From Fibrobacter sp. (lineage in GTDB: Bacteria; Fibrobacterota; Fibrobacteria; Fibrobacterales; Fibrobacteraceae), in the NCBI GenBank assembly GCA_024399065.1, contig JAKSIB010000004.1, positions 1 through 64,000 of the forward strand: a stretch of 64,000 nucleotides of DNA, given 5' to 3'. Below, piece after piece: positions 1 through 64,000 of the stretch; positions within the stretch are counted from its first letter, which is position 1; each line of letters begins with the position of its first letter. The position numbers and the translations under genes are program-made. A model generated the notes under the pieces. That model was given only the letters and a program-made list of their open reading frames with translations, ran no database searches and was not told where the DNA came from.

Positions 1-552
1 ATTCTTTCTGCCCGTGACCCGTTCTGCATGCGCGCTTCCGCTGTGCTGACACAAGAGTTCAAGAACGCCTGGATTTACTACCAGCCCGAGGAACGTTCCG
101 CTTCTCCTTATTTTGGTACGGTGGCCAAGGCTGACATTTGCATTGAAATTGGTCCCCAGCATCACGGCACCATCAATCCGTTTATTTTTGAAGAATCCGA
201 GCGCCTTGTAAAACGCTACCTGGAACTTGCGGAAGAATGGAATCGTGGCGAACTCCAAAAGCGCCCGCCCATTCCGGTAGAGGTGTATACCCAGCATCGC
301 GACCTGGGTTATCCTAAACCTCAGGGCGGTGGCCCTATCCAAGCCATGATCCATCAAAATGTTTTTGGCCGAGACTATAGTGAACTGAAGGACGGAGACC
401 CGATTTTCCGCACCTTTGACGGTAAGGACATCTTGTTCAAGCGTGAACCTGGTGACCCCGAAGTTGTTTATCCGATTTTTATTAACGAGCCCGCTTATTA
501 CGAAAAGGACATCGCAATGAGCTTGACCGTGAAGACTGTTGAGGAATGGTAG
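1..552 (+). CDS. Aspartoacylase-family zinc amidohydrolase, C-terminal part (5' end outside window)
   Basis: The frame is open from base 1, so the start lies upstream of the window. The visible part matches the C-terminal half of aspartoacylase (AspA/AstE family M14-like zinc hydrolases that deacylate N-acyl amino acids such as N-acetyl-aspartate). Recognisable blocks are IEIGPQHHG, MIHQNVFGRDY, LKDGDPIFRTFDGK and YPIFINEPAYYEKDIAM, which parallel the vertebrate ASPA series GPQPQG, HPNLQDQD, LHPGDPMFLTLDGK and YPVFVNEAAYYEK. The zinc-binding N-terminal half is not visible, so catalytic competence cannot be judged. A bacterial succinylglutamate desuccinylase is the main alternative, but the C-terminal block is closer to aspartoacylase. 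Confidence 0.85.
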   Translation: MLSARDPFCMRASAVLTQEFKNAWIYYQPEERSASPYFGTVAKADICIEIGPQHHGTINPFIFEESERLVKRYLELAEEWNRGELQKRPPIPVEVYTQHRDLGYPKPQGGGPIQAMIHQNVFGRDYSELKDGDPIFRTFDGKDILFKREPGDPEVVYPIFINEPAYYEKDIAMSLTVKTVEEW

Positions 553-590
553 GTGTCATTGCGAGGACCGCTGGGACGAAGCAAACGAAG
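553..590. repeat. Half of a dispersed TGTCATTGCGAG-type intergenic repeat
   Basis: The gap after the aspartoacylase gene begins with GTGTCATTGCGAGG and a GC-rich stretch ending in gaagcaa. The same opening recurs at 26122 and 62536, where it closes with GGCAATC. Here the closing half is missing. Confidence 0.5.
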
Positions 591-629
591 TGGTGTTAAA
601 TCGACGGATTGAAAAGAAGAATTTGAAGG

Positions 630-1277
630 ATGAGTATGATGGATAATGAAGAATTGAAAGAAATTTCTGGCGAAGAACGTCTCTCCAACTTTTTGGAACT
701 TGTCCAGAAGCAGAAGGGTGAACAGTGGGATTCCCGCTTGTTCGATATTCTTGATGCCTTTGAAGATTTCTTGACGGTCCGCCCGGAACCTCCCAAGGAA
801 TGGCTGGATACCTATGCCGAAAAGGGCAAGGAATTCGACTACTACCAGATTGTTCTGCCTCAGGACTTCCAGGACCCGTATGAAGACGACTTGGGCAACA
901 TCCGCCGCCTTCGCAATGAATTTGAACGCACTCCCAGCACCATGGCTTTGGAACATGAATTGGTGAGCCGTAACTACTTTGTTTTTGAAAACGGCCACGC
1001 CGATGCCATTCCCGCTCCTCGCCCCATGCTCATGCTTGAAAGCAAGGACCGTGATGACGATGAAGAGGAACAGGAAGGCGACATCACTTGGGATTGCTGC
1101 ATTTCCATTTTCCCGGATGGCAGCTACATCGCCTACAACTTGAATCACGATGATGAAGAAGTTCTGGGCGAAGATTTTAAGGCTGAGTTCGACAAGCATA
1201 TTGAAGTGCTTTCAAAACTGCAGTTGGTGATTCCTGTGGAAGGACGCGACTACGGGTTCTTGAATAGTAACGCTTAA
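630..1277 (+). CDS. Conserved-looking acidic cytoplasmic protein of unknown function
   Basis: I do not recognise a family. The product is about 215 residues, strongly acidic (a DRDDDEEEQEGD run near residue 140), and lacks a signal peptide or membrane segment. It has codon use like its neighbours and a plausible globular composition with many aromatics. ATG codons at 630, 636 and 639 compete. An AAGGA at 626-630 favours the start at 636 or 639 by spacing, while a weaker purine run precedes 630. It lies 21 bases upstream of the next gene, so the two are probably co-transcribed. Confidence 0.7.
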   Translation: MSMMDNEELKEISGEERLSNFLELVQKQKGEQWDSRLFDILDAFEDFLTVRPEPPKEWLDTYAEKGKEFDYYQIVLPQDFQDPYEDDLGNIRRLRNEFERTPSTMALEHELVSRNYFVFENGHADAIPAPRPMLMLESKDRDDDEEEQEGDITWDCCISIFPDGSYIAYNLNHDDEEVLGEDFKAEFDKHIEVLSKLQLVIPVEGRDYGFLNSNA

Positions 1278-1298
1278 AGAGCGCTGGGGAAGGTTAGG

Positions 1299-2564
1299 AT
1301 GGTTAGAAAACTTTGGACATTGATTCTTGCAATGGGGCTGCTAGCCGGCAGTGCCTTTGCTGCATTTATTCAAAATCCGATTCCTCCCTCTACTCAAGGC
1401 AATTCCCTTTTGGATGAAGACGGTGATGGTCGCCTGGATAAGGTGTCCATTAAGTTCCTTGGCTCCATCAACCAGGATTATCTAGACCAATTTGTTGACT
1501 CGTTATCTTTTGATTGGATTGATTCCTATGGATTTTTAACTCATGTGGTGGCTCCGCATGAATTCTTTAAGCTGGATCCGAATTCTTCTCGCAGTTTGAT
1601 TGTAGACCTTTCCAAACTGCAGCGTAGCTGGCTTCAGTTTACGGCTCTTTCTTCGGAATCCTATTCGAAGGAAAACCTTGGAAATTTCAAGCTTCATATG
1701 ACGGACGGAACGGCCTATAATGTAGCTGTCCAGGACAAGATGCTTCCGGTTATCAAGGATGCCGTACTGCGTGGCTACCGAGGCATGCGTGCCGACACCC
1801 TGTCTTTGAGTTTCTCTGAAAAATCCTACGCAGCACCTAATTGCGAAACTTTCTTGGAGTACAAATCTGAGGATGATTTTGGCGGTCGCTTGTTGCCTTT
1901 GACTTACGCGTTGTGGTCTGACGATGGAAACAAGGTTCTTGTAATTTTTGATGAATTTGTGAATCAGGAAAAACGCCTTGGCCCTCGAGACTCCATTCGT
2001 CTGCTGAACAAATGCTTTGGTGACTACGCGAAGAATGTCGTGGACGAAGAATCAAAATATGTGGTTGTCGCGGGACATTATCCTCTGGAAGTCCAGACGT
2101 CGGCCATGGCTGTCGATAATCATAATTTTGATAAAAACACCCCCGTTTTCCAGTTGGCTTTTAGAAACAGAAATGCTAATGTCCCCTCTGAATCGGAATG
2201 GGGCTTTTCCATGGATGTGATGGACGAAGGCTTCTTGAGTGCTGTTAGAAGCGCTGCAGGTTTGTCTAGCAAGGCTGCGCTGGACTTGTCAAAAATTCAG
2301 ATCCGCTATAGCCTTCGAATTTACGCAAAGACAGGAGAATTTGTTGCTGAAACTTCTGTTGACGTGAAGGGGGATGATCCCCGTTTTGACAGCAAGGGCA
2401 ATAAACTGTTCTTGAAGTGGAATTTTATGGATGCTAACCATCGCCGAATTGGCACGGGTGTCTACATTTCTGATTTTGTAGTCCATGTAACTTATGGTGA
2501 CATGCTTGTGTATCGCAATGACCGCGGTGAGACAACAAGTCTTTTTGGTGTAAAGCGTCGCTAG
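1299..2564 (+). CDS. Secreted protein with Ca-binding-like loop, unknown function
   Basis: The first 22 residues form a Sec signal peptide (MVRKLWTLILAMGLLAGSAFA). Right after it is a short loop LDEDGDGRLDKV, resembling the DxDxDG calcium loops found in dockerins and thrombospondin type-3 repeats. The rest is predicted beta-rich. Near the C-terminus, WNFMDANHRRIGTGVYI resembles the FlgD-like/T9SS sorting strand seen in Fibrobacter and Bacteroidetes secreted proteins. An AAGG lies 7 bases before the ATG. I infer an extracellular or surface protein; the substrate is unknown. Confidence 0.65.
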   Translation: MVRKLWTLILAMGLLAGSAFAAFIQNPIPPSTQGNSLLDEDGDGRLDKVSIKFLGSINQDYLDQFVDSLSFDWIDSYGFLTHVVAPHEFFKLDPNSSRSLIVDLSKLQRSWLQFTALSSESYSKENLGNFKLHMTDGTAYNVAVQDKMLPVIKDAVLRGYRGMRADTLSLSFSEKSYAAPNCETFLEYKSEDDFGGRLLPLTYALWSDDGNKVLVIFDEFVNQEKRLGPRDSIRLLNKCFGDYAKNVVDEESKYVVVAGHYPLEVQTSAMAVDNHNFDKNTPVFQLAFRNRNANVPSESEWGFSMDVMDEGFLSAVRSAAGLSSKAALDLSKIQIRYSLRIYAKTGEFVAETSVDVKGDDPRFDSKGNKLFLKWNFMDANHRRIGTGVYISDFVVHVTYGDMLVYRNDRGETTSLFGVKRR

Positions 2565-2591
2565 ACTAACGGAATGCGACTCAAGTAAAAA

Positions 2592-3593
2592 ATGGAATTA
2601 TTTGAACGAGAAATATACAAGCGCTACATGACTCTGATCGAGGCTGCTGGTTGTGCGCAAGAACCGGGCTTCGCTAAGGTGCCGTGTTTCGCGAAGAGCC
2701 CGCGCTCTACGAAGGAACCGCGCGCAGTTCGCCTTGCGGAAATTATGGACGATTACGATGCGTTCTGCTTTGACGGCTATGGCACTTTGTATAACCGCGG
2801 GGCCTTTGTCTATCCAGGATCTCGCGAGATGTTCGATGCCCTCCGTAAGGCGGGCAAGCAGTTGCGCCTGGTGACCAACGCCGCTTCCGATGTTGTGGAT
2901 GTGCTGGCAGCAGACGCTGCAAAACGGGGCTTCAATTTTTCCGCTTCTGAAACTATTTCCTCGGGAAGCCTGTTGGGCGACTTGGCGGCGAATCTGCGCG
3001 CGGGTATTTGTTTCGGTAATCCGTCTCAGAAAGTTGCTCCCCGCACTTTGAAAGAAGTTTTCTACATCGGTCGCGAAACGGGCCTGCACGTCTTGAATGC
3101 AAACGGAATCGATGCTGTGGAAAATCCGATGGAACCTATTGTGGCAATTTCTTCTGCAAAGGATACTCCGGAAACTTACGCCCATGCGGTTGAAATTCTG
3201 CGTCGCCCTGGAGCTGTTTTGCTGGTGCTGAATTCTGACGCCTGGGCTCCTAAAACGGATGGAACCCGCGAGCCTGTTTCTGGCGCGTTATGCGAACGCT
3301 TGCGTCGTGATTCTGTATGCGACGCCAACGATGGAATGGGCTGCGAAACTTATTACTTGGGAAAGCCTTTCCCAGAAATTTGGACTGCGGTCCGCAAGAC
3401 ATTGCCTGCTTCGCTTTTTGATGGCAAGGAACCCCGAGTGCTGATGATTGGAGACACCTTGGGCACCGATATCTACGGCGGTAAAATTGCTGGCTTTGAC
3501 AGTGCGCTGTTGATTGGCCGAAATGAACCTGCAGCGGAATTGAAAGGCGACCAGGAATATTTGGGAATAGTTCCTGATTTCTACATCTTGTAA
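2592..3593 (+). CDS. HAD-superfamily hydrolase, NagD-like (class IIA)
   Basis: HAD motif I is FDGYGTLY, with nucleophile Asp61. It is followed by the class IIA pattern in which a sugar/nucleotide phosphatase cap begins after LRLVTNAAS (motif II, T/S-N). Motif III Lys is in YLGKPFPEIW and motif IV is IGDTLGTDIYGG. Length (333) fits after allowing for a roughly 50-residue N-terminal extension of low complexity (alternating GFAKVPCFAKSP-like residues). A start nearer Met52 would remove that extension. The residue two after the nucleophile is Tyr rather than Asp, as in haloacid dehalogenases, so phosphatase activity is uncertain. The substrate is unknown. Confidence 0.75.
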   Translation: MELFEREIYKRYMTLIEAAGCAQEPGFAKVPCFAKSPRSTKEPRAVRLAEIMDDYDAFCFDGYGTLYNRGAFVYPGSREMFDALRKAGKQLRLVTNAASDVVDVLAADAAKRGFNFSASETISSGSLLGDLAANLRAGICFGNPSQKVAPRTLKEVFYIGRETGLHVLNANGIDAVENPMEPIVAISSAKDTPETYAHAVEILRRPGAVLLVLNSDAWAPKTDGTREPVSGALCERLRRDSVCDANDGMGCETYYLGKPFPEIWTAVRKTLPASLFDGKEPRVLMIGDTLGTDIYGGKIAGFDSALLIGRNEPAAELKGDQEYLGIVPDFYIL

Positions 3594-3604
3594 AAATGGT
3601 TTTG

Positions 3605-3638
3605 AAAAAATCCCGGCTCCAGCGAGTCGGGATTCTTT
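3605..3638. terminator. Bidirectional hairpin terminator
   Basis: A TCCCG/CGGGA stem is flanked by an A-run on the left and T-rich sequence on the right. It lies between the convergent HAD hydrolase gene and the GH9 gene and can serve both. Confidence 0.75.
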
Positions 3639-3655
3639 AATTCGTTTTGACTTTT

Positions 3656-6241
3656 TTATTTCGTCAGCTGGATCAGCTTGGTGGCGCTCAATGAGCCTGC
3701 CTTTGCCTTGACGATGTAGGCGCCTGCGGGAAGGCTGCTCAAGTCAAAGAGAGCGGTGTGGCTGCCTGCGCTCTGACGTTCGTTGAACTTGCGAACGGTC
3801 TTGCCTTGGACTGATACCAACTGGATTTCTGCAGTGGCGGCCTGAGACAAGCTGTAGTTCACTTCCAGTACAGAACCTTGTCTTACCACATTCAAGCTCT
3901 TGCTAAATGCGGGAGTTTGGGGGATTGCTTCTGTAGAATCTGTAATGGATGTGTCTTTTGCCGAGGTGTCAGCTGTTGCCGGAGAACGTTCCTTGGACAG
4001 AAGCATAAGAACTGCCTGGAGCTTGGCGTTGCCATGGAGGTCTACGTATGTTTTATATATGTCGGAGTATAGGGAGTCTATACTAGAAGTGAAGCCGCCC
4101 ATAAGGTCTCCTACAAGGGGACGGTACTTGTAATCGGGATAGAATTCAACGGGAGGATCCATAAACTCGTATTTGTTGTAGCCTTCGGGATTTGAGGTTG
4201 GGTGTTTAACATGGGATTCGTTCTTGTCGCCAACGCCAACGACCATGGACATGTCCCAGCGATTCATTCCCAGCAGGTAGTTCATTCTGCTGATAACATT
4301 CTGCTTGGCTTCCTTGTAGTTCCAGGTTACATTGTAGTTATGGGGGAGAAGAATTTCGTTTTTGGTAAGATCCTTGGCAATATCTGCAAACATGAGTAGA
4401 GTTAATTGTGCGCCAATTTCATAATAATTGGCTACACCTTCAAAGTACTTGTCCCACAGACTAAAGGTAAGTCCGTTGGCGTTGATGGATTTTTCTACAC
4501 CATTAATGGTTGCCAATGAGATTTTGTGTGTATCTGTGTTTTCGCCTAAGTTTTGAACATTGTCTTTCAGAAGAATGAATATGACTTTTTCAATGTAGTC
4601 CAAACGGGTGTATTTATCAATGCCGAAGGATTCGCTGGTCTTTTCGTCTGCGAGAATCAGCTTGTAGAATGCGTACAGCGAGAAAATATGGGTGTAAGCG
4701 TAATCGCTTACCCAGCCACCGGGCCCAAATCCAGAACTGTTTCCGAACCATCCTCCTTCGAAGTTGCTTTCGGGGTCGTATTCAGCGTACTTGGCATTGT
4801 TGTTTATCTTTGAATTGTGAACTAGATCGTCCAGGTAGTCGAAATCCTTGTCCTTTCCGTCTGTGGCGTACAGGAGGGCTACGGCGGCCATGGCTAACTT
4901 GTCGTCAACGTCTTTGCCCGACGGATAACCAAGTTCGTCTGCACTCCAGCCTCCGGCCATGGTGTTGTTAACGAAGGGCTTGCCTCCGTCGTAACTGTTT
5001 TCTTTGAGTCTTAAGGCTCGGGCGAAATCGTATAATTTTTTAGCGACCATCAAGCAGCTGTCTGCAAATGGCTTGTCGTATTTGGCGTAGTCCTTGCCAA
5101 GGAGGGCCAGGCCTGCAGCAATGTTGCTGGAAACATTGGATCCAAGATGGCCTAAATGGGCTTCGCGTTTTACTGTGCGGGTGTCCTCGCCGTCTGCTCG
5201 ATTCCAGGAATTGTGATCTTCGGTGATGTTTCCCACGCTTACGGCCATGTCGTCAATAACGCCCTTGGCCTGTACGTAGGAGCGAAGGAAGAAATCTGCA
5301 CCATGCTTTGCTTCGCGAAGTGCGTCGGGAATTTTATCCGTTGTTTCCGTTTCGTTATGGTTATAGGCGTAATGGTCATCGTCATGTTCGGGATTGGTGG
5401 CCGCCATGGTAGACAAGACCATAAAGGTGTAGGACATGGTAATGCCGTTTTTCACATGGTCGCCCGCATCGTACCAACCGCCCTGCAAGGCTCCATCTCC
5501 GTCATTCATGTGGCTGGGACCGTGAAACCAGGATTCGGAATCACCGCTGCGCTGGGCTCCAAAGAACTTTAGGCCTGCATCGCGGACCATAGAGTAAACT
5601 TCGTCGCTAATAATGAATGTGGAGGAGTATTCCTGGCCTACTTTAATGCGAAGCCTCTTGTTGGTGGGGAGCCCAGCCATGTCGGCAAGCTTACCAACGC
5701 AAACTGTTTTCTCTTCTCCGGAAACACTTGCGGTGTATCTGGTTTTCGAGGCTATTTCGTAGGCTTTAACGGTTCTTTTGAAACCAGCTTTATTTTCTGT
5801 TGCGGTAAAGGTTCCGCCTTCGGCAACTGTTTTTCCGTCGGTATCGACAACGGAATAGGTTTCGCTGCATTCGCCGGATTCAGACATATAATGGAACATC
5901 TGTTCCTGGTCGTCGGGCAGGTAGCCTGCCTGATTGACGTGGATGTTGCCGACGCTCAAGTTAAGCGCGTCAATGTAAGCCTGGTCGAGAGTATCGGAAA
6001 TGATTCCGTTGGCCTCGAATTCCTTGGGAGAGGCGCCTACGGCAGGAAGGGGGTTCCTAATGGTTTCGTCAGTGCCTTTTTCGAACTTGCTAAAGCCTAA
6101 AACGGTGCCGCCTTCAATGGCGTCTGTGGTAGACCAGGTCATGGGGTACACGGGACGGATCAAGTCGTAGTGAGTCTGGTCTGCGGCAAGAGCGGAGGAG
6201 GCTGCTGTTGCCAAAAGGCTGGTCAGGAGAATTTTTTTCAT
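3656..6241 (-). CDS. Secreted GH9 family glycoside hydrolase with C-terminal sorting module
   Basis: The frame is open up to 6361, but the signal peptide MKKILLTSLLATAASSALA starts at 6241, so I use that ATG (861 residues). An Ig-like CelD_N domain (IHVNQAGYLPD) lies near residues 100-200. A GH9 (alpha/alpha)6 domain follows, with WYDAGDHVKNG near residue 256 carrying the two catalytic-site Asp. The C-terminal GH9 block YLLGMNRWDMSMVVGVG is present. The block that should contain the acid Glu (NEVAINWNAP in the paralogue at 35295) reads TYVDLHGNAKL, so the proton donor seems replaced. The last about 80 residues (LSSLPAGAYIVKAK, LIQLTK) are a T9SS type-A-like sorting domain. Probably an endoglucanase homologue for plant cell-wall attack; activity is uncertain. 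Confidence 0.88.
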   Translation of the reverse strand: MKKILLTSLLATAASSALAADQTHYDLIRPVYPMTWSTTDAIEGGTVLGFSKFEKGTDETIRNPLPAVGASPKEFEANGIISDTLDQAYIDALNLSVGNIHVNQAGYLPDDQEQMFHYMSESGECSETYSVVDTDGKTVAEGGTFTATENKAGFKRTVKAYEIASKTRYTASVSGEEKTVCVGKLADMAGLPTNKRLRIKVGQEYSSTFIISDEVYSMVRDAGLKFFGAQRSGDSESWFHGPSHMNDGDGALQGGWYDAGDHVKNGITMSYTFMVLSTMAATNPEHDDDHYAYNHNETETTDKIPDALREAKHGADFFLRSYVQAKGVIDDMAVSVGNITEDHNSWNRADGEDTRTVKREAHLGHLGSNVSSNIAAGLALLGKDYAKYDKPFADSCLMVAKKLYDFARALRLKENSYDGGKPFVNNTMAGGWSADELGYPSGKDVDDKLAMAAVALLYATDGKDKDFDYLDDLVHNSKINNNAKYAEYDPESNFEGGWFGNSSGFGPGGWVSDYAYTHIFSLYAFYKLILADEKTSESFGIDKYTRLDYIEKVIFILLKDNVQNLGENTDTHKISLATINGVEKSINANGLTFSLWDKYFEGVANYYEIGAQLTLLMFADIAKDLTKNEILLPHNYNVTWNYKEAKQNVISRMNYLLGMNRWDMSMVVGVGDKNESHVKHPTSNPEGYNKYEFMDPPVEFYPDYKYRPLVGDLMGGFTSSIDSLYSDIYKTYVDLHGNAKLQAVLMLLSKERSPATADTSAKDTSITDSTEAIPQTPAFSKSLNVVRQGSVLEVNYSLSQAATAEIQLVSVQGKTVRKFNERQSAGSHTALFDLSSLPAGAYIVKAKAGSLSATKLIQLTK

Positions 6242-6365
6242 AAAGAACCCGATTGTTTTATTGAGTGTAAAGATACTTATTTTTTGCTTACAATCAAAGG
6301 GGCGTTGTTTGTAATGAGGCCGTTGCAAACCCTCGACCAGGGTTCTCAACCCGTTCTTCAATCCA

Positions 6366-6405
6366 TAAAGTAAAAAGACCAGGCTTAGCCTGGTCCTTTT
6401 ACTTT
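6366..6405. terminator. Terminator downstream of tRNA-Gly
   Basis: There is a long near-perfect inverted repeat (GACCAGGC TTA GCCTGGTC) bounded by A- and T-rich arms. It lies directly 3' of the tRNA on the minus strand. Confidence 0.8.
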
Positions 6406-6407
6406 AG

Positions 6408-6480
6408 AGCGGGAAAAGGGTTTCGAACCCTCGACATCGACCTTGGGAAGGTCGCGCTCTACCAACTGAGCTACTCCCGC
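6408..6480 (-). tRNA. tRNA-Gly (anticodon CCC)
   Basis: The minus strand folds into a full cloverleaf. The acceptor GCGGGAG pairs with TTCCCGC, the D-stem is GCTC/GAGC, the anticodon stem CGACC/GGTCG encloses loop TTCCCAA, and the T-loop is TTCGAAA. The anticodon CCC reads GGG glycine codons. The 3' CCA is not encoded. Confidence 0.95.
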
Positions 6481-6561
6481 AAGCGGTTGTTTTACCGTCT
6501 GAACGTAATTTAGAAAAAAAGCGGTCTTTGTAAAGGGAACGGCTTTTTCTATCATTGAATT

Positions 6562-7122
6562 ATGCTTAAGATGAATCGTGTTTTGTTTGTCCTTACTGCA
6601 GTTCTCCTGCTTTCTGTTTCAGCACGCTCTGATGATCGCTCCTTTTGGCGAAAGTTCGTTGATTTCTTTAGCCCCGCTCCGGCAGTAACTTGTGAGGGCT
6701 CTGTGTGCGATGAACTTCGCAACCTAGATTCCAAAATAGGCAAGGTGGAAGGCCGTTATTCTAGGGAACGTCGCCCTGTTCACAAGGAACGCTTGAAAAA
6801 GGAATTGGATAGCTTGCAGGTTGTTCGCGATTCCTTGTGGACGATTGTCGAGGCAAAACAAGGTACCGCCAATACGACAGTTCCGGTCGATACTGCAAAA
6901 ACTGGGGACAAGGCTAGTTCAAAATCCGCTGAAATTGCTTCAGTAGAAACTGCTCCTGTAAAATCTGAAGTTTGCGCACACGACACAGTCTTTGTACACG
7001 ACACTGTTGTGGTTCATGATACCCTTTATGTGATGCTTGCAAATAAGCCGGAGCCTGTTGCTCCCGTAGCTCCTGAATCCTCAGCCGCGTTTTCAGCAGA
7101 GTCCGCAGCTTCTGCCAAATAG
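6562..7122 (+). CDS. Exported protein with coiled-coil segment and HDT repeats, unknown
   Basis: An N-terminal hydrophobic signal (VLFVLTAVLLLSVSARS) is followed by a helical, charged stretch (ERLKKELDSLQVVRDSLW) that could form a coiled coil. Near residue 145 there is a short imperfect repeat, HDTVFVHDTVVVHDTLYV. The tail is Ala/Pro/Glu-rich. No family is recognised. Similar xHDTVxVHDT strings occur in Fibrobacter and Bacteroidetes envelope proteins, which is a weak hint only. Starts at 6562 or 6571 are both possible. The gene ends 3 bases before sfsA and probably shares its transcript. Confidence 0.6.
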   Translation: MLKMNRVLFVLTAVLLLSVSARSDDRSFWRKFVDFFSPAPAVTCEGSVCDELRNLDSKIGKVEGRYSRERRPVHKERLKKELDSLQVVRDSLWTIVEAKQGTANTTVPVDTAKTGDKASSKSAEIASVETAPVKSEVCAHDTVFVHDTVVVHDTLYVMLANKPEPVAPVAPESSAAFSAESAASAK

Positions 7123-7125
7123 ATT

Positions 7126-7878
7126 ATGCAGTACGCAAACGTTGTTCCTGGCAAATTCATCGGCCGCCCCAACCGCTTTATCGCCCATGTGGAAATCGAT
7201 GGAGTGGATACTGTTGTTCATGTGAAAAATACGGGGCGCTGCAAGGAACTGTTGGTGCCTGGTTGCAAAGTTTATTTGGAAAAGTCTTCCAATGAAGCTC
7301 GCAAGACTCCTTACGACTTAATCGCCGTGGAGAAAGTTGTGCTGGCGCAGACCATACTCATCAATATGGATAGCCAGGCTCCCAACAAGGTGGCCGGTGA
7401 ATGGATCCGCGCCCACCAGGAACGCTTTCCTGAAATCACTTTTCTAAAACCTGAATATACCTTTGGAAATTCCCGCTTTGATTTCTACGTGGAGTACAAG
7501 GGCACGGGGCGTACCAAGGCGGAAAAGGCTAAACTTCACAAGATGTTCATTGAGGTGAAGGGCTGCACGCTGGAATTCGATGGCCACGCGAAGTTTCCGG
7601 ATGCGCCTACGGAACGAGGCGTTAAGCATTTGACGGAACTTGCAGAAATCTTGCGGGAAGGCGTTGCTGCAGAAGATGGCACGCCCTACGAATGTGGCAT
7701 CCTGTTCTTGATTCAGATGAAAGGCTGCCACAAGTTCTCTCCTAACGTGGCGACTCATCCGGAGTTCGGCGCAGCTCTCCGCACGGCCCAGGAAGCAGGC
7801 GTTGAAATCTTCGTTTACGACTGCAATGTAACTCCCGATACCCTCACCGCCGACGCTCCTGTTGCCTTAGAATTATAA
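7126..7878 (+). CDS. sfsA: SfsA family protein (sugar fermentation stimulation protein A)
   Basis: The 250 residues match the SfsA family along its whole length. The N-terminal OB-like part has FIGRPNRFIAHV and KNTGRCKELLVPGC. The C-terminal nuclease-like fold has NSRFDFYVE, IEVKGCTLE, FPDAPTERGVKHL and a late ILFLIQMKG. The family is conserved in bacteria. It was named for an effect on maltose metabolism in E. coli, and its fold resembles PD-(D/E)XK nucleases, with the Asp of RFDF and the Glu-x-Lys of IEVKG as the likely metal-site residues. The biochemical role remains unsettled. Confidence 0.95.
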   Translation: MQYANVVPGKFIGRPNRFIAHVEIDGVDTVVHVKNTGRCKELLVPGCKVYLEKSSNEARKTPYDLIAVEKVVLAQTILINMDSQAPNKVAGEWIRAHQERFPEITFLKPEYTFGNSRFDFYVEYKGTGRTKAEKAKLHKMFIEVKGCTLEFDGHAKFPDAPTERGVKHLTELAEILREGVAAEDGTPYECGILFLIQMKGCHKFSPNVATHPEFGAALRTAQEAGVEIFVYDCNVTPDTLTADAPVALEL

Positions 7879-7941
7879 AACCAGAGGAATCGAGCGATAT
7901 TTCCTTATGCAGAATTCTTGCATTAGAGTCTAGGGGGATAA

Positions 7942-8026
7942 GTAAGGGGATGCCTCCCCTTACGACAGGATATTTGTGAAACAAATTCCTGTAGGGGAGC
8001 TCGAGGGGGACTTGGTCCTCCCTCGA
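7942..8026. terminator. Three consecutive hairpins between convergent genes
   Basis: Three separate inverted repeats occupy the gap between sfsA and nudC. They are GTAAGGGGATGCCTCCCCTT and on (7942-7963), a nested ACAGGA/TCCTGT stem (7965-7992), and TCGAGGGGGA/TCCTCCCTCGA (8001-8026). They probably act as a composite bidirectional terminator. None has a long T-run. Confidence 0.5.
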
Positions 8027-8027
8027 A

Positions 8028-8882
8028 TTATTTATTTCGGAAATTCTCGATTAGGCAGCAACTGATACTTACGTCAGTCTCATAAGGCGGAATATCTTTG
8101 CGTTCCACCCACAGCGCCTCGGAAAGTTCTTCTTCCTGCATGTGGATTGTATCGTCGCCGTCTAGTTCAGCGGTAAAGCCTGCGATAAGAGAATCGCTAA
8201 AGGGCCAAGGCTGGCTTCCGAAATATTTCACGTTCTTGATCTTTACGCCGGCTTCTTCGAGAACTTCGCGATGTGCAGCCTGCTCCAGAGATTCACCGAT
8301 TTCCACAAAGCCGGAAATCAAAAAGCGGCGAGGATTCGGATTGTCCTTGTTGTGGGCCATCAAAAGCTTGTCGCCATTGCGTACAGCAACAATGACCACG
8401 GGAGAAATTCTCGGATACATCACGTTGTTGCACTTGGGACAAATGATGCTGCGTTCTTTATCGCCGCGAATGGTTACGTTTCCGCATCGGCCGCAGAACT
8501 TGTGCAGAGATTCCCAATGTGCCAGGTGTGCCGCTGTTGCGCCGCCCAAACGTTGGGTAATGTCTTCCATGTTGCGGAAAGTTCTGTTGCCCATGTATTC
8601 AAAGCCGGCCGCATTTCCTATGTGTTCGTCAATGCTATCGTCCAGGAAATATGCTGTGCCGTCGATATTGAAAAGATAATGGCCTTCGAATTCAGTCAGA
8701 CTTTTCTTGCCGTTTTCTCCGCTGTCAGTGAAAAAATCCCGGACTCTTGGAACTTCGTAGTTGTCGCCGTTTTTTTTCAGCAGAGTCTTGCTGCCGTTAT
8801 AGCGGATAAAAAAATCACCCAGCTTGGGATCTTGAATACCAAACTGGTTGTTCATTTGATGGGGTTTAATTTCGTGAATCAT
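8028..8882 (-). CDS. nudC: NAD(+) diphosphatase / RNA-decapping Nudix hydrolase NudC
   Basis: The domain order matches NudC. A poorly conserved N-terminal domain comes first. A four-Cys zinc ribbon follows (CGRCG and CPKC around residues 120-140). Then comes the Nudix box G-x5-E-x7-REVLEEAG (GFVEIGESLEQAAHREVLEE). The family-specific SQPWPFS motif comes directly after and distinguishes NADH pyrophosphatases from other Nudix enzymes. It hydrolyses NAD(H) to NMN(H) and AMP, and can remove NAD caps from RNA. The start codon overlaps the stop of the upstream diguanylate cyclase gene by 4 bases (ATGA), so translation is probably coupled. Confidence 0.95.
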   Translation of the reverse strand: MIHEIKPHQMNNQFGIQDPKLGDFFIRYNGSKTLLKKNGDNYEVPRVRDFFTDSGENGKKSLTEFEGHYLFNIDGTAYFLDDSIDEHIGNAAGFEYMGNRTFRNMEDITQRLGGATAAHLAHWESLHKFCGRCGNVTIRGDKERSIICPKCNNVMYPRISPVVIVAVRNGDKLLMAHNKDNPNPRRFLISGFVEIGESLEQAAHREVLEEAGVKIKNVKYFGSQPWPFSDSLIAGFTAELDGDDTIHMQEEELSEALWVERKDIPPYETDVSISCCLIENFRNK

Positions 8883-9964
8883 TCGATGCCGCTTACGATT
8901 TGGTTTTTGCCTCGGGCCTTGGCCAAATATAGTAATACGTCTACACGTTCAAGCATTTTACCGTGAGTGTCAAAGTTGGGGTCGGCGCAGTCTACAAGGC
9001 CCCCGCTAATGGTGACTCTCAAATCGGGATGCTCATCGAAAACGATTTCGGAAATGGAAGTCCTAATATAGTTAGCCATGGCGATTGCAGATTCCATGCT
9101 TTCAGCCTTGATCACCTGAATGAACTCTTCGCCACCATATCTGACGGTAAGTTCGTTGCGGTCGTGCCTGCGTAATCCTTTTGCTGTTTCAGCGACGTTC
9201 TTTAGAACGGTGTCGCCAAAGACGTGGCTCAAGTTGTCGTTGATTTTCTTGAAGTTGTCGATGTCGAACATGAGCAGATAATAACCCTTTCGGGCAGGCC
9301 AAATATCGTTGTTCAGGAAGTCGATGAAACGCCTACGATTTACCAATTTGGTCAGTGGATCGTGGCTGGACATATAGTTGAGTTCCTGGATGAGCTTGTC
9401 CTTTGCCTTATGCTCGCGGTTGTAGGCGAAAAGCAAATAGGAGATGATGGTCATGATGGTAAAGCTCATGAACAAGTAAGAAACAAGCCTGTCGTAAAAA
9501 GATGAAGTGGCTGTCATGGATGCCACAAGTTCCGGGTGGCTGTTGGCGTAGCTGAAGCAAACCGCGTACGTGACAATTCCATGGAAAAACAGGATGGCCC
9601 TAAGCTTAAATCGTTTTGTAAGAGAGACCACGAGCATGGCGGTTAGGCAGTAGAAGGGCATGCCGCTTTCAAATCCACCGCAGAGAAAGAACATGGGTGG
9701 AACCAATATGGTGTTGACGCTGATGACCATGGCGAAGTAGCATGCTTCCAGCTTGCCGGTCTTTTTTGCGATTATGCCAAGAGCTACTAAAAAGAATGTG
9801 ATAAAGATGCTGGCAATCTCAACAACATTGCCAAGGTTTTCAAAAACAGTGAATATCGCCGATGCGATGGCTGCGAGAATGGTGAAGTAAAGAACTCCCC
9901 AAAAAAGTGCTGCATCGAACGTCGGTCCGTGATCCGCAATTTTTTTTAGTTTCTGAGCAATCAT
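8879..9964 (-). CDS. Membrane-bound diguanylate cyclase (GGDEF domain)
   Basis: The frame extends upstream to 10051, but Met at 9964 (MIAQKLKKIAD) gives a normal N-terminus; the upstream residues are a shadow. About six hydrophobic segments (residues 20-180) form a sensor-like membrane module. A GGDEF domain follows, with DPLTKLVNRRRF, FDIDNFKKIND and active-site RYGGEEF, so catalysis (2 GTP to c-di-GMP) looks intact. The inhibitory I-site RxxD is not at its usual position five residues before GGEEF; an RRHD lies eight residues upstream. The gene overlaps nudC by 4 bases. The signal sensed is unknown. Confidence 0.9.
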   Translation of the reverse strand: MIAQKLKKIADHGPTFDAALFWGVLYFTILAAIASAIFTVFENLGNVVEIASIFITFFLVALGIIAKKTGKLEACYFAMVISVNTILVPPMFFLCGGFESGMPFYCLTAMLVVSLTKRFKLRAILFFHGIVTYAVCFSYANSHPELVASMTATSSFYDRLVSYLFMSFTIMTIISYLLFAYNREHKAKDKLIQELNYMSSHDPLTKLVNRRRFIDFLNNDIWPARKGYYLLMFDIDNFKKINDNLSHVFGDTVLKNVAETAKGLRRHDRNELTVRYGGEEFIQVIKAESMESAIAMANYIRTSISEIVFDEHPDLRVTISGGLVDCADPNFDTHGKMLERVDVLLYLAKARGKNQIVSGIE

Positions 9965-10072
9965 CGAAAAAAAGATACATCTAGTTTGACGATTATGGGG
10001 AAAAACGAGAAATAAAAAAAGAGACGCGGCCAATTGTGTTAGCCGCGTCACGTTTTGATTATCCAGAAAGGA

Positions 10073-11971
10073 CTATTCCAGGTAAGTGTAGCCGTACAAG
10101 CCGGAACGATAGATGTTCAGGAATTCCTTGCCTTCCTTCACTGTAATCTTTCCGTCCTTCACGGAGCGGGTCACCCAGTTTTCCATGTTGCGGACAAGAG
10201 CCTTGTCGCTGAAGTTCACGTAGTCGAGAACGTCTTCCACGGATTCGCCGTCAATCACCTTGTCGATTTCGTAGCCGCCCTTGTCGTTGCAAACCACATG
10301 GACTGCGTTGGTGTCGCCGAAGAGGTTGTGAAGGTCGCCGAGGATTTCCTGGTAGGCTCCTACGAGGTAGACGGCGATGTAGTACGGTTCATCCTTCTTC
10401 AACTTATGAAGCGGAAGGGTGTGGCTTACGTCGCCACCGCGGATGAACAATGCAATCTTACCGTCGGAGTCGCAAGTGACGTCCTGGATGGTGGTTTCTA
10501 CAGTGGGTTCTTCGTCCAAGCGCTGGATGGGCATCACCGGGAAAATCTGGTCGATAGCCCAGCTATCCGGCAGACTCTGGAACAAACTGAAGTTGCCGAA
10601 GTACTTCTGTGCAAGAAGACGGGGCAGTTCTTCCAGTTCATAAGGCGGATGGCGCAGCGTGCTTGCAATCTGGTTCACTTCGCGGGCGATGCTCCAGAAC
10701 AGGCGTTCGCTCATAGCGCGGGTGGGCAGGTCATAGTCGCCCACCTTGAAACCGCTGAGAACGTCGTCGTTCAGCTGCATGGCGTCGTGCCAGCTTTCCA
10801 GCAAGTTTTTCGGGGAAAGTCCCTTGTAGATGCTGTAGAGATCCTTCAGTGCTGCAGGAGCGTCGTCGCCGATTTCGTGTTCTTCTTCATCGAAGAATGC
10901 CTGGCCTGCAGTTTCAAGAATGTTGAACACCAGGACGGAGTGGTGTGCAGAAAGGGCGCGGCCGGATTCTGCGATGATGTTCGGGTGCGGAACCTTGGCT
11001 TCTTCGCAAGCTTCGTAGATGCCGTATACCACGTCGTTTGCGTATTCCTGGATGGAGTAGTTCACGGAACTTGCGTTGGTGCTGCGAGTGCCGTCGTAGT
11101 CCACTCCGAGACCGCCGCCTACGTCCACGAATTCCAGGGCCATGCCCATCTTACGAATCTGGATGTAGAACTGGGAAATTTCGCGAAGGCCGTTCTTGAT
11201 ATTACGAATGTGGGTGATCTGGCTGCCCAGATGGAAGTGGATCAGCTTGAGGCAGTCTTCCATCTTTTCTTCCTTGATGTAGTCAAGGGCTTCCAGAAGT
11301 TCGGAGCTGTTGAGACCGAACTTGCTGTGGTAACCACCGGATTCTTCCCACTTGCCGCTACCGGAGCTTGCAAGCTTAATGCGGATACCGATGTTGGGGC
11401 GAACGCCAATGCGGTTAGCAAGTTCCACGACCAAGTGGAGCTCGTTCATCTTTTCCACGACCACGAAAATCTTCTTGCCCATCTTCTGGGAGAGAAGTGC
11501 GAGTTCGATAAAGTCTTCGTCCTTATAGCCGTTACAGATAATCAGTGCGTCCGGATTATCCATGTTGGCAAGCACTGCATGAAGTTCCGGCTTGGAACCT
11601 GCTTCCAGACCGATGTTGAATTTCTTACCGTGACCCACCACTTCTTCGAGGACGGCGCGCTGCTGGTTCACCTTGATGGGGAAGATGCTGTAGTAGCTTC
11701 CCTTGAAACCATATTCTTCGCGAGCCTTGTTGAAGCATTCGTTAATCTTTTCGATGCGGCTGTCCAGAATATCCGGAAAACGCAACAGCATCGGGGTGGA
11801 AACGTCGCGGAGGGACATTTCCTGCACCAATTCGTAAAGGTCGATTTCGCAACCGCCATCCTTCAGCGGGGAAACGGTGGCGTGGCCTTTTTCGTTGATG
11901 TCAAAATAGTTGACGCCCCAACCCTTAACGTTGTAAAGGTCGCGGGAGTCGTCGATACGCCATTTCTTCAT
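10073..11971 (-). CDS. speA: Biosynthetic arginine decarboxylase SpeA
   Basis: The product is about 632 residues, the usual size for PLP fold-III SpeA. Diagnostic blocks are WGVNYFDINEKGH at the N-terminus, the PLP-lysine block YYSIFPIKVNQQ, GLEAGSKPEL, LIHFHLGSQITHI, VDVGGGLGVDYDGT and IIAESGRALSAHHSVLV. It converts arginine to agmatine, the first step of polyamine synthesis. The start is set at ATG 11971 because an AAGGA lies 8 bases upstream; an in-frame TTG two codons earlier is less likely. Carboxy(nor)spermidine dehydrogenase lies immediately upstream in the same direction, so this is a polyamine locus. Confidence 0.96.
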   Translation of the reverse strand: MKKWRIDDSRDLYNVKGWGVNYFDINEKGHATVSPLKDGGCEIDLYELVQEMSLRDVSTPMLLRFPDILDSRIEKINECFNKAREEYGFKGSYYSIFPIKVNQQRAVLEEVVGHGKKFNIGLEAGSKPELHAVLANMDNPDALIICNGYKDEDFIELALLSQKMGKKIFVVVEKMNELHLVVELANRIGVRPNIGIRIKLASSGSGKWEESGGYHSKFGLNSSELLEALDYIKEEKMEDCLKLIHFHLGSQITHIRNIKNGLREISQFYIQIRKMGMALEFVDVGGGLGVDYDGTRSTNASSVNYSIQEYANDVVYGIYEACEEAKVPHPNIIAESGRALSAHHSVLVFNILETAGQAFFDEEEHEIGDDAPAALKDLYSIYKGLSPKNLLESWHDAMQLNDDVLSGFKVGDYDLPTRAMSERLFWSIAREVNQIASTLRHPPYELEELPRLLAQKYFGNFSLFQSLPDSWAIDQIFPVMPIQRLDEEPTVETTIQDVTCDSDGKIALFIRGGDVSHTLPLHKLKKDEPYYIAVYLVGAYQEILGDLHNLFGDTNAVHVVCNDKGGYEIDKVIDGESVEDVLDYVNFSDKALVRNMENWVTRSVKDGKITVKEGKEFLNIYRSGLYGYTYLE

Positions 11972-12029
11972 GATCAAAATCCTTTGGATTTTGAGGCTCG
12001 AGGATCCAGGCTCCAGGTTCGAGTATATA

Positions 12030-12107
12030 GTTAGGCGGCGAAGCCGCGATTATCTACCTCAAAGGTCGCTTAGGCGACCGGGCCTCGTACCTCGTACCTC
12101 GTACCTA
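12030..12107. repeat. Hairpins and short tandem repeat between polyamine genes
   Basis: Two hairpins (GGCGGCGAAGCCGC and GGTCGCTTAGGCGACC) are followed by three tandem copies of CCTCGTA at 12083-12105. They lie just 3' of the dehydrogenase gene on the minus strand and may attenuate or terminate its transcript before speA. Confidence 0.5.
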
Positions 12108-13379
12108 ATCAACGAGAACCGGGTTGAAGTCTTCCTGCCAGGGCAGGCCGTACTTGTTCAATGCGTCCATGTACGGATCCGGATCAAATTCTTCAACGGT
12201 ATGGACACCCGGGGTGGTCCACTTGCCGGTGAGCATCATCAGAGCGCCGCACATAGCGGGAACGCCGGTGGTGTAGGCGATAGCCTGGCTACCCAATTCC
12301 TTGTAGCATTCCTGGTGGTCGCAAACGTTGAACAGGTAGTAAGTCTTGGGCTTGCCGTCCTTGGTCCCCTTGAAGATACAGCCGATGTTGGTCTTGCCCA
12401 CAGTGCGGGGACCGAGGCTTGCCGGATCCGGCAACAGAGCCTTCAGGAACTGGATAGGAACGATTTCCTGACCGTTGAACATGATGGGATCGGTGCGGAG
12501 CATGCCCACGTCTTCCAGGCAGCGCATGTGGTCCAGGTAGCTCTGGCCGAAGGTCATGAAGAAGCGGATGCGCTTCACGCCCGGAATGTTCTTGGCGAGG
12601 GATTCAATTTCTTCGTGGTGCAGGAGGTACATGTCCTTCTGGCCCACTTCCTTAAAGTTGTATTCGCGCTTGATGCTCATGGCCGGGATTTCTACCCAGT
12701 GGCCCTTGCCGTTAGCGTCGGTATCCCAGTAGCTGCCCGGTGCGGAAACTTCGCGGAGGTTGATTTCCGGGTTGAAGTTGGTGGCGAACTTGTAGCCATG
12801 ATCGCCACCGTTGCAGTCCAGGATGTCAATTTCTTCGATGGTGTCGAACTGGTGCTTGAGAGCGTAGGCGCAGTATGCCTGGGTAACACCCGGGTCGAAG
12901 CCGGAACCCAAGAGAGCGGTGAGGCCCTTTTCTTCAAACTTCTTGGCGTATGCCCACTGCCAGCTGTAATCGAAGTATGCGCTAAAGCCTGCTTCCTTGC
13001 AACGCTTGTCGTAAACCTTGCGCCATTCCGGATCGTCGATGTTTTCCGGTTCGTAGTTGGCGGTATCCATGTAGTTCACGCCGCATTCAAGGCATGCGTC
13101 CATGATGGCAAGATCCTGGTAGGGAAGTGCGATGTTCATCACCAGATCAGGCTTGTATTCCTTGATCAGTTTCACCACGTTCTCAGCCTTGTCGGCGTCG
13201 ACAGCTGCGGTGGTGATCACCGTCTTGGAGTTCGGACGAATCTGTTCGGCCAGCTTTTCGCAGTTTTCGCGATGGCGGCTTGCAATGCAGATTTCAGAGA
13301 AAACTTCGCTGACGGTGCAGCACTTCTTGATAGCGACGGTGGCAACGGCGCCACAACCGATAATCAGAGCTCTTGCCAT
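12105..13379 (-). CDS. Carboxynorspermidine/carboxyspermidine dehydrogenase (saccharopine dehydrogenase family)
   Basis: The N-terminal Rossmann motif is LIIGCGAVATVAIKKC, followed by IASRHRENCEKLAEQI, which matches the CANSDH/Lys9-like family. Further blocks are PDLVMNIALPYQD, CGVNYMDTANYEPE and LLGSGFDPGVTQAYCAYAL. Known members condense aspartate semialdehyde with putrescine or diaminopropane to carboxyspermidine or carboxynorspermidine using NADPH. A bacterial saccharopine dehydrogenase is the alternative, but the neighbouring speA favours polyamines. The frame runs upstream to 13523. I start at 13379 because AAAGGAAAG precedes that ATG and the upstream residues are not protein-like. The carboxy(nor)spermidine decarboxylase gene is not in the window. 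Confidence 0.88.
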   Translation of the reverse strand: MARALIIGCGAVATVAIKKCCTVSEVFSEICIASRHRENCEKLAEQIRPNSKTVITTAAVDADKAENVVKLIKEYKPDLVMNIALPYQDLAIMDACLECGVNYMDTANYEPENIDDPEWRKVYDKRCKEAGFSAYFDYSWQWAYAKKFEEKGLTALLGSGFDPGVTQAYCAYALKHQFDTIEEIDILDCNGGDHGYKFATNFNPEINLREVSAPGSYWDTDANGKGHWVEIPAMSIKREYNFKEVGQKDMYLLHHEEIESLAKNIPGVKRIRFFMTFGQSYLDHMRCLEDVGMLRTDPIMFNGQEIVPIQFLKALLPDPASLGPRTVGKTNIGCIFKGTKDGKPKTYYLFNVCDHQECYKELGSQAIAYTTGVPAMCGALMMLTGKWTTPGVHTVEEFDPDPYMDALNKYGLPWQEDFNPVLVD

Positions 13380-13651
13380 TTTTTTGTCTTTCCTTTTTGA
13401 AAAAATGAACGTGCAGGGGCGGCGACCCCTGAAGAAAAAGTAAGTGGGGTAAAATATAGAAAGCGGGGGAGGAGTCTTTAGAAATGAGAGTAAAGATGAG
13501 GCAAAAAATGGGGTGTTTTGCAAGGTGAAAACAAATTATGTATATTTTGGATACCGCTCACCCTTGAGTGAAGTGCGTTGCCGGGTAACAGTCTGTTTAA
13601 TTGTAACCCCACAGTTTATTATATGAACATCCTGAAATAAGGAAATAAACT

Positions 13652-13969
13652 ATGGCGAATGCATTTTCCAGAGAGAATAGTGTGAGTTGTAGTAAGATGA
13701 TGTACCCTTTCTTGACACTAGACGATGACTCTGAAATCGTCCATTCCGAAATGCTAAAGGATGGTCGCGTCAAAGTGTACATTGAAAAGCCTGATGAGAA
13801 GGATTGCTTCCATCATGCAACTTGTTACCTGCCCCAATACACATGGGAAGATATATCCGGTTTTTCAGATAGCGAAATAGATCGATACAAAAAAGTCATC
13901 GAATCTACAGCTCATCTGATAATGGAATTTTCTCAAAAGGGCGGGTTTGACAATGCCAAAAATATTTAG
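13652..13969 (+). CDS. Small protein of unknown function upstream of DUF4160 remnant
   Basis: The 105-residue product has no signal or membrane segment and is acidic. I do not recognise the family. It overlaps the following DUF4160-type gene by 17 bases. DUF4160 genes are commonly paired with a small partner gene (often DUF2442), so this may be the partner of that module. A purine-rich AAATAAGGAAATAAACT precedes the ATG. It marks the left end of the accessory island. Confidence 0.55.
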   Translation: MANAFSRENSVSCSKMMYPFLTLDDDSEIVHSEMLKDGRVKVYIEKPDEKDCFHHATCYLPQYTWEDISGFSDSEIDRYKKVIESTAHLIMEFSQKGGFDNAKNI

Positions 13970-14090
13970 AATCGGCTCGTATTGGGTTTACTTTTGGTCT
14001 AACGAAAACTTGCCACTTGAACCAATACATGTCCATGTATCGGAAGGTGTTCCCGCTCCAAATGCGACTAAGGTTTGGATTAATATTTGA
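13953..14090 (+). CDS. DUF4160-family protein, truncated
   Basis: A 45-codon gene starts MPKIFRIGSYWVYFWSNEN and continues PLEPIHVHVSEG and PNATKVWIN before a TGA. This is the N-terminal half of a DUF4160 protein (usually about 80-90 residues, with the conserved PxHxHV motif present here). The C-terminal half is absent, and the bases after the stop do not restore it in another frame as far as I can see. DUF4160 proteins occur with small partners in putative toxin-antitoxin-like pairs. It is probably a decayed module. Confidence 0.6.
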   Translation: MPKIFRIGSYWVYFWSNENLPLEPIHVHVSEGVPAPNATKVWINI

Positions 14091-14163
14091 ACGAAATACG
14101 GAAAGTTTGAGAATTTTCCGTATTTTGTTGAAATCGTGAACTGAAAGAAGTTATATTTAAGGC

Positions 14164-14751
14164 ATGCCTAACAAGATGAATATATCCGATTTACAGCTAG
14201 TCTATTCAAGTGGTGAACTCCAAAAGCAAGGCCATTCATATTATCAGATAGTGAAAATGGTGGAGTGTGGGGCGCTCATGCGCCTCAGTAAATCGTATTA
14301 CGAAAACGCAAACTTTTCTGGTGACATGAATGACTTTTACTATGTCCGAGCCTATGCGACTCAGGGCGTGGTTTGCCTTATGAGTGCAGCCGTTTATTAC
14401 AATTTAACAACCTTCCGCCCCGATGCCATCGATGTTGCTATTCCGCCCAAGGCAAAACTTTCTACACAACCCGAAAACTTAAAGATCAACCTTCGTTACT
14501 TTTCTGGCGAACGTCATTCTCTTGGTGTCAAAACAATCCGCCAAAATAAAAACACCTTCAAAATTTACGATATCGAAAAAACTGTCGTTGACATTGTCTC
14601 GAACCGAAACAAAGTCGGAATCGAAGAAACCAAGGAAATCCTGGTCAATTACCTCGCAAGGCAAGAAAAAAATCTTAACAATCTCTATCGCTATGCCGAA
14701 AAACTTTCATGCCTGAAAATTCTGAAAACATATCTAGAGGTACTAGTGTGA
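14164..14751 (+). CDS. AbiEi-type antitoxin / transcriptional regulator (type IV TA)
   Basis: The 195 residues show the AbiEi layout: a short N-terminal winged-helix-like part (ISDLQLVYSSGELQKQGHS..IVKMVECGALMRLSKSYY), then the AbiEi C-terminal domain with a MSAAVYYNLTTFRP block, DVAIPP, and IYDIEKTVVDIVSNRNKVG. AbiEi represses the operon and counteracts the nucleotidyltransferase toxin AbiEii in phage abortive infection. The stop overlaps a GTG by 4 bases (GTGA), the usual arrangement with abiEii, but here only scraps of the toxin follow. Confidence 0.75.
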   Translation: MPNKMNISDLQLVYSSGELQKQGHSYYQIVKMVECGALMRLSKSYYENANFSGDMNDFYYVRAYATQGVVCLMSAAVYYNLTTFRPDAIDVAIPPKAKLSTQPENLKINLRYFSGERHSLGVKTIRQNKNTFKIYDIEKTVVDIVSNRNKVGIEETKEILVNYLARQEKNLNNLYRYAEKLSCLKILKTYLEVLV

Positions 14752-14902
14752 ATGTACAGACTCGTTTGCAACAGATGCGGAACGCGTAAAAAGATGGAAT
14801 GCGTTTGTGAAAAAGAAAAACGCTTTGATGCAGGTGACTTTTGACAAGGTTGTTGCGCAAATTAAGGAGAATTTCAAACCTATTGTAGAAAGATTACGGT
14901 AA
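14748..14902 (+). pseudogene. AbiEii toxin remnant with internal deletion
   Basis: From GTG 14748 the frame gives VNVQTRLQQ and then stops. A shifted frame from 14774 gives DAERVKRWNAFVKKKNAL, then FDKVVAQIKENFKPIVERLR and a TAA at 14900. That second stretch matches the C-terminal helix region of AbiEii nucleotidyltransferases, where a Trp-Asn-Ala-Phe-(x)-Lys-Lys block is typical. The whole catalytic core (about 250 residues, with the GSxxR/K and DxD motifs) is missing. The antitoxin is therefore an orphan. Confidence 0.65.
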
Positions 14903-14923
14903 TTAGAATAAAATCGCTGAAAC

Positions 14924-14960
14924 ATCCCGAAGGTTCTGCGCGAATCTTCGGGGATTTTTT
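14924..14960. terminator. Terminator between AbiE remnant and restriction subunit gene
   Basis: CCCGAAG/CTTCGGGG stems enclose a 12-base loop and are followed by a T-run on the plus strand. It ends at the stop of the convergent res gene. Confidence 0.75.
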
Positions 14961-17641
14961 TACCATTCTTTTATCGTATCCAAGAATTCATCCTTAGTGT
15001 AGGCATGTTCTACACGGCGGTCCTTATACACGAGGCAGTAGCGGAAGTTGTTACCAGCTTTGCTTGCCCACAAGTTCCCGAGTTTGATTTTCTTTTCGGC
15101 ATCAAGATGGTCGCCCTTGGTTTCTAGCAAAATGACTTTGCCATTTTTTGTTTTGATGATGAAGTCTGGATAATGGTTGATGAAACCGTTGATGCAGAAA
15201 TCCTTCTTTTCGCGATTGCGAGTCCAGAATTCCACGTTTTCCATATTGGCGACGGCGTTAATAACCCCTTCTTCAAAGATGTTGACTTTTTCTTCTGCTT
15301 CGTGAAGTGTTTTTGGAAGTGACTTGCCAGCAGAAGAAAGTATCAACTTTTCTGAAATTTCGTAAGTTGGCTTCAATTCGATTTTGTCTTGATCTAAAGC
15401 TTTTTCAAATTCTCGTTCTATATACTTAGCTGAAAGTTCACTAATCTTTGATTTGATTTTTTCAGCATACAAAGCTTGAGAATTCAACATGTTGTTTAAA
15501 TCGGCTTCGGATAAATTTTGCAACACGCGATTGATGTATTCTATGATATCAGGGTCGGGAATGGGGTACATGTTTCCGATCCAACCGCGGAGACTTTGTG
15601 CACAAAGTTCTCGTTTCTTATCCAGATTCTTGACATTGGTTAACCACTGGATAATCTCGTTTTGTCGCTGCTTATCCACATTAAAAATGGTTGGCGTAAA
15701 ATCTTTCTGGGTTTCATCCAAGTCAACGCGGCGGATATCCGATTCTACGCTTTGAAAATCTATGTTGGTGTCCTCATTTTTAAGAGGAAACTTTTTCAGA
15801 AGCATGTCTTTTTCGAAAGGCTCTGAGTTCAGATTGAACAAGTCGTTTTGCAGGGCGTGCTTGTAATAGAACTGCGGCAGTTTTAGCGAGGCCACTGTTT
15901 CCTTAAAGATTTCCTTGACATCGTATGTTTTCACTTGCTTACTGACCTCACTAGGTGCGAGTGGCGATTTGGCATTTGCCTCAACCTGTTTTTCCAATTT
16001 CTGATTTTCGGCGATAGCTTGCTTTGCAATTTCTGCGATTACAGAGTTTTCTTCTGCGGATGCTGTTGGATTTGTTGAATCGACCTTAGAAACATCTACT
16101 TCTGTAGAACCTGGATTGTATATCGCTTTCGCGGAGTCTGACAAATGATCGGGAACTGGCTTCCAGAAAATTTTTGAAACATCAAAATCGTCAGGCTTAT
16201 TAACGTCGGCAAACAGCGGCGGTTCAGTCGCTCCAGTATTTTCCGCAGTAGCCTCACCTGCATTTCCAGAATTTTCCGGTTCCTCAATTTCAACTTGGCG
16301 ATAATCCTTGCTGCTAAATCCTGCACGGTTCAAGCCCTTCACGATGCTATCCAGAGTTTCGCTGAATTTTGCAGAGGCGGTAAACACATAGCTCATGTTA
16401 AGCATTGCATTTTCATTTTTGCAAACATTGGGCAGTCGCAAAACCCTGCCCAAAATCTGTTCCACGTCCACGCTGGAACTGCGATCCGCAAGACTTGCAA
16501 GAATATAAGCGAATGGACAGTCCCAGCCTTCTTTCAACGCATTTACCGTAATGATATAGCGTACAGGACAATCGGCGGACATCAGGTCCACATTCAGCAA
16601 TTCATTCTTGTCGGCAGTCTTTATCTTGATCTGTTCTTCTGGAATTTTCAATTCCAAAAGCATGGACTTTACTTTTTCAAAAGTGGCGTTGTCATTTTTC
16701 GTTTTAGGTTCCGCCTGAAAAAGTACGATGGGGCGGATGTAGGGCGCTCCATTTTTTCGAGCGGCTTCCGCAGACATTTCCAAGCGATAACGGAGTTCTA
16801 AAGCGGAACTTACCACATCCTCTTTTTTGCGATGATTGTAGACAATCACCGGCAACTTTACCATGTTCTCTTTCTTGAGTTCCAAAGCAGAAGTAAAACT
16901 GATGATGTTGCTGTTCTTGCGAGGTGTTGCAGTCAAATCCAGAATAAAACTGGGATTCAAATTTTTCAGCATTTCCACACTGAGTTCGCTTTCTGCATTG
17001 TGGCTTTCGTCAACAATTACAACAGGATTTAGCGAACGCAGAACGGACATTACCGAGATTTCTTCTTCATCTACGCGGTTGGCAAATGACTGTAGATTGC
17101 CATTTTCTTCGTTGACTTTTCGATCTTCTGCTTTTCTTGCGCGGAGACTATCGAAACTTAGAATGCAAAGCGAAAGATTTTCATGAACGGAGGTGCAGTT
17201 GAATCCCGCGCCCTGCAATAACATTTTCTTGTCGAAGACTTCAACCCTATTCGCAAAATCTGTGTTCAGCTGTTCTCGGTATGAGTGCTTTGGATTGCCG
17301 AAATTGCGAAGGGTTTGTTCCAGAATCGAATTGGACGGTACAAGCCATACTACTATTTTGGGACGAGTGCTGTCGAAAGCCTTGAAAATAGTGTTTAGGG
17401 CATTGGCTGCGATAAAAGTTTTTCCTCCAGCGGTAGGAACCTTTATGCAGACATGAGGTACGCCAGGAACATTGTTCTTGTATGGTTCTACAGCTTCGCC
17501 AAGCATTGGCGTAATTGCTGTGCGAGGATGCGTCTGCCAAAATTCGTTGAACGCAACAGCCGTATTCCCTTTTTCTTTTAAAATTTCGAGATAGAATGCA
17601 AGGTCATCTATGATCTGTTTTTGATAGGGCTTTAAAAGCAT
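14960..17641 (-). CDS. res: Type III restriction enzyme, Res (helicase-nuclease) subunit
   Basis: The 893 residues match type III Res. The SF2 helicase part has Walker A PTAGGKT (69-75), Walker B DESH (211-214), motif III LTATP (about 237) and motif VI-like QILGRVLRLP. The C-terminal nuclease has PDFIIKTKNGKVILLETKG near residue 850, which is the PD-(x)n-ExK catalytic motif. It translocates and cleaves DNA bearing two unmodified head-to-head sites, together with Mod. Its ATG shares one base with the mod stop codon (TAATG), so the pair is translationally coupled. A serine/alanine/glutamate-rich insertion lies around residues 450-560. Confidence 0.93.
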   Translation of the reverse strand: MLLKPYQKQIIDDLAFYLEILKEKGNTAVAFNEFWQTHPRTAITPMLGEAVEPYKNNVPGVPHVCIKVPTAGGKTFIAANALNTIFKAFDSTRPKIVVWLVPSNSILEQTLRNFGNPKHSYREQLNTDFANRVEVFDKKMLLQGAGFNCTSVHENLSLCILSFDSLRARKAEDRKVNEENGNLQSFANRVDEEEISVMSVLRSLNPVVIVDESHNAESELSVEMLKNLNPSFILDLTATPRKNSNIISFTSALELKKENMVKLPVIVYNHRKKEDVVSSALELRYRLEMSAEAARKNGAPYIRPIVLFQAEPKTKNDNATFEKVKSMLLELKIPEEQIKIKTADKNELLNVDLMSADCPVRYIITVNALKEGWDCPFAYILASLADRSSSVDVEQILGRVLRLPNVCKNENAMLNMSYVFTASAKFSETLDSIVKGLNRAGFSSKDYRQVEIEEPENSGNAGEATAENTGATEPPLFADVNKPDDFDVSKIFWKPVPDHLSDSAKAIYNPGSTEVDVSKVDSTNPTASAEENSVIAEIAKQAIAENQKLEKQVEANAKSPLAPSEVSKQVKTYDVKEIFKETVASLKLPQFYYKHALQNDLFNLNSEPFEKDMLLKKFPLKNEDTNIDFQSVESDIRRVDLDETQKDFTPTIFNVDKQRQNEIIQWLTNVKNLDKKRELCAQSLRGWIGNMYPIPDPDIIEYINRVLQNLSEADLNNMLNSQALYAEKIKSKISELSAKYIEREFEKALDQDKIELKPTYEISEKLILSSAGKSLPKTLHEAEEKVNIFEEGVINAVANMENVEFWTRNREKKDFCINGFINHYPDFIIKTKNGKVILLETKGDHLDAEKKIKLGNLWASKAGNNFRYCLVYKDRRVEHAYTKDEFLDTIKEW

Positions 17642-19266
17642 TAGAATCTCCTTACATCACGGGGAATCTTTTTAAATACAATGTTGTTCTTGAAAAGAAA
17701 ATCTTTGGGCAATACGCAGTTGTCTGCGTAAATGACATAGCGTTCTGCCTTTTGGCTGATGGTTCCAAGGAATTCGAAATCAAGAGTTGTAATTTCTGAC
17801 TTTTTGTAGAAAAGGTAGTAGGCGGCGTTGTCGTGATTGCCCAAGAAGAATTCGTTTCTGTTCTTTGAAACTTCAGAGGAATCGATGACGGAATTGGTTT
17901 CTGTATAGTAGATGTAATTGCGAATGTTTTCTAAAGGCTGTTCTTCGTTTAGTGAACCGTCCAGCAACATTTCGGGACCGAGCTCGTAATAGTTGAAATC
18001 ACCTCCGGTTCCCTCCACAGCGTTCTTGCCTTCACCATAACCGTTGATGACGCGACGGACTCTTTCTGCAGTGATGTTGTTCGCATAGTCTTCCATTTCT
18101 ACAAGGATGAACTTGCGGTTTCCGCCATCCTGCTTGTTGAGGTTGAGGACTGCGTGGGCAGTGGTGCCGGAACCTGCGAAAGAGTCAAGGATGATGGAGT
18201 TGGGGCCGGAAATTATTTTCAATAAATATTCAATTAAATTCAATGGTTTTGGATAATCAAATTTTTTTGCAGAAAAAACACTCATTAAATCCGCTGTTCC
18301 TCTCGCAGAACTAGCTCCGTCAATATCTAGAAGTAAATTTTGATATGGTAGTGTTCTCTGGATTGGACTATCGTTATTATCTACGCTTTGATATTGCTTG
18401 AAATAAACAGACCATTGCGAACCATTTTGCTTAAATACGATAAAATCGTTTTTTACGCCCCACTCGAATTTTGCTTTTGACCATCTCCAATTCCAATGTT
18501 CTTGTTTTTCACTTGAGTTTCCTGGATATAACGAATTTCCATCTGGAGTTCCTATAGAATAGTTTAGAGCATCAGAATAATGAGACCCCGTCATTCTTCT
18601 GTCAAGTTTATTTAATGTATAACGGCCTCGCCTTTCTACATAATTGTCTTCCAAATTGTATTTAGTGTCGTCGCATGTGTTTCTTGTGTTAGCAACAAAA
18701 AATCTACGGTCTTTGGAGTATAGAAGAATGTATTCAGAAACTGTTTTTATATCTTTTCCTGTGTTTGAACCAGGCGTAGATTGCCAAATAAAATTTGCAA
18801 CAAAATTCCCTGCCCCGAAAATTTCATCGCATATTAGTTTCAAGTTCGCCTGTTCGTTATCGTCGATACTGATAAAAATTGCGCCATCTTCCCGAAGTAG
18901 TTTATGCAACAACTTTAAACGCGGGTACATCATGCAGAGCCACTTGTCGTGTCGGGTTAAATCCTCGGCCTCTTTCCCTACAACCTGACCCAGCCACTTG
19001 CGAATTTTGGGACTGTTTACATTGTCGTTATATACCCAGTTCTCGTTGCCCGTGTTGTAGGGCGGATCGATATAGATGCATTTCACCTTGCCTTCGTATT
19101 CCGGCATCAAGGCTTTGAGGGCCTCAAGGTTGTCGCCATGAATGATCTTGTTTTCAGAAGCGCCTTTTTCGCAGTTGAAGGAATCCTTCAGTTCCAGGGT
19201 CTTGTATGGAACATCCAGGTGATGATTCAGAACAGCATCTTTTCCGAGCCAGTGTAAAGAGGGCAA
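17641..19266 (-). CDS. mod: Type III DNA methyltransferase, Mod subunit
   Basis: This is a beta-class N6-adenine methyltransferase with DPPYNTG (about residue 67) first and the SAM-binding DSFAGSGTTAHAV motif in the C-terminal third. A target-recognition region of low similarity lies between them. The frame is open to 19461, but the family N-terminus (PSLHWLGKDAVLNHH) begins at a TTG at 19266 preceded by GAGG, so I use that start; the upstream residues are not family-like. The specificity cannot be read from sequence. It is paired with res. Confidence 0.9.
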   Translation of the reverse strand: MPSLHWLGKDAVLNHHLDVPYKTLELKDSFNCEKGASENKIIHGDNLEALKALMPEYEGKVKCIYIDPPYNTGNENWVYNDNVNSPKIRKWLGQVVGKEAEDLTRHDKWLCMMYPRLKLLHKLLREDGAIFISIDDNEQANLKLICDEIFGAGNFVANFIWQSTPGSNTGKDIKTVSEYILLYSKDRRFFVANTRNTCDDTKYNLEDNYVERRGRYTLNKLDRRMTGSHYSDALNYSIGTPDGNSLYPGNSSEKQEHWNWRWSKAKFEWGVKNDFIVFKQNGSQWSVYFKQYQSVDNNDSPIQRTLPYQNLLLDIDGASSARGTADLMSVFSAKKFDYPKPLNLIEYLLKIISGPNSIILDSFAGSGTTAHAVLNLNKQDGGNRKFILVEMEDYANNITAERVRRVINGYGEGKNAVEGTGGDFNYYELGPEMLLDGSLNEEQPLENIRNYIYYTETNSVIDSSEVSKNRNEFFLGNHDNAAYYLFYKKSEITTLDFEFLGTISQKAERYVIYADNCVLPKDFLFKNNIVFKKIPRDVRRF

Positions 19267-19667
19267 GGGAACCTCGGGGCAAAAGTTAAACCTGGGCTTT
19301 GCTCCGAAACCGAAAGACTTTGAAACCGTTTTTCTGTTGATACAAAAAAGGTGTGGAATCGCAAGTCTTCCGTAATCAAGGTTCTGGTAAACCCGTGCGC
19401 GAAAAGACAAAACGACCCACACCCGATTGGGTGTGAGCGTCCGTCCATAATTCCCGCGCAATAAAAATTTACCAGATTTTGATTACGAGATTAAGGACAA
19501 ATACCCTAAAATCAAACGCCCGGCATTTCTGCCAAGCTATGTCAAGGAGAATATAAATAAAAACAAGAATACGCCCCAACCTTGCCGGTGGGATTGAACA
19601 GTATAATCGGGGGAATATTTCGTATTATGCCGGCAACAATTCGGTAAAAAGCGAAAGTTTCTTCGAT
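19267..19667. other. Intergenic region upstream of mod with possible gene scrap
   Basis: No complete gene is seen. On the plus strand, 19451-19597 is an open stretch without a start that reads LPDFDYEIKDKYPKIKRPAF and then SYVKENINKNKN. It has protein-like composition and might be the tail of a lost gene. The promoter of mod should lie in this region, but I cannot place it. Confidence 0.3.
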
Positions 19668-20042
19668 CTAATTGGAATTAATGCAAAAAATCTCAGGTTT
19701 CTTATCCGGAAGACGGTCTTGCACAAGTTTCAAACACTGAGAAACTCTTTTGGATAAAAAACGTCTTATTACGGGATTTTCACTTTTTAAATTGCAATCC
19801 AAAATAATTACAACCTTAGAACAAAAGCGAAGTCTTTCCAAGGTTGCAAAAACTTTGTTTCCATCATCTAATCGCAATAATTCAGAAATGCTTATAGAAC
19901 GAACGTATTCCTTGGTATCAAACAAGTCGTATCCTTTTTTATAATCACGAATTTGTTTTTCTCCAGAATACTCGGCAAGAGGCACTTCTAAATTTTCGCG
20001 ACCGTCCCAAAATGAGCCAAGAAGTTTATAGGTTGATTTCAC
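19668..20042 (-). CDS. Unknown protein, fourth gene of DUF4417 operon
   Basis: The 124 residues start at a GTG that overlaps the previous stop by 4 bases (GTGA). There is no signal or membrane segment. It has a hydrophobic strand RFCSKVVIILDCN in the middle and a Lys/Arg-rich C-terminal third (RRFLSKRVSQCLKLVQDRL). No family is recognised. As the last of four overlapping genes it is likely part of one functional unit, possibly an immunity-like or accessory protein. Confidence 0.6.
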   Translation of the reverse strand: MKSTYKLLGSFWDGRENLEVPLAEYSGEKQIRDYKKGYDLFDTKEYVRSISISELLRLDDGNKVFATLERLRFCSKVVIILDCNLKSENPVIRRFLSKRVSQCLKLVQDRLPDKKPEIFCINSN

Positions 20043-20386
20043 AGTTCGACTACAACTCCTGTGTTTAGCTCAATCGCTCTCGCTGCAAATTCCAAGAGTT
20101 TCCTGTACAAATTCACCAAGATGTCGCTTGAAATGTTCGGTAGTCGTTCTTCGAGCCAGGACTTTAATATAGTGCATTTAGCTTGATCAAAATAATCTAA
20201 ATCACCATCATCGAGTAGTGTTCCGCACGCTTGGTTGATGGGGGGAACAAAGTCCTCCAGAAGAAGATCGTTTTCTTCATCTTCAAAATAGAATACTTCT
20301 ACTCGAGAATCCGGTGGATAGGGAACTACAGGAATATGACCGTAGTACTCCAATCCCGCATAATCAAGAATCAAGGCAAATTTCAT
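20039..20386 (-). CDS. Unknown acidic protein, third gene of DUF4417 operon
   Basis: The 115 residues are markedly acidic (FYFEDEENDLLLEDF). The N-terminal strand MKFALILDYAGLEYYGHIP is followed by helices. There is no signal peptide. The ATG shares a base with the upstream stop (TAATG). Small acidic proteins encoded next to toxin-like proteins are often immunity proteins; this is context-based inference only. Confidence 0.6.
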   Translation of the reverse strand: MKFALILDYAGLEYYGHIPVVPYPPDSRVEVFYFEDEENDLLLEDFVPPINQACGTLLDDGDLDYFDQAKCTILKSWLEERLPNISSDILVNLYRKLLEFAARAIELNTGVVVEL

Positions 20387-20757
20387 TACATTTCCTCCTT
20401 TCTTAAAATTTTCATGTGAGAATCAGGTCCATCCGGCACGAGATCCCCGTATTTATCCAAGAAGGTTTTGAGATTACGGTCATATACCTTCAAATACCCA
20501 GAAGCCATATCCGCTTTTATAATATAATCTTTGTTTTTCCAGACGGATTTGACTCCATGAACCTTTGGCGTGACATCAGGAGTATACTTGTCAATAATCT
20601 CATTGATGTTGACTTTGTTCTTTTTCCAGTTCTCGTTAAACAAAGCCTCTCTCTTTTTACTCGCTATGTAGCCGCTTTGCAAATCAGGAGTCGAAGGAAC
20701 TGCGTACTCGACATAATACTGAGACAGTTTTGAATACACTTCTTTCGCGTTAGACAT
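20386..20757 (-). CDS. Small protein with toxin-like C-terminal module, second gene of DUF4417 operon
   Basis: The 123 residues have a helical N-terminal half (YSKLSQYYVEYAVPSTPDLQ) and a beta-rich C-terminal half (KDYIIKADMASGYLKVYDRN, then DSHMKILRKEEM). From memory, that second half resembles small domains found at the C-termini of phage MuF and polymorphic-toxin proteins. I could not check this. The start is coupled to the previous gene by a TAATG overlap. A Leu/Ser/Tyr-rich N-terminus without a signal argues for a cytoplasmic role. Confidence 0.55.
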   Translation of the reverse strand: MSNAKEVYSKLSQYYVEYAVPSTPDLQSGYIASKKREALFNENWKKNKVNINEIIDKYTPDVTPKVHGVKSVWKNKDYIIKADMASGYLKVYDRNLKTFLDKYGDLVPDGPDSHMKILRKEEM

Positions 20758-21419
20758 TATGCCACCTCCTTACGAGCCTTGTGGTAATCGGGGTACACAA
20801 GGTACTTGACGCCCATTGTGGAGAGTTTCTCCATTGCATTCGAATCCTCCTTGCCATAAATAAGCAATGTGGACGGCCTACCTAGCATCACAGTCGAAAT
20901 AAAGCGCATGTCATATAGTTCATCTTTAGGACAACCCAGAAATCCTGCGGCCCACAAAACGTTCTTTGGTACTCCGCTGATATTTTTATGAGTCAACCAG
21001 TTCCCCGTCCGGAGGTTCGCAACAATCTTTATTCCATTCACGGCGAGTACTGCCATAAACAGCTGATTCAGTAGCATTATGAAATCTTGCCACTCCTGAT
21101 CCATATCACTTGTAACCGTAACGTCTGTCGCCGCAGCGCCCGTATACTTGCGATACTCTGAAATTTCATCCAGAACATTTTCAAGCCTTGGATAAATCCT
21201 TGCGTCTGGGCAATAAAAGACTAACAGCGTCTTTTTCGGATTCCTTACGATTCTGTTTTTTCTGAAATCATAGGGAACCATCTGTTCCGGAATTTCTTCA
21301 AGAAACATTTCCCTTTCGAAGATGGGGAAGCCCATTTCATCGAATTTTATACCTTTACCTTGCAAATATTGCACAAAATCGTCTGCAATACGGCAAAGGT
21401 CCATCATGTTTTTTACCAT
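20757..21419 (-). CDS. DUF4417-like protein, first gene of a four-gene operon
   Basis: The C-terminal two thirds fit the DUF4417 pattern: LLVFYCPDARIYPRLENVL, then TVTSDMDQEWQDFIMLLNQL, NGIKIVANLRTGNWLT and PSTLLIYGK. In known members, strands ending in DM, xWG/W and YG recur in this order. DUF4417 proteins are found mainly in phages and mobile elements; their function is unknown. The frame is open to an ATG at 21443, but ATG 21419 has GAGG six bases upstream, so I use it. The promoter must lie in the structured region 21444-21731. Confidence 0.6.
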   Translation of the reverse strand: MVKNMMDLCRIADDFVQYLQGKGIKFDEMGFPIFEREMFLEEIPEQMVPYDFRKNRIVRNPKKTLLVFYCPDARIYPRLENVLDEISEYRKYTGAAATDVTVTSDMDQEWQDFIMLLNQLFMAVLAVNGIKIVANLRTGNWLTHKNISGVPKNVLWAAGFLGCPKDELYDMRFISTVMLGRPSTLLIYGKEDSNAMEKLSTMGVKYLVYPDYHKARKEVA

Positions 21420-21478
21420 GATTGCCTCTATGGCGTAAGCCATTTGTTACGAATCCAAATTTTATTTTGGACTCAGGT

Positions 21479-21600
21479 TTGACGAATGCTCACGGATTTT
21501 GCTACTTTAGAGGTTCCTACGCCTTACTAAGTAGCGATACCTGGTGAGCATTGTGCCGGAAGGCTGCATATGCGGTTTTCCGGCATTTTCTTTAATATAA
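21479..21600 (+). ncRNA. Structured RNA candidate with promoter and terminator
   Basis: The gap between the DUF4417 operon and the divergent regulator holds nested inverted repeats. These are TGCTCAC (21487)/GTGAGCA (21544), GCTACTT (21501)/AAGTAGC (21529), AGGT (21511)/ACCT (21539) and CTAC (21517)/GTAG (21531). A GC-rich hairpin follows (TGCCGGAA 21554/TTCCGGCA 21578) with a T-rich tail, typical of a rho-independent terminator on the plus strand. TTGACG (21479) and TACTTT (21502), 17-18 bases apart, resemble a sigma-70 promoter that would start transcription near 21514 and give a short RNA of about 80 bases. Known family: none recognised. Confidence 0.5.
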
Positions 21601-21731
21601 TCAAAATTATTTGATTTGTCAAATTAAATTAAATCAAATAATTTAGTCTTTGAATGTAATTTTTATTGAAAATCAACAAAAAACATAGTATATTTGGCAT
21701 GGATAATCATCTTTCGTCAAAAGGAGTCGCT

Positions 21732-22856
21732 ATGTCTTTGGAAAATTTAAGTGCCAATCTTCGACGTTTGATGAAAAAGAACGGGTTTTCCATCCCTAAA
21801 TTGGGAGAAGTCTCTGGGGTTAGCGTAGCGACCATCTCAAACATCCTTAATGAAAAAGGCGATCCGTCCCATTCAATCGTTGACAAGCTTTCGCGTGCTC
21901 TTGATGTTACTATTGGTGATCTGTACGCTCAGAAGCCCGTCTTAAAATCACTGCGATATAGGACAAATAAAGATCAGACTGCTAGAGAGAAGTCAGCAAA
22001 AGAAACTTTGCCTTATACCATTTATGAAAAACTGAAGACCTATAAGGAAGTTGAAAAGTACTTACCTAAACGCACGCCAATAGACTTTTCAAAGTTTCCG
22101 AAAGATCCTGTGGAGGCTGCCCGTAAACTGAGGATGGTTCTTTCTCTACGTTCTGACGCCCCTGTAACGAATTTTTTCGGAAATTTATCAGAACTTGGAG
22201 TAAAACAATTTTATTTCAACTTTGGATTGAGCAAAACATTTGGTGTTTCTGTTAATAAGGATGATGGAGGCCCTGCTATTTTTGTGAACATTGGAACAGC
22301 CAATGTAGAACGTTGGGTGTTCACCATTTTCCACGAACTCGGACACATCATTCTTCATCCGGAGTCCTATGACGGAGAAGTAAAAGCCGAAGAATCCGAT
22401 TCGAAAGAAGAACGGGATGCAGATTGCTTTGCCGCAGAATTTTTATTTCCTGTAGATGTGGTTCGAGAACGCGTCAAAGGAACTAAGAATTATTCTTTTA
22501 TTGATAAGATTCTTGAATTGAAACAGGAGTTTTCTGTTAGTTATTGGGTTGCGCTAAGCCAGTACTGCATTGCATATTCAAGAGATCGAAGCGAAGTTAT
22601 AAAGAAATTTCAAAGAATGTACAAGAACCGCACCAACCATGATTTCAAGGACCATTATGAGCCAAATTCTTTACCCAAGGAACGGTTCATTTTTGAAGAT
22701 CCGGATTTCAGAACCTGCATTTTTGAAGCGTTGAAAAACGACGATATGGAAGTTGAGCTTGCTGCGGAATTGTTGGGAACGGATGTCGATTTGATAAAGG
22801 AAGAATTGAAATGCGTGATTGAGGATGGGACTCTGGTCGAATCACGTCCATTTTGA
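21732..22856 (+). CDS. XRE transcriptional regulator with ImmA/IrrE metallopeptidase domain
   Basis: An N-terminal helix-turn-helix of the XRE/Cro type (NLRRLMKKNGFSIPKLGEVS, then GVSVATISNILN) is followed by a linker. A COG2856 ImmA/IrrE zinc peptidase domain comes next, with HELGH at about residues 201-205 and a downstream RDADCFAAEFLFP Glu-containing helix. Such fused regulators hold mobile-element or TA operons silent and are inactivated by self- or partner cleavage. The frame begins upstream, but AAGGAG precedes ATG 21732 by 5 bases. It is divergent from the DUF4417 operon and is probably its regulator. Confidence 0.88.
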   Translation: MSLENLSANLRRLMKKNGFSIPKLGEVSGVSVATISNILNEKGDPSHSIVDKLSRALDVTIGDLYAQKPVLKSLRYRTNKDQTAREKSAKETLPYTIYEKLKTYKEVEKYLPKRTPIDFSKFPKDPVEAARKLRMVLSLRSDAPVTNFFGNLSELGVKQFYFNFGLSKTFGVSVNKDDGGPAIFVNIGTANVERWVFTIFHELGHIILHPESYDGEVKAEESDSKEERDADCFAAEFLFPVDVVRERVKGTKNYSFIDKILELKQEFSVSYWVALSQYCIAYSRDRSEVIKKFQRMYKNRTNHDFKDHYEPNSLPKERFIFEDPDFRTCIFEALKNDDMEVELAAELLGTDVDLIKEELKCVIEDGTLVESRPF

Positions 22857-22869
22857 TGTAGACAATTGT

Positions 22870-22896
22870 TTGACAACTCCAATTTTTTACTATATT
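22870..22896 (+). promoter_or_regulatory. Putative promoter of intron-containing tRNA
   Basis: TTGACA and TATATT are separated by 15 bases and end 24 bases before the tRNA. The spacing is shorter than ideal. Confidence 0.5.
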
Positions 22897-22920
22897 ACCT
22901 TCCACGTTGAAAAACGTGTC

Positions 22921-23229
22921 GGGGCTTTAGCTCAATCGGTTAGAGCGTCGGACTCATAATGATTGTGACTCCGTTCCGAAAGGTTCGGATGAAAACGGGA
23001 AGAATTCGGTGAAACCTAAAGGGCCCTGGCCCAAAGGCAACGCCGAGCCGAGCCGGAGGTACACTTCCGGAAGGTGTAGAGACTAGCGGAGCAGTTTAGT
23101 CTGCTTAATGACCGCACAAGTATCCCGCGCCTAAACCTGCAAAGGCATGGCGAAGACATAGTCCACGGAGGCGTGAAAACGTCACAAACGTAAACCCGTT
23201 GGTTCCGGGTTCAAGTCCCGGAGGCCCCA
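22921..23229 (+). tRNA. tRNA (anticodon CAU, Ile2 or Met) interrupted by a group I intron
   Basis: The 5' exon (22921-22957) gives acceptor GGGGCTT, D-arm GCTC/GAGC and an anticodon arm ending at CAT. The 3' exon (about 23193-23229) gives a T-arm CCGGG TTCAAGT CCCGG and acceptor AGGCCCC with discriminator A; CCA is not encoded. The 1-72 pair is G-C, so it is not initiator tRNA. It most resembles tRNA-Ile2 (CAU, needing lysidine) or elongator Met. Position 39 would be C opposite A31 and 27-43 is T-T, so the anticodon stem is weak after splicing. Confidence 0.85.
22958..23192 (+). ncRNA. Group I intron (Azoarcus tRNA-Ile-like, IC3)
   Basis: The 235-base insertion after the CAU anticodon contains core motifs very like the Azoarcus tRNA-Ile intron. 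These are ATTCGGTGAAACCTA (23003), GGCAACGCCGAGCC (23036), AAGGTGTAGAGACTAG (23071) and GGCATGGCGAAGACATAGTC (23144). P1 can form between TCAT of the 5' exon and GTGA at 22966, with the expected U-G wobble at the splice site. P9 can be GGCGT-GAAA-ACGTC near 23169. There is no internal ORF. The 3' end is uncertain because the last G is at 23190, not directly before the exon. Confidence 0.85.
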
Positions 23230-23232
23230 CTG

Positions 23233-23269
23233 AAAAATCCCGTGTTCTTTTTGAACGCGGGATTTTTTG
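23233..23269. terminator. Bidirectional terminator after tRNA and GT5 gene
   Basis: ATCCCGTGTTC/GAACGCGGGAT arms are flanked by an A-run and a T-run. It serves the tRNA on the plus strand and the GT5 gene on the minus strand. Confidence 0.85.
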
Positions 23270-23288
23270 CTTTAATTTCTGTGGGATT

Positions 23289-24722
23289 CTACAGTCCCAG
23301 TTCGCCGAAGAGCAACAAGTACTTGGAAATGGTGCGGCACCATTCGTAATGGAATCCGCTGTAGGCGTTGACCACGCACTTGTCCCAGTCGGCCTGTTCG
23401 GTCTGGAAAACGTTCACTGCATCGCGGACGCAGTTGAGCATGAGGTGGGGTGCGTTGGCGTCTTCTACCAGGAAGGCGTTTGCTTCGCCTGCAGTTTCGA
23501 AACTGTAGCTCACCAGCATTGCGGCAACACCAACAGAACGTCCGGTCAGCGGGAGGGTGCCTGCTGCCATGGCCTTGAGGATAATGGAAGAGGACGGTTC
23601 GCGGAGACTTGCTGCAAAGAGGACGTCGGCGCCGGCGAGAGTTTCGCGGAGCTGTTCCGGACCCTTCTTTTCGCCTTCTTCGAGATCCTGCAAGCACATG
23701 ACGTCGGGATACTGCTGAGAGAAGTCGCGGTAGTAGCCCCATTCGTTGTTCTTGGAGGAGACGCCGACGATGATGTAGACGTCCAGGTGGGCAACGTCGG
23801 AAAGGACCGTGGCCAAGGTTTCGGAAGTGTTTCCGGATTCGGAATCCAGGTGAACGTAGAGGATCATCTTATCCTTGAAGTCCACGCCCAGCTTTTCCTG
23901 GAGGGCCTGACGGGCACGGCGCTTTGCTTCCTTGATGGGGAGCATGTCGTTTCCGTTGAAATCCCAGAACTGGTAGCTGACGCCGAACTGGATGCCGATT
24001 AATTTGTCTGCATTACGATTCAGGAAGCCGCTAAGACCACCGGGGAGGTTTGTGTTCAACATGGCGTCGCGGTAGCCCGGAGACGGGAACAGAACCTTGG
24101 TGGCGTAGAGGATGCCTGCCTTGAGAAGGCTGACCTTGCCCCAGAACTCGTAGCCGTCCATATTGTAGTTTTCACGGGGAAGACCGATCTTTTCGATTTC
24201 GCTGCTTGCAACATGGAAATCGTAAGTGATGTTATGGACGTTAAAGAAGAAGGGAATGTCCTTGGCGTAGTCGGCATAGACTGTCTTGGAAAGAGCGCCT
24301 ACGAGAGCGCCGCCCCATTCGTGGCCCAGGATGGCCTGACAGGAATAGCCGGTCGCCTCGGCGTAGGCCAAGGCTGCGGAGGACAAAAATGCGAAGCGGA
24401 GGTGGTTGTCGGTGTAGGGGACTTCGTCAGGAGGTCCGTACACTTCGGGTCGACCAAAATATTCTTCGTTGTAGATGTAGGTATGGAGGGGATCCTTGTC
24501 CGAAACCATGATTTCGAAGGTCTTGCCCTGGAGCTTTTCGGTTCCCTGGAACACAGAGCGGTAGTCGTCTGCGTTGACCATTTTTTCCTTGATGAAGGGG
24601 GAGCAAGTCAATACCTTGGCGCCAGCGCATGCAAATGCGTCGGTCATACGGTTCACCGCTGTGGCTAGTGGGCTGGTATGAGACCAATTTCCCGCTTCAG
24701 GGCTCACGACAAGGATATTCAT
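23289..24722 (-). CDS. GT5-type glycogen/starch synthase homologue, divergent
   Basis: The length of 477 and fold markers fit the GlgA family. The N-terminal GT-B domain has VVSPEAGNWSHTSPLATAV, AILGHEWGGALVGAL and FFFNVHNITYDFHV. The acceptor and nucleotide-sugar domain has ILYVHLDSESGN, ADVLFAASLREPSSSIILKA and GTLPLTGRSVG. The hallmark KxGGL loop near residue 15, which binds ADP-glucose in GlgA, is absent (NWSHTSPL stands there). The gene may act on another donor or be non-catalytic. Fibrobacter stores glycogen, so a role there is plausible but unproven. Confidence 0.75.
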   Translation of the reverse strand: MNILVVSPEAGNWSHTSPLATAVNRMTDAFACAGAKVLTCSPFIKEKMVNADDYRSVFQGTEKLQGKTFEIMVSDKDPLHTYIYNEEYFGRPEVYGPPDEVPYTDNHLRFAFLSSAALAYAEATGYSCQAILGHEWGGALVGALSKTVYADYAKDIPFFFNVHNITYDFHVASSEIEKIGLPRENYNMDGYEFWGKVSLLKAGILYATKVLFPSPGYRDAMLNTNLPGGLSGFLNRNADKLIGIQFGVSYQFWDFNGNDMLPIKEAKRRARQALQEKLGVDFKDKMILYVHLDSESGNTSETLATVLSDVAHLDVYIIVGVSSKNNEWGYYRDFSQQYPDVMCLQDLEEGEKKGPEQLRETLAGADVLFAASLREPSSSIILKAMAAGTLPLTGRSVGVAAMLVSYSFETAGEANAFLVEDANAPHLMLNCVRDAVNVFQTEQADWDKCVVNAYSGFHYEWCRTISKYLLLFGELGL

Positions 24723-24888
24723 GACTAAAAAACGTCTCCAAATAAAAATTTACCTATCCCCAACAGGATAGTCCAAATTTATTTATTTATCTTTTATTTG
24801 AAAAGGCGAAGAGGTCTTTTTTACGATAAAATGGGCCTTTTTACTGACGAACCGCCTAAAGGTATTTTTTTACTGAAGGAATAACACA

Positions 24889-25950
24889 ATGAAGAAAATC
24901 TTTCTTGCAACCCTGGCTGCTGCTGTAGCATTCTCTATGGTCGGCTGCAAGGGTACCAACGAAAAGCGTGGTGACGAACATCTTAAGGATGGCCGTTATC
25001 GCAATGCCATCAACTCTTACCTCGAAGCAAAGAAGAAGGGTAACGTTTCTGATGAATTCTACGATAACTTCACCCTCGCTCTCGTTCGTGCAGCTGAAAT
25101 CGAAGCTAAGAAGGACCTTAGCAGCGATTTGATCAATGGCTACTTTGACAAGGCTGGCGTTAACATGCCGGAAGTCAAGAGCAACGAAGTCATTGAAGAA
25201 ACTGTTACCAAGATGGCTACCGTCGGTAAGCAGCAGGCTACCCAGGAAGGTGTGGACTTCAATACTGTTATCAATGCTTTCGCCCGTATCGATACCGCTT
25301 TGGTCTATGCTAAGGCCAAGGGTGTTGGTGAAGGTGCTGTAAAGACCCTCCGTCTCGAAGCTGAAAACGCTGTGGTCGCAAAGACCCTCCCGGAAATCAA
25401 GGATGAATCTGATCCGGTGGTTGCTGAATTCGGTTTGCTCCGTCTCGAATACGTTGCTCCGGAAAATGCAGAAGTCAAGGCTGCTCTTAACAAGAACCGC
25501 AAGACCACTCGTGGCTACTTCCTGATCTTCGGCGAAAACATCGCCGACGCTGCAGGTAAGCGCTTCGTTGACAAGTGGGGCTACGTCATGGCTCTCCCGA
25601 CCGTCAAGATGTCTGCAACTTCTCTCTCCGGCGAACTCCAGTTCTGGGCTTCCACCGGTAACAACACCGAACTTGACCCGTCTAAGATCAAGCTCGTTTC
25701 CACCGACGGCAAGGAAGTTGTCGCCAAGGCTGGCAGCGGCTGGTGCGAAGCTGAAGTCCTGGTCGGCAAGAAGGGCGACGAAAAGATTGAAAAGAAGAAG
25801 CAGAACATCAAGGCTGGCACCAAGGGTAAGTTGATGAACGAATTCCAGTGCTCCTTGAACGTGTCCTTCTCCTTTGCTAAGGGCTTCGTTCCTGACTACA
25901 TCGAATACAAGGACGAATACGGTATCGGCCGTAAGTACCTCGGTCAGTAA
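24889..25950 (+). CDS. Abundant-type lipoprotein, unknown function
   Basis: The signal peptide ends in a lipobox (FSMVGC), with Cys at residue 21. The next 90 residues (HLKDGRYRNAINSYLEAKKK) look like a TPR-type helix pair. The rest is predicted alpha/beta and includes a long Lys-rich hairpin (GKKGDEKIEKKKQNIKAGTK). Codon choice is very restricted (AAG, CTC, GGT, GTT), which suggests high expression. AAGGAA precedes the ATG by 8 bases. The gene stands alone with its own terminator. No family is recognised. Confidence 0.8.
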   Translation: MKKIFLATLAAAVAFSMVGCKGTNEKRGDEHLKDGRYRNAINSYLEAKKKGNVSDEFYDNFTLALVRAAEIEAKKDLSSDLINGYFDKAGVNMPEVKSNEVIEETVTKMATVGKQQATQEGVDFNTVINAFARIDTALVYAKAKGVGEGAVKTLRLEAENAVVAKTLPEIKDESDPVVAEFGLLRLEYVAPENAEVKAALNKNRKTTRGYFLIFGENIADAAGKRFVDKWGYVMALPTVKMSATSLSGELQFWASTGNNTELDPSKIKLVSTDGKEVVAKAGSGWCEAEVLVGKKGDEKIEKKKQNIKAGTKGKLMNEFQCSLNVSFSFAKGFVPDYIEYKDEYGIGRKYLGQ

Positions 25951-26075
25951 TGATGACCGCTCGGATCGTTCGTTGGGCTAAGACCCTCCGGTCATCCGAG
26001 CTGTTGTTCAAGAACACAGTGTGTACTTGATGGAAAAATCAGGAACCATGTGTTGCTTGGAACTAAATGCATTTG

Positions 26076-26107
26076 AAAAGCCTCGGTGAAAACCGGGGCT
26101 TTTTTTA
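26076..26107 (+). terminator. Terminator of lipoprotein gene
   Basis: AAGCCTCGG/CCGGGGCTT arms with a GAAAA loop are followed by seven T. Confidence 0.85.
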
Positions 26108-26121
26108 TTTACGGGGTTCCT

Positions 26122-26157
26122 TGTCATTGCGAGCCCGTAGGGCGTGGCAATCGAAGC
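26122..26157. repeat. Dispersed CATTGCGAG...GGCAATC palindrome-like repeat
   Basis: TGTCATTGCGAG, a short GC palindrome, then TGGCAATCGAAGC. The same frame of conserved ends recurs at 62536 and in part at 553. Confidence 0.6.
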
Positions 26158-26184
26158 TGTCTTTGGCTGATGTTCCGGAGCTGT

Positions 26185-27270
26185 CTATTTACGAGGTTCT
26201 CTGATTCTTGACAAAGTCCACAGGAATACGCAGGCTGCGATAGGAACAAGAACGTTCCAGGGGGCGTGGTAACGGATGCTGCCCGGTGTTGCAAACCAGA
26301 AGTAGATGAGCACAATGTGGGCGGTGTAGACGTCCAGGCTGTGGCGTCCGATGAGGTTTGTGACCCTGAAGTCCAGGGCTGCAGGCCAGGTACGGATGAT
26401 CCAGCCGATGGCCATGACGAAGCAGAAGAAGTTGGCGAAACGGAGAGGGCCTACGTGAACCTTGTTGGTCCAGAAGTCTGTAGGAAGCTGCAGTGGAATG
26501 AACTGATGGGACCACAGGAAACAAAAGGCAAGGAGCACGAGAACCGCGGGGGTCAGTTTCTGTATGACGCGTACTGTGTTGCTGGATTTGACTGCGGGCT
26601 CCGTTGCGGAACTTGAGTGCGCGTTCTCCTCGGACTTTGCACGTTTCCACCAGGCGGCGACTGCTGCCCCGGTAAAGTAGATGAACTGCCATGCGAAGGG
26701 GTCGAAGTCCCCGTGATGAATCCAGCTGGGGAATAGACTGTTAACGGCGTCGCGCAGGCCGAGGAGTGCACCGATCCATACCACAAGGGACGGCAACCAC
26801 AGGAGGAAAACCTGGGTCTTGCACCTTGCCTTGACGAATAGCGGGAACAGTACGGAACCGAGGATGAGGAATACCACGTAGAGCGGCAAAACATCTAGCC
26901 ATTCCGGCGTGTTGATCAGAAGTGCCGACCAGAAGAGGCTTTCCAGCGGGTGCTGGAAAATGCACTTGAAATTGGCTGCTAGGCTAGGCAGGAACCAAGC
27001 TGCGATAATGCAGAGGCTGATGAGAGTTGCACAGTGGTATTTCCAGATTCGTGCCGCACGACTTCGCATCCAGGATTGACTAGGGTCCTTGGCTTGCTTG
27101 CTTGTGGCAGCGAGCATTCCCACAAATCCGGACAAGAAAAAAAAGCCTTCGGCTGCACTGAAGTAGCCGAAGCACTGATATAAATAGTAAGAGATAGGCT
27201 TCCCGAAATGATCCAAGGTCATTTGCAGCAGCAAAAGGCCCCGGATAGAATCTAAAGCACGGATTCTCAC
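26185..27270 (-). CDS. OpgC-like membrane acyltransferase
   Basis: The 361 residues have about ten hydrophobic segments. The start IRALDSIRGLLLLQMTLDHFG, then FGYFSAAEGFFFLSGFVGML, matches the OpgC family (membrane protein that succinylates osmoregulated periplasmic glucans) and its relatives. The C-terminal block IGRHSLDVYTAHIVLIYFW is also typical of acyltransferase-3-like proteins. In Fibrobacter the substrate could be a surface or periplasmic glycan. It lies 12 bases downstream of the beta-barrel gene on the same strand, so the two may be co-transcribed. Confidence 0.75.
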   Translation of the reverse strand: MRIRALDSIRGLLLLQMTLDHFGKPISYYLYQCFGYFSAAEGFFFLSGFVGMLAATSKQAKDPSQSWMRSRAARIWKYHCATLISLCIIAAWFLPSLAANFKCIFQHPLESLFWSALLINTPEWLDVLPLYVVFLILGSVLFPLFVKARCKTQVFLLWLPSLVVWIGALLGLRDAVNSLFPSWIHHGDFDPFAWQFIYFTGAAVAAWWKRAKSEENAHSSSATEPAVKSSNTVRVIQKLTPAVLVLLAFCFLWSHQFIPLQLPTDFWTNKVHVGPLRFANFFCFVMAIGWIIRTWPAALDFRVTNLIGRHSLDVYTAHIVLIYFWFATPGSIRYHAPWNVLVPIAACVFLWTLSRIREPRK

Positions 27271-27282
27271 GTCGGTAGGCGG

Positions 27283-28422
27283 TTAGAAGCTAGCCTTGGC
27301 GCTCATGCCGAGGGCGAGATGCTTGTCGGTGAAGGGGCCCTTGTCGCTGTCGCCGTTGAAGTTGTAGCCTGTCCAGAATACGACTTCGGTCTTGAGAGTG
27401 GGGTACAGGTAGAAGTTTGCACCGAGGAAGTGGAAGCTGTCGTCCTTGACATCAACATCGTGGTTGTGGTATTCGTAGGAGACGCCCATGGTGAACTTCT
27501 TGTGAAGGTTGAAGCTGGGTTCGATGGCGACCATCAACTGGTCGTCGGTGAACAGCTGTTCGTCTACGGCGTAGTTGCTGTTGGTGACGCAGTAGAAGAA
27601 TGTTCCGCTCAAGTTGAAGAAGTCGTAGTTGAAGCTAGGTTCGACCAAGAAGGAATGTGTACCCTTCTCCTTGTACGGATGGGTGCCGAAGACGGCGTAG
27701 ATACCCCAGTTCAGAAGATCGTAGCTCTTGGAGTAGTCTACTTCTGCACCAAAAACGTAAGCGTTGCGGCGGCCAATATCCTGACCGAACACCCAGTCAA
27801 CGTCGACGGTTGCGATCAAGTGTTCGTCGGGACGGTTGATGACGGGGTAGGAGTAGGTTGCAAAGGCTGCGACGGTGTGGTCGTTGTTTTCGGATGCACC
27901 GAGGTATGCGCTACCGTGGCCCCACTTGTCGTTACCGAATTCTGCACCGATACCGCGGACACTCTGTTCACGGACGACGACTGCGTACTTGGCCGGGTCG
28001 CGCCAGAAATAGTGGTTGAATGCGCCTGCACTGTAGGTCATGTCGCCGAAGATCAAGCTGACTTCGTGGCTAACGTCCCAGCGGAGCTGAACGCCGTCGA
28101 AATCAAAACCGGTAAAGCGTTGTTCACCGTCACCCATTGCTGCGGAGTGGGCGAAACCGTGACGGACTTCGGAATCTTCAAGCTTGCCGTCGCCAGTGCG
28201 GTAGTTGCTATGGCTGTTGGCGCTGACCACGACGGAAACGTTTTCGTCGAGGTTTGCCTTTACGGAAAGGTCGATGTCCTGGTTTGCTGCGTTCTTGGGA
28301 TCAAAGTCGTCGTCAAAGTAGCTTGCGTAGTCGAAGTTTACTTCACCATTGATTTCGATATCTGCGGCGGAGGCGAGGCCTGCTGCACCCAGGATTGCCA
28401 GAGGCAAAATCATTTTGCGCAT
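27283..28422 (-). CDS. Outer-membrane porin-like beta-barrel protein
   Basis: The signal peptide MRKMILPLAILGAAGLASA is followed by repeated amphipathic strands rich in aromatics and a C-terminal Phe (ALGMSAKASF), as expected for Bam-inserted barrels. Segments such as VQLRWDVSHEVSLIFGDMTY and FGAEVDYSKSYDLLNWGIYA are porin-like. The substrate is unknown. It has restricted codon use and is probably well expressed. Confidence 0.75.
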   Translation of the reverse strand: MRKMILPLAILGAAGLASAADIEINGEVNFDYASYFDDDFDPKNAANQDIDLSVKANLDENVSVVVSANSHSNYRTGDGKLEDSEVRHGFAHSAAMGDGEQRFTGFDFDGVQLRWDVSHEVSLIFGDMTYSAGAFNHYFWRDPAKYAVVVREQSVRGIGAEFGNDKWGHGSAYLGASENNDHTVAAFATYSYPVINRPDEHLIATVDVDWVFGQDIGRRNAYVFGAEVDYSKSYDLLNWGIYAVFGTHPYKEKGTHSFLVEPSFNYDFFNLSGTFFYCVTNSNYAVDEQLFTDDQLMVAIEPSFNLHKKFTMGVSYEYHNHDVDVKDDSFHFLGANFYLYPTLKTEVVFWTGYNFNGDSDKGPFTDKHLALGMSAKASF

Positions 28423-28565
28423 ACAATTCTTCCAATTGATTAAAATTTTCGTGAAAAAGATAGAAATATCGCAACTGAAAACCCAATGAATGTGGGTGTT
28501 TGAGGTAAAAATAAACCCTAGACTCTTTAGTTTTGTAAATTTGCCATATAATTATAAGGTGGATT

Positions 28566-29195
28566 ATGCGCTTTTTTAAGATTCTTTGTTTTTCCCTTGC
28601 AATGGGAGTATCCTTGTCTTTTGCCATGACGGCAAATGAGGCTATGGAAAAGTCCAAGGCCTGGTTTAAGTCCAGCAAGGCCTGGAGTTTGAATTTCAAG
28701 GTTCAGGTTTTTTATGCCGACTCCCCGGATATCGCTTCTCAGCAGGGAAGCCTCACCGTGGCCGAGGGCGACAAGTTTACCTTGGACCTTGCAGGGATTC
28801 AGTTCTACAGTGATGGCGAAAGTTTGTGGCAGTATAATGTAGAACAGAAGCAGGTCCTGATCAAGGCGGTGGAGGATCTGTCCAGTTCTCTCCATCCTTC
28901 GGAACTTTTGTTCAAGTATTTGAATTGCAAGGCCCTCCAGATTACCGATGGCGTTTTCAATGGCCAGAAACTGTGGGTGCTGAAACTTGACCCTTCCAAG
29001 TATGCGGGCCAGTTTGACCAGATGGACGTGTGGCTCAGCAAGAAGGATTTTTCCCCGGTGCGCCTTTATACGGTTGATCCTGCAGGTAACAGTTCCTGGT
29101 ACAACATTATCGACCTGAAGGTTGTGAAGAAGATTTCTGATAATGACTTTAAGTTCAAGAGTATTGAGGGCGTCGATGAAATTGACATGCGATAG
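28566..29195 (+). CDS. lolA: Outer-membrane lipoprotein carrier LolA-like protein
   Basis: The signal peptide MRFFKILCFSLAMGVSLSFA is followed by the LolA half-barrel pattern: MEKSKAWFKSSKAWSLNFKV, GSLTVAEGDKFTLDLAGIQFYSDG written in two strands, then LWQYN, and a later SPVRLYTVDPAGNSSWYNI. LolA ferries lipoproteins from the LolCDE transporter through the periplasm. The length of 209 is normal. It is the first gene of a four-gene run and overlaps the next by 20 bases. Confidence 0.85.
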   Translation: MRFFKILCFSLAMGVSLSFAMTANEAMEKSKAWFKSSKAWSLNFKVQVFYADSPDIASQQGSLTVAEGDKFTLDLAGIQFYSDGESLWQYNVEQKQVLIKAVEDLSSSLHPSELLFKYLNCKALQITDGVFNGQKLWVLKLDPSKYAGQFDQMDVWLSKKDFSPVRLYTVDPAGNSSWYNIIDLKVVKKISDNDFKFKSIEGVDEIDMR

Positions 29196-30819
29196 CTTTT
29201 GCTCAAAAATCCTGATGGGTGCGGCGGTGCTGTCGGCAACGTCCATGGCTGCGGAAACCCTGTTCAGCAACGACGTGTTCAATGTGAACGAAACGGGCTC
29301 TGTGGGATCCCTTTGGGCGTTTTCACGTGGCCAGGTTTATAGCGGTGTGACTCGCTTGAACTTGGACGTGGGTAGCTCTGGCAATGTCCTTGTCACTGAA
29401 ACAAGCAACGGTCCTGTGGAAGACACGGTGTCCGCAGTTCAGGAAGGCGTTTTTAGCGACGTTCTTGCTGAACATAGAAGAACTCCTGCAATCTATGCCG
29501 GAAGCAAGGGCTATGTGTTGCCGATGCTGGAGATGAATGATGACGGGGCATATCTGATTCCCAGCGGTTTCTTCTCTATTTCCGACGTGGACGATCCTGT
29601 CGGTATGGAGCTGAAGGTGCCTGATGCGTATAGCGACCTTGATTCCATAAAAGTTGATGGCGTCCGTGGCCAGATGGCCTATGCGGTCAGCGCTTTTGCT
29701 TTTGATTCCTCGTCTAAGAATTTGTGGATTGCCCGCGGTGCTGCTGGCTTGGGCTTGTACAGTTTTTCCGGCAGTTCCTCTACAACAAGAAACTTTGCCT
29801 TGAATTCATCTACCGCAACTTTGGATACGGCCAAGTCCAGCTACAAGTGGGACGAAAAGAAGAATCCGTCCATCTACGGATTGGCCTTGCATCCTGAAAC
29901 CGGAGACCTTTGGATGGCAACTTCCAAGGGTATGTGGATCAGGACAAAGTCTGGTGACGTGAAAAAGGCTTCCTCTGTTTTGAATACAGACTCTCGCGTT
30001 ACCGGCGTATGGATTGGCGGCGATCCCTTGCAGATTATTGCGGAAACATCTTCCATGGAAGAAAACTTGCCCAAGGGTTCCTTGTGGCGCCTTGCCAAGG
30101 GTTCTGCTGATTTCGCCAAGGTGGATTTCCTGGATACGGCTGGAAAGAAACAGAAGAGAGATATTTATGATGATGGTGACTATACGGTAAGTAGTGTTAC
30201 GTTCCTTGGTGAAAATGCCTTTGTTGGTGTAGTTGCCGTGGGCGGTACCGTCAGTGGTTATTTCAAGCTTGATTCCAAGGGTGCTCGCGCCTGGGAAATG
30301 GATGACGACGGAAAGAGCAGCTGGCTTTACGGTTACGAAACTGGCGCAACGGATCGAGATGTCGTTATCACGTCGATTTGTTCTTTCCCGCTGACCAAGA
30401 ATATACGTGGCTTGGCCTTGTCTACCTACGGGAATGGTATCTCTGTTTCCGCCGACTCGGGAAAAACCTGGACTCCGATTCTGAACCGCGCAAAACTGGG
30501 TAATGACTTGGGCTCCGTTCGCATGGTGCCTTCTGTGATTACCGCGGGTGACCAGGCTCTTGTTTCCTACAAGGTGAGCAAGAATTCCAAGATCACCATT
30601 GACGTGTTCAGCTACGACATGAAGAAAGTCAAGACCATTGTGAAGGACGCTCCCCGCGAAGCTGATGCTTCCCGCAGTACAAATCCGAGAGTTGATTTCT
30701 GGGATGGTTTTGATAAGCATGGCCGCGCCTGCTCTATGGGCGTTTACTACGTTCGCGTGAAGGACAACCACGGCCACATTGGTTGGGGCAAGGTCATGAC
30801 ATTGGGAGGGCATAAGTAA
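29176..30819 (+). CDS. Secreted propeller-like protein with FlgD-type C-terminal module
   Basis: ATG 29176 begins a signal peptide (MKLTCDSFCSKILMGAAVLS..SMA); an ATG 33 bases upstream lies further inside lolA. The middle has repeated strands typical of beta-propellers (IYGLALHPETGDLWMATSKG, GLALSTYGNGISVSADSG..TW, a sialidase Asp-box-like turn). The last about 80 residues (VDFWDGFDKHGRACSMGVYY) match FlgD-like/T9SS type B or A sorting modules. I infer a surface or secreted protein. It overlaps lolA and is 2 bases from the PorV-like gene. Confidence 0.7.
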   Translation: MKLTCDSFCSKILMGAAVLSATSMAAETLFSNDVFNVNETGSVGSLWAFSRGQVYSGVTRLNLDVGSSGNVLVTETSNGPVEDTVSAVQEGVFSDVLAEHRRTPAIYAGSKGYVLPMLEMNDDGAYLIPSGFFSISDVDDPVGMELKVPDAYSDLDSIKVDGVRGQMAYAVSAFAFDSSSKNLWIARGAAGLGLYSFSGSSSTTRNFALNSSTATLDTAKSSYKWDEKKNPSIYGLALHPETGDLWMATSKGMWIRTKSGDVKKASSVLNTDSRVTGVWIGGDPLQIIAETSSMEENLPKGSLWRLAKGSADFAKVDFLDTAGKKQKRDIYDDGDYTVSSVTFLGENAFVGVVAVGGTVSGYFKLDSKGARAWEMDDDGKSSWLYGYETGATDRDVVITSICSFPLTKNIRGLALSTYGNGISVSADSGKTWTPILNRAKLGNDLGSVRMVPSVITAGDQALVSYKVSKNSKITIDVFSYDMKKVKTIVKDAPREADASRSTNPRVDFWDGFDKHGRACSMGVYYVRVKDNHGHIGWGKVMTLGGHK

Positions 30820-30821
30820 TT

Positions 30822-31877
30822 ATGAATTTCGAATTACGAATGACGAAAGCCCTCGGAATCTTGGCGCTTGCTTTGTGTAGTGCAGTGCCTGCCTTTGCAT
30901 GGGACCAGAAGAAGGCAACCCTTGGTAGCTTTGACGGTTTTGTGGAACGTATGGGTGCTGGTGCCCGCGAACTTGGCCGCGGCAACACTGGTACGGCGGA
31001 TACGGCTACCATGCCTGCTGCTTACTGGAACCCTGCTATTCTTGGTTTCCGTGAAAACGTAAATCTTTCCATTGGTGGTGAACGTCGCGAATTGGATCGT
31101 GCCGGTGGTTCGCTTGGTATTGAAACCAAGGTGGGTAAGCGAATGGGCGTTGGCTTTGCCATGCTTTATCGTGGCGACTTGGCCTTTGACGTAATCGACG
31201 ATGACGACCAGACCTTGGGAACGGCCACTCCGTATTTTACCATGATGTACTTGGGCTTTGCCTATCGTGCTACACGTCGTGATGCAATTGGTATGTCCCT
31301 TTCCATGAGCTACGATAACTTGGATGTGTCCGAGTATTTTGAAGGCGTGGAATTGGTGGATGATTACCGTAGCCCCATGACTATCAACTTGAGCTGGCTC
31401 CGTCAATGGAACGACAAGTGGTCCACTTCTGTGGTAATCCGCAACTTGAGTTTCAGCAAGAACCTTTCTGCCCGATGGACCAAGAACACCAGCACGGACA
31501 ACTCCGTTGCAAGTACGGAAGGTGTTCGCCCCAAGATTCTGCAGATTGGTTTGGGATACCGTTCCAAGATTATGGACAAGCCTGTTTTCGCCTGGATGGA
31601 AGCTATCGACTACCAGGTGGCAGATACTTTGTTGGCCTTTGACCCTGATAGACATCTTTGGACGGGCCGTGTTGGCTTTGAATGCGAAATTATTCCTAAC
31701 GGTACTGTTCGCGTGGGTATGGACGACTTGGACTTTACCCTTGGCGCCGGCTACAAGTTTGATATTCGCATCGGCAAGAAGAAGTATCCGCTGGATGTGA
31801 ACTACGCTCTGGTTTATGAAAGTGGCGCCGGCCTCTGGGGCCCTGTCAGCATTGGCGTTCGTGGAAGTCTTCCTTGA
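30822..31877 (+). CDS. PorV/UPF0164-like outer-membrane protein
   Basis: A signal peptide (ALGILALALCSAVPAFA) is followed by GAGARELGRGNTGTADTATM and AAYWNPAILG, the conserved opening of PorV/PorQ/UPF0164 barrels (GARxxGMGxAxxAxxxDxxAxYWNPA). About 350 residues of amphipathic strands follow. PorV shuttles T9SS cargo at the outer membrane; other members are FadL-like. It is adjacent to a gene for a protein with a sorting module, which suits a T9SS-related role. The stop overlaps the recF TTG by 4 bases. Confidence 0.7.
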   Translation: MNFELRMTKALGILALALCSAVPAFAWDQKKATLGSFDGFVERMGAGARELGRGNTGTADTATMPAAYWNPAILGFRENVNLSIGGERRELDRAGGSLGIETKVGKRMGVGFAMLYRGDLAFDVIDDDDQTLGTATPYFTMMYLGFAYRATRRDAIGMSLSMSYDNLDVSEYFEGVELVDDYRSPMTINLSWLRQWNDKWSTSVVIRNLSFSKNLSARWTKNTSTDNSVASTEGVRPKILQIGLGYRSKIMDKPVFAWMEAIDYQVADTLLAFDPDRHLWTGRVGFECEIIPNGTVRVGMDDLDFTLGAGYKFDIRIGKKKYPLDVNYALVYESGAGLWGPVSIGVRGSLP

Positions 31878-33115
31878 TTCGTGATATATTCATAAGTGGC
31901 GTTCGCAGTTTGAACGGGTTCGAGCAGACGTTCGGGCCCGGCATTACTGTGGTGTACGGTCCTAATGGCTGTGGCAAGACGACGCTGCTTGAATGTATCC
32001 ACTTGCTGGGGCAGGGATTTTCCTTTAGGACGAAGGACCAGAAGGAATTGATTTCTTGGAAGGCGGATGAGTTTATTGTCCGCGGGAACTTTGAAGATGT
32101 GGCTGCGGATTCCGATCTTGCAAGTTCTGTACCGGGCCGGGCCCGAAAGCGTGCCATACGCGTCCATCGTCGCGGAAGCGAGGTGAAGGAAAACGGCGAA
32201 AGCCTGAAGTCGGCTGCGGGTCTGTTCGGCGGTTGCCCTGCGGTAATCATGCAGCCTTCGGATATTGAACTTTTGCGTGGCGCTCCCGAGGTTCGTAGGC
32301 ATTGGCTTGATGAAATCCTGTGCTATCGATCTGCGGCGAACACGACGGTCCTGCGTCGCTATAAGCGTGTTCTGCAGCAGCGTAACCAGTGGCTGAAGCA
32401 GTACAAGAAGGGTGGTGCCGATGCCGCTGTGGGCGGCGAGGCTCTCTTTAGGGTGCTTACAGAACAGCTTATTGATTTGGGCGCCAAACTTTGGGCGGCA
32501 AGACTTGCCTTGGCTGCGGAAGTGTCCCCGATTATAACCAGCTACTACCGTAAACTTTCCGGCGGTGTGGACGAAATTACCTGCGCCTACAAGAGTTCTA
32601 TCCTGAAGGAGTTGGACGCGTTGGACGGTGCCGACTTTTTGGGGAATGACGAACTTGACGAGATGGGCGCTGGGATGCCTGCGGGAACGGAAGACAGTTC
32701 TGTTCCGCAGTCTGCGGCGGATGCTGAAGTGGTTGACGAGGCGGTGCTTCGTGATGCGTTTGCCCGTAAGCTTGCTGGCCTGGAATTTGTGGAGCGCTTG
32801 CAGGGACAGACCATGGCCGGACCCCATCGAGATGACCTTGGTGTGTGTATCGGAGGTTACGAGATGCGCTCTGTGGGTTCCCAGGGGCAGTGCCGTTCTG
32901 CGGCGGTTGCAATGCGCTTTGCGGCGGTGGATGTGGCGTCACGCTACTTGAGCAAGCCGATCCTGCTGCTGGACGATATCTTTGCTGAACTTGACGTTCA
33001 CAGGCGTGACGCCGTGGCGTCGCTCATTCGTGAAAAACAATGCCAGGTGGTGATCGCGACGCCGCAAATCGAGGATTTGCCATTCACCGCCGACGCGGAA
33101 ATTCAATTGCATTAA
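31874..33115 (+). CDS. recF: DNA replication and repair protein RecF
   Basis: This is an SMC-like ATPase with Walker A YGPNGCGKTTLLE (about 28-40), RecF-specific VHRRGSEVKENGESL, MQPSDIELLRGAPEVRRHWL and QRNQWLK, signature GSQGQCRSAAVAMRFA, and Walker B ILLLDDIFAELD. RecF loads RecA on gapped DNA together with RecO and RecR. The start is a TTG in a TTGA overlap with the preceding gene. An Asp/Glu-rich insertion (GNDELDEMGAGMPAGTEDSS) lengthens it to 413. Its position in an envelope operon rather than beside dnaN is unusual. Confidence 0.93.
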   Translation: MIRDIFISGVRSLNGFEQTFGPGITVVYGPNGCGKTTLLECIHLLGQGFSFRTKDQKELISWKADEFIVRGNFEDVAADSDLASSVPGRARKRAIRVHRRGSEVKENGESLKSAAGLFGGCPAVIMQPSDIELLRGAPEVRRHWLDEILCYRSAANTTVLRRYKRVLQQRNQWLKQYKKGGADAAVGGEALFRVLTEQLIDLGAKLWAARLALAAEVSPIITSYYRKLSGGVDEITCAYKSSILKELDALDGADFLGNDELDEMGAGMPAGTEDSSVPQSAADAEVVDEAVLRDAFARKLAGLEFVERLQGQTMAGPHRDDLGVCIGGYEMRSVGSQGQCRSAAVAMRFAAVDVASRYLSKPILLLDDIFAELDVHRRDAVASLIREKQCQVVIATPQIEDLPFTADAEIQLH

Positions 33116-33145
33116 AAAGGTTCCTTCGCCAGGGAACGCCCAAAA

Positions 33146-33179
33146 AGAAAAGCCCGCGGCACTTGCCACGGACTTTTTC
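33146..33179. terminator. Bidirectional terminator between recF and mscL
   Basis: GCCCGCGGC/GCCACGGAC arms have A-rich and T-rich flanks. Confidence 0.75.
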
Positions 33180-33213
33180 TAAAGCTTTTGCTCGGTATTA
33201 ACCGACTGCTACC

Positions 33214-33663
33214 TTACTTTTTAAGAAGGTCGCGGATTTCGGTGAGGAGCTTTTCTTCTGCGGACGGTTCAGGAGGAGCCGGCGGTGCAGGAGGTTCAGC
33301 AGGAGCTTCTTCAGCCTTGCGCATGTTCTGCATAAAGCCAAGGAACTTCTTCATGACGAGGAAGACGACGATTGCAACGATGAGGAAGTCAACGATGCCG
33401 CCGATGAAGTTGCCGTAAGGAATAGCAACGCCAGCATCGGTGGTGTAAACCAGTTCCTTGAGGCCGGCACCTGCGTCCTTGCCACCGCCCATAGCGATGA
33501 TGGCGGTAACGCCCGGCATCACGATGTCGTTAACGAAGGAGGTTACGATTTTACCGAATGCACCACCGATGATAACACCGATAGCCATGTCGACGATATT
33601 GCCCTTGAATGCGAATGCCTTGAATTCTTCAAGAAGGCCTGTTGCTTTACCTTTGATACCCAT
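33214..33663 (-). CDS. mscL: Large-conductance mechanosensitive channel MscL
   Basis: ATG 33663 is preceded by AAGGAG at ideal spacing; the open frame upstream is ignored. The 149 residues show FKGNIVDMAIGVIIGGAFG (TM1, pore), a periplasmic loop, PYGNFIGGIVDFLIVAIVVF (TM2) and a C-terminal helix EEKLLTEIRDLLKK. An unusual Ala/Pro/Glu linker (EEAPAEPPAPPAPPEPSAEE) precedes that helix. It releases solutes under hypo-osmotic shock. Confidence 0.96.
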   Translation of the reverse strand: MGIKGKATGLLEEFKAFAFKGNIVDMAIGVIIGGAFGKIVTSFVNDIVMPGVTAIIAMGGGKDAGAGLKELVYTTDAGVAIPYGNFIGGIVDFLIVAIVVFLVMKKFLGFMQNMRKAEEAPAEPPAPPAPPEPSAEEKLLTEIRDLLKK

Positions 33664-33745
33664 GTTGGGCTCCTTTTGTTGAGTTTGGCTAAAAAATACA
33701 TTAAACCTTGGGCTTTGCAAGTGGTATTTCTAAATTGTGTGCGCT

Positions 33746-34618
33746 ATGTCATGGTTGATTCTTGCTCTTGCCTCTGCCTTTTTTCTGGGCTGCTACGATC
33801 TGGCGAAAAAGAAGTCCGTTCAGGACAACGCTGTACGCCCGGTTTTGTTCCTTTGCAGCGCATTTTACGCACTTTTGATGTCCCCGATTCTGTTGTCGGG
33901 ACATTGTGAAAATTTACCTTTACAAAGCCACTTGCTTCTGGCGGGCAAGGCTGTCATCGTTGGCGGAAGCTGGATTCTTACATACAACGCATTGGCCCAT
34001 TTGCCCTTGTCCATTGCAACTACAATTCGTGCGCTGGCGCCTGTGTTCACCATTTTCATCGCGGTGACTTTCATGGGGGAACGTCCCTTTGCCATGCAGT
34101 GGGCTGGCGTTGCCATTTGCGTTTGCTCCTATGTGGCGCTTTCCATGGCGGGCCGAAAGGAGATGGGACATTTCTTCAGTAACGGCTGGGTGATTTCCAT
34201 GTTGCTAGGAACGGTGCTGGCGGCTTGCAGCGGCGTTTATGACAAATTCATTTTGCAGCGCATGGATTTTGAACCGTTGACGGTTCAGGTGTGGTTCAGC
34301 ATCTACATGGCCCTTCTGCAGTTCGTTATTGCGGCGGTCACGTGGTTCCCGACTCGCACCAAGACCACTCCATTCCAGTTCCGCTGGACTTTCTTGCTGG
34401 TAGCGGTGCTGCTTATTGTGGCCGATCGCTGCTACTTCCTCGCGGTAAGCGATCCGGATGCCTTGATTTCCTTGATTACGGTGTTCCGCCGTTCCAGTGT
34501 GCTTATCGGCTTTGTGGCGGGTCTCCTGATCTTTAAGGAAAAGAAGAGTGCTCTCAAGTGGGTTGCCTTGTTTGGAATTATCACAGGTCTTTGCCTGATC
34601 GCTTTGGGCAAGGGCTAA
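33746..34618 (+). CDS. EamA/DMT-family transporter
   Basis: Ten hydrophobic segments in two EamA repeats span the product. Markers are ILTYNALAHLPLSIATTIRA, VFTIFIAVTFMGERPFAMQW and, in the second half, SVLIGFVAGLLIFKEKKSAL, the conserved helix 9/10 signature. The substrate is unknown (amino acid or metabolite exporter families). GTG 33737 is in frame, but ATG 33746 is more likely. Confidence 0.85.
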   Translation: MSWLILALASAFFLGCYDLAKKKSVQDNAVRPVLFLCSAFYALLMSPILLSGHCENLPLQSHLLLAGKAVIVGGSWILTYNALAHLPLSIATTIRALAPVFTIFIAVTFMGERPFAMQWAGVAICVCSYVALSMAGRKEMGHFFSNGWVISMLLGTVLAACSGVYDKFILQRMDFEPLTVQVWFSIYMALLQFVIAAVTWFPTRTKTTPFQFRWTFLLVAVLLIVADRCYFLAVSDPDALISLITVFRRSSVLIGFVAGLLIFKEKKSALKWVALFGIITGLCLIALGKG

Positions 34619-34644
34619 TGGTGGCTGACTTTTAGGTGACGCAA

Positions 34645-35190
34645 ATGATTGGTATTACAGGTCAAATCGGTGCTGGAAAGTCCTTCGTGGGACAGATGCT
34701 GCGTGAGCGCGGTTTCAGTGTCCTTGACGCGGACTTGGCGGTTCATGAACTGTACCGTGACAACGCTGATTTGCGTTCCGCCATCGCAAAGGAATTCGGT
34801 GCTGAGACGCTGACCGCCGATGGGGTGAACCGCAAGTTTATTGCTGACTTGATTTTCAAGGATGGTGGGGCTCGTGTGCGCCTGGAAGCCCTTGTTTATC
34901 CGACGCTGACCGAGTATGTGATGCAACAGAATCCGGATTTCGTGGAAGCCGCCCTCTTTGAAAATGTCCCCGAATTGGTAAAAACCTTGGACGGAATTTG
35001 GGTGGTTGTGGCTTCTGAAGAAACCCGCTTCAATCGTCTTGTAAACCAGCGTGGCCTTTCTGCAGAAGATGCCCGCCGCCGCATGGATTTGCAAAGTGCA
35101 AAGAATGATGTCGAAACCTGGAAAAAGCTTTTCCCGGGTAAGGAAATTCGATTCATTGAAAATAACGACGGATCCGTTCCGAAAATTTGA
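34645..35190 (+). CDS. coaE: Dephospho-CoA kinase
   Basis: P-loop GITGQIGAGKS is at the N-terminus, followed by LDADLAVHELY, the conserved DAD of CoaE, and a lid region VNQRGLSAEDARRRMDLQ. It phosphorylates the ribose 3'-OH of dephospho-CoA, the last step of CoA synthesis. A GTG three codons earlier is possible, but AGGTGA sits 6 bases before ATG 34645. The 181 residues are slightly short for CoaE (about 200) but complete in motifs. Confidence 0.92.
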   Translation: MIGITGQIGAGKSFVGQMLRERGFSVLDADLAVHELYRDNADLRSAIAKEFGAETLTADGVNRKFIADLIFKDGGARVRLEALVYPTLTEYVMQQNPDFVEAALFENVPELVKTLDGIWVVVASEETRFNRLVNQRGLSAEDARRRMDLQSAKNDVETWKKLFPGKEIRFIENNDGSVPKI

Positions 35191-35233
35191 ATAAACGGAA
35201 CTGGCCATCGAACGCCGTGACGTTTGAATAATG

Positions 35234-35272
35234 AAAAATGCAGTACTGTGGGAGTACTGCATTTTGTGTTTT
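35234..35272. terminator. Bidirectional terminator between coaE and GH9 genes
   Basis: AAAATGCAGTACT/AGTACTGCATTTT is a perfect inverted repeat with a short loop. Confidence 0.85.
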
Positions 35273-35294
35273 ATGGGGGATTGGAAGTAATCTC

Positions 35295-37202
35295 TTATCG
35301 GACCTGCTTGCCTCGCAAGTTGAAGTACTTCTTGACGCCGTTTGCGCCTGTGTATTCAACCTGGACCTTGTGGTCACGCATGATCAGATGCTTGCTTTCG
35401 CTCTGGATGTTATGCTTTCTGATGTTGTCCTTTGCGAAGGGAATACCCTGAAGGATGTCCACAGCGTAGTTGACGTTCGGCTTGGTGGTTACATCGTAGG
35501 GCTTGCCGGTCTTTGCGATTGCCTGAATGCTGCCGACCACGTATGCGAAAGGTGCGTTCCAGTTGATTGCCACTTCGTTGGTTGCGTAGCTGCAGGTGTT
35601 GTCGTAGTAGGACTTTGCTGCTGCACCCGGAACAATGAACTTCTTTGCACAGTCAGTTGCACCAGTGTTTGGACCGCCGGCCAACATACCGGGAACCGGA
35701 GCGTCGATGCCGTCAGCCTGGCTGGGGCGATGATGGGGGTTCATGATGGGATTTACACCGAAGCCGGTGAGGTAGGAAAGGTTCAGCGGGTTACGGCCGA
35801 GAACGTAGTCTACGATGCCTTGGGCTGCATTGAGGTACTTTTCTTCCTTGGTCAAGATGTAGGCGTGAATGAGGACCATGCCCTTGTTTGCTGCAGTACC
35901 GTTGGAACCCCAGTTGAAATCCTTGTTGACGAGAGCTACGCCGTAGCCGTTGTTGTCAAGGCTCTTCATGTATTCGTCGGCGGTGTTCACGATGATGGCG
36001 GTTGCGGTATCAACCATGGCCTTGTCGAAGATATCCGGGTTGGTGGCCAAGGAGAACATGCCCAGCATGTAGTTGTTCTGCCAGCTTTGAAGGCTTGCCT
36101 TCTTCTTGGAAATCGGCCATTTCTTGATTTCTTCGAGGACGTTTTCCTGCTTGTTAAGGCGGTACATTTCGATGAGGGTCCACAACTGAGTTGCCCATTC
36201 TACTGCGCCGGTGTAGGAACCGGTGGAAACACCTGCAGGCTGGACGTAGGCTTCATACTTGTTGAGCATGGCCCAGTGCTGAGCCTTTTCTGCAGCAGCA
36301 ATACAGGTCTTGGAGAATTCTTCGTCGAAAGGCTTGTAGATTTCGGAAGCGAGGGTCATGACTGCGGCGAAGTTCCAGGTTGCTTCTACAGCCTTGCCGA
36401 TGACGTAGCGCTGAGCGGTAGCCTTTTCCGGCATGATGGTGCCTGCGAATGCCTTGGTGGTCAGTTTGTGGAATACGCCACCGTCAGTATCCTGCATGGT
36501 GAGCATCCAGTCAAGGTTCCACTTGATTTCATCAAGAATATCGGGAATGTCGTTCTTACTTTCCGGAATATTCAGGTTCAAGGTCTTGAAGTATTCCTTG
36601 TTGTGCTGGTAAAGCTGCAAGAGGGTGTAGGTGGAAATGCCGGAGTTGACAATGTACTTGCCGTAGTCACCAGCGTCGTACCAACCCTTGGGGCTGCTGA
36701 TGGTTGCGTCAAGATCGGTATGGCCGGTAGATTCGTGGTATTTTACAGCGGTATCAGGATGACCTGCTGCGCGAGCGTAGATGCCGGCATATTCTTCTTC
36801 GAGAGCGGTAGATGCGCGCTGGAAGTAGAAGAACTTGAGGGCACCCTTGGTTACGCCTTCAAGAGCGTCGTCTGCGATAACGATGGGATGGCCTATCTTT
36901 TCATCGCCAACGTAAGCCTGGTAGGTACCGGCGGTCTTCAGTTCGGAGAAATCGATGAGAGATGCAGCAGTGTCGCCTGCCGGTTCCCAAGTCTGGGCTT
37001 CGGGTGCGGTAACGGTCAAGACAGCCTTGCCGTCCTTATCTTTGAAAACCACATTTTTACCGGCAGCGTCAATGACGGCCATTTGCTTTTGACCGTTGGT
37101 CAAGAAACCAACCTGGTTCTGGAATGCGGTTGCAGCAAACAAGGAACTTGTTGCGATGGCGGAGGTTGCCAGAGCGGTTACGAATGTTTTAGAAAATTTC
37201 AT
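35295..37202 (-). CDS. Secreted GH9 cellulase with basic C-terminal domain
   Basis: The signal peptide MKFSKTFVTALATSAIATSSLFA is followed by an Ig-like domain (residues 25-110) and a complete GH9 domain. It has GWYDAGDYGKYIVNSG (nucleophile-site Asp pair), VDYVLGRNPLNLSYLTGFG with NPHHRPSQ, and YATNEVAINWNAPFAYV with the acid Glu. After about residue 560 a Lys/Arg-rich tail (IRKHNIQSESKHLIMRDHKV, then YFNLRGKQVR) resembles the basic terminal domain described for F. succinogenes endoglucanases. It hydrolyses beta-1,4-glucans outside the cell. AGGGTGA precedes the ATG. Confidence 0.95.
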   Translation of the reverse strand: MKFSKTFVTALATSAIATSSLFAATAFQNQVGFLTNGQKQMAVIDAAGKNVVFKDKDGKAVLTVTAPEAQTWEPAGDTAASLIDFSELKTAGTYQAYVGDEKIGHPIVIADDALEGVTKGALKFFYFQRASTALEEEYAGIYARAAGHPDTAVKYHESTGHTDLDATISSPKGWYDAGDYGKYIVNSGISTYTLLQLYQHNKEYFKTLNLNIPESKNDIPDILDEIKWNLDWMLTMQDTDGGVFHKLTTKAFAGTIMPEKATAQRYVIGKAVEATWNFAAVMTLASEIYKPFDEEFSKTCIAAAEKAQHWAMLNKYEAYVQPAGVSTGSYTGAVEWATQLWTLIEMYRLNKQENVLEEIKKWPISKKKASLQSWQNNYMLGMFSLATNPDIFDKAMVDTATAIIVNTADEYMKSLDNNGYGVALVNKDFNWGSNGTAANKGMVLIHAYILTKEEKYLNAAQGIVDYVLGRNPLNLSYLTGFGVNPIMNPHHRPSQADGIDAPVPGMLAGGPNTGATDCAKKFIVPGAAAKSYYDNTCSYATNEVAINWNAPFAYVVGSIQAIAKTGKPYDVTTKPNVNYAVDILQGIPFAKDNIRKHNIQSESKHLIMRDHKVQVEYTGANGVKKYFNLRGKQVR

Positions 37203-37367
37203 TATATCACCCTTTTTTTGATTGTTCTAAATCTAGACCAAAAGAATGATTCACGGTATGGTGGCGGAAATAGAAAGTGTTTTCACTTGAAAACAGAACC
37301 CCGATTTGTTTACAAGTGTGTCCTTTATTTTGTGTAGTCTCGAATACTTGTTTTTATATTTCTTGCT

Positions 37368-37691
37368 ATGGAACAACTCATCCATGAATTTGCCCAATTT
37401 TTACGACATCACTTGACCTCCATTTCTGTGGGGATTGTTGCCACGGTCTTGATGATCTACGGGTCGTATATCAATGGATTTTTCAAGAAAATTACGCGAA
37501 AAATGCCTTTTGTGGCCCGCTTTGCTCTTTTTATTGTGCTATGCTCGGCGGGATATGCGTTTATAAGTGCTATGTTAGTTCGTTTGTTTAAAATGTTCTT
37601 GCTGACCCAGGCGGATTTGCCCTTGATCGGAATTTTGTTCGGCACATTTATTTTGCTCGCAATTCTGGCTTACCGCGGAAAAGAAGTTTAG
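37368..37691 (+). CDS. DUF3392-like small membrane protein
   Basis: The 107 residues have three hydrophobic helices. The pattern HHLTSISVGIVATVLMIYGS, then INGFFKKITRKMPFVARF and VLCSAGYAFISAMLV, fits DUF3392, a family of small inner-membrane proteins of unknown role. It ends 14 bases before the NhaC gene, so it is likely co-transcribed with it. Confidence 0.65.
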   Translation: MEQLIHEFAQFLRHHLTSISVGIVATVLMIYGSYINGFFKKITRKMPFVARFALFIVLCSAGYAFISAMLVRLFKMFLLTQADLPLIGILFGTFILLAILAYRGKEV

Positions 37692-37705
37692 ATAAGGAGA
37701 TTCCT

Positions 37706-39247
37706 ATGGAACAAACTGTCGTTGATTCATGGATCTTTGCCCAGGGCACCTTCTGGGCTCTAGTTCCTCCCATTGTCGCTATTGTCCTTGCCTTGATTAC
37801 CAAGGAAGTTTATTCTTCCTTGTTCCTTGGCGTGGTCATGGGCGGCTTGTTCATTAGCCAGGGAAGTTTCCCTGCGTTCCTGGATGCTGTTTTCAAGGAT
37901 GGCATGATCAAGCAGGTTACCGATGCGGGTAACGTTGGTATTTTATTCTTCCTGGTGATTCTCGGAACTATGGTTGCCTTGATGAACAAGGCGGGCGGTT
38001 CTGCCGCGTTTGGTAACTGGGCCAAGAAACATATCAAGACAAAGGTGGGGGCGCAGATTGCTACCGTTTGCCTGGGTATCTTGATTTTTGTGGATGACTA
38101 TTTCAACTGCCTTACCGTGGGTAGCGTGATGCGTCCGGTAACAGACAAGTTCAAGGTGAGTCACGAAAAGTTGGCTTACCTGATTGACTCTACTGCTGCT
38201 CCCATTTGCATTATTGCGCCGATCAGTTCCTGGGCTGCTGCGGTGACGGGCTTTGTGGATGGTGAAGATGGTCTCGGACTTTTCGTGAAGGCTATTCCCT
38301 TCAACTTCTATGCCCTCTTTACTTTGGTGGCCATGTTCGCGTTGATTTTGCTGAATGTGGAATTTGGCCCTATGCGCCGTTATGAAGATGCGGAAAAGGT
38401 TTTGGATGCCCAGATGAAGGAAGTCCGCAAGCCCGAAGGAAAGGGCGGCGTTATTGATCTTGTTTTCCCCATTGTGTGCCTGATTGTTTTCTGCGTTATT
38501 GGAATGATTTACACCGGCGGATTCTTCTCCAGCGGTGATGCCCACAAGGGCTTTATTCAGGCTTTCGCCGACTGCAATGCCTCTGTTGGCTTAGTGCTGG
38601 GTAGCTTTGCCGCCTTCCTGCTGACTGTCCTTTGGTACTTGTGCCGCAAGGTTCTTAGCTTTAACAAGTGCCTGGAATGCTTGCCCGATGGTTTCAAGGC
38701 CATGGTGCCCGCTATCTTGATCTTGACTCTGGCATGGAGCTTGAAGGGTACTACCGATGCTCTGGGCGCCAAGGAATTTGTAGCTGGCATTGTTTCCAGC
38801 AGCGCTACAGGATTTATGAATTTCATGCCGGCACTGATTTTCTTGATTGCCATTTTCCTGGCTTTTGCAACAGGAACTTCCTGGGGCACTTTCGGAATCT
38901 TGATTCCTATTGTGGTAGCAGCCTTTAGTGGCGTAGATTACCAGTTGATGGTGATTTCCATTTCTGCTTGCATGGCTGGCGCTGTTTGCGGCGACCATAT
39001 TTCACCCATTTCCGATACCACCATTATGGCTAGCGCTGGAGCCCAATGTAATCACGTGAACCATGTGAACACCCAGCTGCCCTATGCGCTGAGCGTGGCA
39101 GGGATCAGCTTTATTTCCTTTATTGTGGCTGGTGTTACCCGTAGCGCAGTACTTTCCCTTGCCTTGGGTGTGGTGCTGATTGTGGGTGGCCTCTTCATTA
39201 TGAAGAAGAAAAAGGTGTACTTTAATCCTTTGAAGAAGAAGGATTGA
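37706..39247 (+). CDS. NhaC-family Na+/H+ antiporter
   Basis: There are about twelve membrane segments over 513 residues. FWALVPPIVAIVLALITKEV at the N-terminus, ILIFVDDYFNCLTVGSVMRP, STAAPICIIAPISSWAA, and AVCGDHISPISDTTIMASAG near the C-terminus are the conserved blocks of NhaC-type antiporters (ion-transporter superfamily). It is probably for sodium extrusion, or malate-Na/lactate exchange in some relatives. AAGGAG lies 7 bases before the ATG. Its 3' end overlaps the convergent EamA gene by 26 bases. Confidence 0.9.
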   Translation: MEQTVVDSWIFAQGTFWALVPPIVAIVLALITKEVYSSLFLGVVMGGLFISQGSFPAFLDAVFKDGMIKQVTDAGNVGILFFLVILGTMVALMNKAGGSAAFGNWAKKHIKTKVGAQIATVCLGILIFVDDYFNCLTVGSVMRPVTDKFKVSHEKLAYLIDSTAAPICIIAPISSWAAAVTGFVDGEDGLGLFVKAIPFNFYALFTLVAMFALILLNVEFGPMRRYEDAEKVLDAQMKEVRKPEGKGGVIDLVFPIVCLIVFCVIGMIYTGGFFSSGDAHKGFIQAFADCNASVGLVLGSFAAFLLTVLWYLCRKVLSFNKCLECLPDGFKAMVPAILILTLAWSLKGTTDALGAKEFVAGIVSSSATGFMNFMPALIFLIAIFLAFATGTSWGTFGILIPIVVAAFSGVDYQLMVISISACMAGAVCGDHISPISDTTIMASAGAQCNHVNHVNTQLPYALSVAGISFISFIVAGVTRSAVLSLALGVVLIVGGLFIMKKKKVYFNPLKKKD

Positions 39248-40142
39248 TTTGGGCCAGTACAATGGCCACGGCCATGATAATGCAGCCTAAGGCTTCTTGA
39301 GTGTTGAGGCGTTCCCCAAGAACGACCCAGCCGGCAAGAACAGCGAATACAGATTCCAAGCTCATCAGTAGCGATGCTACGGTGGGCTTTATTTTATTCT
39401 GGGCTACAATTTGCAGGGTGAATGCGACGCCACTTGAAAGAACTGCGGCGTACAGCAGCGGAATCCATGCGTTAACATGGGTGTATATTTCTACGGCGCT
39501 GGCTAGGCCCGCAGCGGAACATTTCATGTCTACAAAGAACATGGGGAAGGCGCTCAAAACGCAGGCCACCAAACATTGAATTGCAGAAAGTCGAACGTTG
39601 TCTACCTCGGTTCCGTACTTGTCCACAATGAGAATCTGGGTGGCGAAGGACAACGCACAAAGAAGCAGTACGCCGTCAGAAAGCTGAATGGAAAATCCTT
39701 CCTTGATGCAAAGAAGATAAAGGCCGACTACGGTCAATCCGACGCAAATCCAATTCTTTGCAGAAATCTTTTTCCCGATCAATACGCTTAGAACAGGAAC
39801 CAGTACGATGTAGCAGGTGGTCAAGAATCCGGACTTGCCGGCGGATGTCCCCAGGTACAGTCCCAACTGCTGAAAGTTTGTTCCGAAGGCCAGGGCGATG
39901 CCGCAAAGAATGCCTGCCTTCCAAAGCTTCTTTGTGTCTGCAGAATTCTTGGGCTTGCGCGGGCTCTTGCCTGCAAAATCCAGAATTCGGGCCAGGCCAA
40001 ACAGCAAGAATGTGGCGATGAAGTTGCGGACACAGGTGAAAACAAAAGGACCTGCACTGTTGCCTTCTGCTTGGGCAACAAAGGTGGTGCCCCAGATAAA
40101 AGCTGCAAGAACCAATAAGAAACTGTAACCTAAATTCGCCAT
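39222..40142 (-). CDS. EamA/DMT-family transporter
   Basis: Ten hydrophobic segments and a duplicated EamA domain are present. FIWGTTFVAQAEGNSAGPFV and TACYIVLVPVLSVLIGKKIS-like helix (LTTCYIVLVPVLSVLIGKKI) mark the first half. KPTVASLLMSLESVFAVLAG with WVVLGERLNTQEALGC marks the second. The substrate is unknown. It overlaps the 3' end of the NhaC gene tail to tail. Confidence 0.88.
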   Translation of the reverse strand: MANLGYSFLLVLAAFIWGTTFVAQAEGNSAGPFVFTCVRNFIATFLLFGLARILDFAGKSPRKPKNSADTKKLWKAGILCGIALAFGTNFQQLGLYLGTSAGKSGFLTTCYIVLVPVLSVLIGKKISAKNWICVGLTVVGLYLLCIKEGFSIQLSDGVLLLCALSFATQILIVDKYGTEVDNVRLSAIQCLVACVLSAFPMFFVDMKCSAAGLASAVEIYTHVNAWIPLLYAAVLSSGVAFTLQIVAQNKIKPTVASLLMSLESVFAVLAGWVVLGERLNTQEALGCIIMAVAIVLAQINPSSSKD

Positions 40143-40283
40143 GGCCCATATATAGCAAATACCTTGTTTGTAAACATTTTTTATTTGTAAATAAAGGTGG
40201 GGTTATGTAAAAAGAAAGTGGAAACCCTTTGCTTGAAAAGCGGGGTTTTATACTTTTGTTTTCGGTGTGTGGAGGAGGATAGT

Positions 40284-43200
40284 ATGCCCGGTAAATCGGC
40301 ACTGTTTTTTTCCCTTTGCGCAGGCTTGGCTCTGAGTGTTTCAGCTACCGCTGCGTCAGTTACTCCCGCAACTCCAGTCTTGGACGAGGCGGACAATTGC
40401 TACCAAATTTCCAACGCAGCTGAATTGTACGGCTTTGCTGCCATTGTTAACGGCACTAATGGCAATACCAAGAATATGGCTGCCTGCGGTAAGCTTACCC
40501 AGGATGTTGTTATAAACGAGAACGTTCTTGATGCTGACGGCTCTGTGAACGCAACGGATTCTGCAAGCTTCGCAAAATGGACTCCCATTGATACTTTGTC
40601 TGGCGTGTTCGATGGTCAGGGCCATAAGATTTCGGGCCTTTATTATTATAAATCTAATGCGAACTCCGTCGGCTTTATTAATGTATTGACTGGCGGCACG
40701 GAAGAGTCTCCTGTCGTAGTGAAAAACCTTGAAATTGCGGGTTCATATTTCGGTGCTAGAGACCAGATAGGTGGCTTTGCCCATTCCGCCCAATATGGCG
40801 TTATCCAGATTTACAACTGCGTATTCTCTAGTACAATCGAAGGAAGGTATGTGCATGGAGGCATTGTGGCTCGTGCAAATACAAATTCCAAGCTTTATGT
40901 AGACAATTGCCTGTTTAACGGAAAAATTTCTGGCGAGACCAATACAGGGGGCCTTGTCGGACAAACTTTGGGTGGCTCCCTTTTCCTGAACAATAGTGTG
41001 GCCGTGGGTACTGTGATTTACACAGGAACTGGCTCTGCACTGACCAGGGGCGTGAATGTTCTTTTTGGAGACAAGTACAGCGGCTCTGCGGTCATCGAAA
41101 ACTGCTTCTATCTGGAATCCGCGGCTATCAATGAAATTGGCGGTACAGCAGTAACGGCAGCCCAGCTGGCCGATGGCTCTGTCACCAAGGCATTACGAAT
41201 TTACCAGGATCTCAATCGCGGTGTAGATGGTTCCGTTTGGGGTCAGAAAGTGGGCACGGATGCATATCCCATACTGAGTGGAAAATTGGAAGGTTACACT
41301 GGAACTACCGCAAGCATTGTTTTCCATACTTACTCCGGTGACGAAACCGTTTACGCTTCCGAGTATGTTCCTGGTTACAAGGTTGTTCTTCCTAAGGCTT
41401 ATCGCGAGGGCTACCAGTTTATGGGCTGGTTCGCCAACAGTAGTTTTGGCGGGTCCGTAATGACCGAAATTCCTCCCAATGCTTCGGGCAAGCAGGAATT
41501 TTGGGCAAAGTTTGCCAAAATCTACAAGGTGACTTTGAATGTAGAAGACGGAACAATTGATTCTGCCAATGTTTCCGCATACACCGAAGGCATTGGTGCA
41601 GCCCTTCCTAAGAAGGTCCGCCGTTCTGGCTACATGTTCAGGGGCTGGATTCTTGATGGTGATGCCAGCGAAACCTTTGTGGATTCCATTACGACAAAGA
41701 TGTCCGGTGACTTGAAGTTCAACGCTTCTTGGTTTGAGGTGAAGGCTCCTTCCAAGAATTCTGATGGTTGCTACGAGATTTCCTCCTCCGCAGAACTTTA
41801 TGGCTTTGCAGGTCTTATTAATGGCATTTATGGCATGACCAAGTCTACCGTAAATTGCGCTAAGCTTACTGCAGATATCGAAGTGAACAAGAATGTCCTT
41901 AAGGCTGATGGAACCCTGGATTCATCAAAGATTGCATCCTTTGTTTCTTGGAATCCTATTGATGGCTTCTCTGGCAAGTTCGATGGTCAGGGTCATAAGA
42001 TTTCTGGCCTTTATAGCGTGAGTAACGGAGCTAATGGAGGCTTGTTCGGATTAGTCAAGGGTGGCATTACCGTAAATCCAGTGATCGTTAAAAACGTGGG
42101 CCTGGTGGATTCCTATATCTATGGATCCTATTACACTGGTGGCTTGATTGGTGCAACGGATCAGAGTACCGTACTCCTCGTTGAAAACTGTTATAACGAG
42201 GCAAATGTTGTTGCTAACGGTACTGCTGCAGGAATTATTGGTTTCGTTCACTACTTGAGTGATGCGACCATTGTAAACTGCTATAACCTTGGAGCAATTC
42301 ATAGTGCCGCCAGTTACAGCGCGGGTATCAACGCTCATCAGGGTAGTACTGTTACCCTGAAAATGGCGAACTGCTATAACCTGGGAACTATTACTTCTGG
42401 TTATTCTAGCTACCGTAGGATGCTGATTTATTCAAAACCCACCTACCTTACCATGGAAAACTGCTTCTATGACAAGGCTAAGGGCAATAAGGAAAATGGG
42501 GGCTTTGGCGCTACTCCGGAACAGTTTGAAAATGGTACTGTGGCAACAATGCTTCGTGAAGGAACTTTCGGAATCCATGATGGCTCAATCTGGGGTCAGG
42601 ATGTAGGTTCCGATTCCTATCCCTTGTTCCGTAGTGCAATTTCTAATTCCAAGGCGGTGAAGCATGCGGTTACATTCCACACCTACGAAGGCGACAAGGT
42701 TTCGTATTTCGATACCTACGTTGAGGGCTTTTCCAAGGCTCTTCCGGTTACGAATCGTGAGGCATACTCTTTCAGAGGCTGGTTTGATAACGCTGAATTT
42801 ACCGGCGTCAAGGTGGATTCCATTTTGGCTTCTGCCACCACAGATCAGGAATTTTGGGCAAAGTACGAAAGACTGTTTACTGTAACCTTGAATACAAACG
42901 GCGGTACCATTGTTTCTGACAACGTGACCGAATATGTAGAAGGGATTGGAGCAAAGCTTCCTAAGAACGTGACCCAGAATAACAAGGTGTTCATGGGCTG
43001 GTATACCGACGAAGAATTTTCTGGATCTCCTGTATCCAACATTTCTACGACAGACGAGGGTAACAAGACTTTCTATGCAAAGTGGATGACATTGAAGGTC
43101 CCTCAGCTGGAAGATGGCTGCTATGTCATTTCCGATGTGACGGAACTTTACGCCTACGCCGCCATGATTAACGGTACTAGTGGCTACAGCAAGACCCCGA

Positions 43201-45206
43201 ACATTTGCGGTGCCTTGAGTAGGGATATTGTGGTGAACGAAAATGTGTTGAAGGAAGATGGATCCCTTGATTCTGCCCGTGCTGACCAGCATGTTCCTTG
43301 GAATCCCTTGGATAACATCACCAATTCCTTTGATGGCCGTGGCCATACTATTTCTGGCTTGTATATCAATGATCGTTCAAGGAACTATCTGGGTTTCATT
43401 GGCCGCATAAATGGTGGTACAACCCTGAATCCTCTGGTTATCAAGAACTTGAATATCAAGGATTCCTATGTTGATGGCACAAACTATATAGGCGGTGTTG
43501 CTGCTTTGGTGCTTACTTCGAAAGTTGTAAAAATGGATAGTGTGAGCTTTGACGGTGTTATTGAAAATAGATACATTGCGGGTGGCTTGGTAGCTCAGAA
43601 TAGTGGTACACTGGAAATCCGCAATAGCCAAACCTCTGGTTACTACGCCTATAACGATCCTACCGCTTACATCACGGACATTGGTGGCCTTGTTGGAACG
43701 AATAATTCAACCTTGTCTGTTGAAAATTGCAAGAACTTCGCAACTGTTGTAGGTAAAATCTATAATGGCGGCTTGGTTGGTGAAACGGGCACGTCCTTGA
43801 CTATATCGGAAAGTTTCAACGAAGGTTCTGTTTTGGGCAACGGCTACAACGGTGGCCTTGTTGGTTACGTTTCTGGAGCTGTCAACATCATCAACTCCTA
43901 CAATGCGGGAAAGATTGAATCTATTGATAATTATAACGGTGGAATTGTGGCTTACAATTCTGGTACACTCAACCTGATGCAGAGCTACAATGTTGCTCCG
44001 GTTTCCGGAAAGAGCTATATCGGTGGCTTGGTCGGTTATAACAATGTGACAATCAATGTAGCCAACAGCTATAATCTGGGCGCCGTTTCTGCAACTAACA
44101 GCTATGCTGCAGGCTTGTTGGGCTACGCCAATCAGGCTTCGGGCTATTTTGCCAGTTCTTATGTATTGAACAGTTATAGCATGGGTGAGGTCTCTGCAAA
44201 GAGCTATATGGATCCTGTCGCCAATGTGGCATTGAAAACGGGTGTAGATTTCCCGAAGAACTTTGTCAATAATTTCTACTTGGAAGTAGAAGGTGGCAAG
44301 GAAAGTTCTTTTGGTACAGCCAAGGAAAGGGTTGCCTTTACGGATACTTCCTTGACCAAGGAATTGCACGCCTATGTTCAAAAGGATGCCGATGGCGTTG
44401 CTGTAGAAGGCGGTGTCAATGGTCTTGTATGGGGGCAGGATTCCATTCCGATGCTTAATACCAAGGAATATTATGCTGTAGGCTTCGTGCTGAACGGCGG
44501 AACCTTGGAAGACGCTCCTAGGACTTACAAGACTGGTGATGAATTGTTGTTGCCCAATCCCACTCGCGAAGGTTACGAGTTTATGGGCTGGTTCAAGAAT
44601 CCTGAATTCGGTAGCTCTGCCCAGGCTGTGACTAAGATTTATGAAACTGACTTTGGCAACAAGATGTTCTACGCCATGTGGAAAGTTCTTGAATATACCG
44701 TATTGGTTTCCGTTAATAACGAAAACGCAGGTTATGTCACTGGTTTGAAGAATGACGGCAAGTATAACTACGGTGAAATGGTGACGCTGAACGCCGTTGC
44801 CGCCAATGGCTACTACTTTACCGATTGGACGTCGGATGCGGAATCTTTCAAGTCCGAACAGATTACTTTCCACGTGAAGGGTAACGTGACCTTGGTTGCG
44901 AACTTCGAAAAAATTCCGGAGAGCTCTTCTAGTAGTTCCAGTGAAACGCCTGCTTCCAGCAGCAGTGAAAAGAAGGAGTCTATCGAAGTCGCTGGCACGG
45001 TGCCGCAGTTCGCCTTATCTGCAGTGGGCCTCGATATTCAGGTGGCTGGTGCTAGCGTTGGCAGTGCCTACGCAGTTCTCGATATGCAAGGTCGTATAAT
45101 CGCATCTGGCCGAGTTTCCGCCTCCAACTTTAACATTGCCTTGGGACGCGTCGGGGCTTACCTTGTGCGCATAGGACCCCAGGTGAAAATGGTAAAGTTG
45201 AAGTAG
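40284..45206 (+). CDS. Giant secreted surface protein with GLUG-like and InlB B-repeats, T9SS-type tail
   Basis: GGAGGA at ideal spacing selects ATG 40284; about 1640 residues. A signal peptide is followed by three large repeats (starting near NCYQISNAAELYGFAAIVNG, GCYEISSSAELYGFAGLING and GCYVISDVTELYAYAAMING). Each has GLUG-type NLxxxGxVxGxxxxGGLVG blades and a Listeria-Bacteroides InlB B-repeat (e.g. GYQFMGWFANSSFGGSVM). A divergent InlB repeat (FTDWTSDAESF), a Ser-rich linker and a type-A sorting domain (VGAYLVRIGPQVKMVKLK) end the protein. It is probably an adhesin or matrix-binding surface protein. Confidence 0.85.
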   Translation: MPGKSALFFSLCAGLALSVSATAASVTPATPVLDEADNCYQISNAAELYGFAAIVNGTNGNTKNMAACGKLTQDVVINENVLDADGSVNATDSASFAKWTPIDTLSGVFDGQGHKISGLYYYKSNANSVGFINVLTGGTEESPVVVKNLEIAGSYFGARDQIGGFAHSAQYGVIQIYNCVFSSTIEGRYVHGGIVARANTNSKLYVDNCLFNGKISGETNTGGLVGQTLGGSLFLNNSVAVGTVIYTGTGSALTRGVNVLFGDKYSGSAVIENCFYLESAAINEIGGTAVTAAQLADGSVTKALRIYQDLNRGVDGSVWGQKVGTDAYPILSGKLEGYTGTTASIVFHTYSGDETVYASEYVPGYKVVLPKAYREGYQFMGWFANSSFGGSVMTEIPPNASGKQEFWAKFAKIYKVTLNVEDGTIDSANVSAYTEGIGAALPKKVRRSGYMFRGWILDGDASETFVDSITTKMSGDLKFNASWFEVKAPSKNSDGCYEISSSAELYGFAGLINGIYGMTKSTVNCAKLTADIEVNKNVLKADGTLDSSKIASFVSWNPIDGFSGKFDGQGHKISGLYSVSNGANGGLFGLVKGGITVNPVIVKNVGLVDSYIYGSYYTGGLIGATDQSTVLLVENCYNEANVVANGTAAGIIGFVHYLSDATIVNCYNLGAIHSAASYSAGINAHQGSTVTLKMANCYNLGTITSGYSSYRRMLIYSKPTYLTMENCFYDKAKGNKENGGFGATPEQFENGTVATMLREGTFGIHDGSIWGQDVGSDSYPLFRSAISNSKAVKHAVTFHTYEGDKVSYFDTYVEGFSKALPVTNREAYSFRGWFDNAEFTGVKVDSILASATTDQEFWAKYERLFTVTLNTNGGTIVSDNVTEYVEGIGAKLPKNVTQNNKVFMGWYTDEEFSGSPVSNISTTDEGNKTFYAKWMTLKVPQLEDGCYVISDVTELYAYAAMINGTSGYSKTPNICGALSRDIVVNENVLKEDGSLDSARADQHVPWNPLDNITNSFDGRGHTISGLYINDRSRNYLGFIGRINGGTTLNPLVIKNLNIKDSYVDGTNYIGGVAALVLTSKVVKMDSVSFDGVIENRYIAGGLVAQNSGTLEIRNSQTSGYYAYNDPTAYITDIGGLVGTNNSTLSVENCKNFATVVGKIYNGGLVGETGTSLTISESFNEGSVLGNGYNGGLVGYVSGAVNIINSYNAGKIESIDNYNGGIVAYNSGTLNLMQSYNVAPVSGKSYIGGLVGYNNVTINVANSYNLGAVSATNSYAAGLLGYANQASGYFASSYVLNSYSMGEVSAKSYMDPVANVALKTGVDFPKNFVNNFYLEVEGGKESSFGTAKERVAFTDTSLTKELHAYVQKDADGVAVEGGVNGLVWGQDSIPMLNTKEYYAVGFVLNGGTLEDAPRTYKTGDELLLPNPTREGYEFMGWFKNPEFGSSAQAVTKIYETDFGNKMFYAMWKVLEYTVLVSVNNENAGYVTGLKNDGKYNYGEMVTLNAVAANGYYFTDWTSDAESFKSEQITFHVKGNVTLVANFEKIPESSSSSSSETPASSSSEKKESIEVAGTVPQFALSAVGLDIQVAGASVGSAYAVLDMQGRIIASGRVSASNFNIALGRVGAYLVRIGPQVKMVKLK

Positions 45207-45230
45207 TTTCCATCGCAAAAAAATCATCGA

Positions 45231-45263
45231 AAAAGGCCGTTTTTTGAATAAAACGGCCTTTTT
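45231..45263 (+). terminator. Terminator of giant surface protein gene
   Basis: AAAAAGGCCGTTTT/AAAACGGCCTTTTT is a perfect inverted repeat. Confidence 0.85.
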
Positions 45264-45413
45264 CTGTTGAGAAAACCCGAAAAATTACAACGCGAAAATT
45301 GACAAAACTCACATTCTGAAGGCACTTTACTTTTATCTTCTTACAAAACGAACTTTTTTTGACCCTAGTTTGTATTTTCAGTTGCAGAAAAAAAAGACAA
45401 CAGGAAGGTCTAT

Positions 45414-45497
45414 ATGAAATCACATGATGGATATATCTTGAAACAGACTCTTGTCTTCATGGCCATTGCAATTGCCCTTGGTCTTATCTACGGTTAG
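45414..45497 (+). CDS. 27-residue single-helix membrane peptide
   Basis: ATG 45414 is preceded by AGGAAGG at good spacing and encodes MKSHDGYILKQTLVFMAIAI followed by ALGLIYG and TAG. A charged N-terminus and one hydrophobic helix suggest a small membrane protein. A hairpin terminator follows 30 bases downstream, making a free-standing unit. Function unknown. Confidence 0.5.
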   Translation: MKSHDGYILKQTLVFMAIAIALGLIYG

Positions 45498-45524
45498 TTT
45501 GTTAAACAACTGAGAGAGAAAAAA

Positions 45525-45560
45525 GTCGGCGCTGTCATTTTGACGGCGTCGATTTTTTTT
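45525..45560 (+). terminator. Terminator after small membrane peptide gene
   Basis: GTCGGCGCTGTCA/TGACGGCGTCGA arms are followed by eight T. Confidence 0.75.
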
Positions 45561-45626
45561 GATGGGGAACCGAGCAGGGGCTTCGTTGGGACTGCGCGGA
45601 CTTTGCTGCAGAATTATGTTGTACGC

Positions 45627-45657
45627 AAAAAGGCAGGCTCTTTCGAGTCTGCCTTTT
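45627..45657. terminator. GGCAGGCTC hairpin terminator, unit 1 of thrS array
   Basis: AAAAAGGCAGGCTC/GAGTCTGCCTTTT. The same hairpin follows thrS fragments at 53164 and 62501. Confidence 0.8.
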
Positions 45658-45830
45658 AAGCTGTCATGTCTAAGAAGGCCTGAACAGTCATGCTGCCCTT
45701 GGGCACACCTTCGGTGTGCTTCCCGCGACGGCTCGGTTATGGACAAATAAATTTGTCCGCAACACTCGCCTTAGGCGGTAATCGCCCTCCTTTCTCTTAT
45801 TGACGGAGACGACGCCTTCGTTCATTTCCT
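45656..45830 (-). pseudogene. thrS 3'-end fragment (unit 1, tail 1) interrupted by E2 repeat
   Basis: The minus strand reads KEMNEGVVSVN at 45830-45800, is interrupted by the E2 repeat 45699-45787, then continues GSMTVQAFLDMTA and TAA. These are the last residues of threonyl-tRNA synthetase (compare KEGDKGQMTVAQFLEMT in the copy at 53259). Non-functional. Confidence 0.7.
45699..45787. repeat. E2 hairpin repeat, copy b
   Basis: Hairpin GCACACCTTCGGTGTGC, then CCCGCGACGGCTCGGTT, hairpin GGACAAATAAATTTGTCC, then ACACTCGCCTTAGGCGG. The conserved frame is shared with four other copies; hairpin sequences differ. It splits a thrS tail after its CCCTTG. Confidence 0.65.
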
Positions 45831-45917
45831 TTTGGAGTGCTACGCACTCCCAACCGTGGCGGCTCGGCAATGCCCACGCAAGCGTGGTCGCTGCTCTCGC
45901 CTTGGACGGTTGTCACC
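45831..45917. repeat. E2 hairpin repeat, copy a
   Basis: Hairpin GGAGTGCTACGCACTCC, then CGTGGCGGCTCGG, hairpin CCACGCAAGCGTGG, then CTCGCCTTGGACGGTTGTC. It is identical to the copy at 62693 and truncates a thrS tail at the codons for KEM. Confidence 0.65.
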
Positions 45918-45919
45918 AA

Positions 45920-45953
45920 CGAAAAACGCAGGCTTTTCCAGCCTGCGTTTTGT
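45920..45953. terminator. AACGCAGGC hairpin terminator
   Basis: AAAACGCAGGC/GCCTGCGTTTT. It lies just 3' of a thrS fragment and is duplicated at 62783. Confidence 0.8.
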
Positions 45954-45971
45954 AATTGGGTCACGTCATGA

Positions 45972-46546
45972 TTAACGAACGACTTGTCTGTCTGCTTCTG
46001 TCATCTTGAGGAAGTCGGCGACAGACATTTGTCCCTTGTCACCTTCTTTTCTCTTGTTCACAGAGACAAGTCCTTCGTTCATTTCCTTTTCACCTACAAT
46101 AATCTTATAGGGGATTTTCTGGAGTTCGCACTGACGGAACTTGTAGCCAAGCTTTTGACGCCTTCGGCGTCCGCGGCTGCGCCTCGGTCATCCCCGTCAA
46201 GCGAGGACAGGTGCCGAAAAGCAAGCTTTTCGTCGCGACACTCGGCTTGCACGCTTTTCCTTACCGATGCGGCGGTGGTCGCGCTTTTCGGCTTCTTCAA
46301 GGAACTTCAAATAGGTTTCCAGGCCTTCCTTGTCGGCAAAGCAGGTGCCGTACACGCGGGTCAGCTGGTCGCTGTTCTGGTCGCCGTGCCAGTATGCACC
46401 TGCGAGGGAGAGCAGCTTGAAGGACTTCAGCTTGCCAGTGCTGGGAACGTGGGGGCCTGCACAGAGGTCTTCCCAGTTCTTGCCCGGTTCGCCGTTTGCA
46501 TAGAAACTCAGGGTGCCGTCGGCGCCTTCGCGAGCCAGAGCGCGCT
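45972..46546 (-). pseudogene. thrS fragment (unit 1, main) with internal deletion filled by E2
   Basis: 46546-46261 encodes ThrRS from [20 protein letters not shown] to RRIGKE. Then the E2 repeat (46153-46260) replaces the whole catalytic core. 46152-45972 resumes at KLGYKFRQCELQKIPYKIIV and ends DRQVVR, TAA. The first part is nearly identical in DNA to the copy at 53259-54725. No 5' end is present; it joins the E1 repeat at 46547. Not functional. Confidence 0.9.
46153..46260. repeat. E2 hairpin repeat, copy c, at a thrS deletion junction
   Basis: GACGCCTTCGGCGTC hairpin, CGCGGCTGCGCCTCGGTC, a longer variable stem with GAAAAGCAAGCTTTTC, then CGCGACACTCGGCTTGCACG. It bridges a deletion of roughly 960 bases relative to the copy at 53259. 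Confidence 0.65.
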
Positions 46547-46738
46547 GGGCGTTCCCGCACATATATGTGCGGTCGGGCTATATTGCAAGGCCACCCGTGC
46601 GCACCTGCGGCACGCCCGCGCGGCTCTTGCAACCAAGCCTCGCTCCGCGAGTCTTGTCCCCAAGGGGTCACTATCTCCCCTAAAGGGGGACCATGGCCCA
46701 CTAAGCACTAAAGTGCTAAGTGGTTGCAGGCCTAACGC
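46547..46738. repeat. E1 repeat, copy A (with extra hairpin insertion)
   Basis: Starts GGGCGTTCCCGCACATAT (palindrome GCACATATATGTGC), then GGTCGGGCTATATTGC, a GC-rich stem, CCAAGCCTCGCTCCGCGAG and CCCCAAGGGGTCACTATC, and ends CCTAACGC. It matches copy C almost base for base. However, about 55 bases with a CCACTAAGCACT/AGTGCTAAGTGG hairpin are inserted within the terminal CTATCCCTAACGC. Confidence 0.8.
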
Positions 46739-46793
46739 AAAACATCTTCATGCTTAAATTGATTCTTTTGAAAAAATTATATTTTCAGCGGAA

Positions 46794-47468
46794 ATGAAAA
46801 GTTGTATATCGATAAAATTAGCGTTGATCATAACAGTCTTGGCCGCTTTTTGTCATGCCAGCGACGTATCTAATCGTTTTTTCAGGCTCGGTACTAGCAT
46901 TGGCCTTTCCTACGATTTTTTGATCGGTAAAGAGGGAAATCTGATGGATTCCAAGGATTTCAATGGACCAGGTTTTCTGCTCGCAGTCAACACCATCTTT
47001 AATTTTCAGGATTTGCCGGCACTTCGCACAGGGCTAACATACAATGTTCGCTTACTCAAGAACGATGTTGGGTTCACAGACGAACTCCTTGACCGCGATA
47101 CCTATGTAAAATACGAAACGGTCAGTTTAGGAATCCCCGTTCTTGCTCATTTCCAAACTCAAAGTCCATTTTACTTTGATGCAGGATTAACCTTCGCGTT
47201 CATCATAGACGCAAAGGAGGCTCATTATTGGACCAAAGGCAGCGCCTATGGCTTCGGAACAAAGTGGGATGGCGCGGGTCTTTCCTTTTGCGACATACAA
47301 CTCACTGCAGGAACAGGAATCATACTCGGCAACCGCTTCGAATTGGGTTTGCAAACGTTATTCGGTTTAACAACTGTCTTGGATGCAAGCGAAATAAACG
47401 AGCGATATGATGACATCAGCGTGCATCTATTGTCATTTAGCGTAGCACTCGGCTACTATTTCATCTAG
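46794..47468 (+). CDS. Small outer-membrane beta-barrel protein
   Basis: The signal peptide MKSCISIKLALIITVLAAFCHA is followed by about eight amphipathic strands ending in LLSFSVALGYYFI. The pattern RLGTSIGLSYDFLIG and AGLTFAFIIDAKE is that of PorT/OMP_b-brl_2-type eight-stranded barrels. No specific function is known. It is the first cargo gene after the unit-1 thrS fragment and lies on the opposite strand to it. Confidence 0.7.
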   Translation: MKSCISIKLALIITVLAAFCHASDVSNRFFRLGTSIGLSYDFLIGKEGNLMDSKDFNGPGFLLAVNTIFNFQDLPALRTGLTYNVRLLKNDVGFTDELLDRDTYVKYETVSLGIPVLAHFQTQSPFYFDAGLTFAFIIDAKEAHYWTKGSAYGFGTKWDGAGLSFCDIQLTAGTGIILGNRFELGLQTLFGLTTVLDASEINERYDDISVHLLSFSVALGYYFI

Positions 47469-47697
47469 CGAAACCAGGAAAAAATTGTTTTGGCTTGACA
47501 AAACTGTCTTCTCGCTTTTGGGATTGAGCCATCTTTTTCTGAGCTTCTTCATCGGTGTCATAGGACCAGACTGAAGACAATCCGCAAATACTGCGGTTGC
47601 CCCGGTGGTTGCTTTCATGGGCAAAAGCTAGACCTGCAAGCAAAAGGATTACGGAAACAGGAAGCGACAGACATTTCATAAACGACTTTTTTATCAA
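47461..47697 (-). CDS. Small exported protein, unknown
   Basis: The 78 residues (or 72 from Met at 47679) have a signal peptide (SLPVSVILLLAGLAFA) and a short mature part with one Cys (ICGLSSVWSYDTDEEAQKKM). It starts one base after the stop of the lipoprotein gene, so the two are an operon. Its 3' end overlaps the convergent barrel gene by 8 bases. Confidence 0.55.
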   Translation of the reverse strand: MIKKSFMKCLSLPVSVILLLAGLAFAHESNHRGNRSICGLSSVWSYDTDEEAQKKMAQSQKREDSFVKPKQFFPGFAR

Positions 47698-47698
47698 A

Positions 47699-48532
47699 TC
47701 ATTTAAATTTCGTTGTCATGTCAAGTGTGTCGCCACGGCCATATTCATCGCGATACACCAACTTCCAAGAAATAGTCGTATCGCGAAAAGACTTTGACGT
47801 ATTGTTGTATAGAACATATTGTATTTGTTTGGGTTCATTAGGCAAACTATAATAGAAGCAGGCTCCCCGATCATAAGCAATACGCGTTTCAGCTTTTGAA
47901 ATCCCGCATTTCTCGGTTCCCGTGGAGTCCCGGTGTGCAAGCAAGCCAATAATTTGGCTGTAATCCGAGCGGTATGTTCCAAGCCTGTACTCATCTGTTT
48001 TCAACAAGGTTAAACTGTCGGGAAGCCCTACCGCTTCAAGAAAATAATTCGACGAATAATTAACCAGCAACTTGCAAGTTTCCCCTGACAATTCCGAGAA
48101 AAGACTCTTTACGGAATCGCGATTGAATTCTGAAATTTTGGCATAGGGTATGTAGTCCATTCGCGCATTCGGCCCAAAATTCAAATCCGCAACAGTCGTA
48201 TCATATAAAGTATCTTTTTGCAAACAAGGAATTTCAACTTTATTAGAATCATAACAAATCTCTATATAGGACGTATGAAAAATGTTGCAATCCACATTTG
48301 TCACTTGGGTACACGAGAAAGTCGAATCACCGACATGGCAATTAGACGCGTTCCACACAGAAGTATCCCCCTGTGGCCCAAGGATGCGATACATTTGAAC
48401 ATGCTTTAACACATAATCGTCACCTTCTTCGACACTCGTTGCATCTGCATTACTAGATCCTGCCGAACATGCCGCCAGAACAGCAACCATACATAGCAGA
48501 AATAGGGTTTTATCAAAAGGACTTTTCATCAA
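47699..48532 (-). CDS. Lipoprotein of unknown function
   Basis: The N-terminus MMKSPFDKTLFLLCMVAVLAAC has a lipobox LAAC. The mature part (about 255 residues) has several Cys and beta-rich segments (VGDSTFSCTQVTNVDCNIFH). The composition and Ser/Ala/Gly linker after Cys are typical of Fibrobacter lipoproteins. No domain is recognised. Confidence 0.7.
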   Translation of the reverse strand: MMKSPFDKTLFLLCMVAVLAACSAGSSNADATSVEEGDDYVLKHVQMYRILGPQGDTSVWNASNCHVGDSTFSCTQVTNVDCNIFHTSYIEICYDSNKVEIPCLQKDTLYDTTVADLNFGPNARMDYIPYAKISEFNRDSVKSLFSELSGETCKLLVNYSSNYFLEAVGLPDSLTLLKTDEYRLGTYRSDYSQIIGLLAHRDSTGTEKCGISKAETRIAYDRGACFYYSLPNEPKQIQYVLYNNTSKSFRDTTISWKLVYRDEYGRGDTLDMTTKFK

Positions 48533-48727
48533 AATAGCCTCCGAAGATCCACTCTCAGAAATATACCTAATTTGGCGGCGGCATGACGGAACCTCACAAA
48601 ATCACGTTTATTGCTGTCGGACTTTTTATGAAACACATTTGTATCATATTTTAAATTCAGACGAAAAATTTGTAAAAAAACGCCGTTTTTATTACGTATT
48701 CGATATTTTTGTTTTATTTTTAAGAAT

Positions 48728-49570
48728 ATGAGGCCTATTACCGAATATCAGGATTACCGTGAGTATATGCGAGATTTCTATGCCGAGCGCAAGAGAAGTT
48801 CGTATTTCACTTGGCGAAAATTTGCAAGTCTCGCCGGATTCGCGTCGCCCGCATACTTGAAACTGGTAAGCGACGGGAAGACAACGCTCAGCAAACCGGG
48901 AATCGCAAAGGCCGCACGAGCCATGGGGCTTGAAGGATTTGACTACACCTATTTCGCTTTGCTTGTCAAATTCGGGAATGCAAAAAACGAGAGCGAGAAA
49001 GAAGCCGCACTCCAGGAAATTGAGCACGAAGCGCACATGAACAAGATTCGCGTCATCGACGCGGACGCATACCGCTATTACGAAAATCCTGCCTACCCGA
49101 TTATTCGTGAACTCGCCCCCCTTATGCCAAACGCTTCGTTTGGAGAAATTGCGTCTAAAGTAAAACATGAAATTACGGTTGCACAAGTCCGCGACATACT
49201 CCAGTTTCTTGTCAAGGCAGATTTGCTCAAAAAGAATGACGACGGAACTTACGAGCAAACACAAAAAGCCGTCAAGGGTTCCAAGGAAACGATTCCCCTA
49301 GTCATCCGCACGATGAACCGAAAAATGTCCGAATTGGCGGTTCAGTCCATTGCCAAGGATTCCGTGGAAGAGCGCAATTTTTCAGGAATCACCATGGGGA
49401 TAAACAAATCTGTTTATGACCGCATTACCAAGGAGATAGACATCTTCCGTAAAAAGATTATTGACATCGCAAACGAATGCCGAGATATTGATCAGGTCTA
49501 TCAAATGAATTTGCAGGTGTTCCCCCTTACAGACAAGGCGACCACCTCGGATAAAAGGAGACGCAAATGA
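48728..49570 (+). CDS. TIGR02147-family protein (Fibrobacter regulator-like)
   Basis: The start RPITEYQDYREYMRDFYAER is followed by SYFTWRKFASLAGFASPAYL and KLVSDGKTTLSKPGIAKAAR, the conserved opening of TIGR02147, a family expanded in Fibrobacter with a helix-turn-helix-like N-terminus. The C-terminal DUF4423-like part has GITMGINKSVYDRITKEIDI. It is probably a transcriptional regulator. The stop overlaps the FISUMP gene by 4 bases (ATGA), so it may control or be coupled to that lipoprotein. Confidence 0.85.
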   Translation: MRPITEYQDYREYMRDFYAERKRSSYFTWRKFASLAGFASPAYLKLVSDGKTTLSKPGIAKAARAMGLEGFDYTYFALLVKFGNAKNESEKEAALQEIEHEAHMNKIRVIDADAYRYYENPAYPIIRELAPLMPNASFGEIASKVKHEITVAQVRDILQFLVKADLLKKNDDGTYEQTQKAVKGSKETIPLVIRTMNRKMSELAVQSIAKDSVEERNFSGITMGINKSVYDRITKEIDIFRKKIIDIANECRDIDQVYQMNLQVFPLTDKATTSDKRRRK

Positions 49571-50691
49571 ACACGACAAAACTCCTAATCGCATTATTGA
49601 CAACTTTGTTCTGGGCGTGCTCCGAGACGCCGAACGAAGCGGGAACCACTGAAATCGAAAACACGATGGCGGGAAACCCCGGCGAGATTTCGGCACCGGA
49701 TGACGGCGGCCTGGCATCAGAATCGTTCGCCTCGGATACGAAAAATGGACTGAAGTTAGGTTCATGCCTCGCTGGCTTGGGAGATTCACCCGTTTTGGCA
49801 AAGCGAGCCGCCAAAGCAGCAACCTTCGCAGAAGACTCTTCCAATGTTTTTCCCATGGTGTATATCCTTAATGATTTGCCCAAAGCGTATATCCTTAACG
49901 ACGGCAACGGAAATTACCAGGTATTCGTCTTGAAAGTGATGGACCTCTGCTATGTCGAGGCGGATCTCCTGACAAAACGTTCAGGCGACACCTTGGAAAT
50001 CGAATATGGCCCCGACCGTGTGGAATCGACATGCATGTGCTATAGCGACCACTGGTTCGATATTGCCCCCGAAAACAAGGACATCAGGTATTTCAAGTTC
50101 AGCGGAAAAATCTACGAAATTGACCCCGGCCCCGCTCCAGGACCTTCGAAAAAAGTAAAAAAAGCAGACGAAGGCCCTGAACTGACAGATGCCCGAGACG
50201 GACAAGTTTACAAGACGATTCAACTCGGCGAACAGACCTGGATGGCCGAAAATCTCAACTTTGAAATTGAAGATGGTGTCCAAAGTTGGTGCAACGGAAA
50301 CAAAGGCGAAAACTGCGATAAGTACGGTCGTCTATACACACTCGCCGCCGCAAAGACAGCCTGCCCACCCGATTGGCACTTGCCTTCAGTTGATGAGTGG
50401 CCCACAAAGGGGAATGGTGGCTACTCGGCGTTTTACGCTTATGGCGTTGAGGGTTGGGGAAATGCAAAAGACGAATACGGGTTCGCAATTTTGCCCGCAG
50501 GGAACTATCAAGCAGAATTCCAAAATTATCTTGAGCCGGGCCTTTTAGCATTCTTTTGGACATCCACAATAGACAAACTCAATCATAATTGTCCTAAAAT
50601 GATTCATGTTGGCGACGGTTCCGAAGGAATGGTAAGCGTCTGTAGCGACAACGAAAACGACGGATTATCAGTCCGCTGCGTAAAGGACTAG
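49567..50691 (+). CDS. FISUMP-domain lipoprotein
   Basis: The signal peptide ends in a lipobox (LFWAC). The C-terminal half is the Fibrobacter succinogenes major paralogous domain (TIGR02145). It runs DARDGQVYKTIQLGEQTWMA, ENLNF, CDKYGRLYTLAAA, ACPPDWHLPSVDEW, YGFAILPAGNY, FFWTSTI and LSVRCVKD. The function of FISUMP is unknown; it has a C-type-lectin-like look and is surface-associated. The N-terminal half is not recognised. It is in an ATGA overlap with the TIGR02147 gene. Confidence 0.88.
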   Translation: MNTTKLLIALLTTLFWACSETPNEAGTTEIENTMAGNPGEISAPDDGGLASESFASDTKNGLKLGSCLAGLGDSPVLAKRAAKAATFAEDSSNVFPMVYILNDLPKAYILNDGNGNYQVFVLKVMDLCYVEADLLTKRSGDTLEIEYGPDRVESTCMCYSDHWFDIAPENKDIRYFKFSGKIYEIDPGPAPGPSKKVKKADEGPELTDARDGQVYKTIQLGEQTWMAENLNFEIEDGVQSWCNGNKGENCDKYGRLYTLAAAKTACPPDWHLPSVDEWPTKGNGGYSAFYAYGVEGWGNAKDEYGFAILPAGNYQAEFQNYLEPGLLAFFWTSTIDKLNHNCPKMIHVGDGSEGMVSVCSDNENDGLSVRCVKD

Positions 50692-50733
50692 ATTTACAAT
50701 ATTATATTACAACCTTGAAGAGGATGACGTTTT

Positions 50734-51588
50734 ATGAAAAAGAGCCTAATTTACCTGATAGCCGTTTCTCTGTGGCTTCTGGCCTGTAGCGATTCGTCGT
50801 CGGAACCGCAAAAAGAAGAATACGATATAAGCGGATGCTGCTCCGGGGAATTGACTATCGAAAGAATCATTTCGATCAATAGTCTTGGAGATACCATAAA
50901 CATACGAAATGGAGATTCCACATATACAAATAAGGGCGTGTGCAATCCACCGCCTCCGAGTGTAATGACTTTCATGTGTGCGGAAACTCCGTTTAGATTT
51001 GTTGATTCTGTCGTTATAGATTCAAGCATTTCATCTTCTAGCGAACCACTTTCTTCATCTTCGCTTCATAATTCCGATTCTATCCAAACACTGGAAGCAT
51101 TTCTCGAAAAATACGACATAACAGACTATTCCTTTGATAAAAATGTTCTCGCTTACAACGAGACTTCCGGCTACTGCGATGCGTTGCAGAACACCTGCTT
51201 CGAAGCACCGGGCATAAGCGAGTTCAGAACATTAGGGCTGCACAGGTTCGAGGCAAACGACATCACTGCATTGACGACAATTTTTCCGCACGCTGCGGCA
51301 GCGATGAACAATAAAATCGAGGGGTGTCCGCTTTATGTGCTGAACATCAGCGACACTTCGCCCGCAATCCACATTCTCACCAACATCACGAAAGACACCA
51401 TCACCATCGTAAATATCAGCGACGAGTGCGCCTATGAGCCGAGACCCTTCGACATGAATGTCGGATTCTTGTTCACCTATTGCGACGAACTTTCCGAAAA
51501 TCCCGAAGTCGTCACCACACAAGTGTTTGACGACAAAATGGAATGCGGAACAATTGAATACGCGGAATGCATAAGCGAAAGACTCTAA
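50734..51588 (+). CDS. Lipoprotein of unknown function
   Basis: MKKSLIYLIAVSLWLLAC gives a clear lipobox, followed by SDSSSEPQKEEYD. A Ser-rich stretch (DSSISSSSEPLSSSSLHNSD) divides a Cys-containing N-terminal part from a C-terminal domain with DITALTTIFPHAAAAM and VLNISDTSP. No family is recognised. It follows the FISUMP gene by 42 bases and may be in the same operon. Confidence 0.7.
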   Translation: MKKSLIYLIAVSLWLLACSDSSSEPQKEEYDISGCCSGELTIERIISINSLGDTINIRNGDSTYTNKGVCNPPPPSVMTFMCAETPFRFVDSVVIDSSISSSSEPLSSSSLHNSDSIQTLEAFLEKYDITDYSFDKNVLAYNETSGYCDALQNTCFEAPGISEFRTLGLHRFEANDITALTTIFPHAAAAMNNKIEGCPLYVLNISDTSPAIHILTNITKDTITIVNISDECAYEPRPFDMNVGFLFTYCDELSENPEVVTTQVFDDKMECGTIEYAECISERL

Positions 51589-51690
51589 AAATCAACCTAA
51601 TCTATGGCGGGGGGCAAAATATAAACGGATGCACAGCCCTCATGATAATAAGCCAAAAGATTTTTTGCTGCGAAACAGAGCCAACTAACT

Positions 51691-51726
51691 TTAGTCCTTC
51701 AGACACCGAACAGACCTGGCTGAGTC
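51691..51726 (-). pseudogene. Last codons of a FISUMP gene
   Basis: The minus strand reads DSARSVRCLKD and TAA, the typical end of FISUMP proteins (compare LSVRCVKD at 50691). It stops abruptly where the E1 repeat begins, so a FISUMP gene was cut here. Confidence 0.5.
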
Positions 51727-51782
51727 CAGAACCAAACCTCGTTTAGCGAGTCTTGTCCCCAAGGGGTCACTATCCCTAACGC
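51725..51782. repeat. E1 repeat, copy B (3' half only)
   Basis: AACCAAACCTCGTTTAGCGA, then GTCTTGTCCCCAAGGGGTCA and CTATCCCTAACGC. The GGGCGTTCCC half is absent. It lies between a FISUMP scrap and the terminator of a lipoprotein gene. Confidence 0.75.
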
Positions 51783-51834
51783 AAAAAGGCGAAACCCGAC
51801 TTGGATTTCGCCTGCTAAAAAGAGAATTCGATTC

Positions 51835-52647
51835 CTATTCCGAATAAGTCCACTTAACAAGAGTCGTGTCCGCACCGGCCTTGATAAGAATGTCAGTGAA
51901 CTTCTTTTGAAGATCCGTTTGATTCCAATGACCAAAATTACAATAGTCCAATTCTACCATATCGCTTGATTTTTGATTTACGGAATAACCACGATCAATT
52001 AAATCTTGGAAATAAAACAATTGATCTTCTTCCGACAAAAATGTAAGAGCATTACTCATCTGGCTGCATAATTCGTGTAAAATGGAATAATCCCCGTTCA
52101 CGTTATACCGAACACTATCTATATCGGAAATTAAAGGGAGTAGTTCGTAATACCATTTTCTTGCGACTTGGCTACCAAATTTTCCATCCATTCCATTTGC
52201 AATGGTGCGATAAACCGTTTCTCCACTAATTGGATAACCATTGTTCATTGCGTATCGGACAAGGTTTGTATCACCAGCCCACATAGCTTCTGTCGTAAAT
52301 CCATTGCCAAGATTCCTGGCCACAGAATCCATACCATTATCTATTAGATAATAGATAATGGAATCCGCGTCAGTTGTCCAAATCAAATCTAAAATGACAA
52401 TTTGGTCTGCATGGGCGTTTGTGTCATATAGGCTCATATCTAATGAAGCACAATTCTCTATACTTTTTTTTAATTCAGTTAAATTAGAATCTTGAATAGC
52501 CCTCCACAAGGAGGAATCTTTGACAAATTCATCACAATTCTCATTCAATTGCAATGGATACTGCTTTTCGTTGTTTGCACTTGAGGAATCATCGGAACAT
52601 GCGGTAAATAAGGCTATCAAACCAAATAAAAGAATGAACTTTTTCAT
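51835..52647 (-). CDS. Lipoprotein with ankyrin-like repeats (copy 1)
   Basis: MKKFILLFGLIALFTAC is a lipoprotein signal; GGAAG lies before ATG 52647. The mature part has helix-pair repeats (SLWRAIQDSNLTELKKSIEN, IIYYLIDNGMDSVARNLGNG, DLQKKFTDILIKAGADTTLV) like ankyrin repeats. It is a close paralogue of the product at 60977. It lies downstream of vapC and may be transcribed with it. Possible periplasmic binding or immunity-like role; unproven. Confidence 0.75.
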   Translation of the reverse strand: MKKFILLFGLIALFTACSDDSSSANNEKQYPLQLNENCDEFVKDSSLWRAIQDSNLTELKKSIENCASLDMSLYDTNAHADQIVILDLIWTTDADSIIYYLIDNGMDSVARNLGNGFTTEAMWAGDTNLVRYAMNNGYPISGETVYRTIANGMDGKFGSQVARKWYYELLPLISDIDSVRYNVNGDYSILHELCSQMSNALTFLSEEDQLFYFQDLIDRGYSVNQKSSDMVELDYCNFGHWNQTDLQKKFTDILIKAGADTTLVKWTYSE

Positions 52648-52699
52648 TTGCAACTTCCAATTTTCGTGAATTGATCGTAATCAATTTTTTTGAGTTTGC

Positions 52700-52885
52700 C
52701 TATCCTTCAAATAATTTTAGGGACAAGAATTCTTTCTCTTTTCTATGACGAATGGATGGGACTAGTTCCGTGAGAATCAAATCATTTACACAGACTTTTC
52801 CTGAATCAATTAGTGAGTCTAAATGCGTGGAATTGATTCCGTTGTGAAAATAATCTATCCATACAGAAGTATCGACAAGAACCAT
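52700..52885 (-). pseudogene. VapC-type PIN toxin with in-frame deletion
   Basis: MVLVDTSVWIDYFHNGINST and LTELVPSIRHRKE are present, then KEFLSLKLFEG and stop. Compared with the copy at 61842, 65 codons are removed in frame, including the third and fourth PIN acidic residues (PDLMIAQNAI and SLDKHF). It cannot form a complete Mg-binding RNase site, so the toxin is presumed dead. Confidence 0.85.
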
Positions 52886-53079
52886 TAAATTCGTCCTCGC
52901 ATAGAATCCATATCAATGTCGAGGTCGACTTTCCCTTTAAACTTTTTTAATCCTGCGATGGATTTTGTTTTCAGCAGATTTTCCAAAGCGAAAACAACCA
53001 CATCATCTTTTGATGTGATTTTGGTAACGACCATAGCTTCTTCAAGAAGTCTCTCGGGAATTTCTAGAGTGGCAACCAT
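52885..53079 (-). CDS. vapB: VapB-type antitoxin (copy 1)
   Basis: The 64 residues start MVATLEIPERLLEEAMVVTK and then read SKDDVVVFALENLL, the ribbon-helix-helix-like VapB (PF09957 type) pattern. GAGG precedes ATG 53079; upstream in-frame residues are ignored. The stop shares a base with the vapC start (TAATG). It is identical or nearly so to the copy at 62222. With its toxin deleted it may still repress the operon or neutralise the other toxin. Confidence 0.85.
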   Translation of the reverse strand: MVATLEIPERLLEEAMVVTKITSKDDVVVFALENLLKTKSIAGLKKFKGKVDLDIDMDSMRGRI

Positions 53080-53163
53080 AAGTACCTCGCTTTCTTTCGC
53101 TTTAATATACATATATAGGACACAAAAGTCAAATGACGAAGGTTTGGCTTTCACGGACAAATC

Positions 53164-53194
53164 AAAAAAGGCAGGCTCTTTCGAGTCTGCCTTT
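53164..53194. terminator. GGCAGGCTC hairpin terminator, unit 2
   Basis: AAAAAAGGCAGGCTC/GAGTCTGCCTTTTT. It lies between the thrS fragment and vapB. Confidence 0.8.
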
Positions 53195-53258
53195 TTAATG
53201 CTAGATCCTTCGACTTCGTGCTTACGCACTTCGCTCAGGATGACACCTTCGGGGTCAA

Positions 53259-54725
53259 TTAGCGAACAACCTTGCGGTCGTCTTCGGTCATTTCCAGGAA
53301 CTGAGCGACGGTCATCTGACCCTTGTCACCTTCCTTACGCTTGTTGACGGAAACCTTGCCTTCGGCCATTTCCTTCTCGCCAACGATGATCTTGTACGGA
53401 ACCTTCTGGAGTTCGCACTGACGGAACTTGTAGCCAAGCTTTTCGTTGGATTCGTCGATGTCGCAGCGGACGCCGGCGTTCACCAGTTCGCGTTCCACCT
53501 TGTGGGCGTATTCAGCGAACTTTTCGGAGATGGGGAGGACGCGTGCCTGGACCGGAGCCAACCACAGCGGGAAATCGCCCATGAATTCTTCAATAAGAAT
53601 ACCGAGGAAGCGTTCGATGGAACCCACGGCTGCGCGGTGCAGCATAACGGGGATGTGCTTCTGGTTGTCCTTACCCACATATTCAGCACCAAGGCGCTGG
53701 GGCAGGTTGAAGTCCACCTGGATGGTACCGCACTGCCAATCACGGCCGAGGGAATCCTTCAGGGTGAATTCAAGCTTCGGGCCGTAGAAGGCGCCTTCGC
53801 CCGGGTTCAAGATGTAGTCGAGGCCAGCAAGCTTTGTGGCTTCTTCGAGAGCGGCTTCAGCCTTGTCCCAAAGTTCGTCGGAACCCACGCGGCGTTCCGG
53901 ACGGGTGGAGAACTTCACCACGATGGAATCGAAACCGAAGTCGTGGTAGATTTCCTTGACGAGAGCGCAGAAGTCAGCCACTTCGGAAGCGATCTGTTCT
54001 TCGGTACAGAAGATATGAGCGTCATCCTGCACGAAGCCGCGGACACGCATCAAACCGTGCATGGTACCGGCAGGTTCGTAACGGTGGCACTTACCGAATT
54101 CAGCAAGACGCATCGGAAGATCACGCCAGCTACGGAGGCCGGTGTTGAAGATCTGAATGTGGCAGGGGCAGTTCATGGGCTTCACAGCCATTTCAACGTC
54201 GCCAGCCATGGTCTTGAACATGTTTTCGTTGTACTTGTCGGCGTGACCGGACTTGATCCACAAAGTCTTGTTCACGATTTCCGGAGTAATCACTTCCAGG
54301 TAGCCACGACGGTCGATCTTACCACGGATGTAGTCCTTGAGGGCGTTCACCATCTTGGTGCCGTTGGGGTGCCAGAACACCATGCCAGGAGAATGGTCTT
54401 CGATGTGGTACAGATCCATTTCCTTACCGATGCGGCGGTGGTCGCGCTTTTCAGCTTCTTCAAGGAACTTCAAATAGGTTTCCAGGCCTTCCTTGTCGGC
54501 AAAGCAGGTGCCGTACACGCGGGTCAGCTGGTCGCTGTTCTGGTCGCCGTGCCAGTATGCACCTGCGAGGGAGAGCAGCTTGAAGGACTTCAGCTTGCCA
54601 GTGCTGGGAACGTGGGGGCCTGCACAGAGGTCTTCCCAGTTCTTGCCCGGTTCGCCGTTTGCATAGAAACTCAGGGTGCCGTCGGCGCCTTCGCGAGCCA
54701 GAGCGCGCTGGGCGTTCCCGCACAT
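53259..54725 (-). pseudogene. thrS: Threonyl-tRNA synthetase fragment lacking TGS and editing domains (unit 2)
   Basis: This is the longest thrS copy: 488 codons covering the catalytic and anticodon-binding domains. The order is [27 protein letters not shown] (zinc Cys), motif 2 CHRYEPAGTMHGLMRVRGF with DDAH, GEGAFYGPKLEF, motif 3 HRAAVGSIERFLGIL, and the C-terminal KLGYKFRQCELQKVPYKIIV. About 160-170 N-terminal residues (TGS and N2 editing) are missing. The first Met lies in the E1 palindrome and has no Shine-Dalgarno. It could encode a catalytic-only ThrRS if expressed, but I treat it as a truncated copy. Confidence 0.85.
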
Positions 54726-54846
54726 ATATGTGCGGTCGGGCTATATTGCAAGGCCACCCGTGCGCACCTGCGGCACGCCCGCGCGGCTCTTGCAACCAAG
54801 CCTCGCTCCGCGAGTCTTGTCCCCAAGGGGTCACTATCCCTAACGC
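54710..54846. repeat. E1 repeat, copy C
   Basis: This is the full form: GGGCGTTCCC, palindrome GCACATATATGTGC, GGTCGGGCTATATTGC, a GC stem, CCAAGCCTCGCTCCGCGAG, TCCCCAAGGGG and TCACTATCCCTAACGC. It sits exactly at the 5' truncation point of the thrS fragment. Confidence 0.85.
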
Positions 54847-54912
54847 AAATACTAAAAATTTACATTTATCTTACAATTTTTATGTATATTTCAAATAAAA
54901 CTGGATAATATT

Positions 54913-57900
54913 ATGAAATTTTATAAATTACGCAGTTTCATTCTCTGCCTTCTTTTGGTAAATCTTGCTTTTGCAACCTCGCCGTCAGTCAAGTTATTGA
55001 GTGAACGGCATCGCACCGAATGGAACTGGGTTGAATATCGACTAGCTCTAACGAATCTTTCTAATTCAACCCTAGCAAATCCAACAATTCGCTATTTTGC
55101 AGAAAATCCAAAAATTCAATACTGCAAAGCACATCCAAACGATGTTAGTTGTGCAGGAATGCAATTCAACAGTTTTGAAGTTGATTCCACACTTAGAACA
55201 GTCGTAGACGATTTCACTATAGTTGATTCCGTCAAACCCCAGTTTTATTACAACTCCAAATACACTGTTATTTCACTTAAATTCTTTGGCAACATCCCAT
55301 CGCAGGCAACTTCTACAATAAACTTCAGAATCATGAGGGACCAATATCCAGCATGGGATTGCTCGCATGATTATTCATTCCAACAAAACGCAAATGTTCA
55401 AGAAGAACATTACAAGATGGCAGTCTATGATTCTGATGGAAAAATTTTATGGGGAAGCGATCCATTTGCTTTACAACATGATACAACCAATATATATTGG
55501 CAAGATCGCTCTGGAACAAAAGTCATTTCTCAATATGATGGACTTGATTCAGCACGAACTATAGAAGGGCGTTTTTGGTTACTTAAAGGGGCTCCTTTAA
55601 GTTTTGACGAAAGGCTTTCCTTAGACAGTTTAGGAGTAAAACTTCTCGAGACAGCTCGTTACCAAAATAAGGGCCTTCACTTGTTAAAAGCCAAAATCCC
55701 TATAAAAAAGAAAACGCTAAATGCACTTCTCTCTAATTTCTTTAATGCGTTTGTTGTGGATGATACCACACAAATTTCGTTAATCAAGACTCCTACAGAT
55801 TTATATCAGGAAACATATATATGTGATGAAAGTGATTCTTGCTCAACGACTATAAGTGAACGAGCTGCATTTAATATGTCTATTGAATGTTGGCCTGATT
55901 TGCATATTGTTGACTGTAAAAACATCGCTTTACAATGTGGCGGAGACAGCATCTATATTGATCGTGATATTATTTTGGCGAAAATTCAAAGGACATCAAT
56001 TCAGTGTTTAGCAAACCATAATGATGTGAGATTCATGCATTTACGCAGAACAGAGCCTCTCGACACCTATAATGGGCGTACAAATATTAATATTGAAACC
56101 CTACAATTTTCTGAGCCTAAATGGCAACAGGCTTTATTGATGCCTGAAATGACAGCAGATTGGTTACTAGGTGCTAAATATACAGGAGAAGGAATTGTTG
56201 TTGACGTTCACGACGATCCTATAGACTTCGCACACCCAGGATTCAAGGAAATCAATTCTTATGGAGCTGATATTCCTAGACAAGCTATTGGATTTGATGA
56301 TGCTAGGTCCGTAATTGACGAAAAAGGCGTTATTCATGGGCATGGAACTCATGTAGCAGGAATTATTGGAGGGAACGGAAGACTATCAGAAACATTTAAA
56401 TCGGCAAGCCTTTATCAATATAGAGGTGTTGCCCCAAAGGTAAAATTTCATGCCCAGCTCAATAGTTTTGAAAATGAACGGGGAAACGTCGCCAATCACT
56501 CCCATGCTCTGCTAGAAGAAATTCTCCCAGCAGAAGAAAGAGATAGTGAAGGCGAGATATTAAAACTATACCAATACTATTATGGCACAAAATCAGCCTC
56601 ACTTGATAGAAATATCTTCTACAATTTCACAAAAATTACCGATAGAGGCGACAATCTAATCAAAACTATAGTTGCAACAGTTGGGAATGCCGCTTATTAC
56701 TTATTAGAATCAGGCGGCGTAAGGTCATATTCGGAATATACTTATGGATGGCAATGGGGGTATCATTCTGTCACCGACAATGCAAAAAATCAAATTTTAG
56801 TAGGTTCTTACAATAAACCTGATTTAAAATTGTCTCATTTTTCCAGTTTAGGACCAACTTGGGACGGACGAATAAAACCTGATATAATGGCCCCCGGAGA
56901 TGGAAATAATGCGATTTTGGGGGTTGAAAGAAGTGGAATCATTTCTACAATTCCATTAGAAGGTGGGAACTGGTATGGTGCCAAGGCGGGAACATCTCAG
57001 GCGGCACCGTTTGTGACGGGCGTAGTAGCATTAATGTACCAAAAGTTCCAGCAAAAAACAGGAATCTCCCTAAACGAATATTCCATGCGCAACTCGACAA
57101 CAAAGGCGTTGCTCATCCATTCTGCAATTGATATGAAAGGATCAGGAAGTGACTCGTACAAAAACAAAGACATTAATGCCCCAACGACTTATGGCGTTGG
57201 ACCTGATTTTGCCACTGGCTGGGGGAGAATAGATGCAGAAGCAGCACTAAACCTAATTGAAGATTACGACATAAATTCTAAATCGTTTGCTAAATTTCGA
57301 GAATTTTCTATGTATAATGGAGTTCAAAAGCGCTGGAATATAAATGTTCCAAATGGGAAACCTTCGCTACGAACAACCATTGTATGGGATGATGCGCCCG
57401 GCAATCCAAATAAAGATAATTACACAGACCCTAAACTTGTGAATGATTTAGATTTATATCTTATATCGCCATCTGGCACCATTTATTACCCTTGGACTCT
57501 CAAGCCCTTGTCGACTACATACATAGATAACGATGGACGTGAATTTCCAAATAGGGAAATACAAGACCGAGTATCAGGATTAGAAAAAATTACTCTAGAA
57601 GAAGCAAGCACTTTGGCGAAGAATAGTTGCACTCCTTTCGATCCTAAAAAGATTTCAGAAAGTTGTTTTGATAGACTGAATAATGTAGAAGTTGTCGATA
57701 TAAATAATCCTGATCCAGGCATATGGCAGGTTGTGGTAAAGGGATACAGAGTTGAAACCGGAAATAGCCCCGATGGAAGAGCTCAAATAGCTTCCATCGT
57801 CAGTGATTTTCCATTAATAGAAGCAACAAGTAACGGTAATCACCCATATACTGCAAACACGCAAACATCTGAAATAATTGATCTCGAAGTGGGATGTAAT

Positions 57901-58185
57901 CAAATCAACTGTTATCTGGAAAATTATGTAACTTTCGGACCTGAAACATCTCTAGGAGAAGGAGACCATATATATCTTTACGATGGTTGGAATCGGCTTG
58001 TTGGAAGTTATACGGGAAATTCGTTAGCGAATCAACGAGTTCTTGTAACTACAAGGTTCTTGCAGATTGTTCTTGATAGCGACAATGATTTAAGTCAAGG
58101 TTGGGGCTACTCCATAAGTAATATAGAACATGTTCCATATGGAGTCTTGCAAGTTTTATTTTCTCCCTATAAAAAAGGAGAATAG
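54913..58185 (+). CDS. Secreted subtilisin-like serine protease (S8) with C-terminal beta domains
   Basis: Signal peptide (RSFILCLLLVNLAFA). A long N-terminal region (to about 420) precedes the S8 domain. That domain has catalytic Asp in GIVVDVHDDPIDFAHPG (about 434), His in HGHGTHVAGIIGG (about 477), oxyanion Asn in VATVGNAAYY and Ser in GTSQAAPFVTGVVALM (about 695). Then follow a convertase-P-like jelly-roll (TIVWDDAPGNPNKDNY, LVNDLDLYLISPSG) and a CUB-like end (DHIYLYDGWNRLVGSYTGN). Base composition is AT-rich compared with the core genome, which suggests transfer. It heads a three-gene operon. Confidence 0.85.
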   Translation: MKFYKLRSFILCLLLVNLAFATSPSVKLLSERHRTEWNWVEYRLALTNLSNSTLANPTIRYFAENPKIQYCKAHPNDVSCAGMQFNSFEVDSTLRTVVDDFTIVDSVKPQFYYNSKYTVISLKFFGNIPSQATSTINFRIMRDQYPAWDCSHDYSFQQNANVQEEHYKMAVYDSDGKILWGSDPFALQHDTTNIYWQDRSGTKVISQYDGLDSARTIEGRFWLLKGAPLSFDERLSLDSLGVKLLETARYQNKGLHLLKAKIPIKKKTLNALLSNFFNAFVVDDTTQISLIKTPTDLYQETYICDESDSCSTTISERAAFNMSIECWPDLHIVDCKNIALQCGGDSIYIDRDIILAKIQRTSIQCLANHNDVRFMHLRRTEPLDTYNGRTNINIETLQFSEPKWQQALLMPEMTADWLLGAKYTGEGIVVDVHDDPIDFAHPGFKEINSYGADIPRQAIGFDDARSVIDEKGVIHGHGTHVAGIIGGNGRLSETFKSASLYQYRGVAPKVKFHAQLNSFENERGNVANHSHALLEEILPAEERDSEGEILKLYQYYYGTKSASLDRNIFYNFTKITDRGDNLIKTIVATVGNAAYYLLESGGVRSYSEYTYGWQWGYHSVTDNAKNQILVGSYNKPDLKLSHFSSLGPTWDGRIKPDIMAPGDGNNAILGVERSGIISTIPLEGGNWYGAKAGTSQAAPFVTGVVALMYQKFQQKTGISLNEYSMRNSTTKALLIHSAIDMKGSGSDSYKNKDINAPTTYGVGPDFATGWGRIDAEAALNLIEDYDINSKSFAKFREFSMYNGVQKRWNINVPNGKPSLRTTIVWDDAPGNPNKDNYTDPKLVNDLDLYLISPSGTIYYPWTLKPLSTTYIDNDGREFPNREIQDRVSGLEKITLEEASTLAKNSCTPFDPKKISESCFDRLNNVEVVDINNPDPGIWQVVVKGYRVETGNSPDGRAQIASIVSDFPLIEATSNGNHPYTANTQTSEIIDLEVGCNQINCYLENYVTFGPETSLGEGDHIYLYDGWNRLVGSYTGNSLANQRVLVTTRFLQIVLDSDNDLSQGWGYSISNIEHVPYGVLQVLFSPYKKGE

Positions 58186-58186
58186 A

Positions 58187-58933
58187 ATGAAGAAAATCGC
58201 ATTGACCATTCTATTCTCTCTAGTTTTAGTTCAAGCAAGGACTTGGAATACATTCACTTCTATGGAATGTGATGCTTTTTACGCTTTTATTCACGATTCC
58301 CTTGCTCAAATAAATTTTATTCAAGGTGGCCCAGAGTTTGGTTTTTCAGTAAAATGCATTGAAAATGGTTTTGACGATACATTTCCTATAACAGATTCTA
58401 TCGGCAACATTGTCGATTGGGAAGAAAAACGTGTTCCTGTCACTGGTTTCTCTATTCATTTTTTCAATGAATCAAATCCGACGGAAGACTCATTATGGGC
58501 AAGGCATCTTAACACATGGGATACCTTCGATACAATTGATGTGAAAGATTACGTACTATTTAATAACGACTCGATTTCGTTCGATTCCATTTATCGGAAG
58601 GACTTGCAATCGTCCAGCGACTTCCTAATATTGTATAAAGGGGTAAATTATAATGCATTTTGCCATGTCAAATCAGGTTTATGTACAGGGAAGTATTCAA
58701 TTTTTTGTCAATACCAAGACGATGGTAGTCTTAATTTCGATACAATTCCAAATATTCCTTCTGATTGCAATTATTTGAACAAAATTGTTTCAACAAGGTA
58801 TAAAAAAAATGTGAAAATGCAAAATTATATTCCATGTAAAGTTGATGGAACAATCATCGACAAGAGTTCATCAACTATTATTATAAAAAACAATCAACCA
58901 ACGCTCCAACTAAAAAGGAAATCATTAAAATGA
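58187..58933 (+). CDS. Exported protein of unknown function in protease operon
   Basis: AAGGAG precedes ATG 58187, 1 base after the subtilase stop. The signal peptide is MKKIALTILFSLVLVQA; the mature part is about 230 residues with several Cys. No family is recognised. AT-rich like its neighbours. The 3' end overlaps the next gene by 4 bases (ATGA). It is possibly a substrate, inhibitor or partner of the protease; inference only. Confidence 0.7.
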   Translation: MKKIALTILFSLVLVQARTWNTFTSMECDAFYAFIHDSLAQINFIQGGPEFGFSVKCIENGFDDTFPITDSIGNIVDWEEKRVPVTGFSIHFFNESNPTEDSLWARHLNTWDTFDTIDVKDYVLFNNDSISFDSIYRKDLQSSSDFLILYKGVNYNAFCHVKSGLCTGKYSIFCQYQDDGSLNFDTIPNIPSDCNYLNKIVSTRYKKNVKMQNYIPCKVDGTIIDKSSSTIIIKNNQPTLQLKRKSLK

Positions 58934-59379
58934 AAAAGCTGGCTCTAACTCTTCTCGCTGGCGCAGCCATTTCCTTCGCTGCAGAACATTGTAACGACGG
59001 AACATCCAATATGCAGATTCCACTTGGATCGTGCTACAATGACGGCTACGTTTGTCTAATTTCCACCGAATCATCCGGAGCAGTTCGTTTTTATCTTGGA
59101 AAAACTTCTAGTTGTCAGACTTTTGAAACTACTGGATTTACAACACACCCTTATTATGACAACGGCACCCTTAACACAACTGTCTCCGACAACTCTTTAA
59201 GGCCTCTTCTCGTTGAGGATGCGATGGACAATGTTGGCGCATTAGGAGTCGCTGTAAACACAGCGTTCATCATCAACGCCTTCAACGAAAAGTTAAAAGT
59301 TCGTGTTATTTACCACCGTGTTGGAAACGTAGCTGATTTAAACAGCGTTAGATTGCAAGGAATTAGTAAAATTCCGTAA
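58930..59379 (+). CDS. Small exported protein of unknown function
   Basis: The signal peptide MKKLALTLLAGAAISFAA is followed by about 130 residues with four Cys (HCNDG, GSCYNDGYVC, SSCQTF) that could form two disulfides. It is the last gene of the subtilase operon, coupled by an ATGA overlap. No family is recognised. Confidence 0.7.
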   Translation: MKKLALTLLAGAAISFAAEHCNDGTSNMQIPLGSCYNDGYVCLISTESSGAVRFYLGKTSSCQTFETTGFTTHPYYDNGTLNTTVSDNSLRPLLVEDAMDNVGALGVAVNTAFIINAFNEKLKVRVIYHRVGNVADLNSVRLQGISKIP

Positions 59380-59390
59380 TCATAATCATT

Positions 59391-59594
59391 TTACCTATTC
59401 CCTTTGGCTCGGTTGTGCGACTTGCAGTGCATTTCGCAGTTGGCGCGGTCGGTTGCGCCGCCTTTGCTCCATGCGGTTACGTGGTCGGCGTCCATTTCGG
59501 CAGGTTTCCAGATTTTGTTCTTGTTGGCATTTTTCGACGAACGGTATAATGCGTCGTACTTTGCGATTCTTTCGTATTCGGCGTTTTCGAACAA
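59391..59594 (-). pseudogene. HNH endonuclease C-terminal fragment
   Basis: The 67 codons include MDADHVTAWSKGGATDRANC and MHCKSHNRAKGNR, the His-Asn-His core of HNH nucleases of the DUF262/GmrSD-associated or McrA type. A hairpin terminator lies just upstream (59609-59643), so there is no room for the N-terminal part. It is a 5'-truncated remnant. Confidence 0.7.
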
Positions 59595-59608
59595 ATTAGG
59601 TTTATAAA

Positions 59609-59643
59609 TGAAAAATGCAGTCCCTTTCGAGCCTGCATTTTTT
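59609..59643. terminator. Hairpin terminator
   Basis: AAAAATGCAG/CTGCATTTTTT arms lie around CCCTTTCGAGC. Confidence 0.65.
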
Positions 59644-59795
59644 ACAATGTTGGTAAGTTTATTCCATTTGCTTTTTAAGAAAAATAATTAGTTTTTGAGG
59701 CATCATCAACATGTGTGGAAGCATTTAGGCAGCCTTGCTAGATGATTCTCTCGATTCCGATTCCCATTCGTAGGCTATCTGTACATCTACATAGG

Positions 59796-60580
59796 AACAG
59801 CTCAGCATTATCAGCGACGGCGAATATCCCTATGTGTTCGTGGACGGAATCTACCTCAAGCGCAGCTGGGGCGGAGAAATGACAAGCGTCTCGGTACTTG
59901 TCGCCATCGGTGTCGCCGAGGACGGCTATCGCGAGATTCTCGGGGCCTGCGAGGGTGCGAGCGAGAGCAAGGAATGCTGGCGAAGTTTCCTTGTAAGCCT
60001 CAAGGAACGTGGCCTGAAGGGTGTCAGGCTCTTCACGTCGGACAAGCACCTTGGTTTCCTGGAATCAGCCTCGGAGGTCTTTCCCGACGCCAAGTGGCAA
60101 CGCTGTACGGTGCACTTTTTCAGGAACCTGATGACCAAGATTCCCCGCAACAAACTGGCCACGGTCATGCCGCTGCTGAAGGCGACCTATGCCCAGGAAG
60201 ACAAGGAAGCGACTCTAAAGAAGGTTATCGATGTGGAGCAGAAACTGCGGGACATGGGGCTGAAATCGGCGGCAGATCTCTATGCCAGAGGCGTCGGTGA
60301 AACCTTGACCTACCTGGACTTTCCGCACGAACATTGGCGAAGCATCAGGACCAACAACATACTTGAACGTCTCAACCGTGAAATCCGTCGCAGGACGCGG
60401 GTAGTAGGCTGCTTCCCGGATGGTGAATCGGCCTTGATGTTGGTCTGTGCAAGGCTTAGATACGTCGCTTCAAAAGACTGGGGCACCAAGCGATACCTGA
60501 ATATGAAACACCTCTATGAACTTGAAAACCAAAGGGAAATTGAAACAGAATTGAAAAAAGCCAGGAAGAACCTGGCCTAG
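59796..60580 (+). pseudogene. IS256-family (mutator) transposase, 5'-truncated
   Basis: The frame opens after a stop at 59792. It reads QLSIISDGEYPYVFVDGIYL, then VLVAIGVAEDGYREILGACE, LFTSDKHLGF, WQRCTVHFFRNLMTKIP and NNILERLNREIRRRTRVVGC, the C-terminal two thirds of IS256 transposases. The DDE residues visible are the first Asp (FVDG), second Asp (SDKH) and Glu (LERLNRE). The N-terminal DNA-binding part is missing. The right end sequence with TTGCGAAAAACCCTTGACAC matches an IS256-type terminal repeat. Confidence 0.85.
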
Positions 60581-60790
60581 AATCTGATGTTGGAACAAAC
60601 TATTTTTGCGAAAAACCCTTGACACTACCATCAAAAGACTGGGGCACCAAGCGATACCTGAATATGAAACACCTCTATGAACTTGAAAACCAAAGGGAAA
60701 TTGAAACAGAATTGAAAAAAGCCAGGAAGAACCTGGCCTAGAATCTGATGTTGGAACAAACTATTTTTGCGAAAAACCCTTGACACTACC
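60470..60790. repeat. Tandem duplication of the IS256 right end
   Basis: About 160 bases, from TCAAAAGACTGGGGCACC to TTGACACTACC, are repeated back to back (60470-60630 and 60631-60790). The second copy lies outside the transposase frame. Confidence 0.95.
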
Positions 60791-60801
60791 CTTCGGAATT
60801 T

Positions 60802-60933
60802 GGGCGTTCCCCCGGCTTTGCCGGGGTCGGGCTATATTTTAGGGGCTGTCGTCTGCGCTTCGCTTGTCGCCTGCCTCCTAAAACGGAGTCTTGCTTTGCA
60901 AGTCTCCGCCCGTGCAGGTAACTATCCTTAACG
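60802..60933. repeat. E1 repeat, copy D
   Basis: GGGCGTTCCCCCGGCTTTGC hairpin, GGGTCGGGCTATATTTTAGG, a GCTGTCGTCTGCGCTTC stem, GGAGTCTTGCTTTGCAAG, and ACTATCCTTAACGT. The stems differ from other copies while the frame is kept. It lies 11 bases from the IS256 right end. Confidence 0.8.
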
Positions 60934-60976
60934 TAAAAAAGCGAAACCCAAATAGGATTTCGCTTGCAAAATTAAT

Positions 60977-61789
60977 TTAAGGATTAAAGTGGACGTATTT
61001 AACAAGAGTTGTATCAGCACCTGCTTTTATTAGAATGTCCGAAAATTTTTTTTGAAGTTCTGTTTGATTCCAATATCCATATCTACAATAGTCTAGTTCA
61101 ACCATGTCGTCTGATTTTTGATTTATGGAATATCCTCTATCAATTAAATCTTGGAAATAAAACAGTTGGTCTTCTTCTGATAAAAAGGTAAGGGTCCCCA
61201 TCTGATCACAAAATTCGTGTAAGATAGAATAATTACCGCTTATGCTTTGTCGAATGCTGTCAACGTTTGGTATAAATGGGAGTAGCTCGTTGTACCATTT
61301 TCTTGCAATTTCACTTCCAAATTCACCATCCATTGCCTTTGTTATAGTGCGATAGACTGTTTCTCCATTTATCGGATATTCCTTACTTATTGCGTATCGA
61401 ACAAGGTTCGTATCACCTGCCCACATGGCTTCCGTTGCAAATCCGTTCCCGAGATTTCTTGCCACGGAGTCCATACCGTTGTCTATAAGGTAATATATTG
61501 TTGAATCTGCACCAGTCTTCCAAATCAAATCCCATATGACTTCCTGGTTGGCATAAGAGGATGTGTCATATAGGTTCATGTCTAATGAAGCGCAGTTTTC
61601 GATACTCTTTTTCAGTGAGGCTAGATCACTGTCTTGAATTGCCTTCCACAAACTGGAGTCTGTAACAAATTTTTCGCAACCTTCATTTAATTGCAGTGAA
61701 TTTTGTTTTTCGTTGTTTGCACTTGAGGAATCATCGGAACATGCGGTAAATAAGGCTATCAAACCAAATAAAAGAATGAACTTTTTCAT
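60977..61789 (-). CDS. Lipoprotein with ankyrin-like repeats (copy 2)
   Basis: This is a paralogue of the 51835 gene: same signal MKKFILLFGLIALFTAC and same repeat layout (SLWKAIQDSDLASLKKSIEN, NGMDSVARNLGNGFATEAMW, ILIKAGADTTLVKYV). Substitutions are scattered, so both copies may be under selection. It lies downstream of the intact vapBC. Confidence 0.75.
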   Translation of the reverse strand: MKKFILLFGLIALFTACSDDSSSANNEKQNSLQLNEGCEKFVTDSSLWKAIQDSDLASLKKSIENCASLDMNLYDTSSYANQEVIWDLIWKTGADSTIYYLIDNGMDSVARNLGNGFATEAMWAGDTNLVRYAISKEYPINGETVYRTITKAMDGEFGSEIARKWYNELLPFIPNVDSIRQSISGNYSILHEFCDQMGTLTFLSEEDQLFYFQDLIDRGYSINQKSDDMVELDYCRYGYWNQTELQKKFSDILIKAGADTTLVKYVHFNP

Positions 61790-61841
61790 TTGCAACTTCC
61801 AATTTTCGTGAATTGATCGTAATCAATTTTTTTGAGTTTGC

Positions 61842-62222
61842 CTATCCTTCAAATAATTTTAGGGACAAGAATTCTTTCATCAACGAAAAATGCTTGTCAA
61901 GGGAATACAGCGCCAAATCGTTCTGTATGGCATTTTGGGCGATCATTAAATCGGGAATACCGACTCGATTTACGCCATGTTTCAAGTTTTCGGTTTGCAT
62001 AGAAATTAGGCTTGTCCAATCTATGCTCATTGAAACCTTGGGAACTTGCAAGAGCAAATGTTCCAGTTCTGTCTCTTTTCTATGACGAATGGATGGGACT
62101 AGTTCCGTGAGAATCAAATCATTTACACAGACTTTTCCTGAATCAATTAGTGAGTCTAAATGCGTGGAATTGATTCCGTTGTGAAAATAATCTATCCATA
62201 CAGAAGTATCGACAAGAACCAT
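61842..62222 (-). CDS. vapC: VapC-type PIN-domain ribonuclease toxin
   Basis: The 126 residues have all four PIN acidic positions: Asp5 (VLVDTSVWIDY), Glu in LTELVPS, Asp in GIPDLMIAQNAI and Asp in LYSLDKHFS. VapC toxins cleave tRNA or rRNA. The start shares a base with the vapB stop (TAATG). It is the intact version of the deleted copy at 52700. Confidence 0.92.
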   Translation of the reverse strand: MVLVDTSVWIDYFHNGINSTHLDSLIDSGKVCVNDLILTELVPSIRHRKETELEHLLLQVPKVSMSIDWTSLISMQTENLKHGVNRVGIPDLMIAQNAIQNDLALYSLDKHFSLMKEFLSLKLFEG

Positions 62223-62416
62223 TAAATTCGTCCTCGCATAGAATCCATATCAATGTCGAGGTCGACTTTCCCTTTAAACTTTTTTAATCCTGCGATGGAT
62301 TTTGTTTTCAGCAGATTTTCCAAAGCGAAAACAACCACATCATCTTTTGATGTGATTTTGGTAACGACCATAGCTTCTTCAAGAAGTCTCTCGGGAATTT
62401 CTAGAGTGGCAACCAT
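62222..62416 (-). CDS. vapB: VapB-type antitoxin (copy 2)
   Basis: The product of 64 residues matches copy 1 (MVATLEIPERLLEEAMVVTK). GAGG precedes ATG 62416. The upstream region, including AT-rich TTTAATATACATATATAG, is nearly identical to copy 1 and likely holds the promoter and operator. Confidence 0.88.
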   Translation of the reverse strand: MVATLEIPERLLEEAMVVTKITSKDDVVVFALENLLKTKSIAGLKKFKGKVDLDIDMDSMRGRI

Positions 62417-62500
62417 AAGTACCTCGCTTTCTTTCGCTTTAATATACATATATAGAACACAAAAGTCAAATGATGAAGGTTTGGCTTTCACGAACAAATA

Positions 62501-62531
62501 AAAAAGGCAGGCTCTTTCGAGTCTGCCTTTC
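62501..62531. terminator. GGCAGGCTC hairpin terminator, unit 3
   Basis: AAAAAGGCAGGCTC/GAGTCTGCCTTTC. Confidence 0.8.
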
Positions 62532-62535
62532 AAGC

Positions 62536-62572
62536 TGTCATTGCGAGGGGCGAATGCCCCGCGGCAATCAAA
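62536..62572. repeat. Dispersed CATTGCGAG...GGCAATC repeat
   Basis: TGTCATTGCGAGG, a GGGCGAATGCCCC palindrome, then GCGGCAATCAAAGCG. Same ends as at 26122. Confidence 0.65.
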
Positions 62573-62577
62573 GCGTT

Positions 62578-62692
62578 TTAACGAACAACCTTGCGGTCTT
62601 CTGCAGTCATTTCCAGGAACTGAGCGACGGTCATAGAACCCTTGTCACCTTCCTTACGCTTGTTCACAGAGACGACGCCTTCGTTCATTTCC
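62578..62692 (-). pseudogene. thrS 3'-end fragment (unit 3, tail)
   Basis: Reads KEMNEGVVSVNKRKEGDKGS, then MTVAQFLEMTAEDRKVVR and TAA. It is cut at its 5' side by the E2 repeat at 62693. Confidence 0.85.
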
Positions 62693-62780
62693 TTTTGGAG
62701 TGCTACGCACTCCCAACCGTGGCGGCTCGGCAATGCCCACGCAAGCGTGGTCGCTGCTCTCGCCTTGGACGGTTGTCACC
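62693..62780. repeat. E2 hairpin repeat, copy e
   Basis: It is identical to copy a at 45831, including flanks. Confidence 0.7.
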
Positions 62781-62782
62781 AA

Positions 62783-62815
62783 CGAAAAACGCAGGCTTTT
62801 CCAGCCTGCGTTTTG
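62783..62815. terminator. AACGCAGGC hairpin terminator, unit 3
   Basis: AAAACGCAGGC/GCCTGCGTTTT. Same as at 45920. Confidence 0.8.
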
Positions 62816-62834
62816 TAATTGGGTCACGTCATGA

Positions 62835-63652
62835 TTAACGAACGACTTGTCTGTCTGCTTCTGTCATCTTGAGGAAGTCGGCGACAGACATTTGTCCCTT
62901 GTCACCTTCTTTTCTCTTGTTCACAGAGACAAGTCCTTCGTTCATTTCCTTTTCACCTACAATAATCTTATAGGGGATTTTCTGGAGTTCGCACTGACGG
63001 AACTTGTAGCCCAGCTTTTCGTTGGATTCGTCGATGTCGCAGCGGACGCCGGCGTTCACCAGTTCGCGTTCCACCTTGTGGGCGTATTCAGCGAACTTTT
63101 CGGAGATGGGGAGGACGCGTGCCTGGACCGGAGCCAACCACAGCGGGAAATCGCCCATGAATTCTTCAATAAGAATACCGAGGAAGCGTTCGATGGAACC
63201 CACGGCTGCGCGGTGCAGCATAACGGGGATGTGCTTCTGGTTGTCCTTACCCACATATTCAGCACCAAGGCGCTGGGGCAGGTTGAAGTCCACCTGGATG
63301 GTACCGCACTGCCAATCACGGCCGAGGGAATCCTTCAGGGTGAATTCAAGCTTCGGGCCGTAGAAGGCGCCTTCGCCCGGGTTCAAGATGTAGTCGAGGC
63401 CTGCAAGCTTGGTGGCTTCTTCGAGAGCTGCTTCAGCCTTGTCCCAAAGTTCGTCGGAGCCTACGCGGCGTTCCGGACGGGTAGAGAACTTCACCACGAT
63501 GGAATCGAAACCGAAGTCGTGGTAGATTTGACGCCTTCGGCGTCCGTGGCTGCGCTCGGTCATGCCAGTCTGCAAGCAGCCTGTCGCGACACTCGCTTGC
63601 ACACTTTTCCTTCACGAGAGCGCAGAAGTCTGCCACTTCGCTGGCGATTATT
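62835..63652 (-). pseudogene. thrS fragment (unit 3, main) interrupted by E2
   Basis: 63652-63611 encodes IIASEVADFCALVK. The E2 copy d (63527-63610) follows, then IYHDFGFDSIVVKFSTRPER through motif 3 HRAAVGSIERFLG to MSVADFLKMTEADRQVVR and TAA at 62835. The 5' end joins E1 copy E. It lacks motif 2 and everything upstream. Its 3' end matches unit 1 better than unit 2. Confidence 0.88.
63527..63610. repeat. E2 hairpin repeat, copy d
   Basis: GACGCCTTCGGCGTC hairpin, CGTGGCTGCGCTCGGTCAT, a CTGCAAGCAG stem, then CGCGACACTCGCTTGCACAC. It lies within thrS between the codons for LVKE and IYHDF. Confidence 0.65.
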
Positions 63653-63654
63653 TT

Positions 63655-63784
63655 GAGCGTTCCCCACTTCGTGGGTCGGGCTATATTCTGGGGGTGATCG
63701 GCTGCGCTTACGCTTGCCACTCACCTCCCAGAACCAAGCCTCGCTCCGCGAGTCTTGTCCCCAAGGGGTCACTATCCCTAACGC
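63655..63784. repeat. E1 repeat, copy E
   Basis: GAGCGTTCCCCACTTCGTGG, GTCGGGCTATATTCTGGGG, a GGTGATCGGCTGCGCTTACG stem, then AACCAAGCCTCGCTCCGCGA and CTATCCCTAACGC. It truncates thrS at a different codon from copies A and C. Confidence 0.8.
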
Positions 63785-63808
63785 AGATGCCGAAATATTT
63801 TTCTGAAT

Positions 63809-64000
63809 TTACAATTCTTCAACATAACAGAGAATATAGTATCGCTCTTTTTCTGTAAGCGGACCGTTTTTCTTCTTTACTTCTTTTATTATTGCGTTTT
63901 TGAATTTGTTGTTGAATTGTTTTAATAAGTATTCTTTGGCCTTTTTTGCCTTTTCATTACTATGAGGAATCCATATGTCTGCAATAATGACTGCATGTTT
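63809..64000 (-). CDS. C-terminal part of an unknown protein (5' end outside window)
   Basis: An open frame on the minus strand runs from the window end to TAA at 63809. It reads KHAVIIADIWIPHSNEKAKK, then EYLLKQFNNKFKNAIIKEV and TEKERYYILCYVEEL (63 residues visible). It is Lys-rich with no recognised family. It is too short to assign. Confidence 0.5.
   Translation of the reverse strand, partial: KHAVIIADIWIPHSNEKAKKAKEYLLKQFNNKFKNAIIKEVKKKNGPLTEKERYYILCYVEEL

Follow-up and report, generated by a model that had tools for sequence, protein, structure and literature searches.

The window analysed here, a 64,000-nucleotide stretch of a Fibrobacter sp. genome (G000), carries an interrupted tRNA gene facing a glgA-like gene on the opposite strand. 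The features of the locus are as follows:

22921–22957, + strand: 5′ exon of the tRNA gene, most likely tRNA-Ile2(CAU), ending at the anticodon CAU and identical or almost identical to the 5′ part of the intronless genes of sister species
22958–23192, + strand: IC3-like group I intron of 235 nt with A as its last base, supported by an RF00028 match (28.7 bits), core covariation and homologues in another 16 Fibrobacter genomes
23193–23229, + strand: 3′ exon of the tRNA gene, in agreement with the intronless genes from base 23193 on
23231–23269, + strand: hairpin 3′ of the tRNA resembling an intrinsic terminator (consensus scan)
23289–24722, − strand: glgA-like starch/glycogen synthase gene (PF08323, 1.5e-36), a landmark of the ancestral tRNA-Ile2 site

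The initial annotation had placed a tRNA(CAU) gene at 22921–23229 with a 235-base insertion directly after the anticodon; the interval of 309 bases proved exact, and the borders of the insert were confirmed. The insert had also been described as free of ORFs, in agreement with our scan for ORFs of at least 90 aa, which found none inside it. ARAGORN folded the joined exons (22921–22957 and 23193–23229) into a standard cloverleaf with a CAU anticodon, while the unspliced gene was called as a tRNA neither by ARAGORN nor by the Rfam tRNA model at its cut-off. A sigma-70 promoter upstream of the gene was unsupported in a consensus scan.

The window genome has two other CAU tRNAs, one initiator-like (L073) and one elongator-Met-like (L051). 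Since both are of the Met type, TilS is present (173.7 bits) and no intronless tRNA-Ile2 was found in this genome, the interrupted gene is most likely tRNA-Ile2, present as the sole copy in the assembly, an assignment by elimination that also draws on its likeness to betaproteobacterial tRNA-Ile genes. Its product would decode AUA after lysidine modification, and intron removal would be required for this tRNA. An intronless tRNA-Ile2 was likewise not found in G093, G092, G089 and G099; among these five intron-only genomes, G000, G093 and G099 are 99% complete and the two others 82–84%.

Class and fold of the intron

RF00028 matched positions 22945–23185 with 28.7 bits (E = 1.7e-5 for the region and 3.5e-5 for the whole genome), the single such match in the genome. 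A covariance scan had been proposed as a check on the intron, with a sub-threshold score as its refutation. The score does fall short of the curated cut-off of 50 bits, but this cut-off fails to separate members from non-members here: the comparison tRNA introns of Gulbenkiania, Azonexus, Verrucomicrobia and Elusimicrobia scored 45.5, 40.1, 38.7 and 56 bits, respectively. Because comparable tRNA introns also lie below 50 bits, the low score is no evidence against group I identity, and we dropped it as a refutation in view of the 38.7–45.5 bits of the betaproteobacterial and Verrucomicrobiota introns. An RF00028 scan across the phylum with stricter filters missed the window intron itself.

Our alignment covered 16 introns of CAU tRNAs, taken from Fibrobacter, Verrucomicrobiota, Elusimicrobiota and betaproteobacteria. 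Pairing was nearly complete in helices P3, P4, P6, P7, P8, P9 and P9.0, and double changes were numerous in P3, P9 and P9.0; paired cells amounted to 50/50 in P3 and 79/80 in P9, the latter with 40 double changes. Pairing in P2, P5 and P8a was less regular between rows, where alignment error is possible. The elements of the fold that matter here, all on the + strand, are:

22965–22968: internal guide sequence GUGA, which pairs with exon UCAU at 22954–22957 (P1)
23081–23085 with 23159–23163: P7, which holds the guanosine-binding G:C pair; 80/80 cells paired, G:C in every row
23086–23115: extra 30-nt stem between P7 and P3, P7.1-like, common to the Verrucomicrobiota and Elusimicrobiota introns and absent in the betaproteobacterial ones
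23166–23167 with 23189–23190: P9.0; 32/32 cells paired, with 12 double changes

The U-G wobble at the splice site, earlier considered possible, is present in P1 (U22957 with G22965). The GTG of the guide is invariant in all 16 aligned introns, exon CTCAT is conserved, and U22963–U22964 can pair with the AA of exon 2 (P10). Helices that pair and covary across the alignment substantiate the conserved group I core motifs claimed initially, and the Azoarcus-like class holds as well, in the form of an IC3-like intron at the betaproteobacterial tRNA-Ile intron position. Alignment and fold thus support the identification of the insert as an IC3-like group I intron that interrupts a CAU tRNA gene. Our literature search, of incomplete coverage, found no earlier report of such an intron in Fibrobacterota.

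The Azoarcus-type IC3 introns of betaproteobacterial tRNA-Ile(CAU) share with the Fibrobacter introns the host tRNA, the site after CAU, the P1 GUG guide, the core sequence, a length of ~200–240 nt and the lack of a long ORF. The Fibrobacter introns differ in ending in A instead of G, in their C-G/G-C P9.0 and in the extra P7–P3 stem. The CAU-tRNA introns L087, L088, L128 and L144, from Verrucomicrobiota and Elusimicrobiota, occupy the same site and have the extra stem, but end in G. These introns grouped with the Fibrobacter introns in a midpoint-rooted tree, into which five Polynucleobacter-type introns were entered minus a few 3′ bases, and the Fibrobacter introns formed one group (support 95/93). 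Another family of the phylum has a different group I intron (L288, G034:C142:18455-18984; RF00028 42.3 bits), which seems to contain coding sequence.

The terminal adenosine and the 3′ splice site

The last intron base is A in all 17 intron-bearing genomes of the genus, versus G in 24/24 relatives of other phyla. The 3′ ends of the latter read AACC-N-G|AA or a covarying version of it, and those of Fibrobacter AACG-T-A|AACCCG; both P9.0 pairs are kept in 16/16 rows as C-G, G-C or A-U. Intronless sister genes read CTCATAACCCG. The 5′ splice site is fixed by the intronless homologues and the conserved CTCAT, and the 3′ splice site is placed after A23192 because P9.0 covariation and the intronless genes fix the register; comparison thus shows the intron and both of its ends at the sequence level. 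In ARAGORN, a cut after A23192 yields a standard CAU tRNA, whereas cutting after the closest G leaves the anticodon loop mis-sized, that is, too large.

A terminal G has been described as universally conserved among group I introns (PMC8146996), which would favor a true 3′ splice site after the G of ACG (23190), leaving the intron its terminal G and the anticodon loop two extra bases. We consider this placement very unlikely: base 23190 pairs in P9.0 in 16/16 aligned rows, the resulting product is read as having a different anticodon, and the loop is shorter in the intronless sister genes.

With the site after A23192, the guanosine-binding G:C pair is unaltered despite the terminal A. For the intron of Tetrahymena, Been and Perrotta reportedly found in 1991 that exon ligation is blocked when the binding site is altered and returns once the terminal base is altered to match it, so a terminal A with an unaltered site is unexpected. 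The lack of a terminal G is nevertheless not disqualifying for a group I intron, since naturally spliced exceptions are known: hexacoral ND5-717 introns also have a terminal A and are correctly spliced in vivo (PMC6545197, PMC8146996). These are likened to the Fibrobacter introns by description, not by sequence, and differ in being giant, gene-carrying, mitochondrial and located in a protein gene.

The mismatch between a terminal A and an unchanged G:C pair might also mean that the gene is a pseudogene, in which the terminal A abolished the second splicing step and no tRNA is produced. This we find still less credible than a displaced splice site, as no other tRNA-Ile2 was found in the 99%-complete clade genomes G000, G093 and G099, TilS is present in G000, and the hexacoral precedent (PMC6545197) is spliced. 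From these comparisons, we infer that the intron tRNA is spliced in the cell, most likely in the two usual steps, with exogenous G attacking at the 5′ site and A then serving as the last intron base. A terminal A and an unaltered guanosine site combined in a compact ribozyme make the old rule on the second splicing step testable in a small RNA.

Prophages that split the host tRNA gene

Among the 80 Fibrobacter genomes sampled, 17, including the window genome, have the intron gene (81–100% identity), and other genomes of the genus have the uninterrupted gene. The 17 copies lie beside glgA (5), near an element end (8) or in islands (4). In 11 genomes of the genus (e.g., G069 and G098), an intact intronless tRNA-Ile2, the intron and the element ends were all not found, possibly owing to contig breaks or a diverged gene.

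The attR end of the element was found in 16 genomes and attL in 17, all within Fibrobacter. In eight genomes, the intron tRNA lies inside the element, 2394–2396 bp from attR. Beyond attR follows the 3′ part of an intronless host tRNA-Ile2; the 5′ part of that gene, followed by ATCAACCCAGCCCCG, lies at the opposite end. Comparison shows the host gene split in 8/8 genomes with a readable element, and an intact intronless copy was not found in 7 of these 8; the exception, G077, has one, in a bin that is 8% contaminated. In the other eight attR genomes, the contig ends 9–291 bp from the element end, which cuts off the interior of the element.

G101 has the sole element read end to end, the others being recognised by their ends and the tRNA position. 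This element (~54 kb) encodes terminase, portal, Mu-F-like, sheath and baseplate proteins and RecT, with a tyrosine integrase beside attL; from its genes and att-like ends, it is an integrated prophage. Two IMG/VR contigs carry the intron tRNA beside G101-type head genes, with the Mu-F-like gene at full length. Phage and plasmid records gave no match, and no relatives of the element integrase were found in IMG/VR. The G101 prophage also contains genes like those of 7-deazaguanine synthesis, for GTP cyclohydrolase and a QueE-like protein (L236, 15556–17062). In G128 (L232 and L284), the same element is apparently integrated at a site other than a tRNA-Ile2 gene, and the tRNA-Ile2 of that genome is intact.

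In our reading, the putative host site is GGTTAGAG-CnnCGGA-CTCATAACC, with near-inverted arms around a 7-base overlap. A possible attachment site of another element was seen at L216 (G134:C5:66740-66900), where the D-arm and anticodon arm of tRNA-Ile2 stand between GTGTGG and CTACAC, with no full tRNA.

The integrase of the phage would recombine with the intronless tRNA-Ile2 between D-stem and anticodon, splitting the gene, and the phage would supply a complete, intron-bearing copy to replace the lost host function. Rescue of the split gene by the phage copy is the probable outcome, for which gene order gives good support. As a hypothesis, the intron, by interrupting the attachment region, would shield the phage copy from the phage's own integrase. 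It sits within the right arm of the inferred site and leaves the first bases of that arm intact, so complete shielding is uncertain.

Archaeal tRNA introns have been suggested to protect against further integration (Caldiarchaeum; the Randau and Söll hypothesis; PMC3293823). The Caldiarchaeum case is alike in its integrating element, its tRNA fragment and its intron at the attachment site (PMC3293823), and differs in that the archaeal introns are spliced by proteins and the tRNA is rebuilt, whereas in Fibrobacter the intron would be a group I ribozyme, the element a phage and the tRNA gene whole and separate. If rescue and shielding hold, a self-splicing intron gives a selective benefit to the element that carries it; a benefit of this kind has been suggested for tRNA introns of archaea, and we found no direct evidence for it in the accessible literature. 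What is new relative to the known kind is the terminal A and the location in prophages whose insertion splits this same gene of the host.

Our main reading, to which we assign a probability of roughly 0.7 on sequence comparison, is that the intron gene is a spliced, sole tRNA-Ile2 of a family shared with gene-splitting, gene-replacing tailed prophages of the genus, and that the window copy is probably a remnant of such a phage. A bolder version, in which the phage destroys an essential tRNA gene and pays with an intron-shielded copy that the host may retain after phage decay, and in which the terminal A works as the first bacterial case found, falls somewhat short of an even chance.

The chief competitor, less probable though far from negligible, is an ordinary, vertically inherited intron in a chromosomal tRNA-Ile2 that a phage picked up by chance and in which it has no role. 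In its favor, the introns of the window clade are diverse and form their own clade; the phage copies mostly differ very little and seem to be of recent date, and the cargo next to the phage tRNA varies as at a gene pick-up site. Chance pick-up sits poorly with the fixed 2394–2396 bp distance in 8/8 readable lysogens, in which the host gene is always split, and with the finding that none of the lysogens examined has a complete intronless tRNA-Ile2 inside the phage.

Origin of the window copy and its neighborhood

In most intronless relatives, other genera of the family included, tRNA-Ile2 lies directly downstream of glgA on the same strand. In the window and four clade mates, the intron tRNA instead faces the glgA 3′ end from the opposite strand, with ~0.4 kb between them in G093. 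The phage tRNA of lysogen G101 has the same orientation to glgA as the window-clade copy, which would fit a phage-delivered gene left behind after phage loss; intronless genes convergent with glgA also occur (G072 and G081), and an older gene may instead simply have been inverted. The surroundings of the window copy showed no att scar or end and no G101-type phage gene, and the frequency of att ends in intron-only genomes (0/5) did not differ significantly from that in the others (18/75; p = 0.58). On this evidence, we put the odds of phage delivery at about even. The phage-borne and window-clade introns are sister groups in the tree, neither clearly nested in the other, so transfer between phage and host could have gone either way.

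Rescue is unneeded in four genomes (G060, G064, G104 and G105) that have an intact intronless gene alongside an intron copy away from an att site. A 6,962-bp piece is 99.96% identical between the G101 prophage and the islands of G104 and G064; it starts just before the intron tRNA and stops within the Mu-F-like gene, leaving this phage gene truncated in the islands. Just past the intron tRNA, L013, L019 and L023 carry as cargo an ORF starting MKIINIGILAHVDAGKTT, whose putative product resembles ribosomal-protection tetracycline resistance proteins. A homing endonuclease was considered as the mover in view of a short ORF, GIY-YIG-like in appearance, that comes immediately after the intron tRNA in L018 and L260, and was rejected; the ORF had no Pfam match. 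In the window, positions 13400–22860 form a variable stretch beside the intron tRNA that is partly common to G092 and G093. This stretch contains an AbiEi-like gene (14164–14751), a type III restriction-modification pair (14960–19461) and a gene for an HTH/ImmA-IrrE protein like RmrA (21666–22856).
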